Of a stretch of DNA of 64,000 bases, positions 1-64,000 are shown in pieces. The stretch is from the NCBI RefSeq assembly GCF_001886715.1, contig NZ_CP018082.1, positions 2,542,001-2,606,000 on the forward strand. The letters run 5' to 3'. The DNA is from Nocardia mangyaensis. Lineage in GTDB: Bacteria; Actinomycetota; Actinomycetes; Mycobacteriales; Mycobacteriaceae. A model generated the notes under the pieces. The model saw only the letters and a program-made list of their open reading frames with translations, was not told the origin of the DNA and did not search any database. Every line of letters starts with the position of its first letter. Position 1 is the first letter of the stretch. The position numbers and the translations under genes are program-made.

Positions 1-163
1 CTACGGCGCCTGCCCGGACCTCGAGGATCGCGCCAAACTGGTCGATCTGCTCGACGCGGGCCGGGTCGGGGTGCAGTTGTCGGAAGAACTGCAGTTGCAT
101 CCGGAACAGTCGACCGACGCGTTCGTGCTGTTGCATCCGGAGGCGAAATACTTCAACGCCTGA
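1..163 (+). CDS. metH: Cobalamin-dependent methionine synthase, C-terminal end (partial)
   Basis: Only the last 53 codons lie in the window (frame starting at base 2, stop TGA 161-163). The peptide contains LEDRAKLVDLLDAGRVGVQL followed by the motifs SEELQLHPEQSTDA and HPEAKYFN, the typical C-terminus of the reactivation (SAM-binding) domain of MetH. MetH transfers a methyl group from methyltetrahydrofolate to homocysteine through methylcobalamin in the cytosol. The call rests on this tail and on context: in M. tuberculosis metH (Rv2124c) also lies near hisE/hisG. A perfect hairpin follows the stop. The cobalamin genes at the other end of the window would supply its cofactor. Confidence 0.85.
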   Translation, partial: YGACPDLEDRAKLVDLLDAGRVGVQLSEELQLHPEQSTDAFVLLHPEAKYFNA

Positions 164-182
164 GACACTGCGCATGACGGCA

Positions 183-214
183 GATCGGATCGGTCCGGTG
201 GGACCGATCCGATC
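183..214 (+). terminator. Intrinsic-type hairpin after metH
   Basis: A perfect 14-bp stem (GATCGGATCGGTCC / GGACCGATCCGATC) with a 4-nt loop lies 20 bases after the metH stop. It is followed by CGTCGTT rather than a long U run, as is common for actinobacterial terminators. Confidence 0.75.
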
Positions 215-380
215 GTCGTTGTGCGGCCTGTGAGTCTGGTCACGATGCGACGGCGTGTCCTTCGCCCGGACTGCCCTGGAACCGGGGCAAAGCAGTTCAG
301 CACGTAGGATTTTCGAAGTTTCATCCCGCTGTGGCGCGGAGGGCTGGACGACTCGGCGGTAAGCAGGAGGGGCGCAAGTC

Positions 381-2213
381 ATGACATCGGATCGGTTGAT
401 CGCGGGACGCTATCGACTCACCGACCCGATCGGCACGGGCGCGATGGGGGTGGTGTGGCGAGCCACCGACGTGCGGTTGCGCCGCACCGTCGCGGTGAAG
501 CAGGTGCTGCTAGCACCCGGCCTCACCGGCTCGCAGGCGCTGGAGGCGAAGCTGCGCGCCATGCGCGAGGGCCGGATCGCCGCGCGTCTGCATCATCCCA
601 ACGCCATCACCGTCTTCGACGTGGCCGAGGAAGACGGCCAGCCCTGGCTGGTCATGGAATACATGAACGCACCCAGCCTGGCCGCCAAGCTGGCCGGTGG
701 CGCGACGTTGCCGCCGATCGAGGTGGCCGGCATCGGCGCCCAGGCCGCCGCGGCGTTGTCGGCCGCGCACGACGCCGGGATCATGCACCGGGACGTGAAG
801 CCGGCCAATCTGCTCGTCGGTGACGACGGCACCGTCAAGATCACCGACTTCGGCATCTCGCATGCCACCGGCGACGTCACCGTGACGGCGACCGGGTTCC
901 TGGCGGGTACCCCCGCCTACCTGGCGCCCGAGATCGCGCGCGGCGACAGGCCCAAATCCGCCGCCGACGTCTTCGCCCTGGGCTCCACGCTCTACGCCGC
1001 CGTCGAGGGCGCCCCGCCGTTCGGCGAGGGCGACAACCCCCTGGCGGTGCTGCACGCCGTGGCGCGCGGAACGGTGCCGGAGCCGAAGAACGCGGGCCCG
1101 CTCGGCCCGGTACTGATGTGGCTGCTGACCGCGGACCTGGAGCACCGCCCGACCATGGCTGCGGCCCGGCTGGCGCTGGAAGATGTCGCGGCGGGGCGGG
1201 TTCCGTCGCTGCCCGCCTCGCTGACCAAGGTGCTTCCGGTGAGCGAGGCGGCCACCACGCTGCTGCCACGGCCGGGGCAGGGCGCTGGGACCGACGGTGC
1301 GAAGTCGGGAGCGGCCGCACTGCTCGGCAGCGGTCTCGCCTTCGCCAAGGCGGCCCGCTCGGCGATCACCGGGGGATCGTCCTCGCCGCGTTCCGGCGGA
1401 GCCGGTGCGGGGGCCGGATCCGCGGGCGAGCTCGCGCAGACGCCAGGCTCGGATGCCGCGGTGCGCGCGAACACGGCAACCGCCGGATCCGACCGCGACC
1501 ACGACGCCGCACCCACCGGATCGGGCCGCCCGCCCGTCTTCCCCACCCCGCCCGCGCGCAGCGACTCGGCGACCAACAGCCGCGCCGTCCTGCTGCTCGC
1601 CGCCGCCGTCGCCGCGTTCGCGGTGATGCTGGTCGTCCTGGTCGTCACCCGGGAACGGGGCGCCGACCCCGGCCAGCAGGCCCAGACACCGCCGCCCGCG
1701 GTCACCGTGACAACGATGGTCGACGGCAAGGTGAGCACCGTGGTGATCGTCCCCGAACAGGAGACCATCACCGTCCCGGCACCCGTCCCGCCCGCCCCCG
1801 ACGGCTCGGCCGCCCCGGCGAGCACCTCACCGACGCCGACCAGTACCTCCGGCGCCCCCACCTCGACACCGTCGGCCACCAGCACCACCACGACCCCGGC
1901 CGGACCTCCCTCGCCGGACCGGATCAACCAGTTCATCGCCGGGTATTACGGCATGTTGCCGGGCAATGTCGGCGGGGCGTGGGCTCAGCTGGCCCCCGGC
2001 TATCAGGCCCAGACCGGCGGCTACGGTCAGTACTCCTCGTTCTGGTCGACGGTGCGGTCGGTGAGTGTCGGCTCGATCACCCCCAACGGCCGCAACCGGG
2101 CGGTGGTCACGCTGACCTATCACCTCACCAACGGCACCGTGACCTCGGAGAACCGCTGGATCGAGGTCACCGGCGACGCGGGCGGCCTGCGGATCGCCGG
2201 ATCGGGCGTCTGA
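381..2213 (+). CDS. Transmembrane Ser/Thr protein kinase (PknB-type, Hanks family)
   Basis: 610 residues. Residues about 11-270 form a eukaryotic-like kinase domain: Gly loop IGTGAMGVVW, ATP lysine K40 in AVKQ, catalytic loop HRDVKPAN (D138), DFG at D156 and APE further on. A Ser/Ala/Gly-rich linker (about 275-400) leads to one membrane segment (about 402-423, LLLAAAVAAFAVMLVVLVV), a Pro/Thr-rich stalk and an extracellular domain of about 90 residues that I do not recognise (no PASTA motif). An ATG start with SD AGGAGG 9 nt upstream supports the start. The protein probably phosphorylates cytosolic proteins in response to an envelope signal. It stands alone between metH and a HAD phosphatase, each side separated by a hairpin, so substrate and signal are unknown. 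Confidence 0.9.
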   Translation: MTSDRLIAGRYRLTDPIGTGAMGVVWRATDVRLRRTVAVKQVLLAPGLTGSQALEAKLRAMREGRIAARLHHPNAITVFDVAEEDGQPWLVMEYMNAPSLAAKLAGGATLPPIEVAGIGAQAAAALSAAHDAGIMHRDVKPANLLVGDDGTVKITDFGISHATGDVTVTATGFLAGTPAYLAPEIARGDRPKSAADVFALGSTLYAAVEGAPPFGEGDNPLAVLHAVARGTVPEPKNAGPLGPVLMWLLTADLEHRPTMAAARLALEDVAAGRVPSLPASLTKVLPVSEAATTLLPRPGQGAGTDGAKSGAAALLGSGLAFAKAARSAITGGSSSPRSGGAGAGAGSAGELAQTPGSDAAVRANTATAGSDRDHDAAPTGSGRPPVFPTPPARSDSATNSRAVLLLAAAVAAFAVMLVVLVVTRERGADPGQQAQTPPPAVTVTTMVDGKVSTVVIVPEQETITVPAPVPPAPDGSAAPASTSPTPTSTSGAPTSTPSATSTTTTPAGPPSPDRINQFIAGYYGMLPGNVGGAWAQLAPGYQAQTGGYGQYSSFWSTVRSVSVGSITPNGRNRAVVTLTYHLTNGTVTSENRWIEVTGDAGGLRIAGSGV

Positions 2214-2238
2214 GGCGCACCCGTTACCCTTGACCGGG

Positions 2239-2260
2239 CCCGGCGACCGCCGGGCTTCTT
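2239..2260 (+). terminator. Hairpin with T-rich tail after the kinase gene
   Basis: CCCGGC-gacc-GCCGGG followed by CTTCTT, 25 bases after the kinase stop. The stem is short but has a proper tail, and probably separates the kinase from the HAD gene. Confidence 0.55.
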
Positions 2261-2292
2261 CGGTGAGCAGACGAGAACGAGGCGAGTGACAG

Positions 2293-2964
2293 GTGAGCGC
2301 GCGACCGGCCGCGGTGTTGTGGGACATGGACGGCACGCTGCTCGATTCGGAGAAGCTGTGGGACATCGCGGTGCGCGAACTCGCCCGCGAACACGGCAGT
2401 GAACTCACCGACGCGGTCCGCCACGCCCTGATCGGCGCTTCCGGGCCGAACGCGCTGCGCATGCTGTTCGACGGCATCGGCGTCGAGACCACGCCGGAGA
2501 TCCTGGTCGCGGCGGGGGAGTTCCTCGAGCGCCGGGTCACCGAACTGATGCTCGGTCCGATCCCGTGGCGACCGGGCGCCAAGGACGCGCTGGCGATGGT
2601 GCGCGAGGCCGGGCTGCGCTGCGCGCTGGTGACCAACACCAAGCGTTCGCTGACCGAGTACGGACTCGACACCCTCGGCCGGGACTTCTTCGACACCTCG
2701 GTCTGCGGTGACGAGGTGGCGCACGGCAAGCCCGAACCCCACATCTATCGCCGGGCCGCCGAACTGCTCGGCGTCGATCCCCGTGACTGCGTGGCGATCG
2801 AGGACTCACCCACCGGCGCGCTCGCGGCACAGGGCGCGGGTTGCGGTCTGATCGTGATTCCGTGCGAGATCGCGGTTCCCGAGGCGCCGGGGCGGGTATT
2901 CCGGGAGTCGCTGGTCGGTTTGTCGGTCCCCGATCTGCGCGTCGCCCTCGCCGCGCGTGTCTGA
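2293..2964 (+). CDS. HAD-superfamily hydrolase (beta-phosphoglucomutase/phosphatase-like)
   Basis: 223 residues, GTG start. The N-terminal motif WDMDGTLLDS gives the nucleophile D11 and acid/base D13. Motif II is VTNT. The lysine of GKPEP and the acidic motif IEDSPTGALAA complete the HAD signature. The helical cap inserted after motif I makes it a subclass I enzyme of the phosphoglycolate phosphatase / beta-phosphoglucomutase type. Likely a cytosolic small-molecule phosphatase; the substrate cannot be read from sequence. It follows the kinase by 79 bp and precedes the dioxygenase cassette by 180 bp of AT-richer DNA, so it is probably its own unit. Confidence 0.85.
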   Translation: MSARPAAVLWDMDGTLLDSEKLWDIAVRELAREHGSELTDAVRHALIGASGPNALRMLFDGIGVETTPEILVAAGEFLERRVTELMLGPIPWRPGAKDALAMVREAGLRCALVTNTKRSLTEYGLDTLGRDFFDTSVCGDEVAHGKPEPHIYRRAAELLGVDPRDCVAIEDSPTGALAAQGAGCGLIVIPCEIAVPEAPGRVFRESLVGLSVPDLRVALAARV

Positions 2965-3144
2965 ACATATCGGCGGCGCAGCGCGATAGGGCGAAATAGC
3001 CTACCGTGATAATTCCGAAACCGTAGTGTCATTCGCGAAAACTGTTGCCGCACAGTTGAATTCGCAGTCTTGTGATCTGTTCGGGATACGAGTTGTTTAC
3101 CGAAACCCCGGGCGTGTCATCGAAATTTCCCGCAAAATGAATCC

Positions 3145-4008
3145 ATGACAGGCACGCGGGGGCTTGACGAAATCGTCGATATCGCACGGTATCCGCTCAC
3201 CGATCTCGGTGGTCCGGGTCGGCGCGCCGCGGTCGAGGCCGCCCGCGCCGAACTGGCCGAGGACGGCTGTACGGTGCTGCGGGAGTTCATCCGCCCGGAG
3301 CTGCTCGACACGCTCCGCGTGGAGGGGGAGCGGATCGCCCCGCACGCCCACTACAAGTCCGAACGGGTCAACGCCTACAACATCCCGCTCGACACCGACC
3401 TCCCCGACGATCACCCGGCCCGGATCGTGCTCGACCGCGGCAACGCCTTCGTGGCCCGCGACCGCATCCCCGCCGAGGCGCTGATCCAGCGCCTCTACAC
3501 CGATCCGGTGTTCCAGCGTTTCGTGGCCGACTGCTTCGAACTCGACGAACTGCACGAATTCGCCGATCCGCTGGCCGGGCTGTGCCTGAACGTGGTCGAG
3601 CCGGGCATGTCGCATCCCTGGCACTTCGACACCAACGAATTCACCGTCAGCATGCTCACCCGGCGCCCGGACACCGGTGGCGTCTTCGAGTACTGCCCCA
3701 ACATCCGCGACCCGCACGCCGAGCATCTCGACGACGTGCGTGCCGTGCTCACCGGGGACGGCGGGCGGCTCATCCGCGCGCTGGCACTGCGCCCCGGCGA
3801 CCTGCAGCTGTTCAAGGGCCGCTTCTCCCTGCATCGCGTCACCGAGGTGGCCGGTGCGGGTCAACGACATTCGGCGATCTTCGCCTACACGGACCGGCCT
3901 GGGGTGATCGGCACTGTCGAACGCACCAGGCAGCTGTTCGGCCGTGTTCTGCCCGACCATGTGGCCGCCGCGGCCGACGCCGTCCGAGGTGACCGACTGC
4001 TCGACTGA
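3145..4008 (+). CDS. Fe(II)/2-oxoglutarate-dependent dioxygenase, amino-acid hydroxylase-like
   Basis: 287 residues, ATG start. The iron-binding facial triad is visible: H160 and D162 in WHFDTNEFTVSM and distal H230 in SLHRVTEV, with R241 a likely 2-oxoglutarate ligand. The block around HFDTNEF and GGVFEYCPN recalls the family containing BesD-type lysine halogenases and related hydroxylases. Here the acidic ligand Asp is kept, where halogenases have Gly, so hydroxylation rather than chlorination is expected. It is the first gene of a tight set (12 bp to the methyltransferase, then 10 bp to a carnitine-type acyltransferase), so it probably hydroxylates the molecule the other two modify. Family placement is from recalled motifs; the substrate is unknown. 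An AT-rich promoter region lies upstream. Confidence 0.75.
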   Translation: MTGTRGLDEIVDIARYPLTDLGGPGRRAAVEAARAELAEDGCTVLREFIRPELLDTLRVEGERIAPHAHYKSERVNAYNIPLDTDLPDDHPARIVLDRGNAFVARDRIPAEALIQRLYTDPVFQRFVADCFELDELHEFADPLAGLCLNVVEPGMSHPWHFDTNEFTVSMLTRRPDTGGVFEYCPNIRDPHAEHLDDVRAVLTGDGGRLIRALALRPGDLQLFKGRFSLHRVTEVAGAGQRHSAIFAYTDRPGVIGTVERTRQLFGRVLPDHVAAAADAVRGDRLLD

Positions 4009-4020
4009 GAGGAACCGCCC

Positions 4021-4836
4021 ATGTCCGTTCCGTTGCACACCACTGGCAAAGCATCCTTCGACGACATCTACGAAAGCCCTGATCCGCGCGCGTACTTCGC
4101 CCGGATGAACGACCTGGACTATCGGATTCCGGAACTGGCCAAGCCGTTGTTCCAGGAGCAGTTGCGGCAGTTGCGGGCGGCGCGACCGGGCCGGATTCCG
4201 ACCGTCCTCGATCTCGGATGCTCCTACGGGGTGAACGCGGCACTGTTGCGGACGGACACGACCGTCGAGGAACTCGCCGGGCACTATCGCGATCACGCCG
4301 AGACCGACCGGGTCGGGCTGATCGCCGCGGACCGGGAGCGGTTGCGCGCCGACCAGATTCCCGACGTACGCTTCGTCGGGATGGACGCCGCACGCCCGGC
4401 GCTGACCTATGCCCACGCCGCCGGATTCCTGCACGACTACGTGCACGCCGACCTCGAGGCCACCGAGCCGACCGAGGCGCAGCGCCGTGTGCTCGCCTCG
4501 GCCGATCTGGTCATCTCCACCGGGTGCGTCGGCTACATCACCGAGAAAACCCTGTCCAGGGTCGCGCAGGCCGATCCGCGCAAGCGACCGTGGATGGCGC
4601 ATTTCGTGTTGCGGATGTTCGATTTCGACCCGATCGCCGCCGAGCTCGCCGCGCTGGGCTACCGCAGTGAGCAGCGGCCCGGTATGTTCCAGCAGCGTCG
4701 CTTCGCCTCCGCGCAGGAACGTCAACAGGTGCTGGATGCGTTGGCGGCCAAGGGAATCGACACCACCGATCACGAAGCCGAGGGCTGGCTCTACGCCAAC
4801 CTGTTCCTGTCCCGCCCGCATCCCATCGAAACCTGA
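4021..4836 (+). CDS. Class I SAM-dependent methyltransferase
   Basis: 271 residues; ATG start, with SD GAGAGG about 7 nt upstream. Motif I is VLDLGCSYGVNAALL (about residues 61-75), the expected beta1/glycine loop of Rossmann methyltransferases. A later STGCVGYIT segment is consistent with beta4. It sits 12 bp after the dioxygenase and 10 bp before the acyltransferase, so the three are almost certainly co-transcribed. A plausible role is N-methylation of an amino group to a quaternary (betaine) centre, which would create the carnitine-like substrate expected by the third gene. This is inference from the neighbours; the methyl acceptor cannot be deduced directly. Confidence 0.75.
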   Translation: MSVPLHTTGKASFDDIYESPDPRAYFARMNDLDYRIPELAKPLFQEQLRQLRAARPGRIPTVLDLGCSYGVNAALLRTDTTVEELAGHYRDHAETDRVGLIAADRERLRADQIPDVRFVGMDAARPALTYAHAAGFLHDYVHADLEATEPTEAQRRVLASADLVISTGCVGYITEKTLSRVAQADPRKRPWMAHFVLRMFDFDPIAAELAALGYRSEQRPGMFQQRRFASAQERQQVLDALAAKGIDTTDHEAEGWLYANLFLSRPHPIET

Positions 4837-4846
4837 GGACTTGGAT

Positions 4847-6661
4847 TTGAACCAACCCACGTTCGCCGCCGAAGACACCCTGCCCCGGGTGCCGCTGCCG
4901 ACACTGGAGGACAGTTGCGCGCGGTTCCTGCGGTGGTGTCAGCCGTTGCTCGGCGCCGAGGACTACGCCACCACCGAGGGCGCGGTAGCCGAGCTGCTGC
5001 GCCCCGGTGGGGCCGGGCGCACCCTGCACGCCGCGCTGGCCGACTACGACGCCACCCCCGGGGTCGGTAGCTGGCTCGACGAGTTCTGGCCCTCGCGCTA
5101 CCTCGGTCGTCGTGACCGAATCGCGCTGAACGCCAACTTCGTGTTCCTGTTCCGCGATGACACCCCGCTGGCCGCCTCGACGGTGGCCGGGCAGGCCGAG
5201 CGGGCCGCGGCGATCATCGGCGCCGCCGTCGACTACAAGCTGGCGCTGGACACCGAGACGGTCCCGCCGGTCACCCAGCGGGGGCAGCAGCTGTCGATGT
5301 GGCAGAACGAGTACCTGTTCTCCGAGACCCGGATCCCGGGCGAGGTGCAGGACACCGTCCGCAAGCCCTACAGCGCGGAATGGCCCGGCCCCTCCGATGC
5401 CCGCCACATCGCGGTCTTCTACCGCGGCAACATCTTCCGGATGGAGGTGATCGGCGCCGACGGCGCGCCGTACGCCTTCGACGATGTCGTCGACGGGCTG
5501 CGCGCGGTGATCAAGGGCGGTACCAAGCCCGCGGCCACCGACACCTCGGTGGGTCACCTGACCACCAAGGCACGTGCCGAGTGGGCGCGCAGCCGGGCCA
5601 CCCTGCGCACCGAAGCCGCCAATGTCGCCGCCTTCGACACGATCGAGACGGCGCTGTTCTCGGTATGTCTCGAGGACTTCGCCCCGCGCGACGAACTGCA
5701 CGCCTGCGATCAGCTGCTGCACGGTGACAGCGCCAATCGCTACTTCGACAAGTCGGTGTCGTTCATCGTCTTCGCCGACGGCCAGGCCGGGATCAACATC
5801 GAGCACTGCGGGCTCGACGGCACCACCGTGCTCTCGTTCGTCGACGCCCTGCTCGAGCGGCCCGCCCAGGATCACGCCGAGACCAGCGGCGCGCGCGCCC
5901 AGGGACTGCCCTCGGTGGAGCCGATCGAGTTCGTCCTCGACTCGGCCGCCCGCGCCGACATCGCCGCGGCCGGCGCCGACTTCGCCCGCTTCGCCGCCGA
6001 CACCGCGACCTCGCTGGTCTCGTTCGACGACTTCGGCACCGGCGCCGCCAAGAAGCTCGGCATCTCACCCGACGCCTTCGCTCAGCTCAGCTACCAGCTC
6101 GCCCACCGGCGCAGCAAGGGGCTGACCGGAGCCACCTACGAGTCCATCGCGACCCGGCAGTTCCGCAACGGCCGCACCGAGGCCATGCGCGTGGTGACCC
6201 CGGAGATGGTGGCCTTCGTCGACGCCATGGTCGACGAGTCGGTCGATCGCGAGGCCGAGCTCGCCGCCGCTCGCACCGCCGCGGCCGCGCACGTGGGCCG
6301 GGCCAAGGAGTGCCAGGCCGGGCAGGCGCCCGAGCAGCACCTGTGGGAACTGCAATGGATCCAGCGCCGTCGCGGCGAGGAACTCGGCGTCGCCGACGAG
6401 CGGATCGCACTGTTCGACAGCCCCGGCTGGACGATCATGCGCGACGACTACCTGAGCACCAGCTCGGCGCCCTCGCAGTACATCCGCTACTTCGGCTTCG
6501 GCTCCACCAGCCCGAAGTGCATCGGCATCGCCTACGTGCTGCTGCCGGACCGCTGGAACATCTACCTGGCCACCCCCAAGTCGGTCTCCGACGAGATGTA
6601 CGCCTTCGCCGACCACCTGCGCACCGCGGTCGCCGACCTGCGTCAGCTCCTGGCCGACTGA
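4847..6661 (+). CDS. Choline/carnitine O-acyltransferase family protein
   Basis: 604 residues, close to the roughly 600-650 of carnitine acyltransferases. The start is TTG 4847 with SD GAGGA 8 nt upstream; TTG 4841 is an alternative. The N-terminus VPLPTLEDSCARFLRWCQPLL matches the family opening LPxPxLxxTxxxYL. The catalytic histidine is H320 in INIEHCGLDG, the family's EHxxxDG motif, and a C-terminal STSSAPSQ matches the STSQ substrate loop. The reaction is reversible transfer of an acyl group from CoA to a hydroxyl of a quaternary-ammonium alcohol. This family is mainly eukaryotic and sporadic in bacteria. Its position directly after a hydroxylase and a methyltransferase suggests it esterifies their product. 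A large imperfect inverted repeat follows. Confidence 0.85.
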   Translation: MNQPTFAAEDTLPRVPLPTLEDSCARFLRWCQPLLGAEDYATTEGAVAELLRPGGAGRTLHAALADYDATPGVGSWLDEFWPSRYLGRRDRIALNANFVFLFRDDTPLAASTVAGQAERAAAIIGAAVDYKLALDTETVPPVTQRGQQLSMWQNEYLFSETRIPGEVQDTVRKPYSAEWPGPSDARHIAVFYRGNIFRMEVIGADGAPYAFDDVVDGLRAVIKGGTKPAATDTSVGHLTTKARAEWARSRATLRTEAANVAAFDTIETALFSVCLEDFAPRDELHACDQLLHGDSANRYFDKSVSFIVFADGQAGINIEHCGLDGTTVLSFVDALLERPAQDHAETSGARAQGLPSVEPIEFVLDSAARADIAAAGADFARFAADTATSLVSFDDFGTGAAKKLGISPDAFAQLSYQLAHRRSKGLTGATYESIATRQFRNGRTEAMRVVTPEMVAFVDAMVDESVDREAELAAARTAAAAHVGRAKECQAGQAPEQHLWELQWIQRRRGEELGVADERIALFDSPGWTIMRDDYLSTSSAPSQYIRYFGFGSTSPKCIGIAYVLLPDRWNIYLATPKSVSDEMYAFADHLRTAVADLRQLLAD

Positions 6662-6732
6662 GTCCGTAGGCTGACCGCCGTTGACCGGCCCCGCACCCGC
6701 GACCTCGAGGAGCGGCGGCCGCGAAGCGGTCG

Positions 6733-6817
6733 GTTCGCGGCCGGGTCCGCTCAGCGCTCGAAGCGCATGCGCCGCAGGCGCGAGTCTCGAGTGCTGAGCG
6801 GTGGCCCGGCCGCGAAC
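6733..6817 (+). repeat. Long imperfect inverted repeat between the acyltransferase gene and hisE
   Basis: The outer arms GTTCGCGGCCGGG and CCCGGCCGCGAAC are exact complements. They continue inward through CCGCTCAGC / GCTGAGCGG and weaker CTCGA pairing, giving arms of about 35 nt around a small GC-rich core. It could be the terminator of the three-gene cassette, a folded leader for hisE, or a small palindromic repeat element. No gene fits in the 185-bp gap. Confidence 0.7.
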
Positions 6818-6846
6818 ACGCGGCGCCCGCGCCGCCGAGAAGGCGT

Positions 6847-7128
6847 GTGAAAGAATCATCCACCGTGAAGAACTTCGAATCCCTGTTCGCCGAGCTGACC
6901 GACCGTGCCCAGACCCGCCCCGAGGGGTCGGGCACCGTGGCCGCGTTGGACGCCGGGGTTCATTTCCAGGGTAAGAAGGTGCTCGAGGAGGCCGGCGAGA
7001 TCTGGCTGGCCGCCGAGCACGAGAGCGACGAGGCCCTCGCCGAGGAGATCTCCCAGTTGCTGTACTGGGTCCAGGTGATGATGGTGGGTCGCGGGCTGAA
7101 GCTCGAGGACGTGTACCGACATCTGTGA
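6847..7128 (+). CDS. hisE: Phosphoribosyl-ATP pyrophosphatase
   Basis: 93 residues, the same length as the M. tuberculosis protein as recalled. HisE hydrolyses phosphoribosyl-ATP to phosphoribosyl-AMP, the second step of histidine synthesis. The MazG-like helical motif [18 protein letters not shown] with EEISQLLYW supplies the metal-binding Glu residues. GTG 6847 is preferred because it gives the usual N-terminus; a second GTG at 6865 is possible. hisG follows after 53 bp with its own SD, so the two are probably one transcript, with hisE first as in mycobacteria. Confidence 0.95.
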
Positions 7129-7181
7129 CGGCTGATCCGTCCCGTCGACACGTCTCCGCTTCCCCGAAAGGACCCCATCCC

Positions 7182-8033
7182 ATGTTGCGCGTCGCAGTTC
7201 CCAACAAGGGCTCACTGTCGGAATCCGCCGTCTCCATCCTGAGCGAGGCCGGCTACCGCAAACGCACCGATTCCCGCGAGCTGACCGTTCTCGACCCGGT
7301 CAACCAGGTCGAGTTCTTCTTCCTCCGGCCCAAGGACATCGCCATCTACGTCGGCTCCGGCGAGCTCGACCTCGGCATCACCGGCCGCGATCTGGCCCTG
7401 GACTCCGGCTCGCCGGTCAGCGAGCGCCTTTCCCTCGGCTTCGGCCGCTCCAGCTTCCGTTACGCCGCGCCCGCCGGGACGGAATGGAAGGTCGAGGATC
7501 TGGCAGGCAAGCGGATCGCGACCTCGTATCCGAACCTGGTCCGCGCCGATCTGGCCCGCTTCGGCATCGAGGCCGAGGTCATCCGCCTCGACGGCGCCGT
7601 GGAGATCTCGATCCAGCTCGGCGTCGCCGACGCGATCGCCGATGTCGTCGGCTCCGGGCGCACCCTGCGCCAGCACAACCTGGTGGCCTTCGGCGACTCG
7701 CTGTGCGACTCCGAGGGCGTGCTGATCGAGCGCACCGGGTCCGATCGCGACGACCGCACCCGCAACCAGCTCATCGCCCGCGTCCAGGGTGTGGTGTTCG
7801 CCCAGCAGTACCTGATGCTCGACTACGACTGCCCCAAGGCGCTGCTCGACCAGGCCGCCGCGATCACCCCCGGCCTGGAGTCGCCGACGGTATCGCCACT
7901 GACCGACCCCGACTGGGTCGCCGTACGCGCGCTGGTCCCGCGCAAACAGGGCAACGACCTGATGGACCGCCTCGCCGACCTGGGCGCCAAGGCGATTCTG
8001 GCCACCGACATCCGCTCCTGCCGAGCCTTCTGA
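7182..8033 (+). CDS. hisG: ATP phosphoribosyltransferase, long form
   Basis: 283 residues, ATG start with SD AAAGGA 9 nt upstream. The opening [14 protein letters not shown] is canonical. HisG condenses ATP and PRPP, the first and feedback-inhibited step of histidine synthesis. The PRPP-binding loop is DVVGSGRTL. The length indicates the long form with a C-terminal ACT-like domain that binds histidine. It follows hisE and is closed by a strong hairpin. Confidence 0.96.
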
Positions 8034-8042
8034 CCCGATCCG

Positions 8043-8086
8043 GTTCGGACCTGTCCGAGTAGGCTCGAGCTCGGATAGGTCCGAAC
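8043..8086 (+). terminator. Hairpin after hisG
   Basis: Arms GTTCGGACCTGTCCGAG and CTCGGATAGGTCCGAAC pair over 17 bp with one G-U wobble around a 10-nt loop, 9 nt after the hisG stop. Confidence 0.8.
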
Positions 8087-8106
8087 AATCGGTGATTGGG
8101 GCGGAA

Positions 8107-8211
8107 ATGTCGAACAAGAACGAACGCGAAGAGAAGATCGAAAAGGAACAGGTCGAGCGCGAGGAAGAACGCCGCCGCCTGGAAGAGGAAGAAGAACGCC
8201 GACTGCAGTAG
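8107..8211 (+). CDS. Putative 34-residue highly charged small protein
   Basis: ATG to TAG, 34 codons. The peptide starts MSNKNEREEKIEKEQ and continues with EEERRRLEEEEERR; about two thirds of residues are Glu, Lys or Arg, which predicts a single charged helix or coiled coil. It lies just after the hisG terminator and 34 bp before the end of the convergent recB-like gene. The SD (GGGCGG) is weak. The biased composition fits translated sequence but could also arise from GA-rich DNA. Function unknown. Confidence 0.4.
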   Translation: MSNKNEREEKIEKEQVEREEERRRLEEEEERRLQ

Positions 8212-8245
8212 TCGCCTGCGCTCACCTCGACCGAGGCACGGTCGT

Positions 8246-9151
8246 TCAGATGTCCTCGGTGGGGGGAACCTCCGGTATCCCCACCGGCACCGGGCCCGAA
8301 TCCTGTTGTGGCCAGCCGGGATACGGTGGCGGTGTGCCGCCGAACTCCGGGCACAGGTGCTGGAAGTCGCAGTAGCGGCACATCGATCCGCGAGTGGGCG
8401 GGAAGTCGCCGGTGCGACCGGCGTCGATGATGGCCCGCCACAGTGCGGTGAGGATGCGCTCGAAGCGGTCCAGTTCCGCGCGGTCGGGAGTGTAGGTGAG
8501 CAGGATCTTGTCGGCCAGGTAGATCAGCCGCAGCTGGGCGGGCACGATGTCGCGGGTTCGCAGGATCATCAGCGCGTAGAACTTGAGCTGGAACAGCGCG
8601 CGCGCCTCGTGCATCGGGCCGGGGGAGCGCCCGGTCTTGTAGTCGACCACGCGGAGCATGCCGTTGGGGGCGATGTCGATGCGATCGACGAACCCGCGCA
8701 ACGGGATGTCGCCGTCGAGGTCGACCTCGACGCGTTCCTCGAGCGAGTGCGGTTCGAAGCGGCGGGGATCCTCGAGCTCGTAGTAGCTCGCGACCAGTCG
8801 CCGCACCTCCTCGAACAGCGCTTCGGGCCCGCCTTCGGCGACCAGTTCGTCGAGCCCGTCGCGCTCGCCACGCACCCGCTCCCAGGCGTCGGGGACCAGC
8901 AGCGCCGCCCGCGCCGGATCACGCTCGGCGGCGGGCAGTCCGAACAGGTCCTCCAGCACCGCGTGCACGACCGTCCCGCGCACCGCCGCCCGCGACGGCG
9001 GCTCCGGGATCCGATCGATCGCCCGCAACCGGTACTTCAACGGACACTGCTTGAAATCGCTTGCCCGCGAAGGCGACAGCGCCGGGCGCGACCGAGGCGA
9101 CGGTCGATCGGTCGGGTTGTCGGCAAGGGAAACGGGCACGGGCACTGACAT
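8246..9151 (-). CDS. RecB-family exonuclease with iron-sulfur cluster motif (Rv2119-like)
   Basis: 301 residues if started at ATG 9151; an in-frame ATG 60 bases further upstream is less likely, because a TACCCT -10 box lies 7 nt before ATG 9151. The PD-(D/E)XK nuclease core is visible as GFVDRID and RVVDYKTGRS. One Cys in FKQCPLKYRLRA plus the C-terminal CRYCDFQHLC form the four-cysteine 4Fe-4S staple of AddB/Cas4-type nucleases. The C-terminus FGGTPPPYPGWP matches the mycobacterial homologue as recalled. Probably a single-strand DNA nuclease in repair. It is divergent from trmI, in the same relative position as in M. tuberculosis. Confidence 0.85.
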   Translation of the reverse strand: MSVPVPVSLADNPTDRPSPRSRPALSPSRASDFKQCPLKYRLRAIDRIPEPPSRAAVRGTVVHAVLEDLFGLPAAERDPARAALLVPDAWERVRGERDGLDELVAEGGPEALFEEVRRLVASYYELEDPRRFEPHSLEERVEVDLDGDIPLRGFVDRIDIAPNGMLRVVDYKTGRSPGPMHEARALFQLKFYALMILRTRDIVPAQLRLIYLADKILLTYTPDRAELDRFERILTALWRAIIDAGRTGDFPPTRGSMCRYCDFQHLCPEFGGTPPPYPGWPQQDSGPVPVGIPEVPPTEDI

Positions 9152-9158
9152 ACTCCGC

Positions 9159-9164
9159 AGGGTA
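9159..9164 (-). promoter_or_regulatory. -10 box of the RecB-like gene (leaderless)
   Basis: On the minus strand TACCCT lies 7 nt before ATG 9151, the spacing that puts transcription start at the start codon. It decides the start of the gene. Confidence 0.55.
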
Positions 9165-9265
9165 ACCGCCGCCACCGACACCGATCGCTGAGGATTCGGG
9201 CCAGACGGCATCAGCGTGTGCGGTCACCCCGTGCGGTGGGTGATCGCGCCGACCTGGCAGGCTGA

Positions 9266-10129
<864 letters not shown>

Positions 10130-10146
10130 CGGGGGAGCCGGGCTGG

Positions 10147-10173
10147 CCCGGGGTGTGACGCAACTACCCCGGG
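10147..10173. terminator. Bidirectional hairpin between trmI and the lipoprotein gene
   Basis: CCCGGGGT and ACCCCGGG pair around an 11-nt loop in the 58-bp gap between the two convergent genes. Confidence 0.6.
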
Positions 10174-10187
10174 GCGCGGACGAGTCG

Positions 10188-10724
10188 TCAGGCAGGCACG
10201 CAGGGGGCCTGTGCGAAGCCCAGCAGCAGGCAGCCGGAGCTGTCGGAGATCAGCCACTCGCCGTCGACCTTCTCGAAGGTGACGGGGAAGGCGGGCGCGG
10301 TACCGTGCGGCGAGGTGATGGTGACATCCGCGGTGGTGGTGTCGCCGCTGGTCGCGACGTTGGCGACGTCATAGGTGAGGGCGCCGTAGTTGGCCAGCTG
10401 GCCGTTCATCTGGTCGATGTTGGCCCGGCGGGCCTCGCCGTTGACGATCAGCGCCGTCTTGTCGTCGGCGGACACGGCCGGATCCGACAGCATGGCCAGG
10501 GTCGCCGTCAGGGAATCGGCGGTGGGGGCGTCGGCGTTGTCACCGGACGGCGCGGCCGGTGTGGTCGAATCGCTGGACGGAGCGGCGGCGATACTGGTAC
10601 TGCTGCTGGTGGCGTTCGTCGAGGAATCGTCGGAGTCGCCGCAACCGGTCAGCCCGACGGTAACGGCGAGTGCCGCAGCAGCGGTAGCGATGGTGACACG
10701 GAGAGTACGGGGAGGAAGGAGCAT
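10188..10724 (-). CDS. Secreted lipoprotein, Mtb12-antigen-like (LppK position)
   Basis: 178 residues. A signal peptide ends in the lipobox LTGC (C28), so the mature protein should be lipid-anchored outside the cytoplasmic membrane. A Ser/Thr/Pro-rich linker (about 30-65) precedes a 110-residue domain with NIDQMNGQLANYG and TADVTI, which resembles the low-molecular-weight antigen Mtb12 fold. It sits where lppK (Rv2116) lies in M. tuberculosis, next to mpa. Function is not established. A palindrome like an iron-regulator site is about 60 bp upstream of the start. Confidence 0.75.
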   Translation of the reverse strand: MLLPPRTLRVTIATAAAALAVTVGLTGCGDSDDSSTNATSSSTSIAAAPSSDSTTPAAPSGDNADAPTADSLTATLAMLSDPAVSADDKTALIVNGEARRANIDQMNGQLANYGALTYDVANVATSGDTTTADVTITSPHGTAPAFPVTFEKVDGEWLISDSSGCLLLGFAQAPCVPA

Positions 10725-10785
10725 GGCTCAGCAACCTTTCGGCTCGATGGCGAGCGCGCTCGCCGACGACCCCGGAGATGGGGTG

Positions 10786-10804
10786 TTAGGGGAGCCTAAC
10801 ATGT
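10786..10804 (-). promoter_or_regulatory. Possible IdeR/DtxR-type iron box
   Basis: The palindrome GTTAGG-ggag-CCTAAC matches 13 of 19 positions of the recalled IdeR consensus TTAGGTTAGGCTAACCTAA. It lies 62 bp upstream of the lipoprotein start and about 125 bp upstream of mpa. The arms are exact but the centre is off consensus. Confidence 0.4.
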
Positions 10805-10927
10805 GCACGGACGGGCCCATCGCCGTGTGAACCCGTACAAGATGTGATCACGACGAAACCATGTCGGAAAGCGAGAACGGACCGCGCCCGGTAGCGTTGA
10901 TAGACCGGGACTGGGAGGAGCAGCATC

Positions 10928-12688
10928 ATGAGCCCCAACGAGAATTCGGATTCGGCGGCCTGGCGAGAGCTCGAGGCGGTACGCGCCGAGGCGGCTGCTC
11001 TCCGCAGGCAACTCGCCGACTCGCCGGATCGCGCACGCGAATTGGAAGCCAGGATCGATTCGCTGACCATCCGCAACGGTAAGTTGATGGACACGCTCAA
11101 GGAAGCGCGCCAGCAACTGATCGCCTTGCGGGAAGAGGTCGATCGCCTCGGCCAGCCGCCCAGCGGCTACGGCATCGTGATCAACACCTACGATGACCAG
11201 ACGGTCGACGTGTTCACCTCCGGTCGCAAGATGCGCCTCACCTGCTCGCCCAACATTGATGCTGCCACCCTCGAATACGGCCAGACCGTGCGACTCAACG
11301 AGGCACTCACGGTCGTGGAGGCCGGCAAGTTCGACGCCATCGGTGAAATCGGCACGCTGCGTGAGATTCTCGACGACAGTCGCCGTGCTCTCGTGGTCGG
11401 GCACGCCGACGAGGAGCGGGTGGTCTGGCTCTCGGGTCCGCTGTCCAAGCTCGCCGAGTTCGACGACCTCGACGATCCCGATGCCCCGATTCGCAAACTG
11501 CGTCCCGGTGATTCACTGCTGGTCGACACCAAGGCGGGCTTCGCGTTCGAGCGCATCCCCAAGGCCGAGGTCGAAGACCTTGTGCTGGAAGAGGTTCCCG
11601 ACGTCGACTACACCGACATCGGTGGCCTCGGCAGGCAGATCGAGCAGATCCGCGACGCGGTGGAATTGCCCTTCCTGCACAAGGATCTGTTCCGTGAGTA
11701 CGCGCTGCGCCCGCCCAAGGGTGTGCTGCTCTACGGTCCGCCCGGCTGCGGTAAGACCCTGATCGCCAAGGCGGTCGCCAACTCCCTCGCCAAGAAGATC
11801 GCCGAGTCGCGGGGCCAGGATGCCAAGGAGGCCAAGTCCTTCTTCCTCAACATCAAGGGCCCCGAGCTGCTCAACAAATTCGTCGGTGAGACCGAGCGTC
11901 ATATCCGGATCATCTTCCAGCGGGCCCGCGAGAAGGCGTCCGAGGGCACCCCGGTGATCGTGTTCTTCGACGAGATGGACTCGATCTTCCGCACCCGTGG
12001 CTCCGGTGTCTCCTCCGATGTGGAGACCACCGTTGTGCCGCAGCTGCTTTCGGAGATCGACGGTGTCGAGGGTCTCGAGAACGTCATCGTGATCGGTGCG
12101 TCCAACCGCGAGGACATGATCGACCCCGCGATCCTGCGACCCGGTCGTCTCGATGTGAAGATCAAGATCGAGCGCCCGGACGCGGAATCGGCGCAGGACA
12201 TCTTCTCGAAGTACCTCACCGAGACGCTGCCGCTGCACGAGAGCGATCTGCGCGAGTTCGACGGCGACAAGCAGGCGTGCGTGGAGGCGATGATCGAAAA
12301 GGTCGTCGAGCGGATGTACGCCGAGAGCGACGACAACCGGTTCCTGGAGGTCACCTACGCCAACGGTGACAAGGAAGTCCTGTACTTCAAGGACTTCAAC
12401 TCCGGCGCGATGATCCAGAACATCGTCGACCGCGCGAAGAAGTACGCGATCAAGTCGGTTCTCGACACCGGTAACCCGGGTCTGCGGATCCAGCACCTGT
12501 TCGACTCGATCGTCGACGAGTTCGCCGAGAACGAGGACCTGCCCAACACCACGAATCCGGATGACTGGGCCCGGATCTCGGGCAAGAAGGGCGAGCGGAT
12601 CGTCTACATCCGGACCTTGGTCACCGGCAAGAACGCCTCGGCCAGCCGGGCGATCGACACCGAGTCCAACACCGGTCAGTACCTGTAA
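10928..12688 (+). CDS. mpa: Proteasome-associated ATPase (Mpa/ARC)
   Basis: 586 residues. This hexameric AAA+ unfoldase recruits pupylated proteins and threads them into the 20S proteasome. Residues about 8-75 form the coiled coil that binds Pup. OB-type interdomain segments follow to about 225. The AAA domain has Walker A GPPGCGKT (270-277), Walker [11 protein letters not shown] (D348, E349) and the second-region RPGRLD. The C-terminal GQYL is the proteasome-docking tail. The ATG start has SD GGAGGAG. It has its own promoter region and terminator, apart from the dop-pup-prc genes 17 kb away. Confidence 0.97.
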
Positions 12689-12700
12689 GTCAGCACCGGT

Positions 12701-12730
12701 CAGGCCGCGTTCCGTCAGGAACGCGGCCTG
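12701..12730 (+). terminator. Strong terminator after mpa
   Basis: A perfect 13-bp stem (CAGGCCGCGTTCC / GGAACGCGGCCTG) with a 4-nt loop and a pyrimidine-rich tail TCTCGTCTTC, 12 bases after the mpa stop. Confidence 0.85.
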
Positions 12731-12848
12731 TCTCGTCTTCAGGTTCTGTCGGTTATTTTCCCGAAAACGCTCCGCCGGGCAGTGTGGATAGGACATGCTT
12801 CAGATGTTCGTCACACCTGATGAGGACTCGAAAACGAGGAGTGTTGCC

Positions 12849-12932
12849 ATGACCGGTTCGGCCGCTGATTTCCTGACCGAAGTGATCTTGCTGACCATCC
12901 AGAACCTGTTCAGCTCGATCAGCGCCGGCTGA
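12849..12932 (+). CDS. Micropeptide gene, 27 residues, amphipathic helix
   Basis: ATG to TGA, 27 codons, with a perfect-looking SD GAGGAG 7 nt upstream and a 16-bp terminator stem 15 nt after the stop, so it looks like a complete transcription unit. The peptide begins MTGSAADFLTEV and continues ILLTIQNLFSSI, a hydrophobic or amphipathic helix with few charges. Another 27-codon gene of similar character lies at 25192-25275, also with strong SD and terminator. It may be a membrane-active or small pore-type peptide; no family is recognised and the function is unknown. Confidence 0.6.
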   Translation: MTGSAADFLTEVILLTIQNLFSSISAG

Positions 12933-12947
12933 TCCCACCAGCCACGG

Positions 12948-12983
12948 CGAGGGCCGCGTCTCCACTCGGAGACGCGGCCCTCG
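12948..12983. terminator. Very strong hairpin between the micropeptide gene and the cyclophilin gene
   Basis: A perfect 16-bp stem (CGAGGGCCGCGTCTCC / GGAGACGCGGCCCTCG), loop ACTC, then CTGTTTCTC. It can serve both the micropeptide gene and the convergent cyclophilin gene. Confidence 0.85.
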
Positions 12984-12990
12984 CTGTTTC

Positions 12991-13683
12991 TCAGGACTGG
13001 GTGGTGCGCACCGCGTTGAAGACCACCTCGGCGACCGGGGTGCCGTCGGGGCCGCCGCCCGCCACGCCCGCGTTCGCGACATTGGTCAGCGCGTCCAGGC
13101 CGTCGGCGATCCGGCCGAACGGGGTGTAGTTCGGGGGCAGCTGGGTGTCGCGGTAGACCAGGAAGAACTGGCTGCCGTTGGTGCCGGGGCCCGCGTTGGC
13201 CATGGCCACGGTGCCCGCCGGGTAGACCGCGCCCGCCAGGTTCTCGTCGTCGAACTTGTAGCCGGGCCCGCCCATGCCGGTGGCGGTGGGATCGCCGCAC
13301 TGCAGCACAAAGATGCCCTCGGTGGTGAGCCGGTGGCAGCGGGTGTGATCGAAGTAGCCCTCGCCGGCGAGGAAGGCGAACGAGTTCACCGTGCGCGGTG
13401 CCGCGGCGGCGTCGAGCTCGAGCGCGAGGGTGCCGCAGGTGGTCTCCAGCGTGGCGGTGTGGGTCGCCGCGGTGTCGATGGTCAGGGCGGGCTCGACGGG
13501 CCACTGTTTGCCGTTGGGCAGGCCAGGGGCGGCCGGGGTGCAGCCCGGAATCGTCTGCTGGAAGGGGTTCGGGAACGCCTGGGCGGCCGGTGCCAGCGCG
13601 ACCAGCGTCGCGACGGCGGCACCGAGGGCGAACGCGGTGCGGCGGGTGGTGCCGATGGAACGGTCTTGCGGATGACTGCTCAC
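12991..13683 (-). CDS. Secreted cyclophilin-type peptidyl-prolyl cis-trans isomerase
   Basis: 230 residues, GTG start. An N-terminal export signal with paired arginines (TTRRTAFALGAAVATLVAL, 12-30) ends at AQA-F36/37. The twin arginines leave open Tat export, and tatA/tatC are in this window. The mature part is a cyclophilin: FHF-type region replaced by TRCHRLTTEGIFVLQCGDPTATGMGG, then GTVAMANAGPGTNGSQFFL and FGRI. It should catalyse proline isomerisation on exported proteins. A long N-terminal extension with two Cys precedes the catalytic domain. Convergent with the micropeptide gene; the next gene upstream is a methyltransferase on the same strand. Confidence 0.9.
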   Translation of the reverse strand: MSSHPQDRSIGTTRRTAFALGAAVATLVALAPAAQAFPNPFQQTIPGCTPAAPGLPNGKQWPVEPALTIDTAATHTATLETTCGTLALELDAAAAPRTVNSFAFLAGEGYFDHTRCHRLTTEGIFVLQCGDPTATGMGGPGYKFDDENLAGAVYPAGTVAMANAGPGTNGSQFFLVYRDTQLPPNYTPFGRIADGLDALTNVANAGVAGGGPDGTPVAEVVFNAVRTTQS

Positions 13684-13791
13684 CTTGTCGGTGTCTCCTC
13701 GGGGTGGATGCTGCGCGACGATGTACCGCGCATCCTGCCAGCCGGGCCCGGCGCGCGGGCCAGGACCAGCGGATCGTCGCGTCCTGTACCC

Positions 13792-14907
13792 TCAGCGCGC
13801 CCGCAGCCGCCACAGCGTGGTGGTCTCAGCGGTGCGGGCCGCGGCGAGCGGATCGGCGTGATCGGCCGCGCGGGGATGGCGCGGACGGGTGGTGAGTCGA
13901 CCGAGCACGTGCAGTCCGGCGTCGTCGAGCAGGCGCGGAATGTGTTCGGCCGGGCGCAGACCCAGGCGTTCGGCCAGATCCGAGAGCACCAGCCAGCCTT
14001 CGCCGTGCGGGGTGAGATGGTCGCGCAGGCCGTGCGCGAACTCGGTGAGCATCGTCTGGTCCTCGTCGTAGACACCGCGTTCCAGGTCCGAGGTCGGTAC
14101 CCCGGGGAGCCAGGGCGGGTTGCACACCACCAGATCGGCTCGTCCCGGCGGGTACAGGGTGGGACCCTCGACGGTGATCCGCTCCGCGTGGCCGAGGCGG
14201 GCGATGTTGTCCGCGGCGCAGCGCAGTGCCCGCGGATTGATGTCGGTGGCGGTGATCCGGGAGACGCCGCGCTGGGCGAGCAGAACGGCCAGCACACCGG
14301 TGCCGGTCCCCAGGTCGAATGCGGTGCGGACCTCGGGATCGAGCGGTGCGTCGGCGACCAGATCCACGTATTCGCTGCGGGTGGGCGAGAAAACGCCGTA
14401 GGCGGGATGGATGCGGACACCCAGCGCGGGCACCTCGACGCCCTGCTCGTGCCAGCGGTGGGCGCCGAGCACGCCGAGCAGTTCCGGGAAGGTGACCACC
14501 TGGCTGCTCGTCGACCGGCCGTAGGCCGCGGTGCAGGCGGCCCGCACGTCGGGCGCCCGGCGCAAGCCGATTTCGTTGTCGTCGAGCCGGATCAGCACGC
14601 TGCCGAGAACGCTTGCGCGCGTGCGTTTCCTGGTCCGCTCGTGGTCGTAGAGGGCGCCGAGGTCATCGGTGGGCGGCATGGTGGCTTTCCGGTCGACGCG
14701 ACGGCCCAACGCCTGCAGGAGCTGACGGCCGTTGTGGAAATCGCCCTGCCACAGCAACGCCTCGCCCGCCCGGATCCGGCGATAGGCCTGATCGGCCGCG
14801 AGCCGGTCGTCGACGACGGCGACGGCGCGCGGTGCGGGCGCGCCGTTCTCGGAGTGCCAGTCGGCGGTGTGCTGGATGTGGTCTTCGGTCCATGCGATGG
14901 TGGACAG
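13792..14907 (-). CDS. SAM-dependent methyltransferase, HemK/PrmC-like, probable CTG start
   Basis: 371 residues from CTG 14907. The catalytic domain (about 190-340) has motif I DLGTGTGVLAVLLA, acidic motif TATDINPRAL and the NPPW motif of N-methyltransferases acting on amide or amino groups. No ATG, GTG or TTG occurs in frame between the upstream stop (14968-14970) and TTG 14757, yet the reading frame continues with plausible coding sequence (WTEDHIQHTADWHSENGAPA). CTG 14907 has SD GGGAG about 6 nt upstream. If TTG 14757 were used, 50 residues would be lost. It lies 60 nt after the MocR gene in the same direction, probably one transcript. The substrate is unknown. Confidence 0.7.
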   Translation of the reverse strand: MSTIAWTEDHIQHTADWHSENGAPAPRAVAVVDDRLAADQAYRRIRAGEALLWQGDFHNGRQLLQALGRRVDRKATMPPTDDLGALYDHERTRKRTRASVLGSVLIRLDDNEIGLRRAPDVRAACTAAYGRSTSSQVVTFPELLGVLGAHRWHEQGVEVPALGVRIHPAYGVFSPTRSEYVDLVADAPLDPEVRTAFDLGTGTGVLAVLLAQRGVSRITATDINPRALRCAADNIARLGHAERITVEGPTLYPPGRADLVVCNPPWLPGVPTSDLERGVYDEDQTMLTEFAHGLRDHLTPHGEGWLVLSDLAERLGLRPAEHIPRLLDDAGLHVLGRLTTRPRHPRAADHADPLAAARTAETTTLWRLRAR

Positions 14908-14967
14908 GGGGATCTCCCGGTGGTCGACGGTGCCCCATTCTTCCCTATCGACGACCGGTGACGACGC

Positions 14968-16368
14968 TCAGGTCCGCCGGATCCGCCGGTAGGTGGGGGT
15001 GGCGGCCGTGGCGGTGGCCAGCTCGGCGGCCAGCCAGCCGAGGTCGGTGCCGGCCTCGAGCGCGCCAAGGGTCAGGCGCAGGTGATCGCGTGGGGGATGG
15101 GCGCCGACCTCGAACGGGCCACCGGGGGCGACCTTGATGCCCGCGGCGGCGAGGCTGATCATGGCGGCGTTCTCGTCGTGCACGGGCAGCCACAGGTTGA
15201 TGCCGTCACCGGCCGCGACGACGATCCCGTGCTCGGCCAGTGCCTGGCGCAGCGCCGTGGCCCGCCTGCGGTACTCGAGGCGGGCGCCGGCCACGGTGGT
15301 GGCCGCGTCGGCGTCGTGCAGCATCGTCAACAGGATCCGCTGCAGCAGGCGCGAGGACCACCCTGGACCGAGCATCCGACGTTCGACCACCGGATCCAGC
15401 AGCGCCTCCGGTCCACCCGCCACCGCCAGCCGTAGATCGGCGCCGTGCGACTTGGAGTAGGACCGGATGTAGACACCGCGGTCGGGGAAGCAGGCCGCGA
15501 GTGAGCGCAGTGGGGTGGCCGCGATCCCGGCGGAATGGTCGTCCTCGATGATCAGCGCGGGATGCGTGTCGAGTACCGCGGCGAGTTCGCGTACGCGGAT
15601 CGCGGTGAGCGAGGCGCCGGTCGGATTGTTCGCGCGCGGTTGCAGGATGACCGCACGCGGTGCAGGACCGTCGAACGCGCGCGCGAATTCCTCGGGGCGG
15701 AAACCGGATTCGTCGAGCGGCACCGGGATCGGGCGTGCGCCCAAGCGGGCCAGCAGGTCGAGGAACGGCGGGAAGCAGGGGTCCTCCACGATCACCGGGT
15801 CGCCGAAGCGCACGTGCGCGGCGAGCAGGCGGTCGACCGCGTCGAGCGCGCCGTCGAGCACGGCGAGGCGTTCGCACCGCCACGGCCACTCCGCGCGCAG
15901 GGTCTCGGCGAGCTCGGGCAGCACCGCCTCGCCGAGATAGTGCGCCGACAGATCGCCCGGCGCGGTGTCGCGGGACAGCGCGTGCAGGGCGGCGGCCAGG
16001 TCGGGCAACAGCGCCGGATCGGGCGTGCCACGGGACAAATCGATGCGAAAGGCGTTGTCGGACGGGGAATGCAGCCGCTGGTAGCGGCCCAGTGGTGTCT
16101 GTGGCAACGACTCGCCGACGAAGGTGCCCGCGCGCCCACGGGCCACGATGGCACCGGTCGCCGCGAGTGCCCGCCAGGCCTGGCTGACCGTCGCGGGAGA
16201 CACCCGCAGATCGCGGGCGACCGCGCGCACGGTCGGCAGCCGAGTGCCCGGCGCCAGTGCGCCGGAGCGGATTCGGCGACCGACCGCGGCGGCGATGCCC
16301 GCGGCGGTGCGGTCGTCGAGGTCCCCGGCGAAGTCCGCGGGCAGCGCGGTCGGCGAGGCTTCGGTCAT
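14968..16368 (-). CDS. MocR-type regulator (GntR domain fused to aminotransferase-like domain)
   Basis: 466 residues from ATG 16368; the frame stays open upstream. The N-terminus (about 15-85) is a winged helix of the GntR family: LPTVRAVARDLRVSPATVSQAWRALAATG. The rest is a fold-type I PLP aminotransferase domain with the NPTG motif and SYSKSHGADLRLAV around the PLP lysine. MocR proteins bind PLP or an amino compound and usually regulate the divergent gene or their own operon. Upstream lies the TetR gene of the pyrimidine locus, downstream the methyltransferase. The target is not evident. Confidence 0.9.
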   Translation of the reverse strand: MTEASPTALPADFAGDLDDRTAAGIAAAVGRRIRSGALAPGTRLPTVRAVARDLRVSPATVSQAWRALAATGAIVARGRAGTFVGESLPQTPLGRYQRLHSPSDNAFRIDLSRGTPDPALLPDLAAALHALSRDTAPGDLSAHYLGEAVLPELAETLRAEWPWRCERLAVLDGALDAVDRLLAAHVRFGDPVIVEDPCFPPFLDLLARLGARPIPVPLDESGFRPEEFARAFDGPAPRAVILQPRANNPTGASLTAIRVRELAAVLDTHPALIIEDDHSAGIAATPLRSLAACFPDRGVYIRSYSKSHGADLRLAVAGGPEALLDPVVERRMLGPGWSSRLLQRILLTMLHDADAATTVAGARLEYRRRATALRQALAEHGIVVAAGDGINLWLPVHDENAAMISLAAAGIKVAPGGPFEVGAHPPRDHLRLTLGALEAGTDLGWLAAELATATAATPTYRRIRRT

Positions 16369-16414
16369 CGGCCCATTCTGCGGGTAGAAGGGCCCGCAGC
16401 GCTGCTCGAGCGCC

Positions 16415-16460
16415 AAGGTTTACGACATGGAAACTGTTTCCGCCAAGTTGTTACACAACG
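16415..16460 (+). promoter_or_regulatory. Copy A of a shared 46-nt promoter element (upstream of the TetR gene)
   Basis: It contains AAGGTTTACG, then GAAACTGTTTCCGC and ACACAACG, in the same spacing as copy B at 17759-17804 (37 of 46 bases identical, no gaps). GGAAAC-T-GTTTCC inside it is a near-perfect palindrome. A TATTTT -10 box (16470-16475) lies 6 nt before the ATG of the TetR gene. It is probably the binding site of the TetR protein or of a nitrogen regulator. Confidence 0.6.
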
Positions 16461-16470
16461 AGATTGTGCT

Positions 16471-16496
16471 ATTTTCTGACCATGCGGCCAGAAAAT
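16471..16496 (+). promoter_or_regulatory. Palindrome over the start codon of the TetR gene
   Basis: ATTTTCTGACC-ATGC-GGCCAGAAAAT pairs over 11 bp with one mismatch and is centred on the start codon at 16482. The position fits autorepression, either as an operator or as an RNA hairpin hiding the start. Confidence 0.5.
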
Positions 16497-17120
16497 AATC
16501 CAGATGGACAACGGCGGTCGTTCATCGAGGAGGCGCGGCGGCGGCAGATCATCGCCTCGACCGTGGAGGTGATCTCCGAGGTCGGCTATGGTCACGCGTC
16601 GCTGGCACGGATCGCCGAGCACGCGGGGATCTCCAAGGGGGTGATCTCCTACCATTTCGACGGCAAGGACGAGTTGATGTCGCAGGTCGTCATCGAATTG
16701 TTCGTCGCCGGCGCCGAGTTCATGGTGCCGACCATCGTCGCCGCGGCCGAACAGGGGCCGCGCGCCGCCCTGCACGCCTATCTGGAGTCGAACCTGCGCT
16801 TCATCGACGCCAACAAGAGCTACGTGGCCGCGTGCGCGGACATCGTGGTGAACCTGCGCAACGCCGACGGTTCGCCGACTCTCGGCACGGTCGAGGGCGA
16901 CCGCGAAGCCATCGCCCCCCTGGTCGAATTGCTGGCCGACGGGCAGCGCGCCGGTGTGTTCGGCGACTTCGACCCGACGATGCTGGCGCGACTGATCCGG
17001 GACTCGATCGACGGTGTCGCCCAGCGCGCGGTCCGCGAGTCCGATTTCGATGTGCGCCACTACATCTCTCATCTCACCCGCGTGTACGACGCGGCGACCA
17101 GGAAAAACGACGGGCGATGA
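16482..17120 (+). CDS. TetR-family transcriptional regulator of the pyrimidine locus
   Basis: 212 residues, ATG 16482. The N-terminal helix-turn-helix is RRRQIIASTVEVISEVGYGH, then ASLARIAEHAGISKGVISYHF. The C-terminal ligand domain has no motif that tells the ligand. The promoter carries the same 46-nt element as the nitrilase gene 1.3 kb downstream, so this regulator probably controls the pyrimidine-ring catabolic operon and itself. The frame is open upstream, but the -10 box and palindrome at the ATG support this start. Its stop overlaps the ATG of a decayed glycosyltransferase gene. Confidence 0.85.
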   Translation: MRPENNPDGQRRSFIEEARRRQIIASTVEVISEVGYGHASLARIAEHAGISKGVISYHFDGKDELMSQVVIELFVAGAEFMVPTIVAAAEQGPRAALHAYLESNLRFIDANKSYVAACADIVVNLRNADGSPTLGTVEGDREAIAPLVELLADGQRAGVFGDFDPTMLARLIRDSIDGVAQRAVRESDFDVRHYISHLTRVYDAATRKNDGR

Positions 17121-17733
17121 GCACGACCACCACGATTCCCGAACCGGCTGTCACACAAGACGTTCCGCCGTTCGCGACCCGCTGGGTCGGCGCCGTCGCG
17201 CTGGTGTCGGGGCTGGCCCTGTTCGCGGTGCTCGGGCAGTACGGCTTCTTCGGTGACGAGTTGTCCTTCCTGGCCGCGGGGCAGCACCTATCGGTGAGCT
17301 ATGCCGATCAGGGCCCCGTACTGGTCGACCTGCTGTTGCACGGCAAGTTCGGCTGGCCGGAACTGGCCGAGTCCACCGACCTCGCCTACTGTTCACGCAC
17401 CCCGCCGAGCGAACGGACGCGGTGATCGTCACCGAATCCTATTGGCAGGCAGGGGCGCTGGAGACCTACCGCGATCGGTACGGCTGGCCTGCGGTCTACA
17501 GCCCGAGTCGCGGCTACGGCTACTTCGGTACTCCGCCCGACACGGCGAGCGCGGTGCACTACGTGGGTGGGCAGGCCGATGAGTTGCGCAAGCACTTCGA
17601 CGCGGTGACCGAGGTCGGCCGAGCGGATTCCCGGCTCGGCTACCAAGGGGCCACCCGCGATGTGACGATCTGGTGGTGTGAGCGGCCGGTGCGCCCGTGG
17701 TCGCAGCTCTGGCCGGAGATTCGCCACCTCTAG
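17117..17733 (+). pseudogene. Decayed ArnT/GT39-83-like membrane glycosyltransferase
   Basis: Two pieces in different frames. The first (17117-17425) begins MSTTTTIPEPAV and has a membrane helix then GDELSFLAAGQHLSVSYADQ, the typical N-terminus of lipid-linked glycosyltransferases. It quickly passes into FGWPELAE and stops. The second (from about 17410 to 17733, in another frame) reads TDAVIVTESYWQAGALE, then YSPSRGYGYFGTP and a WWCERP-type end, the typical C-terminus. Together they are about 205 codons, against about 500 for an intact enzyme, so an internal deletion plus a frameshift is inferred. The start overlaps the TetR stop (ATGA). Confidence 0.75.
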
Positions 17734-17758
17734 CACCCGCCGATCCCGGTGTGGCGCG

Positions 17759-17804
17759 AAGGTTTACGGTACCGAAACTGTTTCCGCAGTCTTGTAACAC
17801 AACG
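17759..17804 (+). promoter_or_regulatory. Copy B of the shared 46-nt promoter element (upstream of the catabolic operon)
   Basis: Same blocks and spacing as copy A: AAGGTTTACG, GAAACTGTTTCCGC, TTGTAACACAACG. It also contains TTTAC-N6-GAAAC and GTAAC-N6-GAATC, which resemble GlnR half-sites (GTnAC-N6-GAAAC). So either the local TetR protein or GlnR could bind. Confidence 0.6.
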
Positions 17805-17823
17805 GAATCAGGAGTGGGTGCAG

Positions 17824-17829
17824 TATAAC
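17824..17829 (+). promoter_or_regulatory. -10 box of the nitrilase gene (leaderless)
   Basis: TATAAC lies 5 nt before the ATG at 17835, so transcription should begin at or next to the start codon. No clear -35 is seen, as expected for an activated promoter. Confidence 0.55.
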
Positions 17830-17834
17830 AAAGC

Positions 17835-18674
17835 ATGGGAATCGTCAGAGCGGCCCTGGTCCAGACCTCATGGACCGGCGACAAAGAATCCATGATCAAA
17901 GCCCACGAGGACTACGCCAGGCAGGCAGCCGCGCAGGGCGCGCAGGTGATCTGCTTCCAGGAGTTGTTCTACGGACCGTATTTCTGCCAGCTACAGGACA
18001 CCAAGTTCTACGACTACGCCGAATCGGTGCCCGGCCCGACGACCGAGCGCTTCGCCGCGCTGGCCGCCGAGCTGAACCTGGTGATGGTGCTGCCGGTGTA
18101 CGAGCGCGAGCAGGCCGGTCTGCTCTACAACACGGCGGCCGTCATCGACGCCGACGGCACCTACCTGGGAAAATATCGTAAGCACCACATCCCGCAGGTG
18201 AACGGCTTCTGGGAGAAGTTCTACTTCCGGCCGGGCAATCTGGGCTGGCCGGTGTTCGACACCGCGGTCGGCAAGGTCGGCGTCTACATCTGTTACGACC
18301 GCCATTTCCCGGAGGGCTGGCGCGCGCTCGGACTGGCGGGAGCGGAAATCGTTTTCAATCCGTCGGCGACCTCGCGCGGGCTGTCGAGTTATCTGTGGAA
18401 GCTCGAACAGCCCGCCTCGGCGGTGGCCAACGAGTATTACATCGGCGCGATCAATCGGGTCGGTGTCGAGAGCGAATACGGCGACGACGATTTCTACGGC
18501 ACCAGCTATTTCGTCGACCCCGAGGGCAAGTTCGTCGGCGAGGTCGCCTCCGACACCGATCCGGAATTGGTTGTTCGTGATCTCGATATGGATCTGATCA
18601 CAACGGTCCGCGACCGGTGGGCGTTCTATCGCGACCGTCGCCCCGAGGCCTACGGACCGTTGGTGAACCCCTGA
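17835..18674 (+). CDS. Nitrilase-superfamily amidohydrolase, beta-ureidopropionase-like
   Basis: 279 residues. The catalytic triad of the C-N hydrolase superfamily is visible: E43 in FQELFYGPYF, K116 in KYRKHHIP and C153 in VYICYDRHFPEGWR. The neighbour is a dihydropyrimidinase, overlapping by one base (TGATG). So the likely reaction is hydrolysis of N-carbamoyl-beta-alanine (or a related carbamoyl amino acid) to beta-alanine, CO2 and ammonia, the last step of reductive pyrimidine degradation. N-carbamoylputrescine amidase is a close relative and an alternative. First gene of the operon running to 25021. Confidence 0.85.
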   Translation: MGIVRAALVQTSWTGDKESMIKAHEDYARQAAAQGAQVICFQELFYGPYFCQLQDTKFYDYAESVPGPTTERFAALAAELNLVMVLPVYEREQAGLLYNTAAVIDADGTYLGKYRKHHIPQVNGFWEKFYFRPGNLGWPVFDTAVGKVGVYICYDRHFPEGWRALGLAGAEIVFNPSATSRGLSSYLWKLEQPASAVANEYYIGAINRVGVESEYGDDDFYGTSYFVDPEGKFVGEVASDTDPELVVRDLDMDLITTVRDRWAFYRDRRPEAYGPLVNP

Positions 18675-20092
18675 TGCGCACCTTCATCCACGGCGGGACA
18701 GTGGTCAGCGCCACCGGATCCCAGCTGCTCGACGTGCTGATCGAAGACGAGACGATCGTCGCTGTGCTGCAACCGGGCTCGACCGCCCTCGGTGCCGATC
18801 TGGCCGCCGGCGCCGATACGGTGATCGACGCGACCGGCAAGTATGTGATTCCGGGCGGTGTCGACGGGCACACCCATATGCAATTGCCCTTCGGCGGCAC
18901 CGAGGCCAGCGACACCTTCGAGACCGGGACCAGAGCCGCGGCCTGGGGCGGCACCACCACCATCGTCGACTTCGCGGTGCAGAAGCCCGGCCAGCGAGTG
19001 CAGGACACCTTGGCCGAATGGCACGAGAAGGCGGCCGGGCAGTGCGCGATCGACTACGGCTTCCACCAGATCGTCGGTGACGTCAACGACGAATCCCTGA
19101 AGGGCATGGCCGAACTCGTCAGCGAGGGGGTCACCAGCTTCAAGCTGTTCATGGCCTATCCGGGTGTCTTCTATTCCACCGACGGGCAGATCCTGCGCGC
19201 CATGCAGTCCGCCGGTGACCTCGGCGCGCTGCTGATGATGCACGCCGAGAACGGGATCGCCATCGACGTACTGGTGGAGCAGGCGCTGGCCCGGGGGGAC
19301 ACGGCTCCCTATTTCCACGGGACCAGTCGCCCGTGGCAGATGGAGGAGGAGGCCACCCACCGCGCGATCATGCTGGCGCAGCTGACCGGCGCTCCGCTGT
19401 ATGTGGTGCACGTGTCGGCCAAACAGGCGATGGACCAGATCGCGGCCGCACGCGATGCGGGCCAGAACGTCTTCGCGGAAACCTGTCCGCAGTATCTGTA
19501 CCTCTCGCTCGAAGAGCAGCTGGGCGCACCGGGCTTCGAGGGCGCCAAGTGGGTGTGCTCGACGCCGCTGCGCGCCCGGTCGGAGGGTCATCAGGACGAA
19601 CTGTGGCGCTACATCCGCACCGGCGACGTCACCGCGGTCAGTACCGACCACTGTCCGTTCTGCATGAAGGACCAGAAAGAGCTCGGCCTGGGCGATTTCA
19701 GCAAGATCCCGAACGGGATCGGCAGTGTGGAACACCGCATGGATCTGCTGTTCCAGGGCGTCAAGGACGGACGGATCTCGCTGGAACGCTGGGTGGAGGT
19801 GTGCTGCACCACCCCGGCGCGGATGTTCGGGATGTATCCGCGCAAGGGCGTGATCAGTCCGGGCGCCGACGCCGACGTGGTGATCTACGACCCGAACGGG
19901 CACACCAGCATCGGCCTCGGCAAGACCCACCACATGAACATGGACCACTCGGCCTGGGAGGGCTTCGAGATCGACGGTCACGTCGACACCGTGCTCTCGC
20001 GCGGCCGGGTGATCGTCGACGACGGCGCCTATCACGGGCGGGCCGGACACGGCCGCTTCGTGCGGCGCGGGCTGTCGCAGAACCTTCTGTAA
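18674..20092 (+). CDS. hydA: Dihydropyrimidinase (D-hydantoinase)
   Basis: 472 residues, ATG overlapping the nitrilase stop. It belongs to the cyclic amidohydrolase family with a binuclear metal centre: H66 and H68 in DGHTHMQ, carboxylated K157 in TSFKLFMAYPG, H190 in MMHAENG, H246 in VVHVSAKQ and D325 in STDHCPF. It opens dihydrouracil/dihydrothymine or hydantoin rings to N-carbamoyl amino acids, which the preceding nitrilase then cleaves. Length and all ligands are intact. No dihydropyrimidine dehydrogenase is encoded nearby, so the first reduction must come from elsewhere or the natural substrate is already a dihydropyrimidine or hydantoin. Confidence 0.92.
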   Translation: MRTFIHGGTVVSATGSQLLDVLIEDETIVAVLQPGSTALGADLAAGADTVIDATGKYVIPGGVDGHTHMQLPFGGTEASDTFETGTRAAAWGGTTTIVDFAVQKPGQRVQDTLAEWHEKAAGQCAIDYGFHQIVGDVNDESLKGMAELVSEGVTSFKLFMAYPGVFYSTDGQILRAMQSAGDLGALLMMHAENGIAIDVLVEQALARGDTAPYFHGTSRPWQMEEEATHRAIMLAQLTGAPLYVVHVSAKQAMDQIAAARDAGQNVFAETCPQYLYLSLEEQLGAPGFEGAKWVCSTPLRARSEGHQDELWRYIRTGDVTAVSTDHCPFCMKDQKELGLGDFSKIPNGIGSVEHRMDLLFQGVKDGRISLERWVEVCCTTPARMFGMYPRKGVISPGADADVVIYDPNGHTSIGLGKTHHMNMDHSAWEGFEIDGHVDTVLSRGRVIVDDGAYHGRAGHGRFVRRGLSQNLL

Positions 20093-20120
20093 GAACTGCT
20101 ATCGGAAACGGAGAGTGCCC

Positions 20121-21161
20121 ATGGACATCGGTGTGGTCCTGCAGTGCACCCCGCCCGCCTCGCGGGTGATCGAACTGGCCAGAGTGGCCGAGACGCACGG
20201 GTTCTCGCATGTGTGGACGTTCGACTCGCATCTGCTGTGGCAGGAGCCGTACGTGATCTACAGCCAGATCCTGGCCGCCACCCGCAAGGTGGTGGTCGGT
20301 CCGATGGTCACCAATCCGGCGACCAGGGACCAGACGGTGACCGCGTCGACCTTCGCCACGCTCAACGAGATGTTCGGCAACCGCACGATCTGCGGGATCG
20401 GGCGCGGCGACTCGGCGGTGCGCACCCTCGGCGGCAAGCCCACCACCTTGGCGACGCTGCGTGACGCGGTGGAGGTGATCCGGGAACTCGGCAACGGTCG
20501 CGGCGCCCGGATCGGCGATACCGAGGTGCGGTTCCCGTGGGCGGCCGACTCCCGTCTCGAGGTGTGGGTGGCCGGGTACGGGCCCAAGGCACTCGAGCTC
20601 ACCGGTCAGGTGGCCGACGGGTTCATCCTGCAGCTGGCCGATCCCGACATCACCGCGTGGACCATCGCCACGGTGCGCGGGGCGGCCGAGGCTGCGGGGC
20701 GCGATCCGCGCTCGGTGAAGATCTGTGTGGCCGCGCCCGCCTATGTCACCGACGGGTCGGCGGCGGGGCTGGCGCACGCGCGCGAGCAGTGCCGCTGGTT
20801 CGGTGGCATGGTGGGCAATCACGTCGCCGACATCGTCGCGAAATACGGTGCGGGCGGCGATGTTCCGGCCGCGCTGACCGACTACATCGCCGGTCGGCAC
20901 GGCTACGACTACAACCAGCACGGGCGCGCGGGCAATACACACGCCGATTTCGTGCCCGACGAGATCGTCGACCGGTTCTGTCTGCTGGGCACCCCGGACG
21001 AACAACTCGCCCGGCTGTGGGAACTGGAAGGACTCGGGGTCGACCAGTTCGCGGTGTATCTGCAGCACGACGCCAAGACGGCCACTCTGCAGGCCTATGG
21101 CGAACAGGTTCTGCCCCGGCTGCACGAGCCCGTCACCGCCACGCAGGAGGCGCGATCATGA
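20121..21161 (+). CDS. LLM-class flavin-dependent oxidoreductase (CPS_4043-like, TIGR03842 type)
   Basis: 346 residues; ATG 20121 with SD GGAG 7 nt upstream. The N-terminus DIGVVLQCTPPASRVIELA and the segment GFSHVWTFDSHLLWQEP place it in the luciferase-like monooxygenase/F420-dependent reductase superfamily. From memory, this subgroup recurs beside hydantoinase genes. It probably performs an oxidation or reduction on the same substrate class with F420 or FMN. It could replace the missing dihydropyrimidine dehydrogenase or cleave a ring oxidatively; that is inference. Its stop overlaps the ATG of a 40-residue membrane peptide gene. Confidence 0.8.
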   Translation: MDIGVVLQCTPPASRVIELARVAETHGFSHVWTFDSHLLWQEPYVIYSQILAATRKVVVGPMVTNPATRDQTVTASTFATLNEMFGNRTICGIGRGDSAVRTLGGKPTTLATLRDAVEVIRELGNGRGARIGDTEVRFPWAADSRLEVWVAGYGPKALELTGQVADGFILQLADPDITAWTIATVRGAAEAAGRDPRSVKICVAAPAYVTDGSAAGLAHAREQCRWFGGMVGNHVADIVAKYGAGGDVPAALTDYIAGRHGYDYNQHGRAGNTHADFVPDEIVDRFCLLGTPDEQLARLWELEGLGVDQFAVYLQHDAKTATLQAYGEQVLPRLHEPVTATQEARS

Positions 21162-21280
21162 GCGTCGTCGCGCTGTGGTCGGTGTACACGGTCGGCGTTG
21201 TCGCAGCGGCGGTGACCGCCGCACTCGCCGGACACCGACATATCCGCCGGACCCACGACCCGGTGGGAGAGCGGAAGTGA
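21158..21280 (+). CDS. Small membrane peptide (40 residues) coupled within the pyrimidine operon
   Basis: ATG 21158 to TGA 21280. It overlaps the LLM gene stop (ATGA) and is overlapped by the GTG start of the permease gene (GTGA), so translation is coupled on both sides. The peptide is one hydrophobic helix (LWSVYTVGVVAAAVTAALAG) followed by a basic tail GHRHIRRTHDP. It might be a small subunit of the adjacent ABC transporter or a membrane tether for the oxidoreductase. No homologue is recognised. The exact overlaps on both sides are the main evidence that it is real. Confidence 0.65.
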   Translation: MSVVALWSVYTVGVVAAAVTAALAGHRHIRRTHDPVGERK

Positions 21281-22221
21281 CCGTGACAGCGCTCGACGAA
21301 GTGGTCACCACGCCGGCGCCGCAGCGGGTACGGCGGCGCACGCGCACCGGGACGCGGCTGGTGCGCGCCGCCTACACGATCGGTGCGTTCGCGCTGGTCG
21401 CGGTGATCTGGGAGCTGGTGAAGGTGCTGGTTCCCGCCGATGGGGTGAGCATCGCGGGAACCCGGGTGTTGCCGCGCACCGGGGACGGCGCCCTGCCGCA
21501 CGTCTGGGCGGTGGTGACCGTACTCGGCGAGGCCGACGGCACCGGCACGGTGGGGACCACCCTCCTGCGCACCGGCACGTTCACGCTCGGACTGTCGCTG
21601 CTGGCGCTGCTGCTCGGCACCATCGTCGGTGTCGTGCTGGCGGTGGCGATGCAGCGCTTCGGCTGGCTCGAACGCGGTCTGCTGCCGTATGTGGTGCTCT
21701 CGCAGACGGTTCCGTTGATCGCGCTCGCGCCGCTGGTCGCGGGCTGGGGCGGCAGGCTCGCCATCGGCGGGCAGCCGTGGCAGCCGTGGATGTCCATCGT
21801 GGTGATCGCGGCCTATCTGGCCTTCTTCCCGGTCGCCATCGGCATGCTGCGCGGACTGCAGTCGCCACCCGCGGCCTCGGTGGAACTGATGCGCAGCTGC
21901 TCGGCGGGCTGGTGGGCGACGCTGACCCGCTTGCGTTTCCCCGCGGCGGTGCCCTCGCTGATGCCCGCCCTCCGGCTGGCCGCCGCCGCGGCGGTGATCG
22001 GTGCGGTGGTCGCCGAGATCTCCACCGGCACGGCCGGTGGCATCGGCAGGCAGATCATCGTGTTCTCCCAGCAGGCCACCGGCGACGCGGCCCGGCTCTA
22101 CGCCGCGGTCCTGGCCGCCGCGCTGCTCGGCGTGGTGCTGACCGGGCTGGTCGCGCTGGTGGAACTGGCACTGCGCCGCTACAGCCATCCGCCGGGTACC
22201 GGAGCCTCCACCGGCCGATGA
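21277..22221 (+). CDS. ABC transporter permease (SsuC/NMT1-system type), first copy
   Basis: 314 residues from GTG 21277. A basic N-terminal tail (RVRRRTRTGTRLVRAA) precedes the first membrane helix (YTIGAFALVAVIWELVKVLV). About six helices follow, with the EAA-type cytoplasmic loop ELMRSCSAGWWATLTRLRFP, which contacts the ATPase. It forms a heterodimeric channel with the second permease at 23101-23865. The family imports sulfonates, nitrate, taurine or pyrimidine precursors; the operon points to a pyrimidine-type ring. Confidence 0.9.
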   Translation: MTVTALDEVVTTPAPQRVRRRTRTGTRLVRAAYTIGAFALVAVIWELVKVLVPADGVSIAGTRVLPRTGDGALPHVWAVVTVLGEADGTGTVGTTLLRTGTFTLGLSLLALLLGTIVGVVLAVAMQRFGWLERGLLPYVVLSQTVPLIALAPLVAGWGGRLAIGGQPWQPWMSIVVIAAYLAFFPVAIGMLRGLQSPPAASVELMRSCSAGWWATLTRLRFPAAVPSLMPALRLAAAAAVIGAVVAEISTGTAGGIGRQIIVFSQQATGDAARLYAAVLAAALLGVVLTGLVALVELALRRYSHPPGTGASTGR

Positions 22222-22264
22222 CGGCCGCGGCACCCCTTCGACAACGATCCAGGAAGAAGTACGC

Positions 22265-23100
<836 letters not shown>

Positions 23101-23104
<4 letters not shown>

Positions 23105-23865
23105 GGACGTGGTTGCCCCCGATCGTGGTGGGTGTCGTCGTGCTGGGGTTGTGGCAGGTACTGACAGTGGTGGCGGGCGTGCCCTCGTTCCTGCTGCCCG
23201 CACCCAGTGCGATCGCCACGCAGTTCGCCGAGAACGCGGGTCGGATCTTCGACGCCTCGGTGGCCACGGGCACGAACGCGCTGGTCGGGTTCGTCGCCGG
23301 GACGGTGCTGGGCATCGCCGCCGCGATCCTCGCGGTGCGGTTCGAGGTCGTCGACGGGCTGCTGACCCCGCTCGCCGCCGCGGCGGCCGCGGTGCCGATC
23401 GTGGCGCTGGCGCCGTTGTTGAACTCGATGTACTCCACCACCACCGAGACGCCGCGCCGACTCGTCGTCACCATCGTGGTGTTCTTCCCGGTCTTCGTGA
23501 GTACCGCGCGCGGACTGCGTCAGGTGCCGAAGGTGCAGTCGGATCTGATGACCTCCTACGCCGCCTCCGGCTGGCAGATCACCCGCACCGTCCGGCTGCC
23601 GGCGGCCCTGCCACACCTGTTCACCGGACTGCGGATCGCCGCACCGGGCGCGGTCATCGCCGCCATCATCGCCGAGTACTTCGGCGGGCTGCAGAACGGC
23701 CTCGGCAGCCGGATCACCTCCGCCGCGGCCAATACCGCCTATCCCAGAGCCTGGGCCTATGTCGTGGGCGCCATGATCGTCGGCCTGGTCTTCCTCGCCG
23801 CGGTCCTGCTCGTCGAACAGCTCGCCCGCCGTCCCCGAACCCCCCTGCTGTCCACGATCCGATGA
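23101..23865 (+). CDS. ABC transporter permease, second copy
   Basis: 254 residues, ATG overlapping the ATPase stop. About six membrane helices, starting with PPIVVGVVVLGLWQVLTVVA. The EAA loop reads DLMTSYAASGWQITRTVRLP, then ALPHLFTGLRIAAPGAVIAA. It has the same family signature as the first permease but no basic tail, so the channel is probably a heterodimer. The substrate-binding lipoprotein gene follows after 13 bp. Confidence 0.92.
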
Positions 23866-23878
23866 GGGAGATCCATCC

Positions 23879-25021
23879 ATGAGCAAGACCGCATTTCGAT
23901 TGCGCAGTTGTCTGGTGGCGGCCGCCGTCGCCGCTGCCGCGCTGACCGGCTGCAGCACCACCGACGGCGGTTCGGAGACGACCGCCGACGGGCTCACGAA
24001 AGTGACACTGCAGCTGCAGTGGTTCAAACAGGGGCAGTTCGCCGGCTACCTGGCCGCCGTCGACCAGGGGTTCTACCAGAAGCAGGGCCTGTCGGTCGAG
24101 ATCCTCGACGGTGGCACCGACATCGTGCCGCAGACGGTGCTGGCCCAGGGGCAGGCCGACTACGCGGTCGCCTGGGTGCCCAAGGCGCTGGCCTCGCGGG
24201 AGGCGGGTGCGCAGATCACCCAGATCGCCCAGGTGTTCCAGCGTTCGGGCACCCTGCAGGTGTCGTTCGCGTCCGACAACATCGCCGGGCCCGCCGACCT
24301 GCGCGGCAAGACGGTCGGCAACTGGGGCTACGGCAACGAATTCGAGCTCTTCGCCGGGATGACCGAGGCCGGGATCGACCCGGCCGAGGACGTGACTCTG
24401 GTCCAGCAGCAGTTCGACATGAACGCCTTCCTCGCCGGGGACATCGACGCCGCCCAGGCCATGTCCTACAACGAGTACGCCCAGCTGCTCGAGACGAAGA
24501 ACCCCGCCACCGGCCAGCTCTACACCGCCGAGGACTTCCGCACCATCGACTGGAACGACGAAGGCGTCGCGATGCTGCAGGACGCCCTGTGGGCCAATAC
24601 CGAGAAACTCGGCGACACCGCCTATCAGGAGCAGACGGTGAAGTTCCTGGTCGCCTCGCTCGAGGGCTGGGCCTTCTGCCGCGACAACCTCGACAAGTGC
24701 CGCGACCTCACTGTTGCCGCGGGCGCCACTCTCGGCGCGGGACATCAGGAATGGCAGATCAACGAGGTGAACAAGCTGATCTGGCCTTCGCCCGCCGGGA
24801 TCGGGGCCATCGACGAGGCCGCGTGGGACGCCACGGTGCAGATCGCCCGTGACACCAAGAACGCCGAGGGCGCCACGGTGCTCACCAAGGACCCGGGTCC
24901 GGACGCCTACACCACCGAGTACGTCACCAAGGCGCTCGATCAGTTGAAGGCCGAGGGCATCGATGTCGCGGGGACCGGGTATCAGCCGGTGCAGGTGACC
25001 CCGACCGAGGGTGGCAAGTAG
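23879..25021 (+). CDS. NMT1/THI5-like substrate-binding lipoprotein of the ABC transporter
   Basis: 380 residues. A signal peptide ends in lipobox LTGC (C25), so the protein is anchored outside the membrane. The mature part has the NMT1 fold opening VTLQLQWFKQGQFAGYLAAV and GLSVEILDGGTDIVPQTVL, typical for proteins that bind pyrimidines, hydroxymethylpyrimidine or related small rings. It delivers substrate to the permeases upstream. Last gene of the operon; a GC-rich hairpin begins right at its stop codon. Confidence 0.9.
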   Translation: MSKTAFRLRSCLVAAAVAAAALTGCSTTDGGSETTADGLTKVTLQLQWFKQGQFAGYLAAVDQGFYQKQGLSVEILDGGTDIVPQTVLAQGQADYAVAWVPKALASREAGAQITQIAQVFQRSGTLQVSFASDNIAGPADLRGKTVGNWGYGNEFELFAGMTEAGIDPAEDVTLVQQQFDMNAFLAGDIDAAQAMSYNEYAQLLETKNPATGQLYTAEDFRTIDWNDEGVAMLQDALWANTEKLGDTAYQEQTVKFLVASLEGWAFCRDNLDKCRDLTVAAGATLGAGHQEWQINEVNKLIWPSPAGIGAIDEAAWDATVQIARDTKNAEGATVLTKDPGPDAYTTEYVTKALDQLKAEGIDVAGTGYQPVQVTPTEGGK

Positions 25022-25049
25022 GCACCGTGTGCGGGATCGCACGCGGTGC
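25022..25049 (+). terminator. Hairpin closing the pyrimidine operon
   Basis: GCACCGTGTGCG and CGCACGCGGTGC pair over 12 bp (one T-G wobble) around GGAT, starting directly after the stop codon of the binding-protein gene. Confidence 0.65.
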
Positions 25050-25191
25050 GGTTCGGAATAACCGCAGTTCGGCGGAATGCTCGGTGTCCCATCATGGTTC
25101 GGGGTCGCTGTTGGTAACCGGAGTTCACGTGCCGGACATGCCTGCGGCCGAGACTTCGGCTCGTTGTTCGAACTCGACCTAGGAGACGCCC

Positions 25192-25275
25192 ATGGGATCC
25201 GCATCCGCAGTGCTGGCCGCCGTGCTCATCGACCTGATCCTCACCGCGATCCAGAGCGGAAGCGCCGCCGCCTGA
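25192..25275 (+). CDS. Second micropeptide gene, 27 residues, hydrophobic helix
   Basis: ATG to TGA, 27 codons, the same length as the gene at 12849-12932. SD AGGAG lies 6 nt upstream, and a strong hairpin begins 9 nt after the stop. The peptide starts MGSASAVLAAVL, then IDLILTAIQSGS; like the first it has a GSA start, a hydrophobic helix, an IQ pair and a Ser/Ala tail. The two may be distant paralogues. It stands alone in the 385-bp gap between the transporter operon and the ArsC-like gene. Function unknown. Confidence 0.6.
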   Translation: MGSASAVLAAVLIDLILTAIQSGSAAA

Positions 25276-25284
25276 GCCGACACC

Positions 25285-25325
25285 ACGACGGCCCATCGGG
25301 AAAGCCCCGGTGGGCCGTCGTCGTG
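25285..25325 (+). terminator. Hairpin after the second micropeptide gene
   Basis: ACGACGGCCCA and TGGGCCGTCGT pair, with an inner CGGG-aaag-CCCCG extension, followed by CGTGTGCTG. Confidence 0.7.
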
Positions 25326-25393
25326 TGCTGATCGGCGTTCCGCTCGTCGCCGCGGGCGATCACGGCGAACAGCTCGCGCACCTGAGTGCCCAT

Positions 25394-25399
25394 TACCCT
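25394..25399 (+). promoter_or_regulatory. -10 box of the ArsC-like gene (leaderless)
   Basis: TACCCT lies 6 nt before ATG 25406. It supports that ATG over upstream in-frame codons. Confidence 0.5.
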
Positions 25400-25405
25400 G
25401 CGAGG

Positions 25406-25774
25406 ATGACTTCTGGACAGACCGAGATCTGGCACAACCCGCGCTGCACGAAGAGTCGCAACGCGACCGCGTATCTGGATACGGCCGGGATCCAATACAC
25501 GGTTCGCCGCTACCTCGACGACCCGCCGACGGTCGAAGAATTGGGTGCGGTGCTGGATCGGCTGGGCAAACAGCCGTGGGACATCACCCGCACCGGGGAG
25601 CAGATCGCGAAGGACCTCGGGATGGCGGCGTGGGGGCGCACCCCGGCCGACCGGGAGCGGTGGCTGGCCGCGTTGGCCGAACACCCCAAGCTGATCCAGC
25701 GCCCGATCGTGCTCACCGCGGACGGCGGTGCGGTGGTCGCGCGCGACGAGGAATCACTGCGCTCGCTCGACTGA
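25406..25774 (+). CDS. ArsC/Spx-family thioredoxin-fold protein (YfgD-like arsenate reductase homologue)
   Basis: 122 residues. The active-site motif is IWHNPRCTKSRNA (C14), with PPTVEELGAVLDRLG and the conserved LIQRPIV arginine loop. These are the marks of glutaredoxin-coupled arsenate reductases. There is no arsenic transporter, ArsR or other ars gene nearby, so a role as a general thiol reductase is as likely as arsenate reduction. Single-gene unit with a probable leaderless promoter; convergent with the Nudix gene. Confidence 0.85.
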   Translation: MTSGQTEIWHNPRCTKSRNATAYLDTAGIQYTVRRYLDDPPTVEELGAVLDRLGKQPWDITRTGEQIAKDLGMAAWGRTPADRERWLAALAEHPKLIQRPIVLTADGGAVVARDEESLRSLD

Positions 25775-25822
25775 TTCGCCGAGAGCCGCCGCGCCGCGGC
25801 CGGACCCACCGGTGGTCCGGTA

Positions 25823-26365
25823 TCAGGAGCCGTCGTCGACGAGCAGATCCGCGAGCAGGACCCTGGTGTCGGGAACGAACGGCCACGTCGGATCATCCAG
25901 GTGCGCACGCAGTTCGGCATCGGTCCACCACCAGCCGTCCGCGATCTCCGACGGCTGATGGTGGAGCGGGCCGTCGGAGCGCACCTCGTAGCCGAACAGG
26001 TGACAACGCATCGGCGTACCTGCCCAGCTGCCGTCCCAGGAGACGGTGCCGAGCAACGGCAGTGTGGTGCCCGTGGGCAGTTCGATGCCGAGCTCTTCAC
26101 GCAGTTCCCGGATCGCCGCGTCGGCGGGGTCCTCGCCCGCATCGACCACGCCACCGGCCAGACAGTCGTGCATTCCGGCGAAGACGAGCTTGGTGTCGGT
26201 GCGCCGGTGCACATAGATCCGGTTGCCGTCGGTGGAGCGCACCAGCACACCCGCACTGGCGTGCCAGAGTCCGTCGCGATAGACGGTGCCCCGATCGGCC
26301 GTGCCGATCACCTGAAGGTCGGCGTCGTAGACGGCGAGAAGTTCGGACTCCGGATGCGCTGACAC
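25823..26365 (-). CDS. Nudix hydrolase
   Basis: 180 residues, GTG start; TACCCT lies 6 nt upstream on the minus strand, so it is probably leaderless. The Nudix box GGVVDAGEDPADAAIRELRE-ELGIE fits Gx5Ex7REUxEExGU. The N-terminus (ELLAVYDADLQVIGTADRGTVY) and length resemble the IPP-isomerase-like or YfcD subgroup, which hydrolyse nucleoside diphosphate derivatives. The substrate is undetermined. Convergent with the ArsC-like gene and upstream of the yidC-like gene's end. Confidence 0.88.
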   Translation of the reverse strand: MSAHPESELLAVYDADLQVIGTADRGTVYRDGLWHASAGVLVRSTDGNRIYVHRRTDTKLVFAGMHDCLAGGVVDAGEDPADAAIRELREELGIELPTGTTLPLLGTVSWDGSWAGTPMRCHLFGYEVRSDGPLHHQPSEIADGWWWTDAELRAHLDDPTWPFVPDTRVLLADLLVDDGS

Positions 26366-26467
26366 CGCCCGAGGGTAACGCGAGTGGTGTCAGCGCGGTG
26401 TGGAGCGGCTCCCGCGGGGCCGTGTCGCGGTCACCTCCCGCCGCGAGCGGATCGGCACGGGGGCGAA

Positions 26468-27349
26468 TCATCGTTTCCGCCGTTGTGGTTTCACGCCGGG
26501 ACGCGGCGCGGCGGCTCGGGCGGTCGCGGTGGCCAGGGTCGCCGCGGCGGCTGCCCTCGCGCTGAGCGAGCGATGGATCAGATACTGCTGGGCGCACGTC
26601 CACACCGCGTTGGTGGCGAAGTACGCCAAGACGACCACCGGCAGGATCGCCCCGCCGATGAGCGCGCCCGCGGGAAACACCCACAGCGCCAGGTTCCGCA
26701 TGATCGCGGCGGTGCCGTCCTGCCCCGACGGAGTGAGGCGGGCCGTGAAATGGGTGGCGAGGGCCGCGATCACCACCAGTGGGATCGCCAGGAGGGCTAC
26801 GGCGGCGAATGTTTCGCCGGCCCCGGACAAGGTCGCCGACAGCGGGGCACCGAAGAGCCTGGCGTCGAGGAACGCGCGGACCTCTGGCACGCCGAACAGA
26901 TAGTTGGCGGTGGCGCTGTTCACCTCGGGTGAGAGCGGAGTGTCGGTCGAGGTGAACGGGCCGACCGCGTACGCGCCGGTGCGGTCGAAGGAGCGCAGGA
27001 CATGGAACAGGCCGAGGAACACCAGGGCCTGGGCGATCAGCGGGACGAAGCCGGCGAACAGGCTGACGCCGTGTTCGCGGTGCAGCAGCCTGATCTGTTC
27101 GGCCTGGGCGCGGGGATCATCGCGATGCTTGCGGCGGAGGCCGTCCATCTGTGGTTGCAGGGAACGCAGTGTCGCCTGGGACCGGGCCTGGCGAACGGCG
27201 GGGACGATCAGGAGGGCGCGGACGGTGACGACGAGGGCGACGACGGCGAGCAGCCAGGCGAGGCCGTCGGCGGCGCCGAGTGGATAGGCGAGCAATCGGT
27301 GCCAGCACCAGAGCACGGCCGACACCGGGAAGTACACGAAATCGAGCAT
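26468..27349 (-). CDS. YidC/Oxa1-family membrane insertase, short paralogue
   Basis: 293 residues. Five or so membrane helices; the first block VYFPVSAVLWCWHRLL and the cytoplasmic helix pair LRSLQPQMDGLRRKHRDDPR are diagnostic of YidC/Oxa1. A basic C-terminal tail (PGVKPQRRKR) could bind ribosomes. The housekeeping yidC of actinobacteria normally sits beside rpmH/rnpA near the origin, so this is an additional copy. It lies 91 bp downstream of a DUF6412-like gene in the same direction, probably a two-gene operon under the divergent TetR gene. Confidence 0.9.
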   Translation of the reverse strand: MLDFVYFPVSAVLWCWHRLLAYPLGAADGLAWLLAVVALVVTVRALLIVPAVRQARSQATLRSLQPQMDGLRRKHRDDPRAQAEQIRLLHREHGVSLFAGFVPLIAQALVFLGLFHVLRSFDRTGAYAVGPFTSTDTPLSPEVNSATANYLFGVPEVRAFLDARLFGAPLSATLSGAGETFAAVALLAIPLVVIAALATHFTARLTPSGQDGTAAIMRNLALWVFPAGALIGGAILPVVVLAYFATNAVWTCAQQYLIHRSLSARAAAAATLATATARAAAPRPGVKPQRRKR

Positions 27350-27440
27350 GACGGAACGACCTGTCCGTAGAGCGTGCGCGGACGCACGAGAGGGAGGGGA
27401 TCACGCGATGCCGACAGGTGGCGCCGAGGGCGCGCGACTG

Positions 27441-27740
27441 TCAGCGGTGATCGATTCCCGGTGCTCGAGGACGTGGACGACCGGCGGTGTCCGGATTGCT
27501 CTGCGGCAGAAAGGAACCACGCAGGCGTCGTTGCGCGGAACGCGGTGGACCCGCGACGGCGACCCGGACAGGCACCCGCGCGCGGGTGGTGACCGCGGCG
27601 AGCGCGCACACCATGGCCGCCGCGACGGCGCCGAAGGCGAGCATGCGGGCGGTTTCCCCGCCCGGCGCGGTCAGCAGCACGAAGGCGGGCAGGACGCACG
27701 CGAGAACCGCGTACGCCAAGACGGCTGCCCGTGAGTGCAT
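27441..27740 (-). CDS. Small membrane protein, DUF6412-like
   Basis: 99 residues from ATG 27740, which has TAGGCT 7 nt upstream on the minus strand; GTG 27764 is an alternative. Two hydrophobic helices (AVLAYAVLACVLPAFVLLTA and MLAFGAVAAAMVCALAAV) are followed by a soluble tail ending QSNPDTAGRPRPRAPG. That Pro/Arg-rich end and the adjacency to a short YidC fit the DUF6412 family as I remember it. Likely works with the neighbouring insertase; function unproven. Confidence 0.7.
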   Translation of the reverse strand: MHSRAAVLAYAVLACVLPAFVLLTAPGGETARMLAFGAVAAAMVCALAAVTTRARVPVRVAVAGPPRSAQRRLRGSFLPQSNPDTAGRPRPRAPGIDHR

Positions 27741-27747
27741 GCTGTGC

Positions 27748-27753
27748 AGCCTA
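27748..27753 (-). promoter_or_regulatory. -10 box of the DUF6412-like gene (leaderless)
   Basis: TAGGCT on the minus strand ends 7 nt before ATG 27740. Confidence 0.5.
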
Positions 27754-27830
27754 CCGGTCACCACTGACGAACGAGGCGCGAGCGGGGTACCGTATGTACC
27801 GTCTCAGTCGAGACCGCCCCACCCGTTAAC

Positions 27831-27847
27831 TGTTACTTCAAGTAACA
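27831..27847. promoter_or_regulatory. Perfect palindromic operator between the DUF6412/YidC and TetR genes
   Basis: TGTTACTT-C-AAGTAACA is a perfect 8-bp inverted repeat around one base. It lies 91 bp from the DUF6412-like start and 58 bp from the TetR start, right for a TetR protein controlling both directions. Confidence 0.65.
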
Positions 27848-27904
27848 CCAAAGTTGGTGGGACATGAAGTCACGGTCAACGCCGGTACGCGTATCGTTGA
27901 CCTC

Positions 27905-28636
27905 GTGACTGCACCCTCCACCCAGGCCGAGCAGCCCGTCGGTGACGGGCGCGCCACCCGCTGGCACGGGCACAAGGCCCGCCGTCGCGCGGAGATGGTC
28001 GATGCCGCCATCGAGGTGATCGAGGAACACGGGCTCGAGATCTCCGTGCAGCTCATCGCCGAACACCTCGCCCTGCCGCGTCCGGTGGTCTACCGGCATG
28101 TGGGCGGTCGCGCCGAACTCGACGCACTGGCCCGCCGGCGCATCCTGGAACTACTGCTCGCCGAGTTGTTGCCCGCGCTGCAGCCCGACGGCACCCTCAA
28201 GGACGCCGTGCGTGGCGCCGTCGGCACCTATCTCGGCTGGATCGACCGTCATCCCAACCTGCACCGTTTCCTCGGCGATGCCGCGCCCCAGGACGGTGGG
28301 CCCGCCACCCTGGCCGGGGCGGGGCGCGAGGTCGGCGGGCAGTTGGCCGACATGTTCGCCGCCACCCTGGCCCGCTTCGGCATCGATCCCGCCCGCGCCC
28401 GGCCGATGGCATTCGGCATGGTCGGCCTCGTCGACGGCGTCGTCGCCAGCTGGCGGGCCGAACCCGAGCCGGTGCTCACCACCGAGCAGGTACAGGGGAT
28501 CCTGACCGAATCGGTGCTGTCGCTGTTCGAAGGCAACGCGCGCAGTCTCGGTGTCCCGTTGCAACGCGACTCGCTGGTCGCCGACCTGCTCATCGCCCCC
28601 GACGCCGCGCCACCGCCTGCGGAGCGGCTGCGCTGA
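27905..28636 (+). CDS. TetR-family transcriptional regulator
   Basis: 243 residues from GTG 27905; TATCGT lies 7 nt upstream, so the in-frame TTG at 27854 is less likely. The helix-turn-helix (about 25-70) reads RRRAEMVDAAIEVIEEHGLE, then SVQLIAEHLALPRPVVYRHV. The C-terminal domain is all-helical with no ligand hint. The perfect palindrome upstream is probably its operator. Divergent from the DUF6412-YidC pair, which it most likely regulates; convergent with the DUF418 gene (7-bp gap). Confidence 0.85.
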   Translation: MTAPSTQAEQPVGDGRATRWHGHKARRRAEMVDAAIEVIEEHGLEISVQLIAEHLALPRPVVYRHVGGRAELDALARRRILELLLAELLPALQPDGTLKDAVRGAVGTYLGWIDRHPNLHRFLGDAAPQDGGPATLAGAGREVGGQLADMFAATLARFGIDPARARPMAFGMVGLVDGVVASWRAEPEPVLTTEQVQGILTESVLSLFEGNARSLGVPLQRDSLVADLLIAPDAAPPPAERLR

Positions 28637-28643
28637 TCAGCGC

Positions 28644-29831
28644 TCAACCGCCCGGCCGTACCAGCTGGTAGGTGCGGTGCCACAGCCACTCGACCGGGCC
28701 ACGGTCGAAGCGGCGTAGCCACAGGTGGGCGAACACGGTGATCGCGACGACGACGATCAGGTAGATGCCGATCGTGAAGGGCACCCGCGCCGACTCCGAC
28801 ACCCGTGCCGCCAGTCCGAAACCCCAGCCATAGCAGAGGATTCCGGCGATCAGGTTCTGCAGGATGTAGCAGCTGAGCGCGGCCCGGCCGACCTCGGTGA
28901 GCCGGGCACCGGCGAAACCGACGCGCGACCGGCCCAGGTAGAACTGCGCGACCGCGGCCAGAATGGCCAGTGCGACGAACGGTGCGGTGCCGTAGCGGGC
29001 GAACAGGATCAGATCGCCGCCACCGAAGACGCCGAGTGCGAAATCCGCCGGTGCCGCGAGGCCGAATCCGATCACCATGAGCCGCTTGCGGATTCGCGTG
29101 CCCTCGGGTCGGAACACCCCGGCGCGATAGAGCCGGGCGCCGATGAGGAACAGCGCCACCGACATCGGGAGCACGAAGATCGCTTCCAGCCGGAACATCG
29201 CGGCGTGGTCGAGCCGGAACAGCACCAGGTCCCAGAAGGAGCCGTCCGCGTAGGGATTGGGGTCGAGCGGTTCGGCGGCCGTGGGTTGGCGGGTGGGTTC
29301 GAACGCCAGGGCCACGGCGATCAGCGTCAGCATCGCCACGTGGATCGAGGCGGCGACGATCACCCACCGTCGCTGCGCTCGCTCACTGGTCGCCAACAGG
29401 TATGCCACCACCAGACCGGTCAGTGCGTAGCCCATCAGCACGTCGAACTCGGCGATGAACAGGAAGTTCAGCAGTCCGTCGAGGAACAGCAGCGCCGCCC
29501 GCCACGGATATCCACCCGGCCATCGCCTGCCCGCCCGCTGGGCCGACCCCTGCTGGATGGCCAGCCCGATGCCGAACATCACCGTGAGCAGCCCGAGGAA
29601 CTTGCCCTGGGCCAGTTGCTGGAGTACCCGTTCCGACCAGTCCCAGCCGGTCTCGGCAGCCGCGCTGACACCGTCGAGGTAGCCGATGATCCCCTCGGGG
29701 TCGGTGAAGATCCAGATATTGGTGCCCAGCGTGCCCAGGATCGCGATGCCGCGCAGCACGTCCAGCGCGATCATCCTGGGCGGCCGCTGGCCGGTGCTCG
29801 CGCTGACGGCGGGTGCGACGGCTTCGGTCAT
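28644..29831 (-). CDS. DUF418-family multipass membrane protein
   Basis: 395 residues. The opening [20 protein letters not shown] (from about residue 20) is the heparan-N-acetyltransferase/DUF1624-like start seen in the YeiB/DUF418 family. About ten hydrophobic segments follow, and the C-terminus [19 protein letters not shown] is the DUF418 signature. These proteins are predicted membrane acyltransferases or transporters; no activity is established. GATACT lies 6 nt before the ATG on the minus strand. Divergent from dop. Confidence 0.9.
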
Positions 29832-29890
29832 CCTCCGAGTATCGGCGGCCCGGTCCTGGTCGCGGATCGACCGCGAGGACCACGCGGGGT

Positions 29891-29907
29891 CCTCCTCTCG
29901 GAGGAGG
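29891..29907. promoter_or_regulatory. Palindrome in the DUF418-dop intergenic region
   Basis: CCTCCTC-tcg-GAGGAGG, flanked by GGGGT and ACCCC that extend the symmetry (29886-29916). It is either an operator or a hairpin in the 137-bp divergent region. Confidence 0.4.
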
Positions 29908-29955
29908 AGAACCCCCGCTGTGCCGAGATGTCGGTGCGGTTCGCCGCGCGTCGCC

Positions 29956-29961
29956 TAGGCT
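29956..29961 (+). promoter_or_regulatory. -10 box of dop (leaderless)
   Basis: TAGGCT ends 7 nt before ATG 29969, placing transcription start at the start codon. Confidence 0.55.
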
Positions 29962-29968
29962 CGACAAC

Positions 29969-31468
29969 ATGCAGCGCATCATCGGAATCGAGGTCGAGTA
30001 CGGCATCTCGACCCCCACGGAGCCGACGGCCAACCCGATTCTCACCTCCACGCAGGCCGTTCTCGCTTATGCGGCCGCCGCCGGCGTACCGCGTGCCAAG
30101 CGCACCCGCTGGGACTACGAGGTGGAATCCCCGCTGCGTGACGCGCGTGGTTTCGACCTGAGCCGGATGAGCGGGCCAGCCCCGGTGATCGACGCCGACG
30201 AGGTCGGCGCGGCGAACATGATCCTCACCAACGGTGCCCGGCTCTACGTCGACCACGCCCACCCCGAGTACTCAGCGCCCGAGGTCGTCGACCCGCTCGA
30301 CGCGGTCATCTGGGACAAAGCGGGCGAGCGGGTGATGGAGGCCGCCGCCCGGCACGCCTCCAGCGTGCCCGGCGCACCCCGCCTGCAGCTGTACAAGAAC
30401 AATGTCGACGGCAAGGGCGCCTCCTACGGCACTCACGAGAACTACCTGATGAACCGCGATACGCCGTTCAGCCACATCATCGCCGGATTGACGCCGTTCT
30501 TCGTCTCCCGCCAGGTCATCTGTGGGTCCGGCCGGGTCGGGATCGGTCAGTCCGGTGACCACGCGGGCTTCCAGCTGTCTCAGCGCGCCGACTACATCGA
30601 GGTCGAGGTCGGCCTGGAGACCACGCTCAAGCGGGGCATCATCAACACCCGCGACGAACCGCACGCCGACGCCGACAAGTACCGGCGCCTGCACGTGATC
30701 ATCGGCGACGCCAACCTGGCCGAGATGTCGACCTACCTCAAGGTCGGGACCACCGCGCTCGTACTGGACCTGATCGAGGCCGGTGAGGACCTCTCGGAGT
30801 TCCAGCTGGCCCGTCCGGTCACCGCGGTGCACCAGATCAGTCACGACCCGACCCTGCGCGCCACCGTGGCGCTGGCCGACGGCCGCGAGCTGACCGGCCT
30901 TGCGCTGCAACGGCTCTACCACGAGCGGGTCGCCAAGTTCGTGCACCGCGAAGGCAACGACGACCCGCGCGTGCGTGACATCGTCGACAACTGGGGCATG
31001 GTGCTCGACCTGCTCGAGCGCGACCCGATGGAATGCGCGAACCTGCTCGACTGGCCGGCCAAGCTGCGCCTGCTCGAGGGCATGCGCAGCCGCGAGGGCC
31101 TGGGCTGGGCCGCCCCGAAACTGCACCTGATGGATCTGCAGTACTCCGATGTGCGCCTGGACAAGGGCCTTTACAACCGCCTGGTGGCGCGCGGGTCGAT
31201 GAAGCGGCTCGTCAGCGAGCAGGATGTGCTCGACGCGATGACCAATCCGCCCACCGACACCCGCGCGTACTTCCGCGGAGAGTGTCTGCGCCGTTTCGGC
31301 GCCGATATCGCCGCCGCCAGTTGGGATTCGGTGATCTTCGATCTGGGTGGTGATTCGCTGGTTCGCATCCCCACCCTCGAGCCCCGTCGCGGCACGAAAG
31401 CGCATGTCGGCAAGCTGCTCGACGCCGCGGAGTCCGCCGCCGAGCTGGTCGAACAGCTCACGCACTGA
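29969..31468 (+). CDS. dop: Pup deamidase/depupylase
   Basis: 499 residues, about the length of the M. tuberculosis protein. The N-terminus [14 protein letters not shown] carries the metal/ATP-binding E8 and E10. [20 protein letters not shown] supplies the catalytic Asp, and [20 protein letters not shown] is shared with PafA. Dop converts the C-terminal Gln of Pup to Glu, so PafA can use it, and removes Pup from proteins. ATG 29969 is supported by the -10 box. First gene of dop-pup-prcB-prcA, with a 120-bp gap before pup that may hold a second promoter. Confidence 0.97.
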
Positions 31469-31588
31469 CCGGGTCCGGGCACGACCGGGCGACAATCCGA
31501 TCGCTAATAGACCACCTTGTCGGATCCGCTCGGTAGGGTTGAGGGACGAGCACGAACATCGTGATGAGGAAAGAGGAGGTCGGCTGCC

Positions 31589-31783
31589 ATGGCACAAGAG
31601 CAGACCAAACGCGCCGGGGGTGGCGACGAGGACGAGGGTCCCGAGGGCGTCGACGCGGCAGGGCAGGAGCGCCGCGAGAAGCTCGCGGAGGAGACCGACG
31701 ACCTCCTCGACGAGATCGATGATGTGCTCGAGGAGAACGCCGAGGACTTCGTGCGGGCATATGTGCAGAAGGGCGGCCAGTGA
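31589..31783 (+). CDS. pup: Prokaryotic ubiquitin-like protein
   Basis: 64 residues, the family length. The protein is intrinsically disordered and acidic, with the coiled-coil-binding helix ([20 protein letters not shown]) that docks on Mpa, and ends QKGGQ. The C-terminal Gln needs deamidation by Dop before PafA can attach it to lysines of target proteins. SD AGAGGAGG lies upstream. The prcB start overlaps the pup stop (GTGA), coupling tag and protease synthesis. Confidence 0.97.
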
Positions 31784-32619
31784 CCCCAGGTGATCCGTTG
31801 CGCCTCCACGCGGGGCAGGCTCTCTCCTCCTTCACCGAACACCTGCGGATGCACGCACCGAACCTGTTGCCCGGTAACGGGTTCGGTGCCTCCGAGTTGA
31901 CCGCCGATTTCGCGCCGCACGGCACCACGATCGTCGCGGTCAGCTACCGCGGCGGGGTGCTGATCGCGGGCGATCGGCGCGCCACCCAGGGCAACCTGGT
32001 GGCCTCGCGCGACATGGAGAAGGTCTACATCACCGACACCTTCTCCGCGTCGGGCATCGCGGGTACCGCGGGCTTGGCGGTCGAGATGGTGCGGTTGTTC
32101 GCGGTGGAACTCGAGCACTACGAGAAGATCGAAGGCGTCTCGCTGACCTTCGACGGTAAGGCCAACAAGCTGTCGCGGATGGTGCGCGAAAACTTGCCCG
32201 CCGCCATGCAGGGGCTGGCTGTCGTTCCGCTGCTCGTCGGCTTCGACGACCAGGTCACCGACCCCGACAGGGCCGGGCGGATCGTGTCCTACGACGTGGT
32301 CGGCTCGCGCAGCGAGGAACGGTTCGGTTACACCGCGGTCGGTTCCGGTTCGACCTTCGCCAAGTCCTCGCTCAAGAAGCTCTACCGGCACGGACTCGAC
32401 CAGGACCGGGCGTTGCGGATCGCGGTGGAGTCGCTGGTCGACGCCGCTGACGACGACACCGCGACCGGCGGTCCCGACGTGCTGCGCGGGATCTACCCGA
32501 CGGTGGTGCGCATCGATGCCGAAGGAGCGGTCGAGGTGACCGAGGAGCGGCTCGGTGAGATCGCCGCGGCGATCCTCGCCGACCGCGAGACCGAACAGAA
32601 TGGGGGTGCCGACGCATGA
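31780..32619 (+). CDS. prcB: 20S proteasome beta subunit
   Basis: 279 residues including a propeptide of 48. Autocleavage is expected between G48 and T49 in [15 protein letters not shown], leaving Thr as the catalytic nucleophile. GDRRATQGN follows as in other beta subunits. It forms the two inner rings of the barrel. The GTG start overlaps pup; its stop overlaps the ATG of prcA, so all three are translationally coupled. Confidence 0.97.
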
Positions 32620-33386
32620 CGCTGCCGTACTACGCGTCTGCCGAGCAGATCATGCGCGACAAGACCGAGCTCGCCCGCAAGGGCATCGGTCGAGGTCGCA
32701 GTGTGATCGTGCTGGTGTATGACAAGGGCGTGCTGTTCGTCGCCGAGAATCCGTCGGCGACCCTGCACAAGGTCAGCGAACTCTACGACCGCATCGGTTT
32801 CGCCTCGGTCGGTAAGTACAACGAGTTCGAGGCCCTGCGCCGGGGCGGCATCCTGCAGGCAGACCTGAAGGGCTACCAGTACGACCGGCGCGATGTCACC
32901 GGACGTGGGCTGGCCAACCTCTACGCGCAGAACCTCGGGTCGATCTTCACCGATCAGCTCAAGCCGTTCGAGGTCGAGATCTGCGTGGCCGAGGTGGGCT
33001 ATCCGGAGCAGGCGCCGACCTCGGTGCTGTACCGGATCACCTTCGACGGGTCCATCGTCGACGAACGCGAGTACGTCGTGATGGGCGGGACCACCGAGCC
33101 GATCCTGAACGCGCTCAAGTCCACCTACACCGCGGGTCTGTCCCTGGACGACGCGTTGAAGGTGGCCATCGGAGCGTTGCAGGCCGGTCAGCCGGAGGCC
33201 GACAAGGACAAGCGCTCGCTCGGGGTCGCCTCGCTCGAGGTGGCCACGCTCGAGCAGGAGCGTCCGCGACGGGCGTTCCGCCGGTTGCAGGGGCTTGCCC
33301 TGGAGCAGGCACTGGGTGCCACGGCGGCCGTGAAACCGACGACCGAGGCGACGCTGCCCGAACCCGAGGACGACGCGGGAGAGTAG
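32616..33386 (+). CDS. prcA: 20S proteasome alpha subunit
   Basis: 256 residues. The N-terminus [21 protein letters not shown] is the gating segment of actinobacterial alpha subunits. The fold continues through [20 protein letters not shown] and a long acidic C-terminal tail ([13 protein letters not shown]). It forms the outer rings that bind the GQYL tail of Mpa. ATG overlaps the prcB stop; a strong hairpin follows. Confidence 0.97.
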
Positions 33387-33402
33387 CCGCCGTCACGATC
33401 AT

Positions 33403-33441
33403 GGTCGGGCCCGCGAACCGCTCCGGTTCACGGGCCCGACC
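33403..33441 (+). terminator. Terminator after prcA
   Basis: GGTCGGGCCCGCGAACC and GGTTCACGGGCCCGACC pair over 17 bp with one mismatch around a 5-nt loop, 16 bases after the prcA stop. It separates prcA from pafA. Confidence 0.8.
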
Positions 33442-33537
33442 TCGTCGTGTGCCTGCCGGTCGTTCGCTGTCCGAATCGTTGCGAACACGTATGCAGATCC
33501 GATGTCAGGAGCGCCGCGCGGGTACTGGTCATGGCTG

Positions 33538-33543
33538 TAGTGT
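33538..33543 (+). promoter_or_regulatory. -10 box of pafA (leaderless)
   Basis: TAGTGT ends 7 nt before GTG 33551 and shows that pafA has its own promoter. Confidence 0.5.
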
Positions 33544-33550
33544 CGATGAG

Positions 33551-34909
33551 GTGCAGCGACGAATCATGGGGATCGAGACCGAGTTCGGTGTGACATGCAC
33601 CTTCCACGGTCACCGTCGGCTGTCCCCCGACGAGGTGGCCCGGTACCTGTTCCGCCGGGTGGTGTCCTGGGGCCGTAGCTCTAATGTCTTCCTTCGCAAC
33701 GGTGCCAGGTTGTACCTCGACGTCGGATCGCATCCCGAGTACGCGACCGCGGAGTGCGACAGCCTGGTGCAGTTGGTCACCCACGACCGGGCCGGTGAAC
33801 GGGTCCTGGAGGACCTGCTCATAGACGCCGAACAGCGTCTCGCCGAGGAAGGCATCGGCGGCGACATCTATCTGTTCAAGAACAACACCGACTCCGCGGG
33901 CAACTCCTACGGCTGCCACGAGAACTTCCTCGTGGTCCGCGCGGGCGAGTTCTCCCGCATCTCGGACGTGTTGCTCCCGTTCCTGGTCACCCGCCAGCTC
34001 ATCTGCGGTGCGGGCAAGGTGTTGCAGACGCCCAAGGCGGCCACGTTCTGCCTCTCGCAGCGTGCCGAGCACATCTGGGAGGGCGTCTCCTCGGCGACCA
34101 CCCGCTCGCGCCCGATCATCAACACCCGCGACGAGCCGCACGCCGACGCCGAGAAGTACCGGCGCCTGCACGTGATCGTGGGTGACTCGAACATGGCCGA
34201 GCCGACGACGATGCTCAAGGTGGGCACGGCGTCGCTGGTGCTGGAGATGATCGAGGCGGGGGTGTCGTTCCGCGATTTCGCCCTCGACAATCCGATCCGT
34301 GCGATCCGCGAGGTCAGCCACGACCTGACCGGTCGTCGTCCGGTCCGGTTGGCCGGTGGCCGCCAGGCCAGCGCGCTCGAGATCCAGCGCGAGTACTACG
34401 CCCGTGCCGTCGAGCACCTGCGCAATCGCGACCGCGATCCGCAGGTCGACGCCGTGGTCGACCTGTGGGGCCGCACTCTGGACGCGGTCGAGGCGCAGGA
34501 CTTCGCCAAGGTCGACACCGAGATCGACTGGGTGATCAAGCGCAAGCTGTTCCAGCGCTATCAGGACCGCTACAGCATGGAGCTCTCCGATCCCAAGATC
34601 GCCCAGCTAGACCTGGCCTACCACGACATCAAGCGTGGTCGCGGGGTGTTCGACCTGCTGCAGCGCAAGGGCCTGGCCAAGCGGATCACCGAGGACGACG
34701 CCGTCGACGCCGCGGTGGACACCCCGCCGCAGACCACCCGCGCCAAGCTGCGCGGTGACTTCATCACCGCCGCCCAGGAGGCGGGGCGTGACTTCACCGT
34801 CGACTGGGTGCATCTCAAGCTGAACGATCAGGCGCAGCGCACCGTGTTGTGCAAGGATCCGTTCCGCTCGGTCGACGAACGCGTCGACCGGCTGATCGCC
34901 TCGATGTAG
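33551..34909 (+). CDS. pafA: Pup-protein ligase
   Basis: 452 residues from GTG 33551, the same length as the M. tuberculosis enzyme as recalled. The frame is open upstream, but the N-terminus (V/M)[17 protein letters not shown] and the -10 box fix the start. E9 and E11 are metal/ATP ligands; [20 protein letters not shown] holds the catalytic Asp, and [20 protein letters not shown] is shared with Dop. PafA activates deamidated Pup with ATP and forms an isopeptide bond to substrate lysines. Separated from prcA by a terminator and followed by its own. Confidence 0.97.
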
Positions 34910-34940
34910 GCGTACCCCCTGGACGGGGGGATCCGACGAG

Positions 34941-34980
34941 ACCGGTGGCGCATGGGAGCGATCGCGTAGGCGCCACCGGT
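34941..34980. terminator. Bidirectional hairpin between pafA and the TetR gene
   Basis: ACCGGTGGCGC and GCGCCACCGGT pair over 11 bp around a loop of about 18 nt, in the 91-bp gap between the convergent genes; TTCGTCG follows. Confidence 0.65.
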
Positions 34981-35000
34981 TTCGTCGCGTGTGGGGCCGC

Positions 35001-35633
35001 TCAGTGGGCCACCACCGCCGCGTAGGTGGCGTCGAGCCCGGCGATGAACGACGTCAGGGCCAATTCGAAGCTGTCGTCGTCGATCTCCTCGGCGACCGCG
35101 CGCAGCAGGTGCGCCTGGTTCAGGTGCGGGTAGCGGTCGCGGTAGACCTGCACGTCGTCGGCGAAACCACCGGCGAACGAGCCGACCGTGGAACCCATCA
35201 CCAGGTAGCGGGTGGCCGCGCCGATCATGGTGGCGTAGCGCGGCGGCCAGCCCGCGCCGACCAGGCCGCCGTGCACGGCGTCGGCGGCACGCAGGTTCTC
35301 GGCCCGGCGGCCCGGCCCCGCGGCCAGGTAGGGCACGAAATTCGGGTGCGCGACCAGTGCCGACCGGTAGCTGCGCGCCCAGGCGGCCAGCGCCTCGGCC
35401 CACCCGGCGGTGTCGAAGGCCGAGGTGTCGACGTGGCTCATGATGCCGGTGGCGATGTCGTCGAGCAGGTCGTCCTTGTTCGGATAGTGGCCATACAGTG
35501 AGGCCGCCTGGACGCCGAGTGCGGCGGCGAGCTTGCGCATGGAGACCTCGGCCAGGCCGTCGCGGTCGATCAGGGCGAGCGCCGCCTCGCGAATGCGCTC
35601 GCGGCTCAACAGCGGTACGCGCGGCCTCGCCAT
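35001..35633 (-). CDS. TetR-family regulator of the acyl-CoA dehydrogenase operon
   Basis: 210 residues, ATG with SD GAGGAG. The HTH is REAALALIDRDGLAEVSMRK, then LAAALGVQAASLYGHYPNKD. The longer C-terminal part resembles the TetR_C (tetracycline repressor) type. Two operators in inverted arrangement lie in the 114-bp divergent gap to the acyl-CoA dehydrogenase gene. It most likely represses that fatty-acid-type degradation operon until an acyl-CoA or related ligand binds. Confidence 0.88.
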   Translation of the reverse strand: MARPRVPLLSRERIREAALALIDRDGLAEVSMRKLAAALGVQAASLYGHYPNKDDLLDDIATGIMSHVDTSAFDTAGWAEALAAWARSYRSALVAHPNFVPYLAAGPGRRAENLRAADAVHGGLVGAGWPPRYATMIGAATRYLVMGSTVGSFAGGFADDVQVYRDRYPHLNQAHLLRAVAEEIDDDSFELALTSFIAGLDATYAAVVAH

Positions 35634-35682
35634 GCGCCACTCCTCTCGGTCGGGATTCGAACGGTATCACCGGCTCTTGATA

Positions 35683-35734
35683 AACCGAACGCCGTTAGGA
35701 TACGGTGCCCGAGTAAACCTAACGACGTTCGGTT
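35683..35734. promoter_or_regulatory. Twin TetR operators, inverted to each other
   Basis: AACCGAACGCCGTTAGG (35683-35699) and CCTAACGACGTTCGGTT (35718-35734) are inverted copies with one difference. Each is itself a near-palindrome of the form CCgAACGnCGTTaGG. Their centres are 35 bp apart, and together they cover the divergent promoters. Confidence 0.75.
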
Positions 35735-35747
35735 CAGGAGTGGCTTC

Positions 35748-36899
35748 GTGGATCTCCAACTCACCTCCGCGCAGAGCGATCTGCGCGACCTCGCCCGCAC
35801 CTGGGTGGACCGGGAAGTCGTTCCGTTCGCGGCGCAGTGGGATCGAGACGAATCGGTCGATCCGGCGATCGTGGGCAAGCTCGGCGCGCTGGGCTTCCTC
35901 GGGCTCGGGATCGACGAGCAGTACGGCGGCTCCGGCGGTGACGCGCTCGACTACTGCCTGCTGCTCGAGGAGCTCGGCCGCGGCGACAGCGCGGTACGCG
36001 GCATCGTGTCGGTCTCCCTCGGATTGGTCGCCAAGTCGATCGCCGCGTACGGCACCGAGGAGCAGAAGCATCGGTTCCTGCCGCCATTGTGCACGGGGGA
36101 GCAGCTCGGGTGCTTCGCCCTCACCGAGCCGGGTACCGGCTCCGATGCCGCGAACCTGATCGCCCGGGCCGCTCGTGACGGGTCGGACTGGATCATCGAC
36201 GGCACCAAGATCTTCATCACCAACGGCACCTGGGCCGATGTCGCGCTGGTCTTCGCGCGGACCGGGGGGTCGGGCCCGAAAGGGGTCACCGCGTTCCTCG
36301 TCCCCACCGACGCACCGGGTTTCGGCCGCACCGAGATCAAGGGCAAGCTCGGTCTGCGCGGCCAGGCCACCGCCGAACTGGTCCTCGACCGGGTCCGGAT
36401 ACCGGACGCGTCGCGCCTGGGGGCCGAAGGCCAGGGTTTCCGCATCGCGATGGCGGCGCTGGACAAGGGGCGCATGGGCGTCGCGGCGGGTTGTGTCGGA
36501 CTGGCGCGCGCCTGCCTCGAGGCGGCGGTGCGGTACGCCGGGGAACGCGAGCAGTTCGGCAAACCCATCGCGGGCTATCAGCTGGTCCAGGAACTGCTCG
36601 CCGACATCGCGGTGGAGACCGACGCCGCCCGTCTACTCGCGTGGCGCACCGCCGATCTCGTCGACCGGGGTGAGCCGTTCGGCACCGCCGCATCGATGGC
36701 CAAACTGTTCGCCTCCGAGGCCGCGGTCAAGGCGGCCAACAACGCCATCCAGGTGTTCGGTGGCTACGGCTACATCGACGAATACCCGGTTGCCAAATAC
36801 CTGCGCGACGCCCGCGTGCTGACTCTCTACGAGGGCACCACCCAGATCCAGAAACTGCTGATCGGCCGCGCCCTCACCGGCGTGAACGCCATCGTCTGA
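35748..36899 (+). CDS. Acyl-CoA dehydrogenase
   Basis: 383 residues, GTG start just after the TetR operators. It is a flavoenzyme making trans-2-enoyl-CoA. The FAD/substrate signature CFALTEPGTGSDAANL and the C-terminal LYEGTTQIQKLLIGR are present; E362 of YEGT is the usual catalytic base of short/medium-chain enzymes. It is first in a four-gene set with an SDR, a second dehydrogenase and a MaoC hydratase. Confidence 0.92.
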   Translation: MDLQLTSAQSDLRDLARTWVDREVVPFAAQWDRDESVDPAIVGKLGALGFLGLGIDEQYGGSGGDALDYCLLLEELGRGDSAVRGIVSVSLGLVAKSIAAYGTEEQKHRFLPPLCTGEQLGCFALTEPGTGSDAANLIARAARDGSDWIIDGTKIFITNGTWADVALVFARTGGSGPKGVTAFLVPTDAPGFGRTEIKGKLGLRGQATAELVLDRVRIPDASRLGAEGQGFRIAMAALDKGRMGVAAGCVGLARACLEAAVRYAGEREQFGKPIAGYQLVQELLADIAVETDAARLLAWRTADLVDRGEPFGTAASMAKLFASEAAVKAANNAIQVFGGYGYIDEYPVAKYLRDARVLTLYEGTTQIQKLLIGRALTGVNAIV

Positions 36900-36915
36900 C
36901 ACAGGAGTTCGATTC

Positions 36916-37668
36916 ATGACCACGAAGACAGCGTTCATCACCGGCGCCGCCCGCGGCATCGGCGCGGCCACCGCGGCGCGGCTCGCCGCCGACGGTCTGG
37001 CCGTCGCGGTCGTCGACCTCGACGCCGATGCCGCGGTCCAGGCCGCGGGCAGGATCAACGCCGAGGGCGGCACCGCGATCGGGATCGGGTGCGATGTGGC
37101 CGACGAGGACTCCGTGGCGGCGGCGGTCGCCAGGACGGTGGCCGACCTCGGTTCGCTCGATGTGCTGGTGAACAACGCGGGCGTGCTGCGCGACAACCTG
37201 CTGTTCAAGATGTCGGTCGACGATTGGGACACCGTCGTGTCGGTGCACCTGCGCGGTGCGTTCCTGTGCTGCCGGGCCGCCCAGAAGCACATGGTCGAAC
37301 GCGGCGGCGGCGCCATCGTCAACACCTCGAGCGTGTCGGCGCTGGGCAACCGTGGCCAGGCCAACTACGCCGCCGCCAAAGCGGGCATCCAGGGCTTGAC
37401 CCGCACCCTCGCGATGGAACTGGGCCCCTTCGGTATTCGCGTCAATGCCGTGGCGCCGGGCTTCATCGCCACCGAGATGACCGCGGCCACCGCGGCCCGG
37501 ATCGGAGTCGGCGCCGAGGAACTCCAGGCCAAGACCGCCGAGATCACCCCGCTGCGCCGCGTCGGCCAACCCGCCGACATCGCCAAGGTGGTGGCCTTCC
37601 TCGCTTCCGCCGACGCCGGATTCGTCACCGGCCAGACCGTGTACGTCGACGGCGGACGCCGTCTCTAG
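36916..37668 (+). CDS. Short-chain dehydrogenase/reductase, FabG-like
   Basis: 250 residues. The cofactor motif TGAARGIG (9-16), NNAG, and catalytic Y151-x3-K155 in NYAAAKAG are intact. FabG-like enzymes oxidise or reduce 3-hydroxyacyl-CoA/ACP. Between two acyl-CoA dehydrogenases and followed by a hydratase, it probably acts as the 3-hydroxyacyl-CoA dehydrogenase step. SD CAGGAG lies upstream; 14 bp separate it from the next gene. Confidence 0.9.
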   Translation: MTTKTAFITGAARGIGAATAARLAADGLAVAVVDLDADAAVQAAGRINAEGGTAIGIGCDVADEDSVAAAVARTVADLGSLDVLVNNAGVLRDNLLFKMSVDDWDTVVSVHLRGAFLCCRAAQKHMVERGGGAIVNTSSVSALGNRGQANYAAAKAGIQGLTRTLAMELGPFGIRVNAVAPGFIATEMTAATAARIGVGAEELQAKTAEITPLRRVGQPADIAKVVAFLASADAGFVTGQTVYVDGGRRL

Positions 37669-37682
37669 CTCGGGAGAATCCC

Positions 37683-38840
37683 ATGCAGCGAACAGTTTTC
37701 ACCGACGAGCACGAGGCGTTCCGCGAGACGGTGCGCGCGTTCGTCGAATCGCAGGTCGTGCCCGTGTACGACCAGTGGTACGAGGCGGGCATCGTGCCGC
37801 GCGAGTTCTACCGCACCCTGGCCGAGCTGGGCGTGTTCGGCATCGAGGTGCCCGAGGAGTACGGCGGCGCCGGGATCGATTCGTTCAAGTTCCAGGCGGT
37901 CCTGATCGAGGAGACCGCCCGCGCGGGGGTGTCGTTCGGTGGTTCGGGCGTGCACGTCGGGCTGTGCCTGCCCTACCTGAAGACCTTGGCCACCGAGGAG
38001 CAGAAGCAGCGCTGGCTGCCTGGGTTCGTCTCCGGTGAGCTGATGTTCGCCATCGCGATGACCGAACCCGGCACCGGCTCCGACCTGGCCGGAATGCGCA
38101 CCACCGCAAAGCTTTCCGACGACGGCACGCACTACGTGCTCAACGGCGCCAAGACTTTCATCACCGGCGGGGTGCACGCAGACCGGGTGATCGTGTGCGC
38201 TCGCACCGCGCCCGCCACCGAATCCGATCGCCGCCACGGCATCTCACTGCTGGTGGTCGACACCGCACTGGCCGGCTACCGCGTAGGCCGCAAGCTGGAC
38301 AAGCTCGGGCTGAAGGTCTCCGACACCGCGGAACTGTCGTTCACCGATGTCCGGGTGCCGGTGACCGACCTGCTCGGCGAGGTGCACCAGGGGTTCACCT
38401 ATCTCGGCCAGAACCTGCCACAGGAACGGCTGTCCATCGCGGTCGGCGCCTACGCCCAGGCCGCATCGGCGATCCGGTTCGCACTCGAATACACCAGGGG
38501 CCGTTCGGTGTTCGGTCAGCCGGTGGCCAACTTCCAGAACACCAAGTTCGAACTGGCGGCCTGTCGCGCCGAGGTCGACGCCGCCGAGGCGGTCGTCGAC
38601 CGGGCGCTGGAAGCACTCGACCGCGGCGAGCTGACCCCTGCCGACGCGGCCTCGGCCAAACTGTTCTGCACCGAGATGGCCTCACGGGTGATCGATCGCT
38701 GCCTGCAACTGCACGGCGGCTACGGCTACATCACCGAATACCCCGTGGCTCGCCTGTACGCCGACAACCGGGTCAACCGGATCTACGGTGGCACCAGTGA
38801 GGTGATGAAGATGATCATCGCCAAGAACATGGGCCTGTGA
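37683..38840 (+). CDS. Acyl-CoA dehydrogenase, isovaleryl/long-chain-type active site
   Basis: 385 residues, ATG 37683. The signature AIAMTEPGTGSDLAGM is present. At the C-terminus the usual YEGT motif is YGGTSEVMK, so the common catalytic Glu is replaced by Gly. Instead, E248 in NLPQERLSIAVG matches the position used by isovaleryl- and long-chain acyl-CoA dehydrogenases. The two dehydrogenases of this operon therefore probably differ in substrate. Confidence 0.9.
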   Translation: MQRTVFTDEHEAFRETVRAFVESQVVPVYDQWYEAGIVPREFYRTLAELGVFGIEVPEEYGGAGIDSFKFQAVLIEETARAGVSFGGSGVHVGLCLPYLKTLATEEQKQRWLPGFVSGELMFAIAMTEPGTGSDLAGMRTTAKLSDDGTHYVLNGAKTFITGGVHADRVIVCARTAPATESDRRHGISLLVVDTALAGYRVGRKLDKLGLKVSDTAELSFTDVRVPVTDLLGEVHQGFTYLGQNLPQERLSIAVGAYAQAASAIRFALEYTRGRSVFGQPVANFQNTKFELAACRAEVDAAEAVVDRALEALDRGELTPADAASAKLFCTEMASRVIDRCLQLHGGYGYITEYPVARLYADNRVNRIYGGTSEVMKMIIAKNMGL

Positions 38841-38895
38841 GAATGACCGGTGTAACTCGTGCGCACACCGCGCGCCGAGCTTTCGAAGGAGCCGC

Positions 38896-39351
38896 ATGAC
38901 AACCGATTTCGCCGACTTCGATGCCCTGCGGGCCGCGGTCGGGACCGAACTGGGACCCAGTGGCTGGATCACCATCGACCAGCAGCGCATCGACCGGTTC
39001 GCCGAGGCGACCGGCGATCACCAGTGGATTCACGTCGATCCGGAGCGCGCGGCGGCCGGGCCGTACGGCACGACCATCGCGCACGGCTTCCTCACGCTGT
39101 CGCTGATGGTGCCGATCACCCAGCAGTTGATGACCGTGAGTGCCGCGAGCGCGGCGATCAACTACGGCCTGGACAAGGTCCGGTTCCTGACGCCGGTTCC
39201 GGTCGGCAGCCGGATCCGAGGCCGGATCACCCTGACCGAGGTCACCGAGGTACGCGGCGGGGTGCAGGCGCATCGCCTCGTCACCATCGAGCTCGAGGGC
39301 GCCGAGCGGCCTGCCTGCGTCGCCGACGCCATCGCGCGCTACCTGCGCTGA
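38896..39351 (+). CDS. MaoC-family (R)-specific enoyl-CoA hydratase
   Basis: 151 residues. The hydratase-2 motif FAEATGDHQWIHVDPERA (D41, H46) and YGTTIAHGFLTLSLMVP are intact. It hydrates 2-enoyl-CoA to the (R)-3-hydroxyacyl-CoA, which the neighbouring SDR could oxidise. SD AAGGAG lies upstream of the ATG. Last gene of the TetR-controlled set; pafB follows 62 bp later from its own promoter. Confidence 0.9.
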   Translation: MTTDFADFDALRAAVGTELGPSGWITIDQQRIDRFAEATGDHQWIHVDPERAAAGPYGTTIAHGFLTLSLMVPITQQLMTVSAASAAINYGLDKVRFLTPVPVGSRIRGRITLTEVTEVRGGVQAHRLVTIELEGAERPACVADAIARYLR

Positions 39352-39400
39352 ACCGGCCGGCGGCGCGGACTCCGCCGCGCGGCCGGGCAGGCGCGACCAT

Positions 39401-39406
39401 TACCCT
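39401..39406 (+). promoter_or_regulatory. -10 box of pafB (leaderless)
   Basis: TACCCT ends 7 nt before GTG 39414. Confidence 0.55.
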
Positions 39407-39413
39407 CTATCGA

Positions 39414-40409
39414 GTGGCGATATCGAAGGTCGAGCGGCTGATGAATCTGGTCATCGCGCTGCTGTCGACCAGGCAGTTCCTGAGTGCGGAACGTATTCGC
39501 GCCAGCGTGGCCGGTTACGAGGACTCCGCGACCGACGAGGCGTTCAGCCGGATGTTCGAGCGCGACAAGAACGAACTACGTGACCTGGGCATACCCCTCG
39601 AAGTAGGGCCGGTCGGCCGGTTCTCGACCCTCGAGGGCTACCGGATCAATCGCGATGCCTACGAACTGCCCGATATCGATCTGTCCAGTGAGGAGGCGGC
39701 CGCGGTCGCCGTCGCGGTGCAGATGTGGGCCTCACCCGAGCTGGCCGGTGCCGCCGAGGGCGCGCTGTTGAAACTGCGCGCCGCCGGGGTCACCGTCGAA
39801 ACCGACAATGTCGGGGTCTCGGTGCCCGCCGTCCCCGCCCGAACCCGCGGCTCGGAACCGGTGCTGCGCGAGCTGCTCGCCGCGATCGACGCCGGGCAGG
39901 CGGTGCGGTTCGGCCACCACAGCGCTGTCACCGACCCGTTCGTCACCCGCGATGTCGAACCGTGGGGCGTGGTGACCCGGCACGGACGCTGGTACCTGGT
40001 CGGCCACGACCGCGAACGCGACGCCGTGCGTACCTTCCGGCTCTCCCGCATCGGCGGACAGGTCACTCCGTACGGGCCGGTCAACGCCGTGCGCAAACCC
40101 GAGGACGCCGACCTGCGGGTCATCGTCGACCGGGTCACCGGCGACGCGCCCGTCACCGGTTCGGCCACCGTGTGGGTCGCCAAGGGCCGCGGCCGCGAAC
40201 TGCGCCGCATCGGCACCGAGGTGAGCACCCGCGACCTGGGCGGCAGACCGGGGTCTGTGCTCGAGGTCCCGGTGCGCTCCCGCGACTGGGTGGCCCGGCT
40301 GATCACCGGCCTCGGACCCGACGTTCTCGTGCTCGATCCACCACAACTGCGCGCCGATGTGATGAACCGGCTACGGTCGGTACTCGACCACACGGAGGTG
40401 GCGTCGTGA
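39414..40409 (+). CDS. pafB: WYL-domain transcriptional activator PafB
   Basis: 331 residues. The start GTG 39414 gives (V/M)AISKVERLMNLVIALLSTR, matching the mycobacterial N-terminus and the -10 box. A winged helix is followed by a WYL domain with EPWGVVTRHGRWYLVGHDRE. With PafC it forms the activator of the RecA/LexA-independent DNA-damage regulon in mycobacteria. Its stop overlaps the GTG of pafC, so the subunits are coupled. Confidence 0.95.
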   Translation: MAISKVERLMNLVIALLSTRQFLSAERIRASVAGYEDSATDEAFSRMFERDKNELRDLGIPLEVGPVGRFSTLEGYRINRDAYELPDIDLSSEEAAAVAVAVQMWASPELAGAAEGALLKLRAAGVTVETDNVGVSVPAVPARTRGSEPVLRELLAAIDAGQAVRFGHHSAVTDPFVTRDVEPWGVVTRHGRWYLVGHDRERDAVRTFRLSRIGGQVTPYGPVNAVRKPEDADLRVIVDRVTGDAPVTGSATVWVAKGRGRELRRIGTEVSTRDLGGRPGSVLEVPVRSRDWVARLITGLGPDVLVLDPPQLRADVMNRLRSVLDHTEVAS

Positions 40410-41389
40410 GTTCGCGCTTGTCCCTACGTCTTTCGCGCCTGTTGAACATGGTGCCGTACTTACTCGCGCACCCGGGGATCAGCGCGGCCGAGGCCGCTGC
40501 GGAACTGGGTGTCACCACCAAACAGCTGATGAGCGACCTCAACCAGCTGTGGATGTGCGGATTGCCGGGTTACGGGCCCGGCGACCTGATCGACCTGTCG
40601 TTCTCCGAGGAGAGCATCGAGGTCACCTTCTCCGCGGGGATCGAACGGCCGCTGCGACTGACCTCCACCGAGGCCACCGCCCTGCTGGTGGCCCTGCGCT
40701 CGATCGTGGAGATGCCCGGCATGGTCGACCCGACCGCCGCGCACGCCGCGATCGCCAAGATCGAATCCGCGATCGCCAGCAGCGACGCCGTCGTCACCGG
40801 AAAACCACTCGCCGTGCCCGCCGAGGCGCCGGTCGTGGCCACCGTGCGCGCAGCGCTCGCCGACGGCAATGCCCTGCGCTTGGTCTATTACTCGGCCAGC
40901 CGGGACGAGGTGTCCGAACGCACCGTCGATCCGATCCGGGTCGTCCTGGTCGACAACAACAGCTACCTGCAGGCCTGGTGCAGGCAGGCCGAGGGTGTTC
41001 GCCTGTTCCGCTTCGACCGGATCGAGGACGCCACCGAACTCGACGAACCGGCCCGCCCACCCAGTCACGCCGCCGCCGACGCGGCCGCGCTCGACCTCTT
41101 CCAGGACGACCCCGACGTCCCGCTGGCCCGCCTGCGCATCCGCGCCGACTACGCCTGGGTGCTCGACCAGTACCCGATGCACCGCATCGAATCGCGACCC
41201 GACGGCAGCATCGAGGCGGGCATGCGCTTCGCCTCGCCGGACTGGATGGCGCGCCTGCTGCTCGGTTTCGGGACGGGCGTGCGCGTGCTCGGCCCACCGG
41301 ACCTGGTGTCGGCGGTGCGCGACCGCGCCGACGCCGCCTTGGCCGCCTATGCGGCCGCCGGACTACTGGGGGAGACCGAGTCGGCGTGA
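40406..41389 (+). CDS. pafC: WYL-domain transcriptional activator PafC
   Basis: 327 residues, GTG overlapping pafB. The N-terminal winged helix reads RLSRLLNMVPYLLAHPGISA. The WYL region has LRLVYYSASRDEVSERTVDP and the C-terminal WCX-type extension GFGTGVRVLGPPDLV. Heterodimer partner of PafB. The stop overlaps the start of the ketopantoate-reductase-like gene. Confidence 0.95.
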   Translation: MSSRLSLRLSRLLNMVPYLLAHPGISAAEAAAELGVTTKQLMSDLNQLWMCGLPGYGPGDLIDLSFSEESIEVTFSAGIERPLRLTSTEATALLVALRSIVEMPGMVDPTAAHAAIAKIESAIASSDAVVTGKPLAVPAEAPVVATVRAALADGNALRLVYYSASRDEVSERTVDPIRVVLVDNNSYLQAWCRQAEGVRLFRFDRIEDATELDEPARPPSHAAADAAALDLFQDDPDVPLARLRIRADYAWVLDQYPMHRIESRPDGSIEAGMRFASPDWMARLLLGFGTGVRVLGPPDLVSAVRDRADAALAAYAAAGLLGETESA

Positions 41390-42414
41390 GCCAGCGAGTA
41401 CTGGTCCTCGGTGCGGGCAGCATCGGGGTGTTCATCGGCGGTCACCTGGCCGCCGCGGGCATGGAAGTCATCTTCGTCGGGCGTCAGCGGGTGCTCGACG
41501 ACATCGCCGAGCACGGCCTGTGCCTGACCGACCTGGACGGCGGCGCCACCGAGGTGTCGGCGGACCGGTTCGGGCTGGCCCTGGAACCCGACGAACCGGA
41601 ACTGGCCGATCTGGTCCTGATCACCGTGAAATCGGCCGATACCGCCGAGGCCGCCCGCGCGGTCGCGGGCAGGCTGCGTCCGGGTACCCCGGTGGTGAGC
41701 CTGCAGAACGGGATCGGCAACGCCAGCCTGATCCGGGAGATCCTGCCGACCACCATCGTCCTGGCCGGGATGGTGATGTTCAATGTCGTGCACCGTGGTC
41801 GCGGCCGGTTCCACCGGGCCAGCGAGGGCGGGGTCGCGATCCAGGACGATCCGGTGGTCGACCGGTTCGCCGACCGGTTCCGGGCCGCCGGGCTGCCGCT
41901 GCGCCGCCACCGTGACCTGCGCCCGGTGCAGTGGGCCAAGCTCCTGCTCAACCTGAACAACCCGATCAACGCCCTCTCGGGCAGGCCGCTGCGCGAGGAA
42001 CTGGCCGAACGCGACTACCGGCGCTGCCTCGCGCTGGCCCAGGCCGAAGCCCTCGCGGTGATGAACACCGCACGAATTCGGCCCGCGCAGTTGACCCCGG
42101 TGCCACCCGAACTGATGGTGCATCTGCTGCGGGTGCCCGACGGCGTGTTCCGCCGCGTGTTCGGCCGCGTCCTGGCCATCGATCCGCTCGCCCGCTCGTC
42201 GATGGCCGATGACCTCGCCCTGGGACGCCGTACCGAAATCGCGTGGCTGTGCGGGGAAATCGTGCGCCTCGGCGAGATGGTCGGGCAGCCGACCCCGGTC
42301 AACCGCCGCCTCACCGAACTGATCAGGATCGCCGAGTCCGGCGACGGTCGACGGTTCACCGGAAGCCGTCTGCTGGCCGAGCTGACCGGTGCCGCCAGCG
42401 CTGTCCAGGGTTGA
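41386..42414 (+). CDS. 2-dehydropantoate 2-reductase family protein (ApbA/PanE-like)
   Basis: 342 residues from GTG 41386, overlapping pafC (GTGA). The NADP-binding motif [19 protein letters not shown] is N-terminal. The segment [17 protein letters not shown] carries the catalytic lysine region of ketopantoate reductases, and the C-terminus has the helical PanE domain. It would reduce ketopantoate to pantoate in CoA synthesis, but family members also act on other 2-keto acids. Not found here in M. tuberculosis as I recall, so it is an insertion into pafC-tatA. Confidence 0.85.
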
Positions 42415-42506
42415 ACGCGTGGCGAACAATGCTGCGGGTGAGCACTCGCGACAGCTCGCGGACGGGTAGCATCGGTAACCACCACAGTCTTGGGAGGTAT
42501 CTGAAA

Positions 42507-42779
42507 ATGGGCACGTTCAGCTGGACGCACCTGCTGATCATCGCGTTGCTGTTCGTCCTGCTCTTCGGCGCGAAGCGGCTTCCGGACGCGGCGCGCGGTC
42601 TCGGCCGGTCGCTGCGCATCTTCAAGAGCGAGGTCGGGCAGATGCAGTCGGAGTCGGCGACCCCGACCACCACCCCCGCGCAGGACGCCACCCCGGCCCC
42701 GCCGCAGCAGCTGTCGGCCTCGGCCGCGCAGCCGCAGCCGCCGGTCGCCGAACCACAGCAGGGCCAGAAGACGCTCTGA
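42507..42779 (+). CDS. tatA: Twin-arginine translocase subunit TatA
   Basis: 90 residues, ATG with SD GGGAGG. One membrane helix ([20 protein letters not shown]), the hinge [14 protein letters not shown], an amphipathic helix and a Pro/Gln-rich tail are the TatA design. TatA polymers form the pore for folded proteins with twin-arginine signals. tatC follows after 97 bp. Confidence 0.96.
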
Positions 42780-42876
42780 CCTCGAAGTTCACCCCGGAGT
42801 GGCTGTGACCGCTCCGGGGCGCAGTGCTGTTTTGCCGAGCATCCGCCGAACCGAGGGTTAGAGGCCACCACTCACC

Positions 42877-43830
42877 ATGCGCATTCCGTTCGATCCCCGG
42901 CGCAGCAAGCGCAGGACGAATCCCGACGGCACCATGTCGTTGGTTCAGCACCTGCAGGAACTGCGCACCCGGCTGTTGCTCGCGCTGGCCGCGATCGCGG
43001 TCACCACGATCTTCGGTTTCGTCTGGTACGCGCAATCGCTGTTCGGCCTCGAGAGCCTGGGCGAGATCCTGCGCGGGCCCTACTGTGCGCTGCCCGAATC
43101 GGCCCGCGCGAGTCTGAGTCCCGACGGGGCCTGCCGATTGCTGGCGACCGGCCCGTTCGAACAGTTCATGCTGCGGTTGAAGGTCGGCTTCACCGCCGGT
43201 GTGGTGATGGCCGCGCCGTTCTGGCTGTATCAGTTGTGGGCCTTCATCACCCCGGGGCTCTACGCCAAGGAGCGCAAGTACGCGGTCGGATTCGTGACCT
43301 CGGGCAGTGTGTTGTTCGTGGCCGGCGCCGTACTCGCGTACGCGGTGGTCTCGCACGCGTTGGAGTTCCTGCTCACCATCGGTGACAACGTGCAGATCAC
43401 CGCGCTGAGCGGTTCCGAGTACTTCAGCATGATCGTCCAGTTGCTGATCATCTTCGGCGTCAGTTTCGAGACGCCGCTGGTGGTCATCGGGCTGAACCTG
43501 GTGGGTGTCCTTCCCTACGTCAAGCTCAAGGCGTGGCGGCGCGGCATCGTCTTCGGCCTGTTCGTCTTCGCCGCGATCGTGACACCGCAGGATCCGTTCT
43601 CGATGTTGGCGTTGGCGTTCGCGTTGACCCTGCTGTTCGAGATGGCCGTGCAGTTCGCCAGGTTCAACGATGCCCGCCGGGCCCGCCGCGAGGCCGACTC
43701 CGGCTGGGGCACCCTCGACGACGAGGAAGCCTCGCCGCTGGACACCCCGGACCCGGTCGCCCCGGCCGATTCGGTCGCCGACCCGCAGAAAACCACGCGC
43801 CCCGTGTCGGACTACTCCGATACGCTCTGA
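42877..43830 (+). CDS. tatC: Twin-arginine translocase subunit TatC
   Basis: 317 residues. [18 protein letters not shown] (from about 22) is the TatC entry motif, and six membrane helices follow, with the conserved [25 protein letters not shown] loop (positions about 108-130). TatC recognises the twin-arginine signal. The acidic C-terminal tail (about 270-317) is longer than in enterobacteria. helY follows after 3 bp, with an internal promoter. Confidence 0.96.
43821..43826 (+). promoter_or_regulatory. -10 box of helY inside the tatC end (leaderless)
   Basis: TACGCT ends 7 nt before GTG 43834, so helY can be transcribed separately from tatC. Confidence 0.45.
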
Positions 43831-43833
43831 CGG

Positions 43834-46530
43834 GTGACCGATTCTCCCGCCGGGGCCACCGAGTTGGCGCAGTTCGCCAGCGAAATCTCCTTCGAGCTCG
43901 ACCCCTTCCAGCGCACCGCGTGCGCGTCCCTGGAAGCGGGGCACAGCGTGCTCGTCTGCGCGCCGACGGGCGCGGGCAAGACCATCGTCGGTGAGTTCGC
44001 CGTGCACATGGCGCTGGCCTCGGGCGGAAAGTGCTTCTACACCACGCCCATCAAGGCGCTGTCGAACCAGAAGTTCGCCGACCTGACAGCCCGGTACGGC
44101 CGCGCCGGCGTGGGACTGCTCACCGGTGACCAGTCGATCAATCCCGGCGCCCCCGTGGTCGTGATGACCACCGAAGTGCTGCGCAACATGCTCTACGCGT
44201 CCTCGGATTCACTCGACGGCCTGTCGTATGTGGTGATGGACGAGGTGCACTACCTGGCCGACCGGTTCCGCGGCGCGGTCTGGGAGGAAGTGATCCTGCA
44301 CCTGCCGCCGGACGTGCGGCTGGTGAGCTTGTCGGCGACGGTGTCCAATGCCGAGGAGTTCGGCGCGTGGATGGAGACCGTGCGCGGCGACACCGCCGTG
44401 GTGGTCGACGAGACCCGGCCGGTCCCGCTCTGGCAGCACGTGATGGTCGGGCGCCGGATGTTCGACCTGTTCGACACCAAGTCCAGTGATCAGAAGGTGC
44501 TCGTCGACGAAGACCTCGTGCGCTTCATCCGTCAGCGCGAGTCCGCCGACCGGATGCACGGTTACGGCGGCCCCCGTGGCCGCGGCGCCCGCGGCAACTT
44601 CCGCCCGCTGCCGCGCCCGGAGGTGCTGGCCCGCCTCGATGAGGAAGGGCTGCTGCCCGCGATCACCTTCATCTTCAGCCGCGCGGGCTGCGACGGCGCC
44701 CTGGCCCAGTGTCTGCGGGCCCGGCTGGACTTGAGCAGGCCCGGTGACGCCGAGCAGATCGACGCGATCGTCGAGAAGCACACCGGCGATCTGCCCAAGG
44801 GCGATCTGGAAGTGCTCGGCTACTGGGAGTGGCGCGACGCCCTGCGACGCGGTCTGGCCGCTCACCATGCGGGAATGCTGCCCGCGTTCCGGCACACGGT
44901 CGAGGAACTGTTCGTCAAAGGCTTCGTCCGCGCCGTGTTCGCCACCGAGACCCTCGCCCTCGGCATCAACATGCCCGCGCGCACAGTGGTGCTCGAACGC
45001 CTGGTGAAGTTCAACGGTGAATCGCACGCCGAGCTGACCCCGGGGGAGTACACCCAGCTCACCGGGCGGGCCGGCCGCCGTGGCATCGATGTCGAGGGTC
45101 ACGCGGTGGTGCTGTGGCAGCCCGAGGTCGACACCAGTGCGGTCGCCGGCCTGGCCTCCACCCGCACCTATCCGTTGCGCAGCTCGTTCCGGCCCGGCTA
45201 CAACATGTCGATCAACCTGATCGACCGGTTGGGCGCGCAGGAGGCCAGGGCGCTGCTGGAACGGTCCTTCGCCCAATTCCAGGCCGACCGCTCGGTGGTC
45301 GGGCTGGTGCGCGGCATCGAGCGCAACGAGGGCGCGATGCGCAAGCTGGAGAGCCAGCTCGGCGGGGTCGACGGTGGCTTCATGGAGTACCTGTCGCTGC
45401 GGGAGCGGATCAAGCAGCGCGAGCGCGAGATCCAGCAGCAGGGCCGGGCCGATCGGCGCGGTGCCGCGGTCAAGGCTCTGATCGAGTTGCGCCGCGGTGA
45501 CGTGGTGGCGATCCCGTCGGGTCGGCGCGCCGGTCTGGCGGTCATCCTGGAACCCGACCAGACGCCGGGCGATCCGCGGCCACTGGTGCTCACCGAGGAC
45601 CACTGGGCAGGCCGGGTGTCGGCCGCTGATTTCCCGACGCCCGCCGAAGCACTCGGGCACATGCGCCTGCCGCGCCGGGTCGACCACCGCACCGCGCGCA
45701 TCCGCCGCGATCTGGCCTCGGCGCTGCGCGGCACCGGTATCTCGGCCCCCGGCCGGCGTCGGCGCAACGACCACACGCGCGGGGGCGAGGATCGCCAACT
45801 CGCGACGCTGCGCCGTAGTCTGCGTTCCCATCCCGCGCACAGCCGCCCCGACCGCGAACAGCTCAGCCGCACCGGTGAGCGGTACAGCAGGCTGGCCCGC
45901 GAAACCGAGACGATGCGCCAGAAGGTTGCCGCGACGACGAATTCGCTCGCGCGCACCTTCGACCGGATCGTCGGTCTGCTCGAGGAACGCGGCTTCGTCG
46001 AACACGGCGAGGTGACCATCGACGGCAGGCGGCTGGCGCGGATCTACGCGGAGAGCGATCTCGTCGTCGCCGAATGCCTGCGTCAAGGACTGTGGCGCGG
46101 TCTCGGCCCGGCCGAGCTCGCCGGGGTGGTCTCCGCGCTGGTCTACGAGTCGCGCCAGGAGGGTGGCTATCTCACCGCCGCGGGTCCGACCGAACCGATC
46201 CGCCGGGCGATCGGCGCCACCCTCGATGTGTGGAGCCAGCTGCGGGCCGACGAGTCGCGGCACAAGCTGCCACCGACGCGCGAACCCGATCTCGGCTTCG
46301 TCACCGGCGTCTACAAATGGGCGCGCGGCGACGCATTGGCCGAGTCGTTGCTGGCCAGCGGCGACCAGGGAACGCCGCTGTCGGCGGGCGATTTCGTGCG
46401 CTGGTGCAGGCAGGTGATCGATCTGCTCGACCAGATCCACAACACCGCCGACGACACCGAGATCGCGGCCACCGCGGCCAAGGCGGTGCGCGCGGTTCGG
46501 CGGGGTGTCGTTGCGGTGGACGCCGCGTAG
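43834..46530 (+). CDS. helY: DExH-box superfamily 2 helicase HelY (Ski2/Mtr4-like)
   Basis: 898 residues, GTG start. Motif I APTGAGKT, Ia TTPIKALSNQKF, motif II MDEVHYLADRFRG, motif III SATVSNAEEF and motif VI QLTGRAGRRGID are all intact. The long C-terminal region with a DSHCT domain matches Ski2/Mtr4-type RNA helicases. Predicted ATP-dependent RNA (or DNA) unwinding in RNA turnover. Same place as in M. tuberculosis (Rv2092c), directly after tatC. Confidence 0.94.
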   Translation: MTDSPAGATELAQFASEISFELDPFQRTACASLEAGHSVLVCAPTGAGKTIVGEFAVHMALASGGKCFYTTPIKALSNQKFADLTARYGRAGVGLLTGDQSINPGAPVVVMTTEVLRNMLYASSDSLDGLSYVVMDEVHYLADRFRGAVWEEVILHLPPDVRLVSLSATVSNAEEFGAWMETVRGDTAVVVDETRPVPLWQHVMVGRRMFDLFDTKSSDQKVLVDEDLVRFIRQRESADRMHGYGGPRGRGARGNFRPLPRPEVLARLDEEGLLPAITFIFSRAGCDGALAQCLRARLDLSRPGDAEQIDAIVEKHTGDLPKGDLEVLGYWEWRDALRRGLAAHHAGMLPAFRHTVEELFVKGFVRAVFATETLALGINMPARTVVLERLVKFNGESHAELTPGEYTQLTGRAGRRGIDVEGHAVVLWQPEVDTSAVAGLASTRTYPLRSSFRPGYNMSINLIDRLGAQEARALLERSFAQFQADRSVVGLVRGIERNEGAMRKLESQLGGVDGGFMEYLSLRERIKQREREIQQQGRADRRGAAVKALIELRRGDVVAIPSGRRAGLAVILEPDQTPGDPRPLVLTEDHWAGRVSAADFPTPAEALGHMRLPRRVDHRTARIRRDLASALRGTGISAPGRRRRNDHTRGGEDRQLATLRRSLRSHPAHSRPDREQLSRTGERYSRLARETETMRQKVAATTNSLARTFDRIVGLLEERGFVEHGEVTIDGRRLARIYAESDLVVAECLRQGLWRGLGPAELAGVVSALVYESRQEGGYLTAAGPTEPIRRAIGATLDVWSQLRADESRHKLPPTREPDLGFVTGVYKWARGDALAESLLASGDQGTPLSAGDFVRWCRQVIDLLDQIHNTADDTEIAATAAKAVRAVRRGVVAVDAA

Positions 46531-46649
46531 TCGATACGTCTGTGATTTGATTTCTTCGCGTACCGACCGTGATGGCGGAGTCGTGCGAAAGCGGCTGGCC
46601 TGGCGCGGGGGGCTACCGTATGTACAACGATGCGAGTGGAGGCGAGTGG

Positions 46650-47408
46650 ATGAGCGGCCCGTACGGACCGAACGGCCCAGGGGAGGGAAGCAACGATCCC
46701 ACCCAACACTGGGGAGGTCAGCAGGGGGCCGGCGGCGCCGGTCCCACGCAGCACTGGGGAGGTGCGGCGCAGCCGCCACAAGGGGGCCAGCCGCCGCAGC
46801 AGGCTCAGCCCACCCAGCACTGGGGTGATCCGAACGCGCAGCAGCCGCCGCAGCAGTGGGGACAGCCGCAGCAGCCCGGACAGCAGCCGCAGTGGGGCCA
46901 GCAGCCGCCGCAGGGCGTGCCGCCGCAGCCCACCGGACCGCAGCAGCAGTGGGGTCAGACCCAGCCGCCGCCGCAGGACTGGAATGCCCAGGGTGCGAAT
47001 GCCCAGCAGCAGTGGGGTGGCCAGCCGCCGCAGCAGCAATGGGGACAGCAGCCGCAGCAGCAGTGGGGTCAGCAGCTGCAGCCGCAGCCGTCCGGCGGTA
47101 AGGGCAAAGGCCTGGTGATCGGCCTCGTCGTGGCCGGTGTGCTCGTGGTCGCCGCGATCATCGGCCTGCTGCTCGTCCTGTTCGCCTCCGACGAGCTCGA
47201 CCAGTCCGCCGTGCAGGACGGCGTTTCGCGGGTGTTGGTGGAGTCCTACGGCATCGCCGACGTCTCCGACGTGAGCTGCCCCTCCGGTCAGGAGGTGAAG
47301 GTCGACGCGACTTTCACCTGCGATCTGAAGGTCAGCGGCGAAGACAAGCAGGTCACCATCAAGGTCACCAAGGACGACGGGACCTACGAGGTCGGCCGCC
47401 CGAACTAG
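46650..47408 (+). CDS. Gln/Pro-rich membrane protein with DUF4333-like domain (Rv2091c-like)
   Basis: 252 residues from ATG 46650, chosen for SD GGAGG 7 nt upstream; ATG 46620 is also in frame. The first 140 residues are low complexity, with repeated QHWGG, QQWGQ and PPQ blocks, encoded by CAG-rich degenerate repeats. One membrane helix follows (LVIGLVVAGVLVVAAIIGLL), then an extracellular domain of about 75 residues with a Cys pair (SCPSGQEVKVDATFTC), typical of DUF4333. Role unknown; the same neighbour of helY occurs in mycobacteria. Confidence 0.88.
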   Translation: MSGPYGPNGPGEGSNDPTQHWGGQQGAGGAGPTQHWGGAAQPPQGGQPPQQAQPTQHWGDPNAQQPPQQWGQPQQPGQQPQWGQQPPQGVPPQPTGPQQQWGQTQPPPQDWNAQGANAQQQWGGQPPQQQWGQQPQQQWGQQLQPQPSGGKGKGLVIGLVVAGVLVVAAIIGLLLVLFASDELDQSAVQDGVSRVLVESYGIADVSDVSCPSGQEVKVDATFTCDLKVSGEDKQVTIKVTKDDGTYEVGRPN

Positions 47409-47426
47409 GCTGTCGTACCGCGATTT

Positions 47427-47458
47427 CCGGGCCGTCCGCGTTCGCGCGGGCGGCCCGG
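47427..47458. terminator. UUCG-capped bidirectional terminator
   Basis: CCGGGCCGTCCGCG-ttcg-CGCGGGCGGCCCGG: a 14-bp stem with one T-G wobble and a UUCG tetraloop, between convergent genes. Confidence 0.8.
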
Positions 47459-47464
47459 TCCGGT

Positions 47465-48439
47465 TCACCCGGTGTGGACCGCCGTCAGCGCGGTGACCAG
47501 GCGGGTGATCGGGCTCTCGGCGTTGTAGGCGGCGGCCAGCGCGAGCAGGCGTTGCGGGTCGGCCGGGGTGGCGGGCAGGGTGTCCGGACCTGACAGGACG
47601 ACCTCGGCGTCGCGCACCACCTGGACCACCGGCGCGGCGACCTTCAGGTAGTCCTGCGCCGCGACGAGTTTCGCGCGGACACCCTTGGCCAGCCCGGAGT
47701 CCGGATCGGCGACCGCGACCATCAACGCGTCGAGCGAACCGAACTTCGAGATGAGTTGTGCGGCGGACTTGTCGCCGATCCCGGCCACCCCGGGCAGTCC
47801 GTCGGAGGCGTCGCCGCGCAGGGTCGCCATGTCGGCATAGGCGGGGCCCGCGTTCTGTTCTGGCACTCCGTATTTCGCCGACACCTCGGCCGGTCCGAAC
47901 AGTTCGGCCTTGGCCAGGCCACGGCCCGCGTAGAGCACCCGCACCGGCGGCGCCGGGTCGTCGCGCACCAGTTGCAGCAGGTCACGGTCGCCGCTGACGA
48001 CGATCACCGGATCGGTGCGTTCCCGGCTGGCGAGAGTGCCCAGCACGTCGTCGGCCTCGAGGCCTTCGGCGCCGCCGGTGGCGATGCCCGCCGCGGCGAG
48101 CACTTCGAGGATCATCTCGACCTGCGGGGTGAGCGTGTCGGGCACCTCTTCGGCGCCGGGCGCGGCCGCGTCGCTGGTGTCGAGCCGGTGCGCCTTGTAC
48201 GAGGGCACCAGCGCCACCCGGAACGGCGGGCGCCAGTCCAGGTCGAGGCCGACGACGAGCCTGCTCGGCCGGTGCTTGGTGATCAGCGAGGCCACCATGT
48301 CGGTGAATCCGCGCACCGCGTTCACCGAACGCCCGTCGGCGCCCCGCAGTTTGTCGGGGATCGCGTAGTAGGCGCGGAACCAGAGGCTGGCGCCGTCGAG
48401 GATGAGCAGGGGGCCGCGGGGGGTCTGGTCAACGGTCAC
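47465..48439 (-). CDS. 5'-3' exonuclease, PolI N-terminal-like (Rv2090-like)
   Basis: 324 residues from GTG 48439, giving [20 protein letters not shown]; the open frame extends further but reads as non-coding. Metal ligands of the FEN/PolI exonuclease family are visible: [39 protein letters not shown], and the helix-hairpin-helix [16 protein letters not shown]. Probably a free-standing 5' flap/RNA-primer exonuclease in replication and repair. Confidence 0.92.
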
Positions 48440-48573
48440 GGGGTGATTGTGCCCCGAACGCGTGCTCGGGCGCCCGTGACGGGTTCCGGCGTGGCGACGG
48501 TGCGCCACGATCGGGTTCCGCTCCGGTCGCCGATACTGCGTCGGCCGGTGGGTGACGGGTAACGTCGAAACCT

Positions 48574-49701
48574 ATGAGCGCGCACACGCAGGCAAGGTTC
48601 GCGGCGGACATCTACGGTCAGCGGCTGGAGCGGGCGGTGGAGTCGATGCGCGGGGCGCATCTGGACGCCCTGCTCATCACGCCGGGCCCCGATCTGGAAT
48701 ATCTGATCGGGTCGAAGGCCCAATCCTTCGAACGGCTCACCTGCCTGGTGATCACCTCCGACGGGGCGACGCCCTCGGTGGTGATCCCGAAACTCGAGCT
48801 GGCCTCGCTGGCGGCGTCGGCCACCGAGGAACTCGGGCTGAAGGTGCTGGACTGGGTCGACGGCGTCGATCCCTATCAGCTGGTGCGCTCGACGCTGCAC
48901 GCCGGTTCCCGCATCGCCGTCGCCGATGCCATGCCCGCCCTGCACCTGATCCCGCTCGCCGAGTCGACCACCGGCCTGCCCGCTTCGGCGACGCCGGTGC
49001 TGCGCGCGTCGCGGATGATCAAGGACGAGGCCGAGGTCGCGGCACTACGTCGGGCGGGTGCGGCGATCGACCGGGTGCACGCTCGGATGGGTGAGTTCCT
49101 GCGGCCGGGTCGGACCGAGGCCGAAGTGGCCGCCGACATCACCGCCGCGATCGTCGAGGAGGGCCACACCGAGGCCGCGTTCGTCATCGTCGGCAGCGGC
49201 CCACACGGCGCCGACCCGCACCACGAGGTCTCCGAGCGCACGATCGAGAAGGGCGATGTCGTCGTCATCGACATCGGCGGCCCGGTCGAGCCCGGCTACT
49301 ACTCCGACTCGACCCGCACCTATGTCCTGGGCAAGCCGAGCAAACAGGTCGCCGACCAGGTGGCGATGTTGGAGGCCGCCCAGGCGGCGGCGGTCGCGGC
49401 GGTGCGGCCCGGCGTGACGGCCGAGTCGATCGATGCCGCCGCACGGACCCCGCTCGTCGAGGCGGGCCTCGGCGACGCCTTCGTGCACCGCACCGGGCAC
49501 GGGATCGGCCTGTCGGTGCACGAGGAGCCCTACATCGTGGCGGGCAACGACCTCGTGCTCGCGCCGGGCATGGCGTTCAGCATCGAGCCGGGGATCTACT
49601 TCCGTGGCAAGTGGGGCGCGCGCATCGAGGACATCGTGGTGGTCACCGCCGACGGTGTGGAGTCGATGAACCAGCGACCACACGGGCTCACCGAGCTGTG
49701 A
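48574..49701 (+). CDS. pepE: Xaa-Pro dipeptidase, M24 family
   Basis: 375 residues. An N-terminal creatinase-like domain (to about 155) is followed by the pita-bread metallopeptidase. Metal ligands lie in VVVIDIGGPVEPGYYSDSTR (two Asp), HRTGHGIGLSVHEEPY (His) and FSIEPGIYF plus RIEDIVVV (two Glu). It cleaves dipeptides with C-terminal proline. TAACGT lies 8 nt before the ATG, so it may be leaderless. Same order as M. tuberculosis Rv2090-pepE (Rv2089c). Confidence 0.94.
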   Translation: MSAHTQARFAADIYGQRLERAVESMRGAHLDALLITPGPDLEYLIGSKAQSFERLTCLVITSDGATPSVVIPKLELASLAASATEELGLKVLDWVDGVDPYQLVRSTLHAGSRIAVADAMPALHLIPLAESTTGLPASATPVLRASRMIKDEAEVAALRRAGAAIDRVHARMGEFLRPGRTEAEVAADITAAIVEEGHTEAAFVIVGSGPHGADPHHEVSERTIEKGDVVVIDIGGPVEPGYYSDSTRTYVLGKPSKQVADQVAMLEAAQAAAVAAVRPGVTAESIDAAARTPLVEAGLGDAFVHRTGHGIGLSVHEEPYIVAGNDLVLAPGMAFSIEPGIYFRGKWGARIEDIVVVTADGVESMNQRPHGLTEL

Positions 49702-49717
49702 GCGGTTCGCGCACCGG

Positions 49718-50116
49718 CTATTTCAGCGTGCCGGACGAGAGCACCCGGCGGACCTGGATCGCGACGACCACTCGTGTCGGGTTCACCCGGGGTACCCGGT
49801 AGCGCTCGGTGTAGCGGCGTACGGCCTCGGCGACGTCGGCGCTGTCGGTGAGCACCGTCGCCGGGCCTTCCAGGGTGAGCCAGCGGGGTCCGTCGACCTG
49901 GCTGACCGCCGCGTAGCCGCCGCGTGCCGCATTGCGTGCTTTCACCGAGGCGCCGTCGGTGATGACTCGGGCGATGCCGCTGTCGGGGTCCCAGGTGAAG
50001 CCGACCGCCACCACGTGCGGTGTGCCGTTGGCACGCAGTGTGGTGAGGGTGGCCAGGTGCCGCTCGGTGACGAAGTCCTGGGCGGCGGGCGAGAGCTGCG
50101 CGGTGGTGGTCGGCAT
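49718..50116 (-). CDS. F420-dependent oxidoreductase, PPOX class (Rv2074-like)
   Basis: 132 residues from ATG 50116; TACCGT lies 6 nt upstream on the minus strand. The split beta-barrel motif ERHLATLTTLRANGTPHVV and VSQVDGPRWLTLEGPA match the group containing M. tuberculosis Rv2074, described as an F420H2-dependent biliverdin reductase. It should reduce a small acceptor with F420H2. It is next to a Rv2073c-like SDR, as in M. tuberculosis. Confidence 0.88.
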   Translation of the reverse strand: MPTTTAQLSPAAQDFVTERHLATLTTLRANGTPHVVAVGFTWDPDSGIARVITDGASVKARNAARGGYAAVSQVDGPRWLTLEGPATVLTDSADVAEAVRRYTERYRVPRVNPTRVVVAIQVRRVLSSGTLK

Positions 50117-50417
50117 GGCTTGACGGTAGCCGGGTTCGACTCGGGCAGTCGACGCGGGTTTCGACCCGCGCGGGCGGTGGATCCCGCGTCGGCAGGCAGC
50201 GCGTTCCCCGACGCGGTGACACCATGGGTGGGCTGTCCAGTGTCGCGCAACGCACATCCTCGTCGCGCGCGCGGTTGATCAGCATTCTCGGGCGGCCGTT
50301 GCGCGCGATTCCGGTGGTCTGCGCCATGTCGAGTGACTCGCGGTGCGACTCTGCTCGGAACCGGGCGTGGCGGCGGCGGGCTCCGGTGGTCGGCTGTCGA
50401 GATGACAGACTGGGCCC
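50117..50417. other. Divergent intergenic region, 301 bp
   Basis: It contains only a short hairpin CGCGGGT-ttcg-ACCCGCG (about 50153-50170) and the promoters of the two flanking genes. I see no convincing small gene or RNA. Confidence 0.5.
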
Positions 50418-51167
50418 ATGGGTGAGCAGACGAGCGGGCCGGTGCTGGTCCTCGGTGGGCGCAGCGAGATCGGGCTGGAAGTGGCGCGCAGGTTGGCCTC
50501 GGGGCGGGTGGTGATTCTGGCGGCGCGCCGGGCCGATGCGTTGGGGCCCGAGGTGGAGCAGGTGCGGGCGGCCGGAGCGAGTGCCGTGCACACGGTCGAG
50601 TTCGATGCCGACGACACCGCGATCCATGCTCGGTTGCTGGAGAAGATCGTCGCCGAGCACGGGTCGATCGGGACCGCTGTGCTCGCCTTCGGCGTTCTCG
50701 GGGATCAGGCTCGTGCCGAACAGGACCCGGCGCACGCGGTGGCCGTGGTGCACACCGACTTCGTCGCCCAGGTCAGCGTGCTCACCACCCTGGCCACTGT
50801 GCTGCGGGCCCAGGGCAGCGGGCAGATCGTCGTGTTCAGCTCCATCGCGGGCGTTCGGGTGCGTCGGGCGAACTATGTCTACGGATCTGCCAAAGCGGGC
50901 CTCGACGGCTTCGCCAGCGGCCTCGGCGACGCGCTGCACGGTACGGGCGTCCAACTTCTGCTGGTCCGCCCTGGCTTCGTGATCGGCCGGATGACCACCG
51001 GCATGGACCCGGCGCCGATGTCGAGCACTCCCGATCAGGTCGCCGAGGCCGTCGTGCGCGGCCTGCGCAAGGGTGCGACCCGGGTCGCGGTGCCGGGGCG
51101 TCTCGCGGTGATGTTCTTCGTGATGCGGCTGCTGCCGCAGTCGATCTGGCGGCGGATGCCGCGGTGA
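50418..51167 (+). CDS. SDR-family oxidoreductase, DprE2-like (Rv2073c-like)
   Basis: 249 residues. The cofactor loop is VLGGRSEIGLEVARRL, an atypical Gly pattern seen in DprE2-type reductases. Ser of VFSSIAG and YVYGSAKAG give the catalytic triad (YxxxK). A C-terminal hydrophobic/basic segment (MFFVMRLLPQSIWRRMP) suggests membrane contact. Probably reduces a keto-sugar or lipid-linked substrate; unproven. Its stop overlaps the GTG of cobL. Confidence 0.85.
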   Translation: MGEQTSGPVLVLGGRSEIGLEVARRLASGRVVILAARRADALGPEVEQVRAAGASAVHTVEFDADDTAIHARLLEKIVAEHGSIGTAVLAFGVLGDQARAEQDPAHAVAVVHTDFVAQVSVLTTLATVLRAQGSGQIVVFSSIAGVRVRRANYVYGSAKAGLDGFASGLGDALHGTGVQLLLVRPGFVIGRMTTGMDPAPMSSTPDQVAEAVVRGLRKGATRVAVPGRLAVMFFVMRLLPQSIWRRMPR

Positions 51168-52399
51168 GCGCGCCGGCCTGGTCAGGTCAGCCGATCGTCG
51201 TCGCGGGGATCGGCGCCGAGGGGTGGTCGGGGCTGGGGGAGAAGGCCCGCGCGGCGGTCCTCGCCTGCGAGGTGGTGTTCGGGTCACCGCGTCAGCTGGC
51301 CCTGCTGCCGCCGGGAACGGCGGAACAGGTGCCGTGGCCGACTCCGCTCCTGCCGGCCCTGGCGGAACTGTTCGCCCGCAACGCCGATCGGCGTATCGGC
51401 GTACTCGCCAGCGGTGACCCCATGTTCTACGGCATCGGTGCGACCCTGGCCCGGCGCTTCGGCGCGAGCGCACTGCGGGTGTTTCCGCAACCGTCCTCGG
51501 CGTCGCTGGCCTGTGCCCGGCTCGGCTGGCCGCTCGCCGAGATCCCGGTGGTGAGTGTGGTTGCCCGGCCATTGCCCACCGTGCTGCCCGAATTGTCCGA
51601 AAACCACCGCGTTCTCGTGCTCAGCGAAGACGAGTCCACTCCACAGCGCCTCGCGGAATTGCTGCGTGACAAGGGTTTCGGTCCGTCGGTGATGACCGTT
51701 CTCGAACAACTGGGCGGCCCCGACGAACGGATCCTCACCGGCACCGCGGCGCAATGGCTCCACCCGCCGGGCGACCCGCTCAACCTCATCGCCCTCGACT
51801 GCCGGGCCCTCCCCGGCGCCCGTCGCGACACCCGCCTGCCCGGTTTGGCCGACACCGCCTTCACCGGCGACGGCCAGCTCACCAAGGCCGAGGTTCGCGC
51901 CCTCACCGTCACTGCCCTCGCGCCCGCACCGGGGGAAACGCTGTGGGATGTCGGTGGCGGTTCGGGCAGTATCGCCATCGAATGGTGCCGCACCCATCCG
52001 CGATGCCGCGCGGTCACCTTCGAACGATTGCCCGCGCGCCGCGAACAGATCGCGGCCAATGCCGCCGCACTGGGTGTCCCCGGAATATCGATTCTCGGCG
52101 AAGTGCGCTCGGAGTTAGCCCAGATGGAACTATCCGCACCGGACGCGATATTTCTCGGCGGCGGACTCACCCAGGACGAACTGTTCGCCGAATGCTGGCA
52201 GCGGCTGCGCCCCGGCGGCCGATTGGTGGCCAATGCGGTGACGGCGGAATCGGAAGCGCTGCTGCTCGACTGGTTCGCGACCTTCGGCGGAGCGTTGCGG
52301 AAGTTTCAGATCTATCGGGGCGAGCCGCTCGGCGGGTTCACGGCCTGGCGTCCGCACCTGCCCGTTGCCCAGTGGATCGTCGGAAAACCAGCTGGTTGA
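51164..52399 (+). CDS. cobL: Precorrin-6Y C5,15-methyltransferase (decarboxylating)
   Basis: 411 residues, GTG overlapping the SDR gene. The N-terminal CbiE-type domain (GEKARAAVLACEVVFGSPRQ, LASGDPMFYGIG) methylates C5 of the corrin ring. The C-terminal CbiT-type Rossmann domain (LWDVGGGSGSIAIEW) methylates C15 and decarboxylates the C12 acetate. Aerobic vitamin B12 synthesis, cytosolic. In M. tuberculosis cobM and cobK follow; here a secreted-protein gene intervenes and cobM is absent. Confidence 0.95.
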   Translation: MSAPAWSGQPIVVAGIGAEGWSGLGEKARAAVLACEVVFGSPRQLALLPPGTAEQVPWPTPLLPALAELFARNADRRIGVLASGDPMFYGIGATLARRFGASALRVFPQPSSASLACARLGWPLAEIPVVSVVARPLPTVLPELSENHRVLVLSEDESTPQRLAELLRDKGFGPSVMTVLEQLGGPDERILTGTAAQWLHPPGDPLNLIALDCRALPGARRDTRLPGLADTAFTGDGQLTKAEVRALTVTALAPAPGETLWDVGGGSGSIAIEWCRTHPRCRAVTFERLPARREQIAANAAALGVPGISILGEVRSELAQMELSAPDAIFLGGGLTQDELFAECWQRLRPGGRLVANAVTAESEALLLDWFATFGGALRKFQIYRGEPLGGFTAWRPHLPVAQWIVGKPAG

Positions 52400-52422
52400 C
52401 GGTTCGCGACCCTATCCGCACC

Positions 52423-52451
52423 GATCACGGTCAGATCACGTGCAGATCACG
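52423..52451 (+). promoter_or_regulatory. Three tandem GATCACG repeats, 11-bp period
   Basis: GATCACG occurs at 52423, 52434 and 52445, exactly one helical turn apart. Read as TCAC-based 7-mers with 4-bp spacers, it resembles the mycobacterial PhoP direct repeat (TCACAGC-N4-TCACAGC, from memory). It lies about 135 bp upstream of the DUF8020-type gene. Confidence 0.55.
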
Positions 52452-52586
52452 ACACCACGGTTCGCGCCAGATCGTCGCATCCTGCAAGTTACGAACCGAA
52501 CGTGTAGAACGCTTGGCTCGGGGGTAGGGTCGTGGCCGTTCCGGGTAAATCCTCACTCGGTTCGGTTTTCCATGATGGGGAGTTCC

Positions 52587-53180
52587 ATGAAGTACTCGAA
52601 GTTCACCGCCCCCGCGGTGCTGGCCATCGCCGCGACCGGCATCGCCGCCGCGCCCGTAGCCGCCGAGCCCGCCGCCCCGGCCCCCGCCGTGCAGGAGCAG
52701 GCCGCGCCCTCGGTGCAGGGCGCCGACCGCGGCGTGACCTACCGCGCGCAGATCGTCGACGCGGGTAAATCGGTCCTCACCACGGTCACCGGTGGCGCGT
52801 TCAGCCTCGATGCCGATCAGAAGTCGGTGACGCTGAAGAACGAGGCGGGCGAGGTCATCGCGCTGGTCCCGCTGTCGGGCCAGGTCGACGGTGCCACCAC
52901 CGAGATCGCCGCGGTCGTCGAGGCCGACGGTTCGACCCTGACGCTGACCCCGAAGTCGGTCACCGCCAAGGACATCAGCTCCCAGCAGTGGTTCGCCGCC
53001 GAACTGCAGCGGGCCTCCACCGGCGCGCTGGTCGGCGCGGTCATCGGCGCGCTGCTCGGCGCGATCGGCATCGTCACCATCATCCCGGGCGCCATCATCG
53101 GTGGCGTGATCGGTCTGCTCATCGCCGGTGGCCCTTCGCTCATCGACGCGGGTCAGGCCTACTTCAGCGGGCAGCCCTGA
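52587..53180 (+). CDS. Secreted glycine-zipper protein, DUF8020-type
   Basis: 197 residues from ATG 52587 (SD GGGGAG; ATG 52572 is an alternative). A signal peptide (KFTAPAVLAIAATGIAA) cleaves near A26. The middle has the repeated-strand pattern GVTYRAQIVDAGKSV, then LKNEAGEVIALVPL. The C-terminal 45 residues are a hydrophobic glycine zipper (GALVGAVIGALLGAIG, GAIIGGVIGLLIAGG). This architecture fits the DUF8020 family abundant in Nocardia, as I remember it. Likely an envelope-inserted protein of unknown role. It occupies the place of cobM, and its stop overlaps the start of cobK. Confidence 0.8.
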   Translation: MKYSKFTAPAVLAIAATGIAAAPVAAEPAAPAPAVQEQAAPSVQGADRGVTYRAQIVDAGKSVLTTVTGGAFSLDADQKSVTLKNEAGEVIALVPLSGQVDGATTEIAAVVEADGSTLTLTPKSVTAKDISSQQWFAAELQRASTGALVGAVIGALLGAIGIVTIIPGAIIGGVIGLLIAGGPSLIDAGQAYFSGQP

Positions 53181-53929
53181 GAGTCCTGATCCTCGGCGGC
53201 ACGAGCGAAGCCCGGGAGCTGGCCCGGATCGCCTCCAGTGAGCGCGGACTCGACATCGTGTCGTCGCTGGCCGGACGGGTCGCCAACCCGCGGCTGCCGG
53301 TCGGTGCGGTCCGTGTGGGCGGGTTCGGTGGTGTCGAGGGCCTCCGAACCTACCTGCGCGAGAACGCTGTCGACGCCGTCGTGGACGCGACCCATCCCTT
53401 CGCGGCGCAGGTCAGCACCCATGCGGCCACCGCCACACGCGAACTCGACATCCCCGCGCTGCATCTGCGGCGCCCGGAGTGGGAGCAGCGTCGCGGGGAT
53501 CTGTGGACCCGGGTGCCCGATCTGACCGCGGCCGTCGCGGCACTGCCGGGGCACGACGAGCCGGTCCTGCTGACCATCGGCCGCCAGGGTGTCGGCGCGT
53601 TCGCCGGCTGTGTCCGGCATCGCTTCGTCATCCGCTCGATCGACGCGCCCTCGGCACCGCTGCCGCCGCGCTACAAACTGCTGTTGGCGCGCGGGCCGTT
53701 CACCGTCGACGAGGAACTCGTGCTGATGTCGCGCCACCGCATCGGGGTGCTGGTCACCAAGAACAGCGGTGGCGAACAGACCGAGGCCAAGATCCTCGCC
53801 GCGCGCACCGCGGGACTGCCGGTCATCATGGTCGACCGGCCACCGCTGCCCGCGGGCGCGCGTGCGGTGGACGCCGTCCCGGACGCGGTCGAGTGGTTGC
53901 GCGAGGTCGCCTCAGAGCACGTGCGCTGA
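53177..53929 (+). CDS. cobK: Precorrin-6A reductase, probable CTG start
   Basis: 250 residues. It reduces precorrin-6A to dihydroprecorrin-6A with NADPH. The Rossmann start RVLILGGTSEARELARIA, then SSLAGRVANPRLPVG and VVDATHPFAAQ are family hallmarks. No ATG, GTG or TTG exists in frame near the expected start; CTG 53177 gives (L/M)RVLILGG and overlaps the upstream stop as CTGA, like the ATGA overlaps elsewhere here. The next GTG would remove the nucleotide-binding strand. The 3' end overlaps the convergent padR gene by 18 bp. Confidence 0.88.
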   Translation: MRVLILGGTSEARELARIASSERGLDIVSSLAGRVANPRLPVGAVRVGGFGGVEGLRTYLRENAVDAVVDATHPFAAQVSTHAATATRELDIPALHLRRPEWEQRRGDLWTRVPDLTAAVAALPGHDEPVLLTIGRQGVGAFAGCVRHRFVIRSIDAPSAPLPPRYKLLLARGPFTVDEELVLMSRHRIGVLVTKNSGGEQTEAKILAARTAGLPVIMVDRPPLPAGARAVDAVPDAVEWLREVASEHVR

Positions 53930-54472
53930 GCCGGGGTCGACTCGCGGAGTGAGGATCGACGGCAGCTGGTCGAACCAGTGCAGGACCGCGCGTTCGTAGG
54001 CGATGCCGAATTCGAGGGTGGCGCGCTGGTGTGGTGCCAGGGCCGTCTCGTCCTCGTCGAGATAGCGATCGAGCCGATCCTGGTGGATGTTCTTGTTGGC
54101 GGCGATGATCCGGTCCCGGTGGGCCGGTTCGAGATGCTCACCGAACGACAGCGTGAGCAGCAGCGGGACCCGGATCGTCTCGGCGCCGGGGTCGCGAGCG
54201 ATCCACTCGGCGAACGCCTCGCGTCCGCTCTCGGTGATCCGGTAGGGCGTGCGCTCCCTGGCGCCGCGCTCGCCCTTGGTCACCAGGCCCGCGGTGTCCA
54301 TGCTCGTCAGCTCGCGATAGACCTGGCTCTGGGTGATGGTCCAGAAGTCGCCCACGCGTTGCTGGGCCTGGGTGGCCAGGTCCCAGCCCGACTTCGGACC
54401 CTCGTGCAGAAAGCCCAGTAGTGAGGCCGCGGTGGAGTTCAGCGGGCGGCGTCGAGTCGCGGTGTCGGTCAA
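53912..54472 (-). CDS. PadR-family transcriptional regulator
   Basis: 186 residues, TTG start with SD GGGAG 7 nt upstream. The N-terminal winged helix reads LLGFLHEGPKSGWDLATQAQ, then QSQVYRELTSMDTAGLV, typical of PadR. The C-terminal half is the helical dimerisation domain (AphA/PadR_C type). Its end overlaps cobK by 18 bp in opposite direction. A palindrome just upstream (54494-54510) may be its own operator. Whether it controls cobalamin genes is unknown. Confidence 0.88.
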   Translation of the reverse strand: MTDTATRRRPLNSTAASLLGFLHEGPKSGWDLATQAQQRVGDFWTITQSQVYRELTSMDTAGLVTKGERGARERTPYRITESGREAFAEWIARDPGAETIRVPLLLTLSFGEHLEPAHRDRIIAANKNIHQDRLDRYLDEDETALAPHQRATLEFGIAYERAVLHWFDQLPSILTPRVDPGSAHVL

Positions 54473-54493
54473 CGGTCAACTCCCTTCGAACTA

Positions 54494-54510
54494 CATTCCT
54501 CAGTGGAATG
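54494..54510. promoter_or_regulatory. Palindrome upstream of padR
   Basis: CATTCC-tcagt-GGAATG, a perfect 6-bp inverted repeat 22 bp upstream of the TTG start, in the 99-bp gap to cobIJ. Possible PadR autoregulatory site. Confidence 0.45.
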
Positions 54511-54571
54511 TTACGCCTGGGCGTACGGTCCACCAAGACTGACTGGGTTGCGGCGTGTTCGCCGGAAGCCG

Positions 54572-56218
54572 CTATTCCCCGGTGCCGTACCGGCGCGCGG
54601 TGTACACCCTGGTGCCCGTCGGGGTGTCGAAGGCGGTGGTGGTGGAGGCGCCGATGATGAGCAGGGTACGCATGTCCACCGCGTCCGGGTCGAGCTCGCC
54701 GAGGGTGACCACCCGCACCGATTCGGTCGGGCCACCCACGTCCCGGCCGAGCACCACCGGGGTGTCGGGGGCGCGGTGCTCGAGCAGGACATCGCGCATC
54801 GCCCCGACCTGCCAGCGGCGGCGGGAGGAGGCCGGGTTGTAGATCGCGATGGCCATGTCGGCTGCCGCCACGGCCGAAAGGCGTCGCGCGACAACATCCC
54901 ACGGCTTGAGTCGATCCGAGAGCGAGATCATCGCGTAGTCGTGGCCCAGCGGCGCGCCGACCCGGCTGGCCACGGCGTTGGCCGCGGTCAGCCCGGGCAG
55001 CACCCGCACCGCGACATCCTTGAACTGCGGCTCGGCCGAGACTTCCAGCACCGCCGCGGCCATGGCGAACACGCCGGGATCCCCGGAGGACACGACCGCG
55101 ACCTTCGCGCCCCGCTTGGCCAGATCCAACGCCATCGCGGCCCGCTCGGACTCGACCTTGTTGTCGCTGGCGTGCCTGCGCTGATCGGCGCGCTCGGGGA
55201 CGCGATTGATGTAGGTGGTGTAACCGACGAGATCGGTCGCCTCGGCGAGAGCTTCGGTGACCTGTGGAGTGGTCCACGCGGTGTCACCCGGGCCGAGGCC
55301 CACGACGACGACTTCGCCGGGGGTGTCCTGCGATGCGGTGGAGGCTTCGTTCGCGGCGCCGCCGACGTGGGATGAGGTGCGCACGGCCGTTGTGCCGAGG
55401 AGTGCCGAGGGTTCCGCCGCCACTGTCGAGTCTGCGGCACGAGTGTCGATGGTCCGTGTGACGGCACTACGCGCCGGAATCGGCGTGGTCGGCGTCGGAC
55501 CCGGTACGAGGGTGATCGCGAAGTAGGGCACGTCGGCGTCGTCGACATCGGCGGCGGCGAGGACTCGCTCGCGAGTGCTGCTCGCGCGCTCCACGTAGTA
55601 GGCGTCGGCGAGGCGGCCGGAGTCCGAGAGTGCCTGGCGCACACCGGGAAAGGTGCGACCCAGTTTCATGATGGCGGCAGCGTCGGTGTGGCGCAGGCGC
55701 TCGGTGAGCTCGTCGACGGGCATGGTGCCGGGCAACACCGTCAGCACCTGCTCGCCTTCCACCAGGGGGGTGCCGAGGGCCGCCGAGGCCGCGCTGACCG
55801 AGGTGATGCCGGGGACGATCCCGGTCTCGAAACGGTCGGCCAGGCGACGGTGCATGTGCATGTAGGAGCTGTAGAACAGCGGGTCACCGGCGGCGAGCAG
55901 AGCGACATCGCGTCCGGCGGCCAGGTGCTCGGCCAGCCGGGCGGCGGCCTGCTCGTAGAACTCGTCGATCGCGCCCTGGTAGCCGCCGGGGTGATCGGTG
56001 GTCTCGACGGTCACCGGGTAGACCAGGTGTTCTTCGATCTGGCCGTCCCGCAGGTACGGCTCCGCGATGGCGCGCGAGATGCTGCGGCCGTGCCGGGCGC
56101 TGTGGAAGGCGACCACATCGGCGGCGGCGATGAGCCGGGCCGCCTTCACCGTGACCAGTTCCGGGTCGCCCGGTCCGAGGCCGATGCCCCACAGCGTGCC
56201 GGTGCTGATCTCGCTCAT
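54572..56218 (-). CDS. cobIJ: Precorrin-2 C20-methyltransferase / precorrin-3B C17-methyltransferase fusion
   Basis: 548 residues. The N-terminal half is Cob[17 protein letters not shown], then [15 protein letters not shown]. The C-terminal half is Cob[34 protein letters not shown] and [10 protein letters not shown]. Between them lies a Ser/Thr/Ala-rich linker (about 240-300) that makes the protein longer than the about 508 residues I recall for M. tuberculosis. It performs two SAM-dependent steps of aerobic corrin synthesis. Its start overlaps the cobH stop (ATGA). Confidence 0.95.
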
Positions 56219-56850
56219 TCCTGTTCGCTCGCCATCGCGTTCAAGGCCGAGGCGGTGATCGCGCTGCCGCCGCGCCTGCCGCGCACCGTGAGGTACTCGA
56301 CCCCGCCGAAGTCGATCAGCGCCTGCTTGGACTCGGCCGCGCCGATGAAACCGACCGGGATCCCGATGATGGCGGCGGGTTTCGGCGCGCCCGCGTCGAG
56401 CATGTCGAGCAGGTGGAACAGCGCGGTGGGCGCGTTGCCGATCGCCACGACCGCGCCGTCGAGCTGATCACGCAGCAGTTCCAGCGCCGCCACCGAGCGG
56501 GTGTTGCCCAGTCGCGCGGCCAGTTCGGGGACGCGCTGGTCGGTGAGAGCGCACAGCACCGCGTTGTCGGCGGGCAGCCGCTTGCGGGTGACCCCGGAGG
56601 CGACCATGTTCGCGTCGCACAGGATCGGCTTGCCCGCCCGCAGCGCGGCGCGCGCGGCGGCGACCACACCGGGGGAGTAGGCGATGTCGGCGGCCAGGTC
56701 GACCTGGCCGCAGCCGTGGATCATCCGCACCGCCACCCGCTCGACATCGGCGGGGAAACCGGCGAGATCGGCCTCGTCGCGGATCGTCGCGAACGAGCGC
56801 CGATAGATCTCGGCCCCGTCGGTGAGGTAGCTGGTACGCACGTCGGACAT
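56215..56850 (-). CDS. cobH: Precorrin-8X methylmutase
   Basis: 211 residues from ATG 56850; TAGGGT 7 nt upstream on the minus strand favours it over GTG 56856. CobH moves a methyl group from C11 to C12 to give hydrogenobyrinate. The catalytic His is in [33 protein letters not shown] and [15 protein letters not shown] are family blocks. Followed by cobIJ with an ATGA overlap, so the two are co-translated. Confidence 0.95.
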
Positions 56851-56857
56851 GGGCACA

Positions 56858-56863
56858 ACCCTA
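56858..56863 (-). promoter_or_regulatory. -10 box of cobH-cobIJ (leaderless)
   Basis: On the minus strand TAGGGT ends 7 nt before ATG 56850. No cobalamin riboswitch fits between it and the Lrp gene, 45 bp away. Confidence 0.5.
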
Positions 56864-56895
56864 GAACCTGGGTCGCGCGCGGCCTCGGTCGGTAC

Positions 56896-57333
56896 TCACG
56901 TGCGCGGGCGTTCGAGGATGCGCGACATCACCAGCGAACTGCGGGTGCGCCCGACCCGCGCGTTCTCCCTGATCCGCTCCACGGTCACCTCGATCTCGGC
57001 CATGTCGGTGGCCATCACGTGCACCAGCGCGTCGGCCTCACCCGCGATCGTCCACACCCCGACGATCTGCGGAATCGGTTCCAGCGTCCGGCGCAGTTCG
57101 GCCGGGGAGATGTTGTCGCGGTAGTACACCTCCACATACGCCTCGGTCGTCCAGCCCAGCGCCGCCGGATTGACCTGGGCGGTGAACCCGGTGATCTGCC
57201 CGGAAGCGACCATCTTGTCCACCCGTCGCTTCACCGCGGGCGCGGACAGCCCGACCACCGAGCCGATGTCCTGGAACGAGGCGCGGGCGTGGGTGAGTAG
57301 TTCGCCCAGAATCCGCCGATCGATGTCGTCCAT
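56896..57333 (-). CDS. Lrp/AsnC-family regulator
   Basis: 145 residues, ATG with SD GGGAG. The HTH is MDDIDRRILGELLTHARASF, then GSVVGLSAPAVKRRVDKMV; the RAM/effector domain has AYVEVYYRDNISPAELRRTL. Lrp proteins sense amino acids. It is divergent from the dimethylargininase-like gene, a common pairing, so arginine/ornithine metabolism is the likely target. The 136-bp intergenic DNA is AT-richer than its surroundings. Confidence 0.9.
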   Translation of the reverse strand: MDDIDRRILGELLTHARASFQDIGSVVGLSAPAVKRRVDKMVASGQITGFTAQVNPAALGWTTEAYVEVYYRDNISPAELRRTLEPIPQIVGVWTIAGEADALVHVMATDMAEIEVTVERIRENARVGRTRSSLVMSRILERPRT

Positions 57334-57469
57334 GTTGCTCCCGGCTGCCGTGACGCAATGATTGCCTATTCTTCCATCGATATGCGCAACAGATCGGTGT
57401 TCCCCGTGCAATGAGCCGACATTTACCGTCGTAGCAACCGTTCGATCCGCGCTGCCACCGGGAGTCACG

Positions 57470-58381
57470 ATGACCGCCGCCGCCCCTCTCCGCGTACCAG
57501 CGCCCGCACGGGTCGCCCGTCCGCGCCGCTATGTCATGTGCAGGCCGGAGCATTTCGAGGTCAGCTACGCGATCAATCCGTGGATGGACCCGGACGCCCC
57601 GGTCGACCGGCCGCGCGCGCTGGCCCAGTGGGAGATCCTGCGCGCGGTGCTCGAGGAGCACGGGCACTCGGTGGAGACGGTGCCCGGCGAACCCGGTCTG
57701 CCCGACATGGTCTTCGCCGCCAACAGCGGCATCGTGATCGGCGGGCACGCGCTCTCGGCGCGCTTCGCCCACCCCGAGCGCGCCGCGGAGGGACCCGCCT
57801 TCCACCGCTGGTTCGCCGCTCGCGAACTGCGCGCGCTCGCCCCGGCCGCCGAAACCAACGAGGGGGAGGGCGATTTCGCCTTCGCGGGGCAGCGCATTCT
57901 CGCCGGGGTCGGGTTCCGCTGCTCGCTGTCGGCACACGCCGAGGTCGAACAGTACTTCGACCTGCCGGTGGTCTCCCTGGAACTGGTCGACCCGCGCTTC
58001 TACCACCTCGACACCGCGTTGATGGTCCTCGACGACACCACCATCGCCTACTACCCGGACGCCTTCGGCCCGGCGGCTCGCGACGTTCTGTCCGCGCTCT
58101 ACCCGGACGCGATCCTGGCCGGGGAAGCCGATGCGCTCTCGTTCGGCCTCAACGGTGTCAGCGACGGTCACCACGTGTTCCTGGACCCCGGCGCCACCGG
58201 ACTGATCGCCGCGCTGCGGGCCCGCGGGTTCGCGCCGGTGCCGGTCGACATGTCCGAGTTGCGCAAGGGCGGCGGCGGGGTGAAGTGCTGCGTGCTCGAG
58301 CTGCACCACCGCGACACGAGCACCGGGGAAAGCGGTTCGGTGGCGGGCCGAACGGCGTCCTGGGCAGCCGAGGCGCCGTAG
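57470..58381 (+). CDS. Dimethylarginine dimethylaminohydrolase / arginine deiminase-like amidinohydrolase
   Basis: 303 residues, ATG with SD GGGAG. Guanidino-modifying fold: CRPEHFEVSYAINPWM, then DMVFAANSGIVI, EGEGDFAF (acidic ligand), H179 in RFYHLDTAL and the C-terminal nucleophile C273 in GGGGVKCCVLELHH. It would hydrolyse dimethylarginine or a related guanidine to citrulline or ornithine plus amine. Divergently controlled by the Lrp gene. The usual partner, ornithine aminotransferase, is not next to it here. Confidence 0.87.
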   Translation: MTAAAPLRVPAPARVARPRRYVMCRPEHFEVSYAINPWMDPDAPVDRPRALAQWEILRAVLEEHGHSVETVPGEPGLPDMVFAANSGIVIGGHALSARFAHPERAAEGPAFHRWFAARELRALAPAAETNEGEGDFAFAGQRILAGVGFRCSLSAHAEVEQYFDLPVVSLELVDPRFYHLDTALMVLDDTTIAYYPDAFGPAARDVLSALYPDAILAGEADALSFGLNGVSDGHHVFLDPGATGLIAALRARGFAPVPVDMSELRKGGGGVKCCVLELHHRDTSTGESGSVAGRTASWAAEAP

Positions 58382-58389
58382 TGCAGGTC

Positions 58390-58409
58390 CCGCACCCCGG
58401 CGGGTGCGG
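58390..58409. terminator. Hairpin between convergent ddaH-like gene and cobG
   Basis: CCGCACCC-cggc-GGGTGCGG, an 8-bp perfect stem just after the dimethylargininase-like stop. No U run follows. Confidence 0.5.
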
Positions 58410-58512
58410 TGTTCAGGGGGAGGGTCACCGCCCCGAAGGTCAGCGGACGCGGCAGATCGGAGTCGGTGACCGCCGCGGGCGTCGGCGTGCGGGACCGGGG
58501 CCGGGAAACCGC

Positions 58513-59766
58513 CTAGGGGGCTTCGATGCGGTAGCCGTGGGCGGTGGCCACGACGTCGGTGACCGGGCCGGTCGGTCGTCCGCAGCGACGATCGCAGCCG
58601 GACCAGTGCTGTCGACCGAGCACTCGGACGTCCTCGGCGGCGACGGTCTCCGCAGTGGTGGAAGGAGTGTCGGAGCGGCTGCCGTCGGCTGTGGTGCTGC
58701 TGTCGTCACCGGCCGGTGGGGGGTCCAGCGCCATGCCGAGCACACGCTGCGACTCGATCGCCGCCGCGGCGTCGGCGCGCACATCGGTGCGCGACTTGGC
58801 GCAGCCGGGGCGCCCGGCGCAGGCGCTCACCCGCAGCCACGGCGAGTGCGCGTCGAAGATCAAGCCCATCGGGGCGAGCACGCGGACGACCGTCTCGGCC
58901 GGGCCTTCGGCGAGGTCGGTGATCACCACACTGCGCCAGGGGGTGACGAAGACGGGATGGTCGATGGCGGCGAGGAATTCGGCCGTGCGGGCGGGCAGCG
59001 TTCCCAGTGGCACGGCCGCCCCGAGGCTGACCAGGCCATCGTCCTGGTCGAGCCAACCGATCGGGATGTCGTGTGTGGCACCGAGTTCCAGCGGCGAACT
59101 CGCGGGGGAGCGGTCGAGTGCTTCGACGACGCGCTCCGCACCGCCGGGAATCTCGTGCAGCCGCCACTGCCCGGCCTCGCCGCTCCCGCGCAGGTCGAGG
59201 AACCCACGTGCGGCGTCGAGCATCACCTCGACCGCCTCGCCCGCCGTGACCCGCAGCCCGGTGTCGGTCCCGGCCAGCAGCAGCGCGAAGGTGTCGGCGG
59301 CGACGGCTTGGACGCCGATGTCGCCGCGCAGGGTGCTCACGTCGCCGCGACCGTCGTCGAGGGTGAACAACACCCGCCCTGGCAGGGCTGCGAGCCGGGG
59401 ATCGGCCCGCAGCCCGACGTCGAGGTCGTCCGCGAGCCCGTGCACGTCGGCCCACCCGCCGACCCGGCCCGACAGCGGGGAGGCGACGATGTTGCGCACC
59501 CGCTCATGGGTGTCGCTGGGCAACAATCCCGCCACCTCCAGTCGCCCGGCGAGCTCGGAGGCGTCGCGCACCTGCCGCAGCTGGATGTTGCCGCGCGAGG
59601 TCAGCTCGAGGTTGCCGTTGCCCAGGTCCCGGGCAGCGTCGGCGAGCGCCTGCACCTGCGCCGGGGTCAACCGGCCACCCGGGACACGGATCCGCGCCAA
59701 CGGCCCGTCGGCCGCCTGATGCAGCCGCAGAACCCCTGGACACGCGTCGGGAGTACTCCTGGTCAT
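58513..59766 (-). CDS. cobG: Precorrin-3B synthase
   Basis: 417 residues, ATG 59766. A nitrite/sulfite-reductase-like iron-sulfur monooxygenase that makes precorrin-3B with O2, so it marks the aerobic corrin route. The ferredoxin-like repeat (RIRVPGGRLTPAQVQALADA, NLELTSRGNIQLR) is N-terminal. The 4Fe-4S cysteines are C316, C322 (SACAGRPGCAKS) and C391, C395 (SGCDRRCG). The two pairs are separated by 68 residues, because of a Ser/Thr/Asp-rich insertion (DPPPAGDDSSTTADGSRSDT), longer than usual. No coding neighbour on its strand. Confidence 0.94.
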   Translation of the reverse strand: MTRSTPDACPGVLRLHQAADGPLARIRVPGGRLTPAQVQALADAARDLGNGNLELTSRGNIQLRQVRDASELAGRLEVAGLLPSDTHERVRNIVASPLSGRVGGWADVHGLADDLDVGLRADPRLAALPGRVLFTLDDGRGDVSTLRGDIGVQAVAADTFALLLAGTDTGLRVTAGEAVEVMLDAARGFLDLRGSGEAGQWRLHEIPGGAERVVEALDRSPASSPLELGATHDIPIGWLDQDDGLVSLGAAVPLGTLPARTAEFLAAIDHPVFVTPWRSVVITDLAEGPAETVVRVLAPMGLIFDAHSPWLRVSACAGRPGCAKSRTDVRADAAAAIESQRVLGMALDPPPAGDDSSTTADGSRSDTPSTTAETVAAEDVRVLGRQHWSGCDRRCGRPTGPVTDVVATAHGYRIEAP

Positions 59767-60078
59767 GATCTGTCCAGCCTACGACCCACGGCCGTTCCAC
59801 CCCGCACCGGCATTCGGCCGGCCCGACACCGCGAACCCGGCGTTCGCACACCCGCGGGAGCACCGGGCGCGTCCGTGCACATGGCCGACGACACCCGGCA
59901 GGCCGGCCGCTGTCGAGCAAGGCGGACGATGGCGGCGCACGCTCGACCGACCGTCGTCGACGAGGGCCGATATCGATGCTGTGTCGAGTCTCGACTCGCG
60001 CGGCGGCCTCGATCGCGCGGGTGCCGTCGCCTAGGGTGGGTGAATCCGCCAGGAGGATCGTCGACAGGAGGTCGCCGC
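59767..60078. other. Divergent intergenic region, 312 bp
   Basis: It lies between cobG and the membrane-protein gene. A TAGGCT about 9 nt upstream of cobG on the minus strand is a likely -10. A short GTCGAG-t-CTCGAC palindrome is near 59984. I see no convincing gene, RNA or riboswitch. Confidence 0.5.
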
Positions 60079-60747
60079 ATGCTGCGTGCATTCGTGGACA
60101 AGCGTCTCGTTCCCGCACTCGACCGGGTCGCGCACGCGCAGGCGCCGGTGGTGGGCCGGTATGTCGACTGGCTGGAGCGTCGGCATCCGCAGGACACCCC
60201 GGTGGAGATCATGCAGCGGCTCACCCGCCAGTACCGGGTGATCGTCACCGCCAGCGGCGTCACGGTGGGACTCACCGCGGCTGTGCCGGGAGTGGGGACC
60301 TTGATCGGTCTCGGTGCGACCGGCGTCGACACGGTGGTGTTCCTGGAGGCGTCCTCGGTGCTGGCGGTCGGCGCGGCCCAGGCCTACCGGCTCGATCCCG
60401 ACGACCCGCGCCTGGCACACCTGGTGTCGAAGGTGGTGCTCGGCGAGACGGGCACGAAGCTGCTCGACGAGACCGCCGGTCACAAGACCGGGCAGTGGCT
60501 CTCGGTCGTCACCGACCACATTCCCGGCCTGGCCAGCATGCCGGACTCCCCGGCCAAGCGGTTCCTGGTCAACTACCTGGTCAAACGCACCCTGCTGCTG
60601 TTCGGCACGCTGATTCCGGCCGGCATCGGCGCGGTCATCGGCGGCGTCGGCAACAACGCGCTCGGGCAGATGGTGGTCGCCAACGTCTACCGCAACCTCG
60701 GCACCGGCTCCCCGGAGATGCTCGCCGCCGGAACCAGCACCGATTGA
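60079..60747 (+). CDS. Uncharacterised membrane-associated protein
   Basis: 222 residues; ATG 60079 with SD AGGAGGT 6 nt upstream. The frame is open for 2.5 kb upstream, but that part is the complement of cobG and the ddaH-like shadow. A hydrophobic glycine-rich stretch (VTVGLTAAVPGVGTLIGLGA, about 58-77) and a second near 172-200 (LLLFGTLIPAGIGAVIGGVG) surround a soluble helical part (YRLDPDDPRLAHLVSKVVLG). No family recognised with confidence. Followed after 44 bp by the MerR/clamp fusion. Confidence 0.75.
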   Translation: MLRAFVDKRLVPALDRVAHAQAPVVGRYVDWLERRHPQDTPVEIMQRLTRQYRVIVTASGVTVGLTAAVPGVGTLIGLGATGVDTVVFLEASSVLAVGAAQAYRLDPDDPRLAHLVSKVVLGETGTKLLDETAGHKTGQWLSVVTDHIPGLASMPDSPAKRFLVNYLVKRTLLLFGTLIPAGIGAVIGGVGNNALGQMVVANVYRNLGTGSPEMLAAGTSTD

Positions 60748-60791
60748 CGCGGGCTTGACCTTCGACTCGCTCGAACCCCGATGATCGCCCG

Positions 60792-62420
60792 GTGCCCGAA
60801 ACCGAACTGATCACCATCGGCGAATTCGCCCGCTCGTGCGGTCTGAGCGCGAGCGCGTTGCGCTTCTACGCCGACGCCGGAGTCCTCGTCCCCGCGGTCG
60901 TCGACGAGTCGACCGGCTACCGCTACTACACCCACGACCAGACCGACACCGCCCGCCTCATCCGCCACCTCCGCGCCGTCGACATGCCGCTGCCCGCGGT
61001 CGCCGCCGTCCTCGCCGAACCCGGCCCCACCCGCGCCGCCGCACTCCTCGACGCCCACCTCACCGACCTGGACCAGCGCCTGCGCGAGGTCCGCATCGCC
61101 GCCACCGCCGCCCGGAATGCCCTGCACGTGACCATGATCGGCGAGGCGGCCGGGTCCGCGCAGACCTCCCCGAACGCCGAACCAGCGCCCTCTCGCACCG
61201 AGATCGCTTCCCCTGGAACCGCTCTCGCGGCCCGATGTGATGCCGATGCGCATTCGGCCGGCCCGGCGGTGGACAAGGGCCGTGTGCCGGGCGCCGACGC
61301 ACAGGTACCGGGCTCGGCGCCGGTGGGTCGCGCACTGGGTGGCGAGGCCGATACGCGGGCGCTGGGCTCGGCGCACGTGGGTCGCGTATCGGGTGCCGAG
61401 GCCGTCGCAGACGTGGCGGCGTCGGCGGCGGATGTGGGCCGGGTGTCCGCGGACGACGCCGTGGTGTGGGTGAGTGGTCCACTGCTCGCGGCCGCGGTCG
61501 ACCAGGTGGCGACGGCGACCGTCACCGATCCGCAGTGGCCGGTGCTCGACACCGTCCTGATCGAGGCCGGCGACGACGGGCTGACGCTCACCGCCACGGA
61601 CCGCATCCGCCTCGCCACCCGAACCCTGCGGCCCACATGTTCGCCCGCGGTCCCGTGGACGGCCACCGTCGACGCCGTCGAGCTACGTTCGATCCTGTCG
61701 TGGCTGCGTCGCCGGCATTCCGTTGCGATCCACCCCGGTCGCCTAGACGTCGAATTCGTGGCCGCAGCACCAGTCGGTGTCGTGGGTCCCACCGCTGTCG
61801 GCTCGGCTGATCGCGAACCATATTCCGCCACAACCGATTCCGATCCAGCTGATCGGCTCGATCGGGCTGCTCCCGATTCTGTCCGTGTCGGCGATCCGGC
61901 CGCGAGGACCCGGACGGTCAACCCCGCTCCGCGGGATCGCATGATCAGTGTCCACGAATCAGATCGCCGCCGATGCCACCGCTCGACCGAGGTGTTCCCC
62001 GACTACCGTGCGATGCTCGCCGCACTACCCCCGGCGCGCACCCGCGTGGTGCTTGCCCGGGCAAGCTTCCTCGCCGCACTCGAGGAGTCCGGCTCACCCG
62101 TCATCGTCCTGCACCTGACCCCGCCGCACACGGTGACCCTCGCCGACTGCTTCCCGGATCGCTCGACTCTCACGACTTTCGCCCAGTCGCACACAACCAC
62201 CGGTCGCACACTCTCCGCGACCATCACCGGACCCTCGGTCACGATCCACTTCGCCGTCACCGCTCTGTATCCCGCGGTCGCCACAGCGGTCGGTCCCGAC
62301 GTGATGCTCGACCTCATCGCCCCGGACCTCCCTGCCCGCATCCGCTCCGCCGATGACGGCGACCTGTTCACCCTCGCCATGCCGTGCCGCCCCGAATCGA
62401 CCGAGGAGCCGGCTCGGTAG
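60792..62420 (+). CDS. MerR-type DNA-binding domain fused to a DNA sliding-clamp (DnaN)-like domain
   Basis: 542 residues, GTG start. Residues about 5-75 are a MerR winged helix: ITIGEFARSCGLSASALRFY, then GYRYYTHDQTDTARLIRHLR. Residues about 225-535 resemble the DNA polymerase III beta clamp: VLDTVLIEAGDDGLTLTATD then RIRLATRTL is the clamp's first-domain signature, and the C-terminal FPDYRAMLAALPPARTRV resembles the clamp's third-domain start. The linker (about 155-225) is a degenerate 18-residue repeat. MerR/clamp fusions occur in other actinobacteria as I recall; their function is not known. It could link promoter binding with replication or repair proteins. Confidence 0.8.
   Translation: MPETELITIGEFARSCGLSASALRFYADAGVLVPAVVDESTGYRYYTHDQTDTARLIRHLRAVDMPLPAVAAVLAEPGPTRAAALLDAHLTDLDQRLREVRIAATAARNALHVTMIGEAAGSAQTSPNAEPAPSRTEIASPGTALAARCDADAHSAGPAVDKGRVPGADAQVPGSAPVGRALGGEADTRALGSAHVGRVSGAEAVADVAASAADVGRVSADDAVVWVSGPLLAAAVDQVATATVTDPQWPVLDTVLIEAGDDGLTLTATDRIRLATRTLRPTCSPAVPWTATVDAVELRSILSWLRRRHSVAIHPGRLDVEFVAAAPVGVVGPTAVGSADREPYSATTDSDPADRLDRAAPDSVRVGDPAARTRTVNPAPRDRMISVHESDRRRCHRSTEVFPDYRAMLAALPPARTRVVLARASFLAALEESGSPVIVLHLTPPHTVTLADCFPDRSTLTTFAQSHTTTGRTLSATITGPSVTIHFAVTALYPAVATAVGPDVMLDLIAPDLPARIRSADDGDLFTLAMPCRPESTEEPAR
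61256..61475 (+). repeat. Degenerate 54-bp tandem repeat in the MerR/clamp linker
   Basis: GGGCTCGGCGC recurs at 61310 and 61364, 54 bp apart. The protein shows three to four units of 18 residues of the form GSAxVGRxxGxEAxxxxx. The unit number may vary between strains. Confidence 0.6.
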
Positions 62421-62479
62421 CCACCGCCGACGCCCTCGCTGAGGTGGACGACACCACACACGCCCCACCCCCTGATCAA

Positions 62480-62541
62480 GATCACCACGCTCTGGTGGCG
62501 GGCGGCTTCCGGGCCGATGCCGCCGCCGGAGCGTGGTGATC
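62480..62541 (+). terminator. Long hairpin after the MerR/clamp gene
   Basis: GATCACCACGCTC and GAGCGTGGTGATC are a perfect 13-bp pair; GGCGGGCGGC and GCCGCCGCC extend it inside. It lies 59 bp after the stop and just upstream of the cobN promoter. Confidence 0.7.
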
Positions 62542-62594
62542 ACGTGTCCAGTCCGCGAGGTGGGGCGGGAAAGTTGCTGGGGGGAGGGGGTCAG

Positions 62595-62600
62595 TACGAT
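62595..62600 (+). promoter_or_regulatory. -10 box of cobN
   Basis: TACGAT, with TTGCTG at 62574-62579 as a possible -35 (15-bp spacer). Transcription would begin near 62607, at the 5' edge of the riboswitch. Confidence 0.45.
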
Positions 62601-62608
62601 CGGGTTGC

Positions 62609-62720
62609 TCGGCGGGTGACGAGGAAACCGGTGGAAATCCGGTGCGGTCGCGCCACTGTGAACAGCCAGACCCTCTCCGGCGAGCACCACCCACCCACCC
62701 ATGGGCGCGTCACCCGAGGA
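62609..62720 (+). ncRNA. Cobalamin (AdoCbl) riboswitch upstream of cobN
   Basis: The conserved core is clear: GAGGAAACCGGTG, AATCCGGTGCGG, then the B12-box-type CGCGCCACTGTGA and CCAGACCCTC. GGGTGACG (62614-62621) and CGTCACCC (62708-62715) are exact complements and form the closing stem. The SD of cobN (GAGGAAGG) follows directly and can fold into GAGG-aagg-CCTC, which suggests translational control: bound cobalamin would hide the ribosome site. Confidence 0.93.
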
Positions 62721-62732
62721 AGGCCTCACCCT

Positions 62733-64000
62733 GTGATCCTGCTGCTGTCCACCTCCGACACCGATCTGCTGAGCGCGCGCGCGAGCGGCGCCGAGTACCG
62801 GTGGGGCAACCCGGCCCGGCTGCTGGTGGACGACCTGCCCGGCCTGCTCGACGGCGCTGACCTGGTGATCGTGCGCATTCTCGGCGGCAAGCGCGCCTGG
62901 GAAGAGGGCCTGGACGCGATCCGCGCGAGTGGGGTGCCGATGGTGGCGCTGGGCGGCGAGATCGCGCCCGACGCCGAGCTGATGGAGTGCTCGACCGTGC
63001 CGGTGGGCGTGGCGGCCGACGCGCACAACTACCTGGCCGCCGGCGGCGCCGAGAACCTGCGCCAGCTGCACAACTTCCTCTCCGACACGGTCCTGCTCAC
63101 CGGCCACGGCTTCGATCCACCCGTGCAGCTGCCGACCTGGGGTGAACTCGAACGCACCGCGCGCATCCTCGAACCGCACGCCCCGACGGTCGCCGTGGTC
63201 TACTACCGCGCCCAGCATCTCGCGGGCAACACCGCCTACATCGACGCCCTGTGCACGGCGATCGAGGCCAAAGGCGCGCGGGCGCTGCCGGTGTACGCGG
63301 CCTCGCTGCGCACCGCCGAACCCGAACTGCTCACCCTGCTCGGACGCGCCGACGCCCTCGTGGTGACCGTCCTCGCGGCGGGCGGCAGCAAGCCCGCCAC
63401 CGCGTCGGCCGGTGGTGACGACGAAGCCTGGGACGTGGCCGCGCTGGCCGCCCTGGACGTGCCGATTCTGCAGGGCCTGTGCCTGACCAGCGGCCGCGCG
63501 CAGTGGGAGGCCAACGACGACGGCCTGTCCCCGCTCGACGTGGCCACCCAGGTCGCGGTGCCCGAATTCGACGGCCGCATCATCACCGTGCCGTTCTCGT
63601 TCAAGGAATTCGACGCCGACGGTCTGTCCGCCTACGTCCCCGATCCCGAACGCGCGGCCCGGGTCGCCGGTATCGCGGTGCGCCACGCCCGCCTGCGTCA
63701 CATCCCGGCCGCGGACAAGCGGATCGCGATCATGTTGTCCGCCTACCCGACCAAGCACGCCCGTATCGGCAATGCCGTCGGCCTCGACACCCCCGCCAGC
63801 GCCATCCGCCTGCTCACCGAACTACGCAGCGCCGGTTACGATCTCGGCGAGACCGGCGAGATTCCCGGCCTCGAGGAAGGCGACGGCGACGCGCTGATCC
63901 ACGCCCTGATCGCCGCGGGTGGCCAGGACCCGGACTGGCTCAGTGCCGAACAACTCGAAGGCAATCCGATCCGGATCGGTGCCGCCACCTACACCCGCTG
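62733..64000 (+). CDS. cobN: Cobaltochelatase subunit CobN, N-terminal part (partial)
   Basis: 422 complete codons are visible; the frame is open to the window edge. GTG 62733 starts VILLLSTSDTDLLSARASGA. GGEIAPDAELMECSTVP and IAIMLSAYPTKHARIGNAVG are CobN blocks. CobN is the large subunit (about 1,200 residues) of the ATP-dependent aerobic cobaltochelatase with CobS and CobT. It inserts cobalt into hydrogenobyrinate a,c-diamide. Riboswitch control upstream confirms the cobalamin link. The rest lies outside. Confidence 0.95.
   Translation, partial: MILLLSTSDTDLLSARASGAEYRWGNPARLLVDDLPGLLDGADLVIVRILGGKRAWEEGLDAIRASGVPMVALGGEIAPDAELMECSTVPVGVAADAHNYLAAGGAENLRQLHNFLSDTVLLTGHGFDPPVQLPTWGELERTARILEPHAPTVAVVYYRAQHLAGNTAYIDALCTAIEAKGARALPVYAASLRTAEPELLTLLGRADALVVTVLAAGGSKPATASAGGDDEAWDVAALAALDVPILQGLCLTSGRAQWEANDDGLSPLDVATQVAVPEFDGRIITVPFSFKEFDADGLSAYVPDPERAARVAGIAVRHARLRHIPAADKRIAIMLSAYPTKHARIGNAVGLDTPASAIRLLTELRSAGYDLGETGEIPGLEEGDGDALIHALIAAGGQDPDWLSAEQLEGNPIRIGAATYTR

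Follow-up and report, generated by a model that had tools for sequence, protein, structure and literature searches.

The window, by which we mean the whole stretch of 64,000 nucleotides that was analysed, contains three genes on the same strand, here termed OXY, MT and CAT (Table 1). The ORF coordinates confirm the gaps of 12 and 10 bp given in the initial annotation, and the motifs that it quoted for the three proteins are present and conserved across the homologue alignments.

Table 1. Genes of the cassette and its flanks in the window
Feature	Position	Strand	Description
metH-type gene	end ~163		Pfam-confirmed
kinase gene	381-2213		between metH-type gene and HAD hydrolase gene
HAD hydrolase gene	2293..2964	+	left flank of insertion, outside module; PF00702/PF13419
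OXY	3145..4008	+	287 aa, ATG start; predicted Fe(II)/2-oxoglutarate hydroxylase, HalD/BesD fold; triad H160/D162/H230
MT	4021..4836	+	271 aa, ATG start; predicted class I S-adenosylmethionine methyltransferase, uncharacterised family; VLDLGCSYG motif
CAT	4847..6661	+	604 aa, TTG start; carnitine/choline-acyltransferase homologue; catalytic H320
hisE	6865..7128	+	right flank of insertion, outside module; PF01503 E=2.9e-9

The order of genes in the window is metH-type gene, kinase gene, HAD hydrolase gene, cassette, hisE and hisG. The cassette had been described as inserted into an otherwise conserved metH-hisE order, and this holds in outline. In three of 13 other genomes (L266, L272 and L274) the hisE match comes 22–70 bp after the HAD match, without a cassette; the remaining genomes of the 13 have either other DNA between HAD and hisE or no HAD gene that was found. 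Median dN/dS between the window and 11 relatives is 0.13 for OXY, 0.10 for MT and 0.13 for CAT, indicating that all three are under purifying selection. A scan of positions 2900-6900 for promoters and terminators gave no match, with shuffle means of 0.4 and 1.2.

Distribution and linkage of the three genes

Of 150 Nocardia genomes, among them the genome of the window, 149 have CAT, and the single exception (G054) is an assembly of 1340 contigs. All three genes are present at more than 80% length in 72 of 77 Nocardia loci, while the remaining ones comprise four loci (L064, L072, L073 and L079) truncated at or close to a contig end and one (L080) in which the matches to MT and to CAT are broken. 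In an order-level sample of 298 genomes CAT occurs in 35, OXY in 34 and both in 33. The two genes are 14–1065 bp apart in all 33, on the same strand in 32, and at 26 of these sites MT sits between them. The cassette also recurs in other actinobacteria at different genomic sites, in two cases outside Nocardia with a different orientation, and on a proteobacterial (Hyphomicrobiaceae) contig (L076) the genes are rearranged with linkage retained. Of 1838 CAT homologues 120 were listed, seven of them MT-CAT fusion proteins, and locus L191 has an MT-CAT pair without OXY.

A search for co-occurrence had been proposed as a check on the cassette, with rare clustering of homologues counting against it. 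Close homologues do cluster (33 of 34 OXY genomes, all within 1.1 kb), and distant OXY and MT relatives also stand alone. In the phylum sample 15 genomes have a distant OXY relative and no CAT, and 22 of 37 positive Streptomyces-type genomes matched in the MT part only. Stand-alone MT relatives with 36–43% identity were found at 14 Streptomyces-type loci; at 13 of these, CAT and OXY are both missing from the stretch. No neighbour is common to more than two of these 14 loci, and MT relatives at other places in four further genomes (L236-L240) have no telling gene context. MT is itself missing from seven of the 33 OXY-CAT sites, and a genome-wide search of the MT-less genomes found none in five of the seven, so MT is dispensable and methylation not always needed.

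Co-occurrence, adjacency at different genomic sites and the MT-CAT fusions back the earlier proposal that the genes work jointly, as a set that is conserved in Nocardia and some other soil bacteria. The distance matrices of OXY, MT and CAT correlate with r of 0.88–0.92 across 73 Nocardia-site cassettes and 0.90–0.92 across 22 others, values that shared ancestry alone could produce. Transfer of the cassette on plasmids was dropped as an explanation, since CAT had no match in 72,556 plasmid records.

For the residue comparisons below, tblastn rows were retained only if they covered more than 85% of the query length and were stop-free (OXY 105 of 106, MT 98 of 99, CAT 112 of 115), after which the window row was added. 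Alignments A1 and A2, of 31 and 36 rows, were thinned at 80% identity.

Predicted activities of OXY, MT and CAT

OXY matches the Pfam family HalD (PF23169) with E=3.9e-12 and 46.5 bits against a cut-off of 26. The AF2 model (pLDDT 90.7) has HalB, HalD, BesD and a lysine hydroxylase as its top Foldseek matches, with a lowest E of 6.8e-16, and the best eight matches give TM on query of 0.60–0.65 at 16–19% identity. Family match and predicted fold identify OXY as an Fe/2OG enzyme of the HalD/BesD fold. In HalD/BesD halogenases Gly or Ala replaces the carboxylate of the metal-binding triad. H160, D162 and H230 are present in 106 of 106 aligned rows of OXY (105 loci plus the window), and a halogenase function was rejected on this complete triad; R241 is the likely 2OG-binding Arg. 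The source name “HalD/BesD family halogenase” would mislead for this protein.

The initial annotation placed OXY beside BesD-like enzymes that act on free amino acids. In BesD, H137 binds the substrate carboxylate (PMC13244439), while E123, D143 and a third residue, D239, bind the lysine amino group. We mapped these contacts onto OXY by motif spacing and by hhalign against the HalD protein encoded in this Nocardia genome; D239 and the other carboxylate contacts could not be placed. By motif spacing His157 matches H137, but the positions of E123 and D143 are Leu143 (104 of 106 rows) and Thr163 (103 of 106). OXY thus resembles the lysine and ornithine halogenases BesD, HalB and HalD and their lysine hydroxylase homologue (PDB 7JSD) in fold, in the HxD/G...H core and in the position of the carboxylate-binding His, and differs from BesD, HalB and HalD in overall sequence, in the hydroxylase Asp of the triad and in lacking two of the acids that bind the amino group in BesD. 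The likeness to BesD stands for the fold and the carboxylate-binding His, while the replaced acids speak against a hydroxylase or halogenase of free lysine.

MT gave only sub-threshold matches to methyltransferase families in Pfam (E=0.003–0.004). Across 36 rows D64, S68, Y69 and G70 are invariant and L63, G66 and C67 are present in at least 90%. The AF2 model (pLDDT 92.5) matched only varied class I methyltransferases in Foldseek, with a best E of 9.6e-8 and TM on query of at most 0.46 among the 50 matches listed, and a sequence search of the PDB gave no convincing relative. Plant and nematode phosphoethanolamine methyltransferases have the generic class I fold in common with MT, at TM on query of at most 0.40 and without a demonstrated family relation. 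That MT makes a betaine, by N-methylation of an amino-acid nitrogen, is plausible.

CAT matches Carn_acyltransf (PF00755) with E=1e-155 and 520 bits (cut-off 22.3), the match spanning positions 1-573 of 574, and human carnitine acetyltransferase (CrAT) with E=4e-68. By alignment H320 corresponds to H343 of mouse CrAT and is present in all 74 Nocardia rows and in all 120 listed homologues. Judged by this full-length match and catalytic His, CAT is a member of the PF00755 superfamily; a dead acyltransferase was rejected, as the His is present and the gene is under purifying selection. Functional roles of CrAT H343, K419, K423, D430 and E453 were taken from PMC11852590. CAT keeps the catalytic His, the STS motif, Lys423, Asp430 and Glu453, but at least 117 of the 120 listed relatives have another residue in place of K419, one of two lysines for the CoA phosphate.

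The acceptor pocket differs further. In CrAT Arg518, which binds the carnitine carboxylate, and Thr467 form the carboxylate side, Ser554 and Phe566 line the ammonium side and Met564 belongs to the acyl tunnel; roles are also assigned to Tyr452, Thr465 and Val569. At the position of Arg518 the window CAT has Gln, as do all 74 Nocardia-site CATs, 29 of the 30 from other cassettes and all 120 listed, although Arg is retained in two PF00755 proteins of a small-genome genus (L198 and L206) and in a divergent Nocardia group. Thr467 is Ala in the window CAT and Met564 is Phe in 118 of the 120 listed relatives. Ser554, Phe566 and Tyr452 are kept in all 120, and Thr465 in 118. Choline acetyltransferase, which has Val/Asn/Asn at positions 465/467/518, is not matched by the Thr/Ala/Gln of CAT either.

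Because the carnitine-specific Arg is replaced by Gln, the acceptor of CAT is probably not carnitine, and because Met564 is replaced by Phe a short acyl group is favoured and a long chain as donor group is unlikely. The “acyl-carnitine-like lipid” suggested earlier is thus at odds with both positions, and the source name “carnitine O-acetyltransferase” would mislead. CAT is also unlike CrAT in adjoining OXY and MT and in being joined to MT in some proteins.

A candidate pathway and its alternatives

Eukaryotic metabolism makes central use of acyl transfer between CoA and hydroxylated quaternary amines, as in carnitine and acetylcholine, and we know of no described bacterial pathway that makes its own acceptor for a carnitine/choline-type acyltransferase. 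Literature searches for the combination of OXY, MT and CAT found no description among the papers listed, which agrees with the initial annotation. The cassette would be a new pathway made of known enzyme families.

We consider it an even chance that this is a self-contained three-enzyme tailoring module, in which one small molecule from ordinary metabolism, similar to carnitine but apparently distinct from it, is hydroxylated, methylated and O-acylated with a short acyl group to give a product other than carnitine. From its predicted fold and full triad, OXY would add a hydroxyl to an aliphatic carbon, most likely of an amino acid or amino-acid betaine recognised through its carboxylate. MT, which is observed adjacent or fused to CAT, would methylate the same molecule, most likely turning its amino nitrogen into a quaternary ammonium, and we infer a trimethylated acceptor. 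CAT, in which the catalytic His, Lys423, Asp430 and Glu453 are kept, would use acyl-CoA to esterify the hydroxyl added by OXY with a short acyl group. We would expect the product to be an amino-acid derivative that is hydroxylated, probably N-methylated and O-acylated with a short chain, and other than carnitine because the ammonium side of the pocket is kept and the carboxylate side changed. As the CrAT reaction is reversible, this product could be a CoA-sparing store of acyl groups, with a signal or protective solute equally open.

The logic has in common with carnitine biosynthesis that a small carboxylate-bearing molecule is hydroxylated and later O-acylated, but the acceptor pocket of CAT is not of the carnitine type and gamma-butyrobetaine hydroxylase belongs to a different protein family from OXY. 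A more specific form, which we offer tentatively and think rather unlikely as it stands, is that Nocardia makes a carnitine analogue, the O-acyl ester of a beta-hydroxy amino-acid betaine. Ammonium and hydroxyl would be 1,2 as in carnitine and choline, with the carboxylate elsewhere in view of the Gln for Arg518, and it would carry short acyl groups (acetyl, propionyl) reversibly and free of CoA. Such a carrier would be near-universal in Nocardia, with other actinobacteria sharing it piecemeal.

Neighbouring genes were compared as clues to the substrate by grouping the ORFs around 46 loci with single-linkage clustering; one of these loci (L205) lacks the cassette. Most ORF groups at 7–9 loci are the his-metH flank of Nocardia/Skermania, and one chained group comprises 170 reading frames, most of which overlap and 53 of which lie beyond the cassette. 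Apart from the Nocardia/Skermania site and one further genus, only an SDR-like group (eight loci, six of them in one genus) and an MFS-like group (eight loci) recur in as many as eight of the 46 loci. In this clustering no dedicated precursor gene was conserved beside the cassette.

This counts against the best-placed alternative, which is possible though clearly the less probable, that the acceptor is not a quaternary ammonium, MT being a C-, O- or carboxyl-methyltransferase and CAT acylating an ordinary alcohol in the tailoring of a specialised metabolite. It would suit the dispensability of MT (7 of 33 sites), its lack of close relatives, by structure or by sequence, whose substrate is known, the Gln in place of Arg518, and a Streptomyces-type locus (L301) where a distant CAT, an NRPS-type protein, a class III aminotransferase and two methyltransferases are encoded in a row. 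The kept Ser554 and Phe566, which line the ammonium side, argue for the ammonium instead.

A true carnitine pathway, with OXY as a gamma-butyrobetaine-type hydroxylase and CAT making acylcarnitine, seems improbable. The overall likeness of CAT to animal CrAT and the kept Tyr452 and Thr465 would fit it, and Nocardia crassa is entered under gamma-butyrobetaine hydroxylase in a review table (PMC2131755). However, Arg518 is Gln throughout nearly all the CATs compared and Arg in the outlying proteins noted above, no partner gene is conserved, and gamma-butyrobetaine would need no MT.

It is very unlikely that MT is a passenger acting on an unrelated RNA or protein, with the real pathway being OXY and CAT; the seven loci with these two genes only and the stand-alone MT relatives would allow it, but MT lies between the two genes at most sites, is joined to CAT in seven database entries and pairs with CAT without OXY in L191. 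Chance neighbours kept together by shared Nocardia ancestry alone are scarcely credible, since although most of the copies at named loci come from a single genus and a single site, linkage at different sites, in two cases with different orientation, in other genera and on a proteobacterial contig, together with the fusions, contradicts chance adjacency. For the three-enzyme module that we prefer, its near-universal presence in Nocardia and the natural fusions offer a direct experimental route to the product.

The cassette and its conservation in Nocardia

The three-gene arrangement proposed in the initial annotation is sound: genes for an Fe/2OG hydroxylase of the HalD/BesD fold (OXY), a class I methyltransferase (MT) and a carnitine/choline-acyltransferase homologue (CAT) follow one another with intergenic gaps of 12 bp (OXY/MT) and 10 bp (MT/CAT). 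The genome, 7.31 Mb in size, encodes one PF00755 protein and two PF23169 proteins. Median dN/dS between the window and 11 relatives was 0.130 for OXY, 0.098 for MT and 0.132 for CAT; for comparison, hisG gave 0.066 (window against 9 relatives). The second PF23169 protein, also recorded on stretch L205, is a much closer HalD/BesD relative than OXY; its HGWHWDD motif combines a hydroxylase-type triad with the amino-group-binding Asp of BesD. The kinase gene that separates the HAD hydrolase gene from metH is matched on just two of 13 comparable stretches from other genomes (L262, L269).

Coordinates of the cassette and of features at other loci
Feature	Location	Strand	Remark
OXY	window 3145-4008	+	PF23169 (HalD) match, 3.9e-12
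MT	window 4021-4836	+	methyltransferase profile matches all sub-threshold
CAT	window 4847-6661	+	PF00755 match, 1e-155
Ser/Thr protein kinase gene	window 381-2213		
Second PF23169 protein	own genome C1:5862488-5863144		E=3.8e-87
Second PF23169 protein, as recorded on L205	L205 7983-8744	-	
Oxidoreductase gene	L035 8315-9808		Nocardia
Oxidoreductase gene	L041 8447-9829		Nocardia
Broken MT and CAT matches	L080 9203-11796		Nocardia crassostreae
Second OXY-MT-CAT set	L200 6253-9758		genome G118
Divergent CAT	L199 7968-9758		Nocardia
NRPS-type gene row	L301 87-12412		Streptomyces-type

CAT is present in 149 of the 150 genomes of the genus, our own genome included. The single exception, G054, is an assembly in 1340 contigs in which a genome search did not find MT either, and the 9 kb fetched from its hisE-hisG contig held no OXY, MT, CAT, HAD or metH flank; the absence of CAT may be gene loss or an assembly gap. 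Matches to OXY, MT and CAT, in that order, are present at 76 of 77 Nocardia loci taken from named records (at 72 with all three at more than 80% of their length), and the 77th, L079, begins inside CAT at a contig end. Wherever hisE and CAT were on the same stretch (70 of 70 loci), hisE lay 53–2527 bp behind CAT. Two loci (L035 and L041) carry a pyridine-nucleotide-disulphide oxidoreductase gene between MT and CAT, its identity Pfam-checked in L041, and L038 and L040 share the same MT-CAT spacing. The broken matches in L080 may represent either a pseudogene or a sequencing error.

Linkage of the hydroxylase and acyltransferase beyond Nocardia

In a search for co-occurrence of the three families, as suggested in the initial annotation, OXY and CAT proved linked in each of the 33 genomes of the order that have both, and some distant relatives of OXY and MT were found standing alone. 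CAT was detected in 35 of 298 genomes of the order, OXY in 34 and the two together in 33 (Fisher p = 2.5e-40, uncorrected for shared ancestry). The two genes lie 14–1065 bp apart in all 33 genomes, on the same strand in 32; in G551 they are arranged tail to tail. The gap measures 828–1065 bp in 26 genomes, every one with MT inside it, and 14–130 bp in the remaining seven. CAT occurs without OXY in two genomes (G438 and G467, both CATs divergent) and OXY without CAT in one (G466, 34% identity). In one search of 47 genomes MT was found in 26, and all 26 also carry CAT; 20 of the 21 MT-negative genomes are without CAT, and the other (G805) has one at 29% identity.

MT was not found in genomes G612, G661, G572, G551 and G627, where OXY and CAT adjoin, and G610 and G647 have an MT relative elsewhere in the genome. 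Since OXY and CAT stand side by side in genomes where MT was not found, the minimal unit consists of these two genes, with MT often added. Locus L191 has an MT-CAT pair without OXY. MT has been fused to CAT at least once, with seven fusions among the 120 CAT homologues listed of 1838 found, their N-terminal MT domains being 51–55% identical to the MT of the window.

The cassette outside Nocardia lies at genomic positions that differ from the Nocardia site, between the metH/HAD flank and hisE-hisG, except in L197, which has the Nocardia site. A Streptomyces-type genus, g101, has a close CAT relative in 14 of 116 genomes, and of six such loci fetched four are OXY-MT-CAT and two OXY-CAT. On a Hyphomicrobiaceae contig (L076) OXY and MT are adjacent to CAT and face away from it. 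Given the fusions, rearrangement and changes of site together, chance is a much less likely explanation than a shared function. Distance matrices of the three proteins correlate (r 0.88–0.92), which is also expected from common descent.

Some results count against the reading of a shared function. In a 376-genome sample of the phylum 15 of the 18 OXY-positive genomes are without CAT, and no MT or CAT was found beside OXY at 14 loci fetched from these 15. Likewise, 22 of 37 genomes positive for an MT-CAT query in the g101 sample matched in the MT part only. The OXY and MT families therefore extend beyond the cassette. OXY-MT-CAT is a conserved, sometimes fused, hydroxylase-methyltransferase-acyltransferase module, of greater interest than its annotation implies; a non-exhaustive literature search found no description of this combination.

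Active sites and the predicted product

The triad H160/D162/H230 and R241 of OXY are invariant in 106 of 106 rows, so the active site is of the hydroxylase type, although the public name is "HalD/BesD family halogenase". The AF2 model (pLDDT 90.7) has HalB, HalD, BesD and lysine hydroxylase as its nearest structures. An excerpt of PMC13244439 describes the BesD substrate as held at its amino group by D239, D143 and E123 and at its carboxylate by R77, H137 and W241. From the contacts in that excerpt, H137, D143 and E123 were placed on OXY by motif spacing and hhalign against the other HalD protein of the genome, while the remaining contacts could not be placed. H137 corresponds to H157, a His kept in all 106 rows, D143 to T163 and E123 to L143. 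On these residues, a carboxylate-bearing substrate with no free ammonium at the BesD amino-group site would fit; candidates include betaines and amino acids whose side chain is neutral. The MT model is confident (pLDDT 92.5) and structurally resembles varied class I enzymes only.

CAT residues were mapped to mouse carnitine acetyltransferase (CrAT) from the catalytic His, with an offset of 21 to mouse numbering that is likewise stated in an excerpt of PMC11852590. Among the 120 CATs listed of 1838, H343, K423, D430, Y452, E453, S554 and F566 are kept in all and T465 in 118. R518 is replaced by Q, T467 by A and V569 by T in all 120, and M564 by F in 118; at least 117 have T, A, S, G or Q in place of K419. 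Counts at the genome loci were similar. We take R518, T465, T467, S554 and F566 to have carnitine roles in CrAT and M564 a role in acyl length. The kept and changed residues together point to an acceptor related to carnitine yet distinct from it, and to a short acyl group. For the acyl-carnitine-like lipid initially proposed, carnitine is probably not the acceptor (R518 to Q) and a long acyl chain is unlikely (M564 to F). A narrower reading is called for, in which the product would be a short-chain O-acyl ester formed from a hydroxylated, probably methylated, small molecule.

Genome G118, also of the genus Nocardia, carries a second, divergent but complete set (L200, 48–59% identity) alongside its standard cassette. 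Only L200 keeps Arg518 among the cassette CATs compared, and because of this residue its set may make a different ester.

Divergent acyltransferase relatives

A divergent second CAT group in Nocardia (L199, L201, L204 and L207) keeps Arg518 and has Glu in place of the catalytic His (EESGLDG); nearby lie an MFS transporter gene and one for a D-2-hydroxyacid dehydrogenase (Pfam-checked in L199 and L201). In genus g3 of the same family, with genomes of ~2.5 Mb, PF00755 proteins at 25–26% identity (L198 and L206) keep Arg518 and are possibly real carnitine acyltransferases; no OXY or MT was found on these two stretches. Locus L301 has in a row an NRPS-type protein with a reductase-like domain at its end, a class III aminotransferase, a distant CAT at 28% identity and a pair of methyltransferases, with an MT relative ~5 kb further on, and looks like a biosynthetic cluster employing a CAT.
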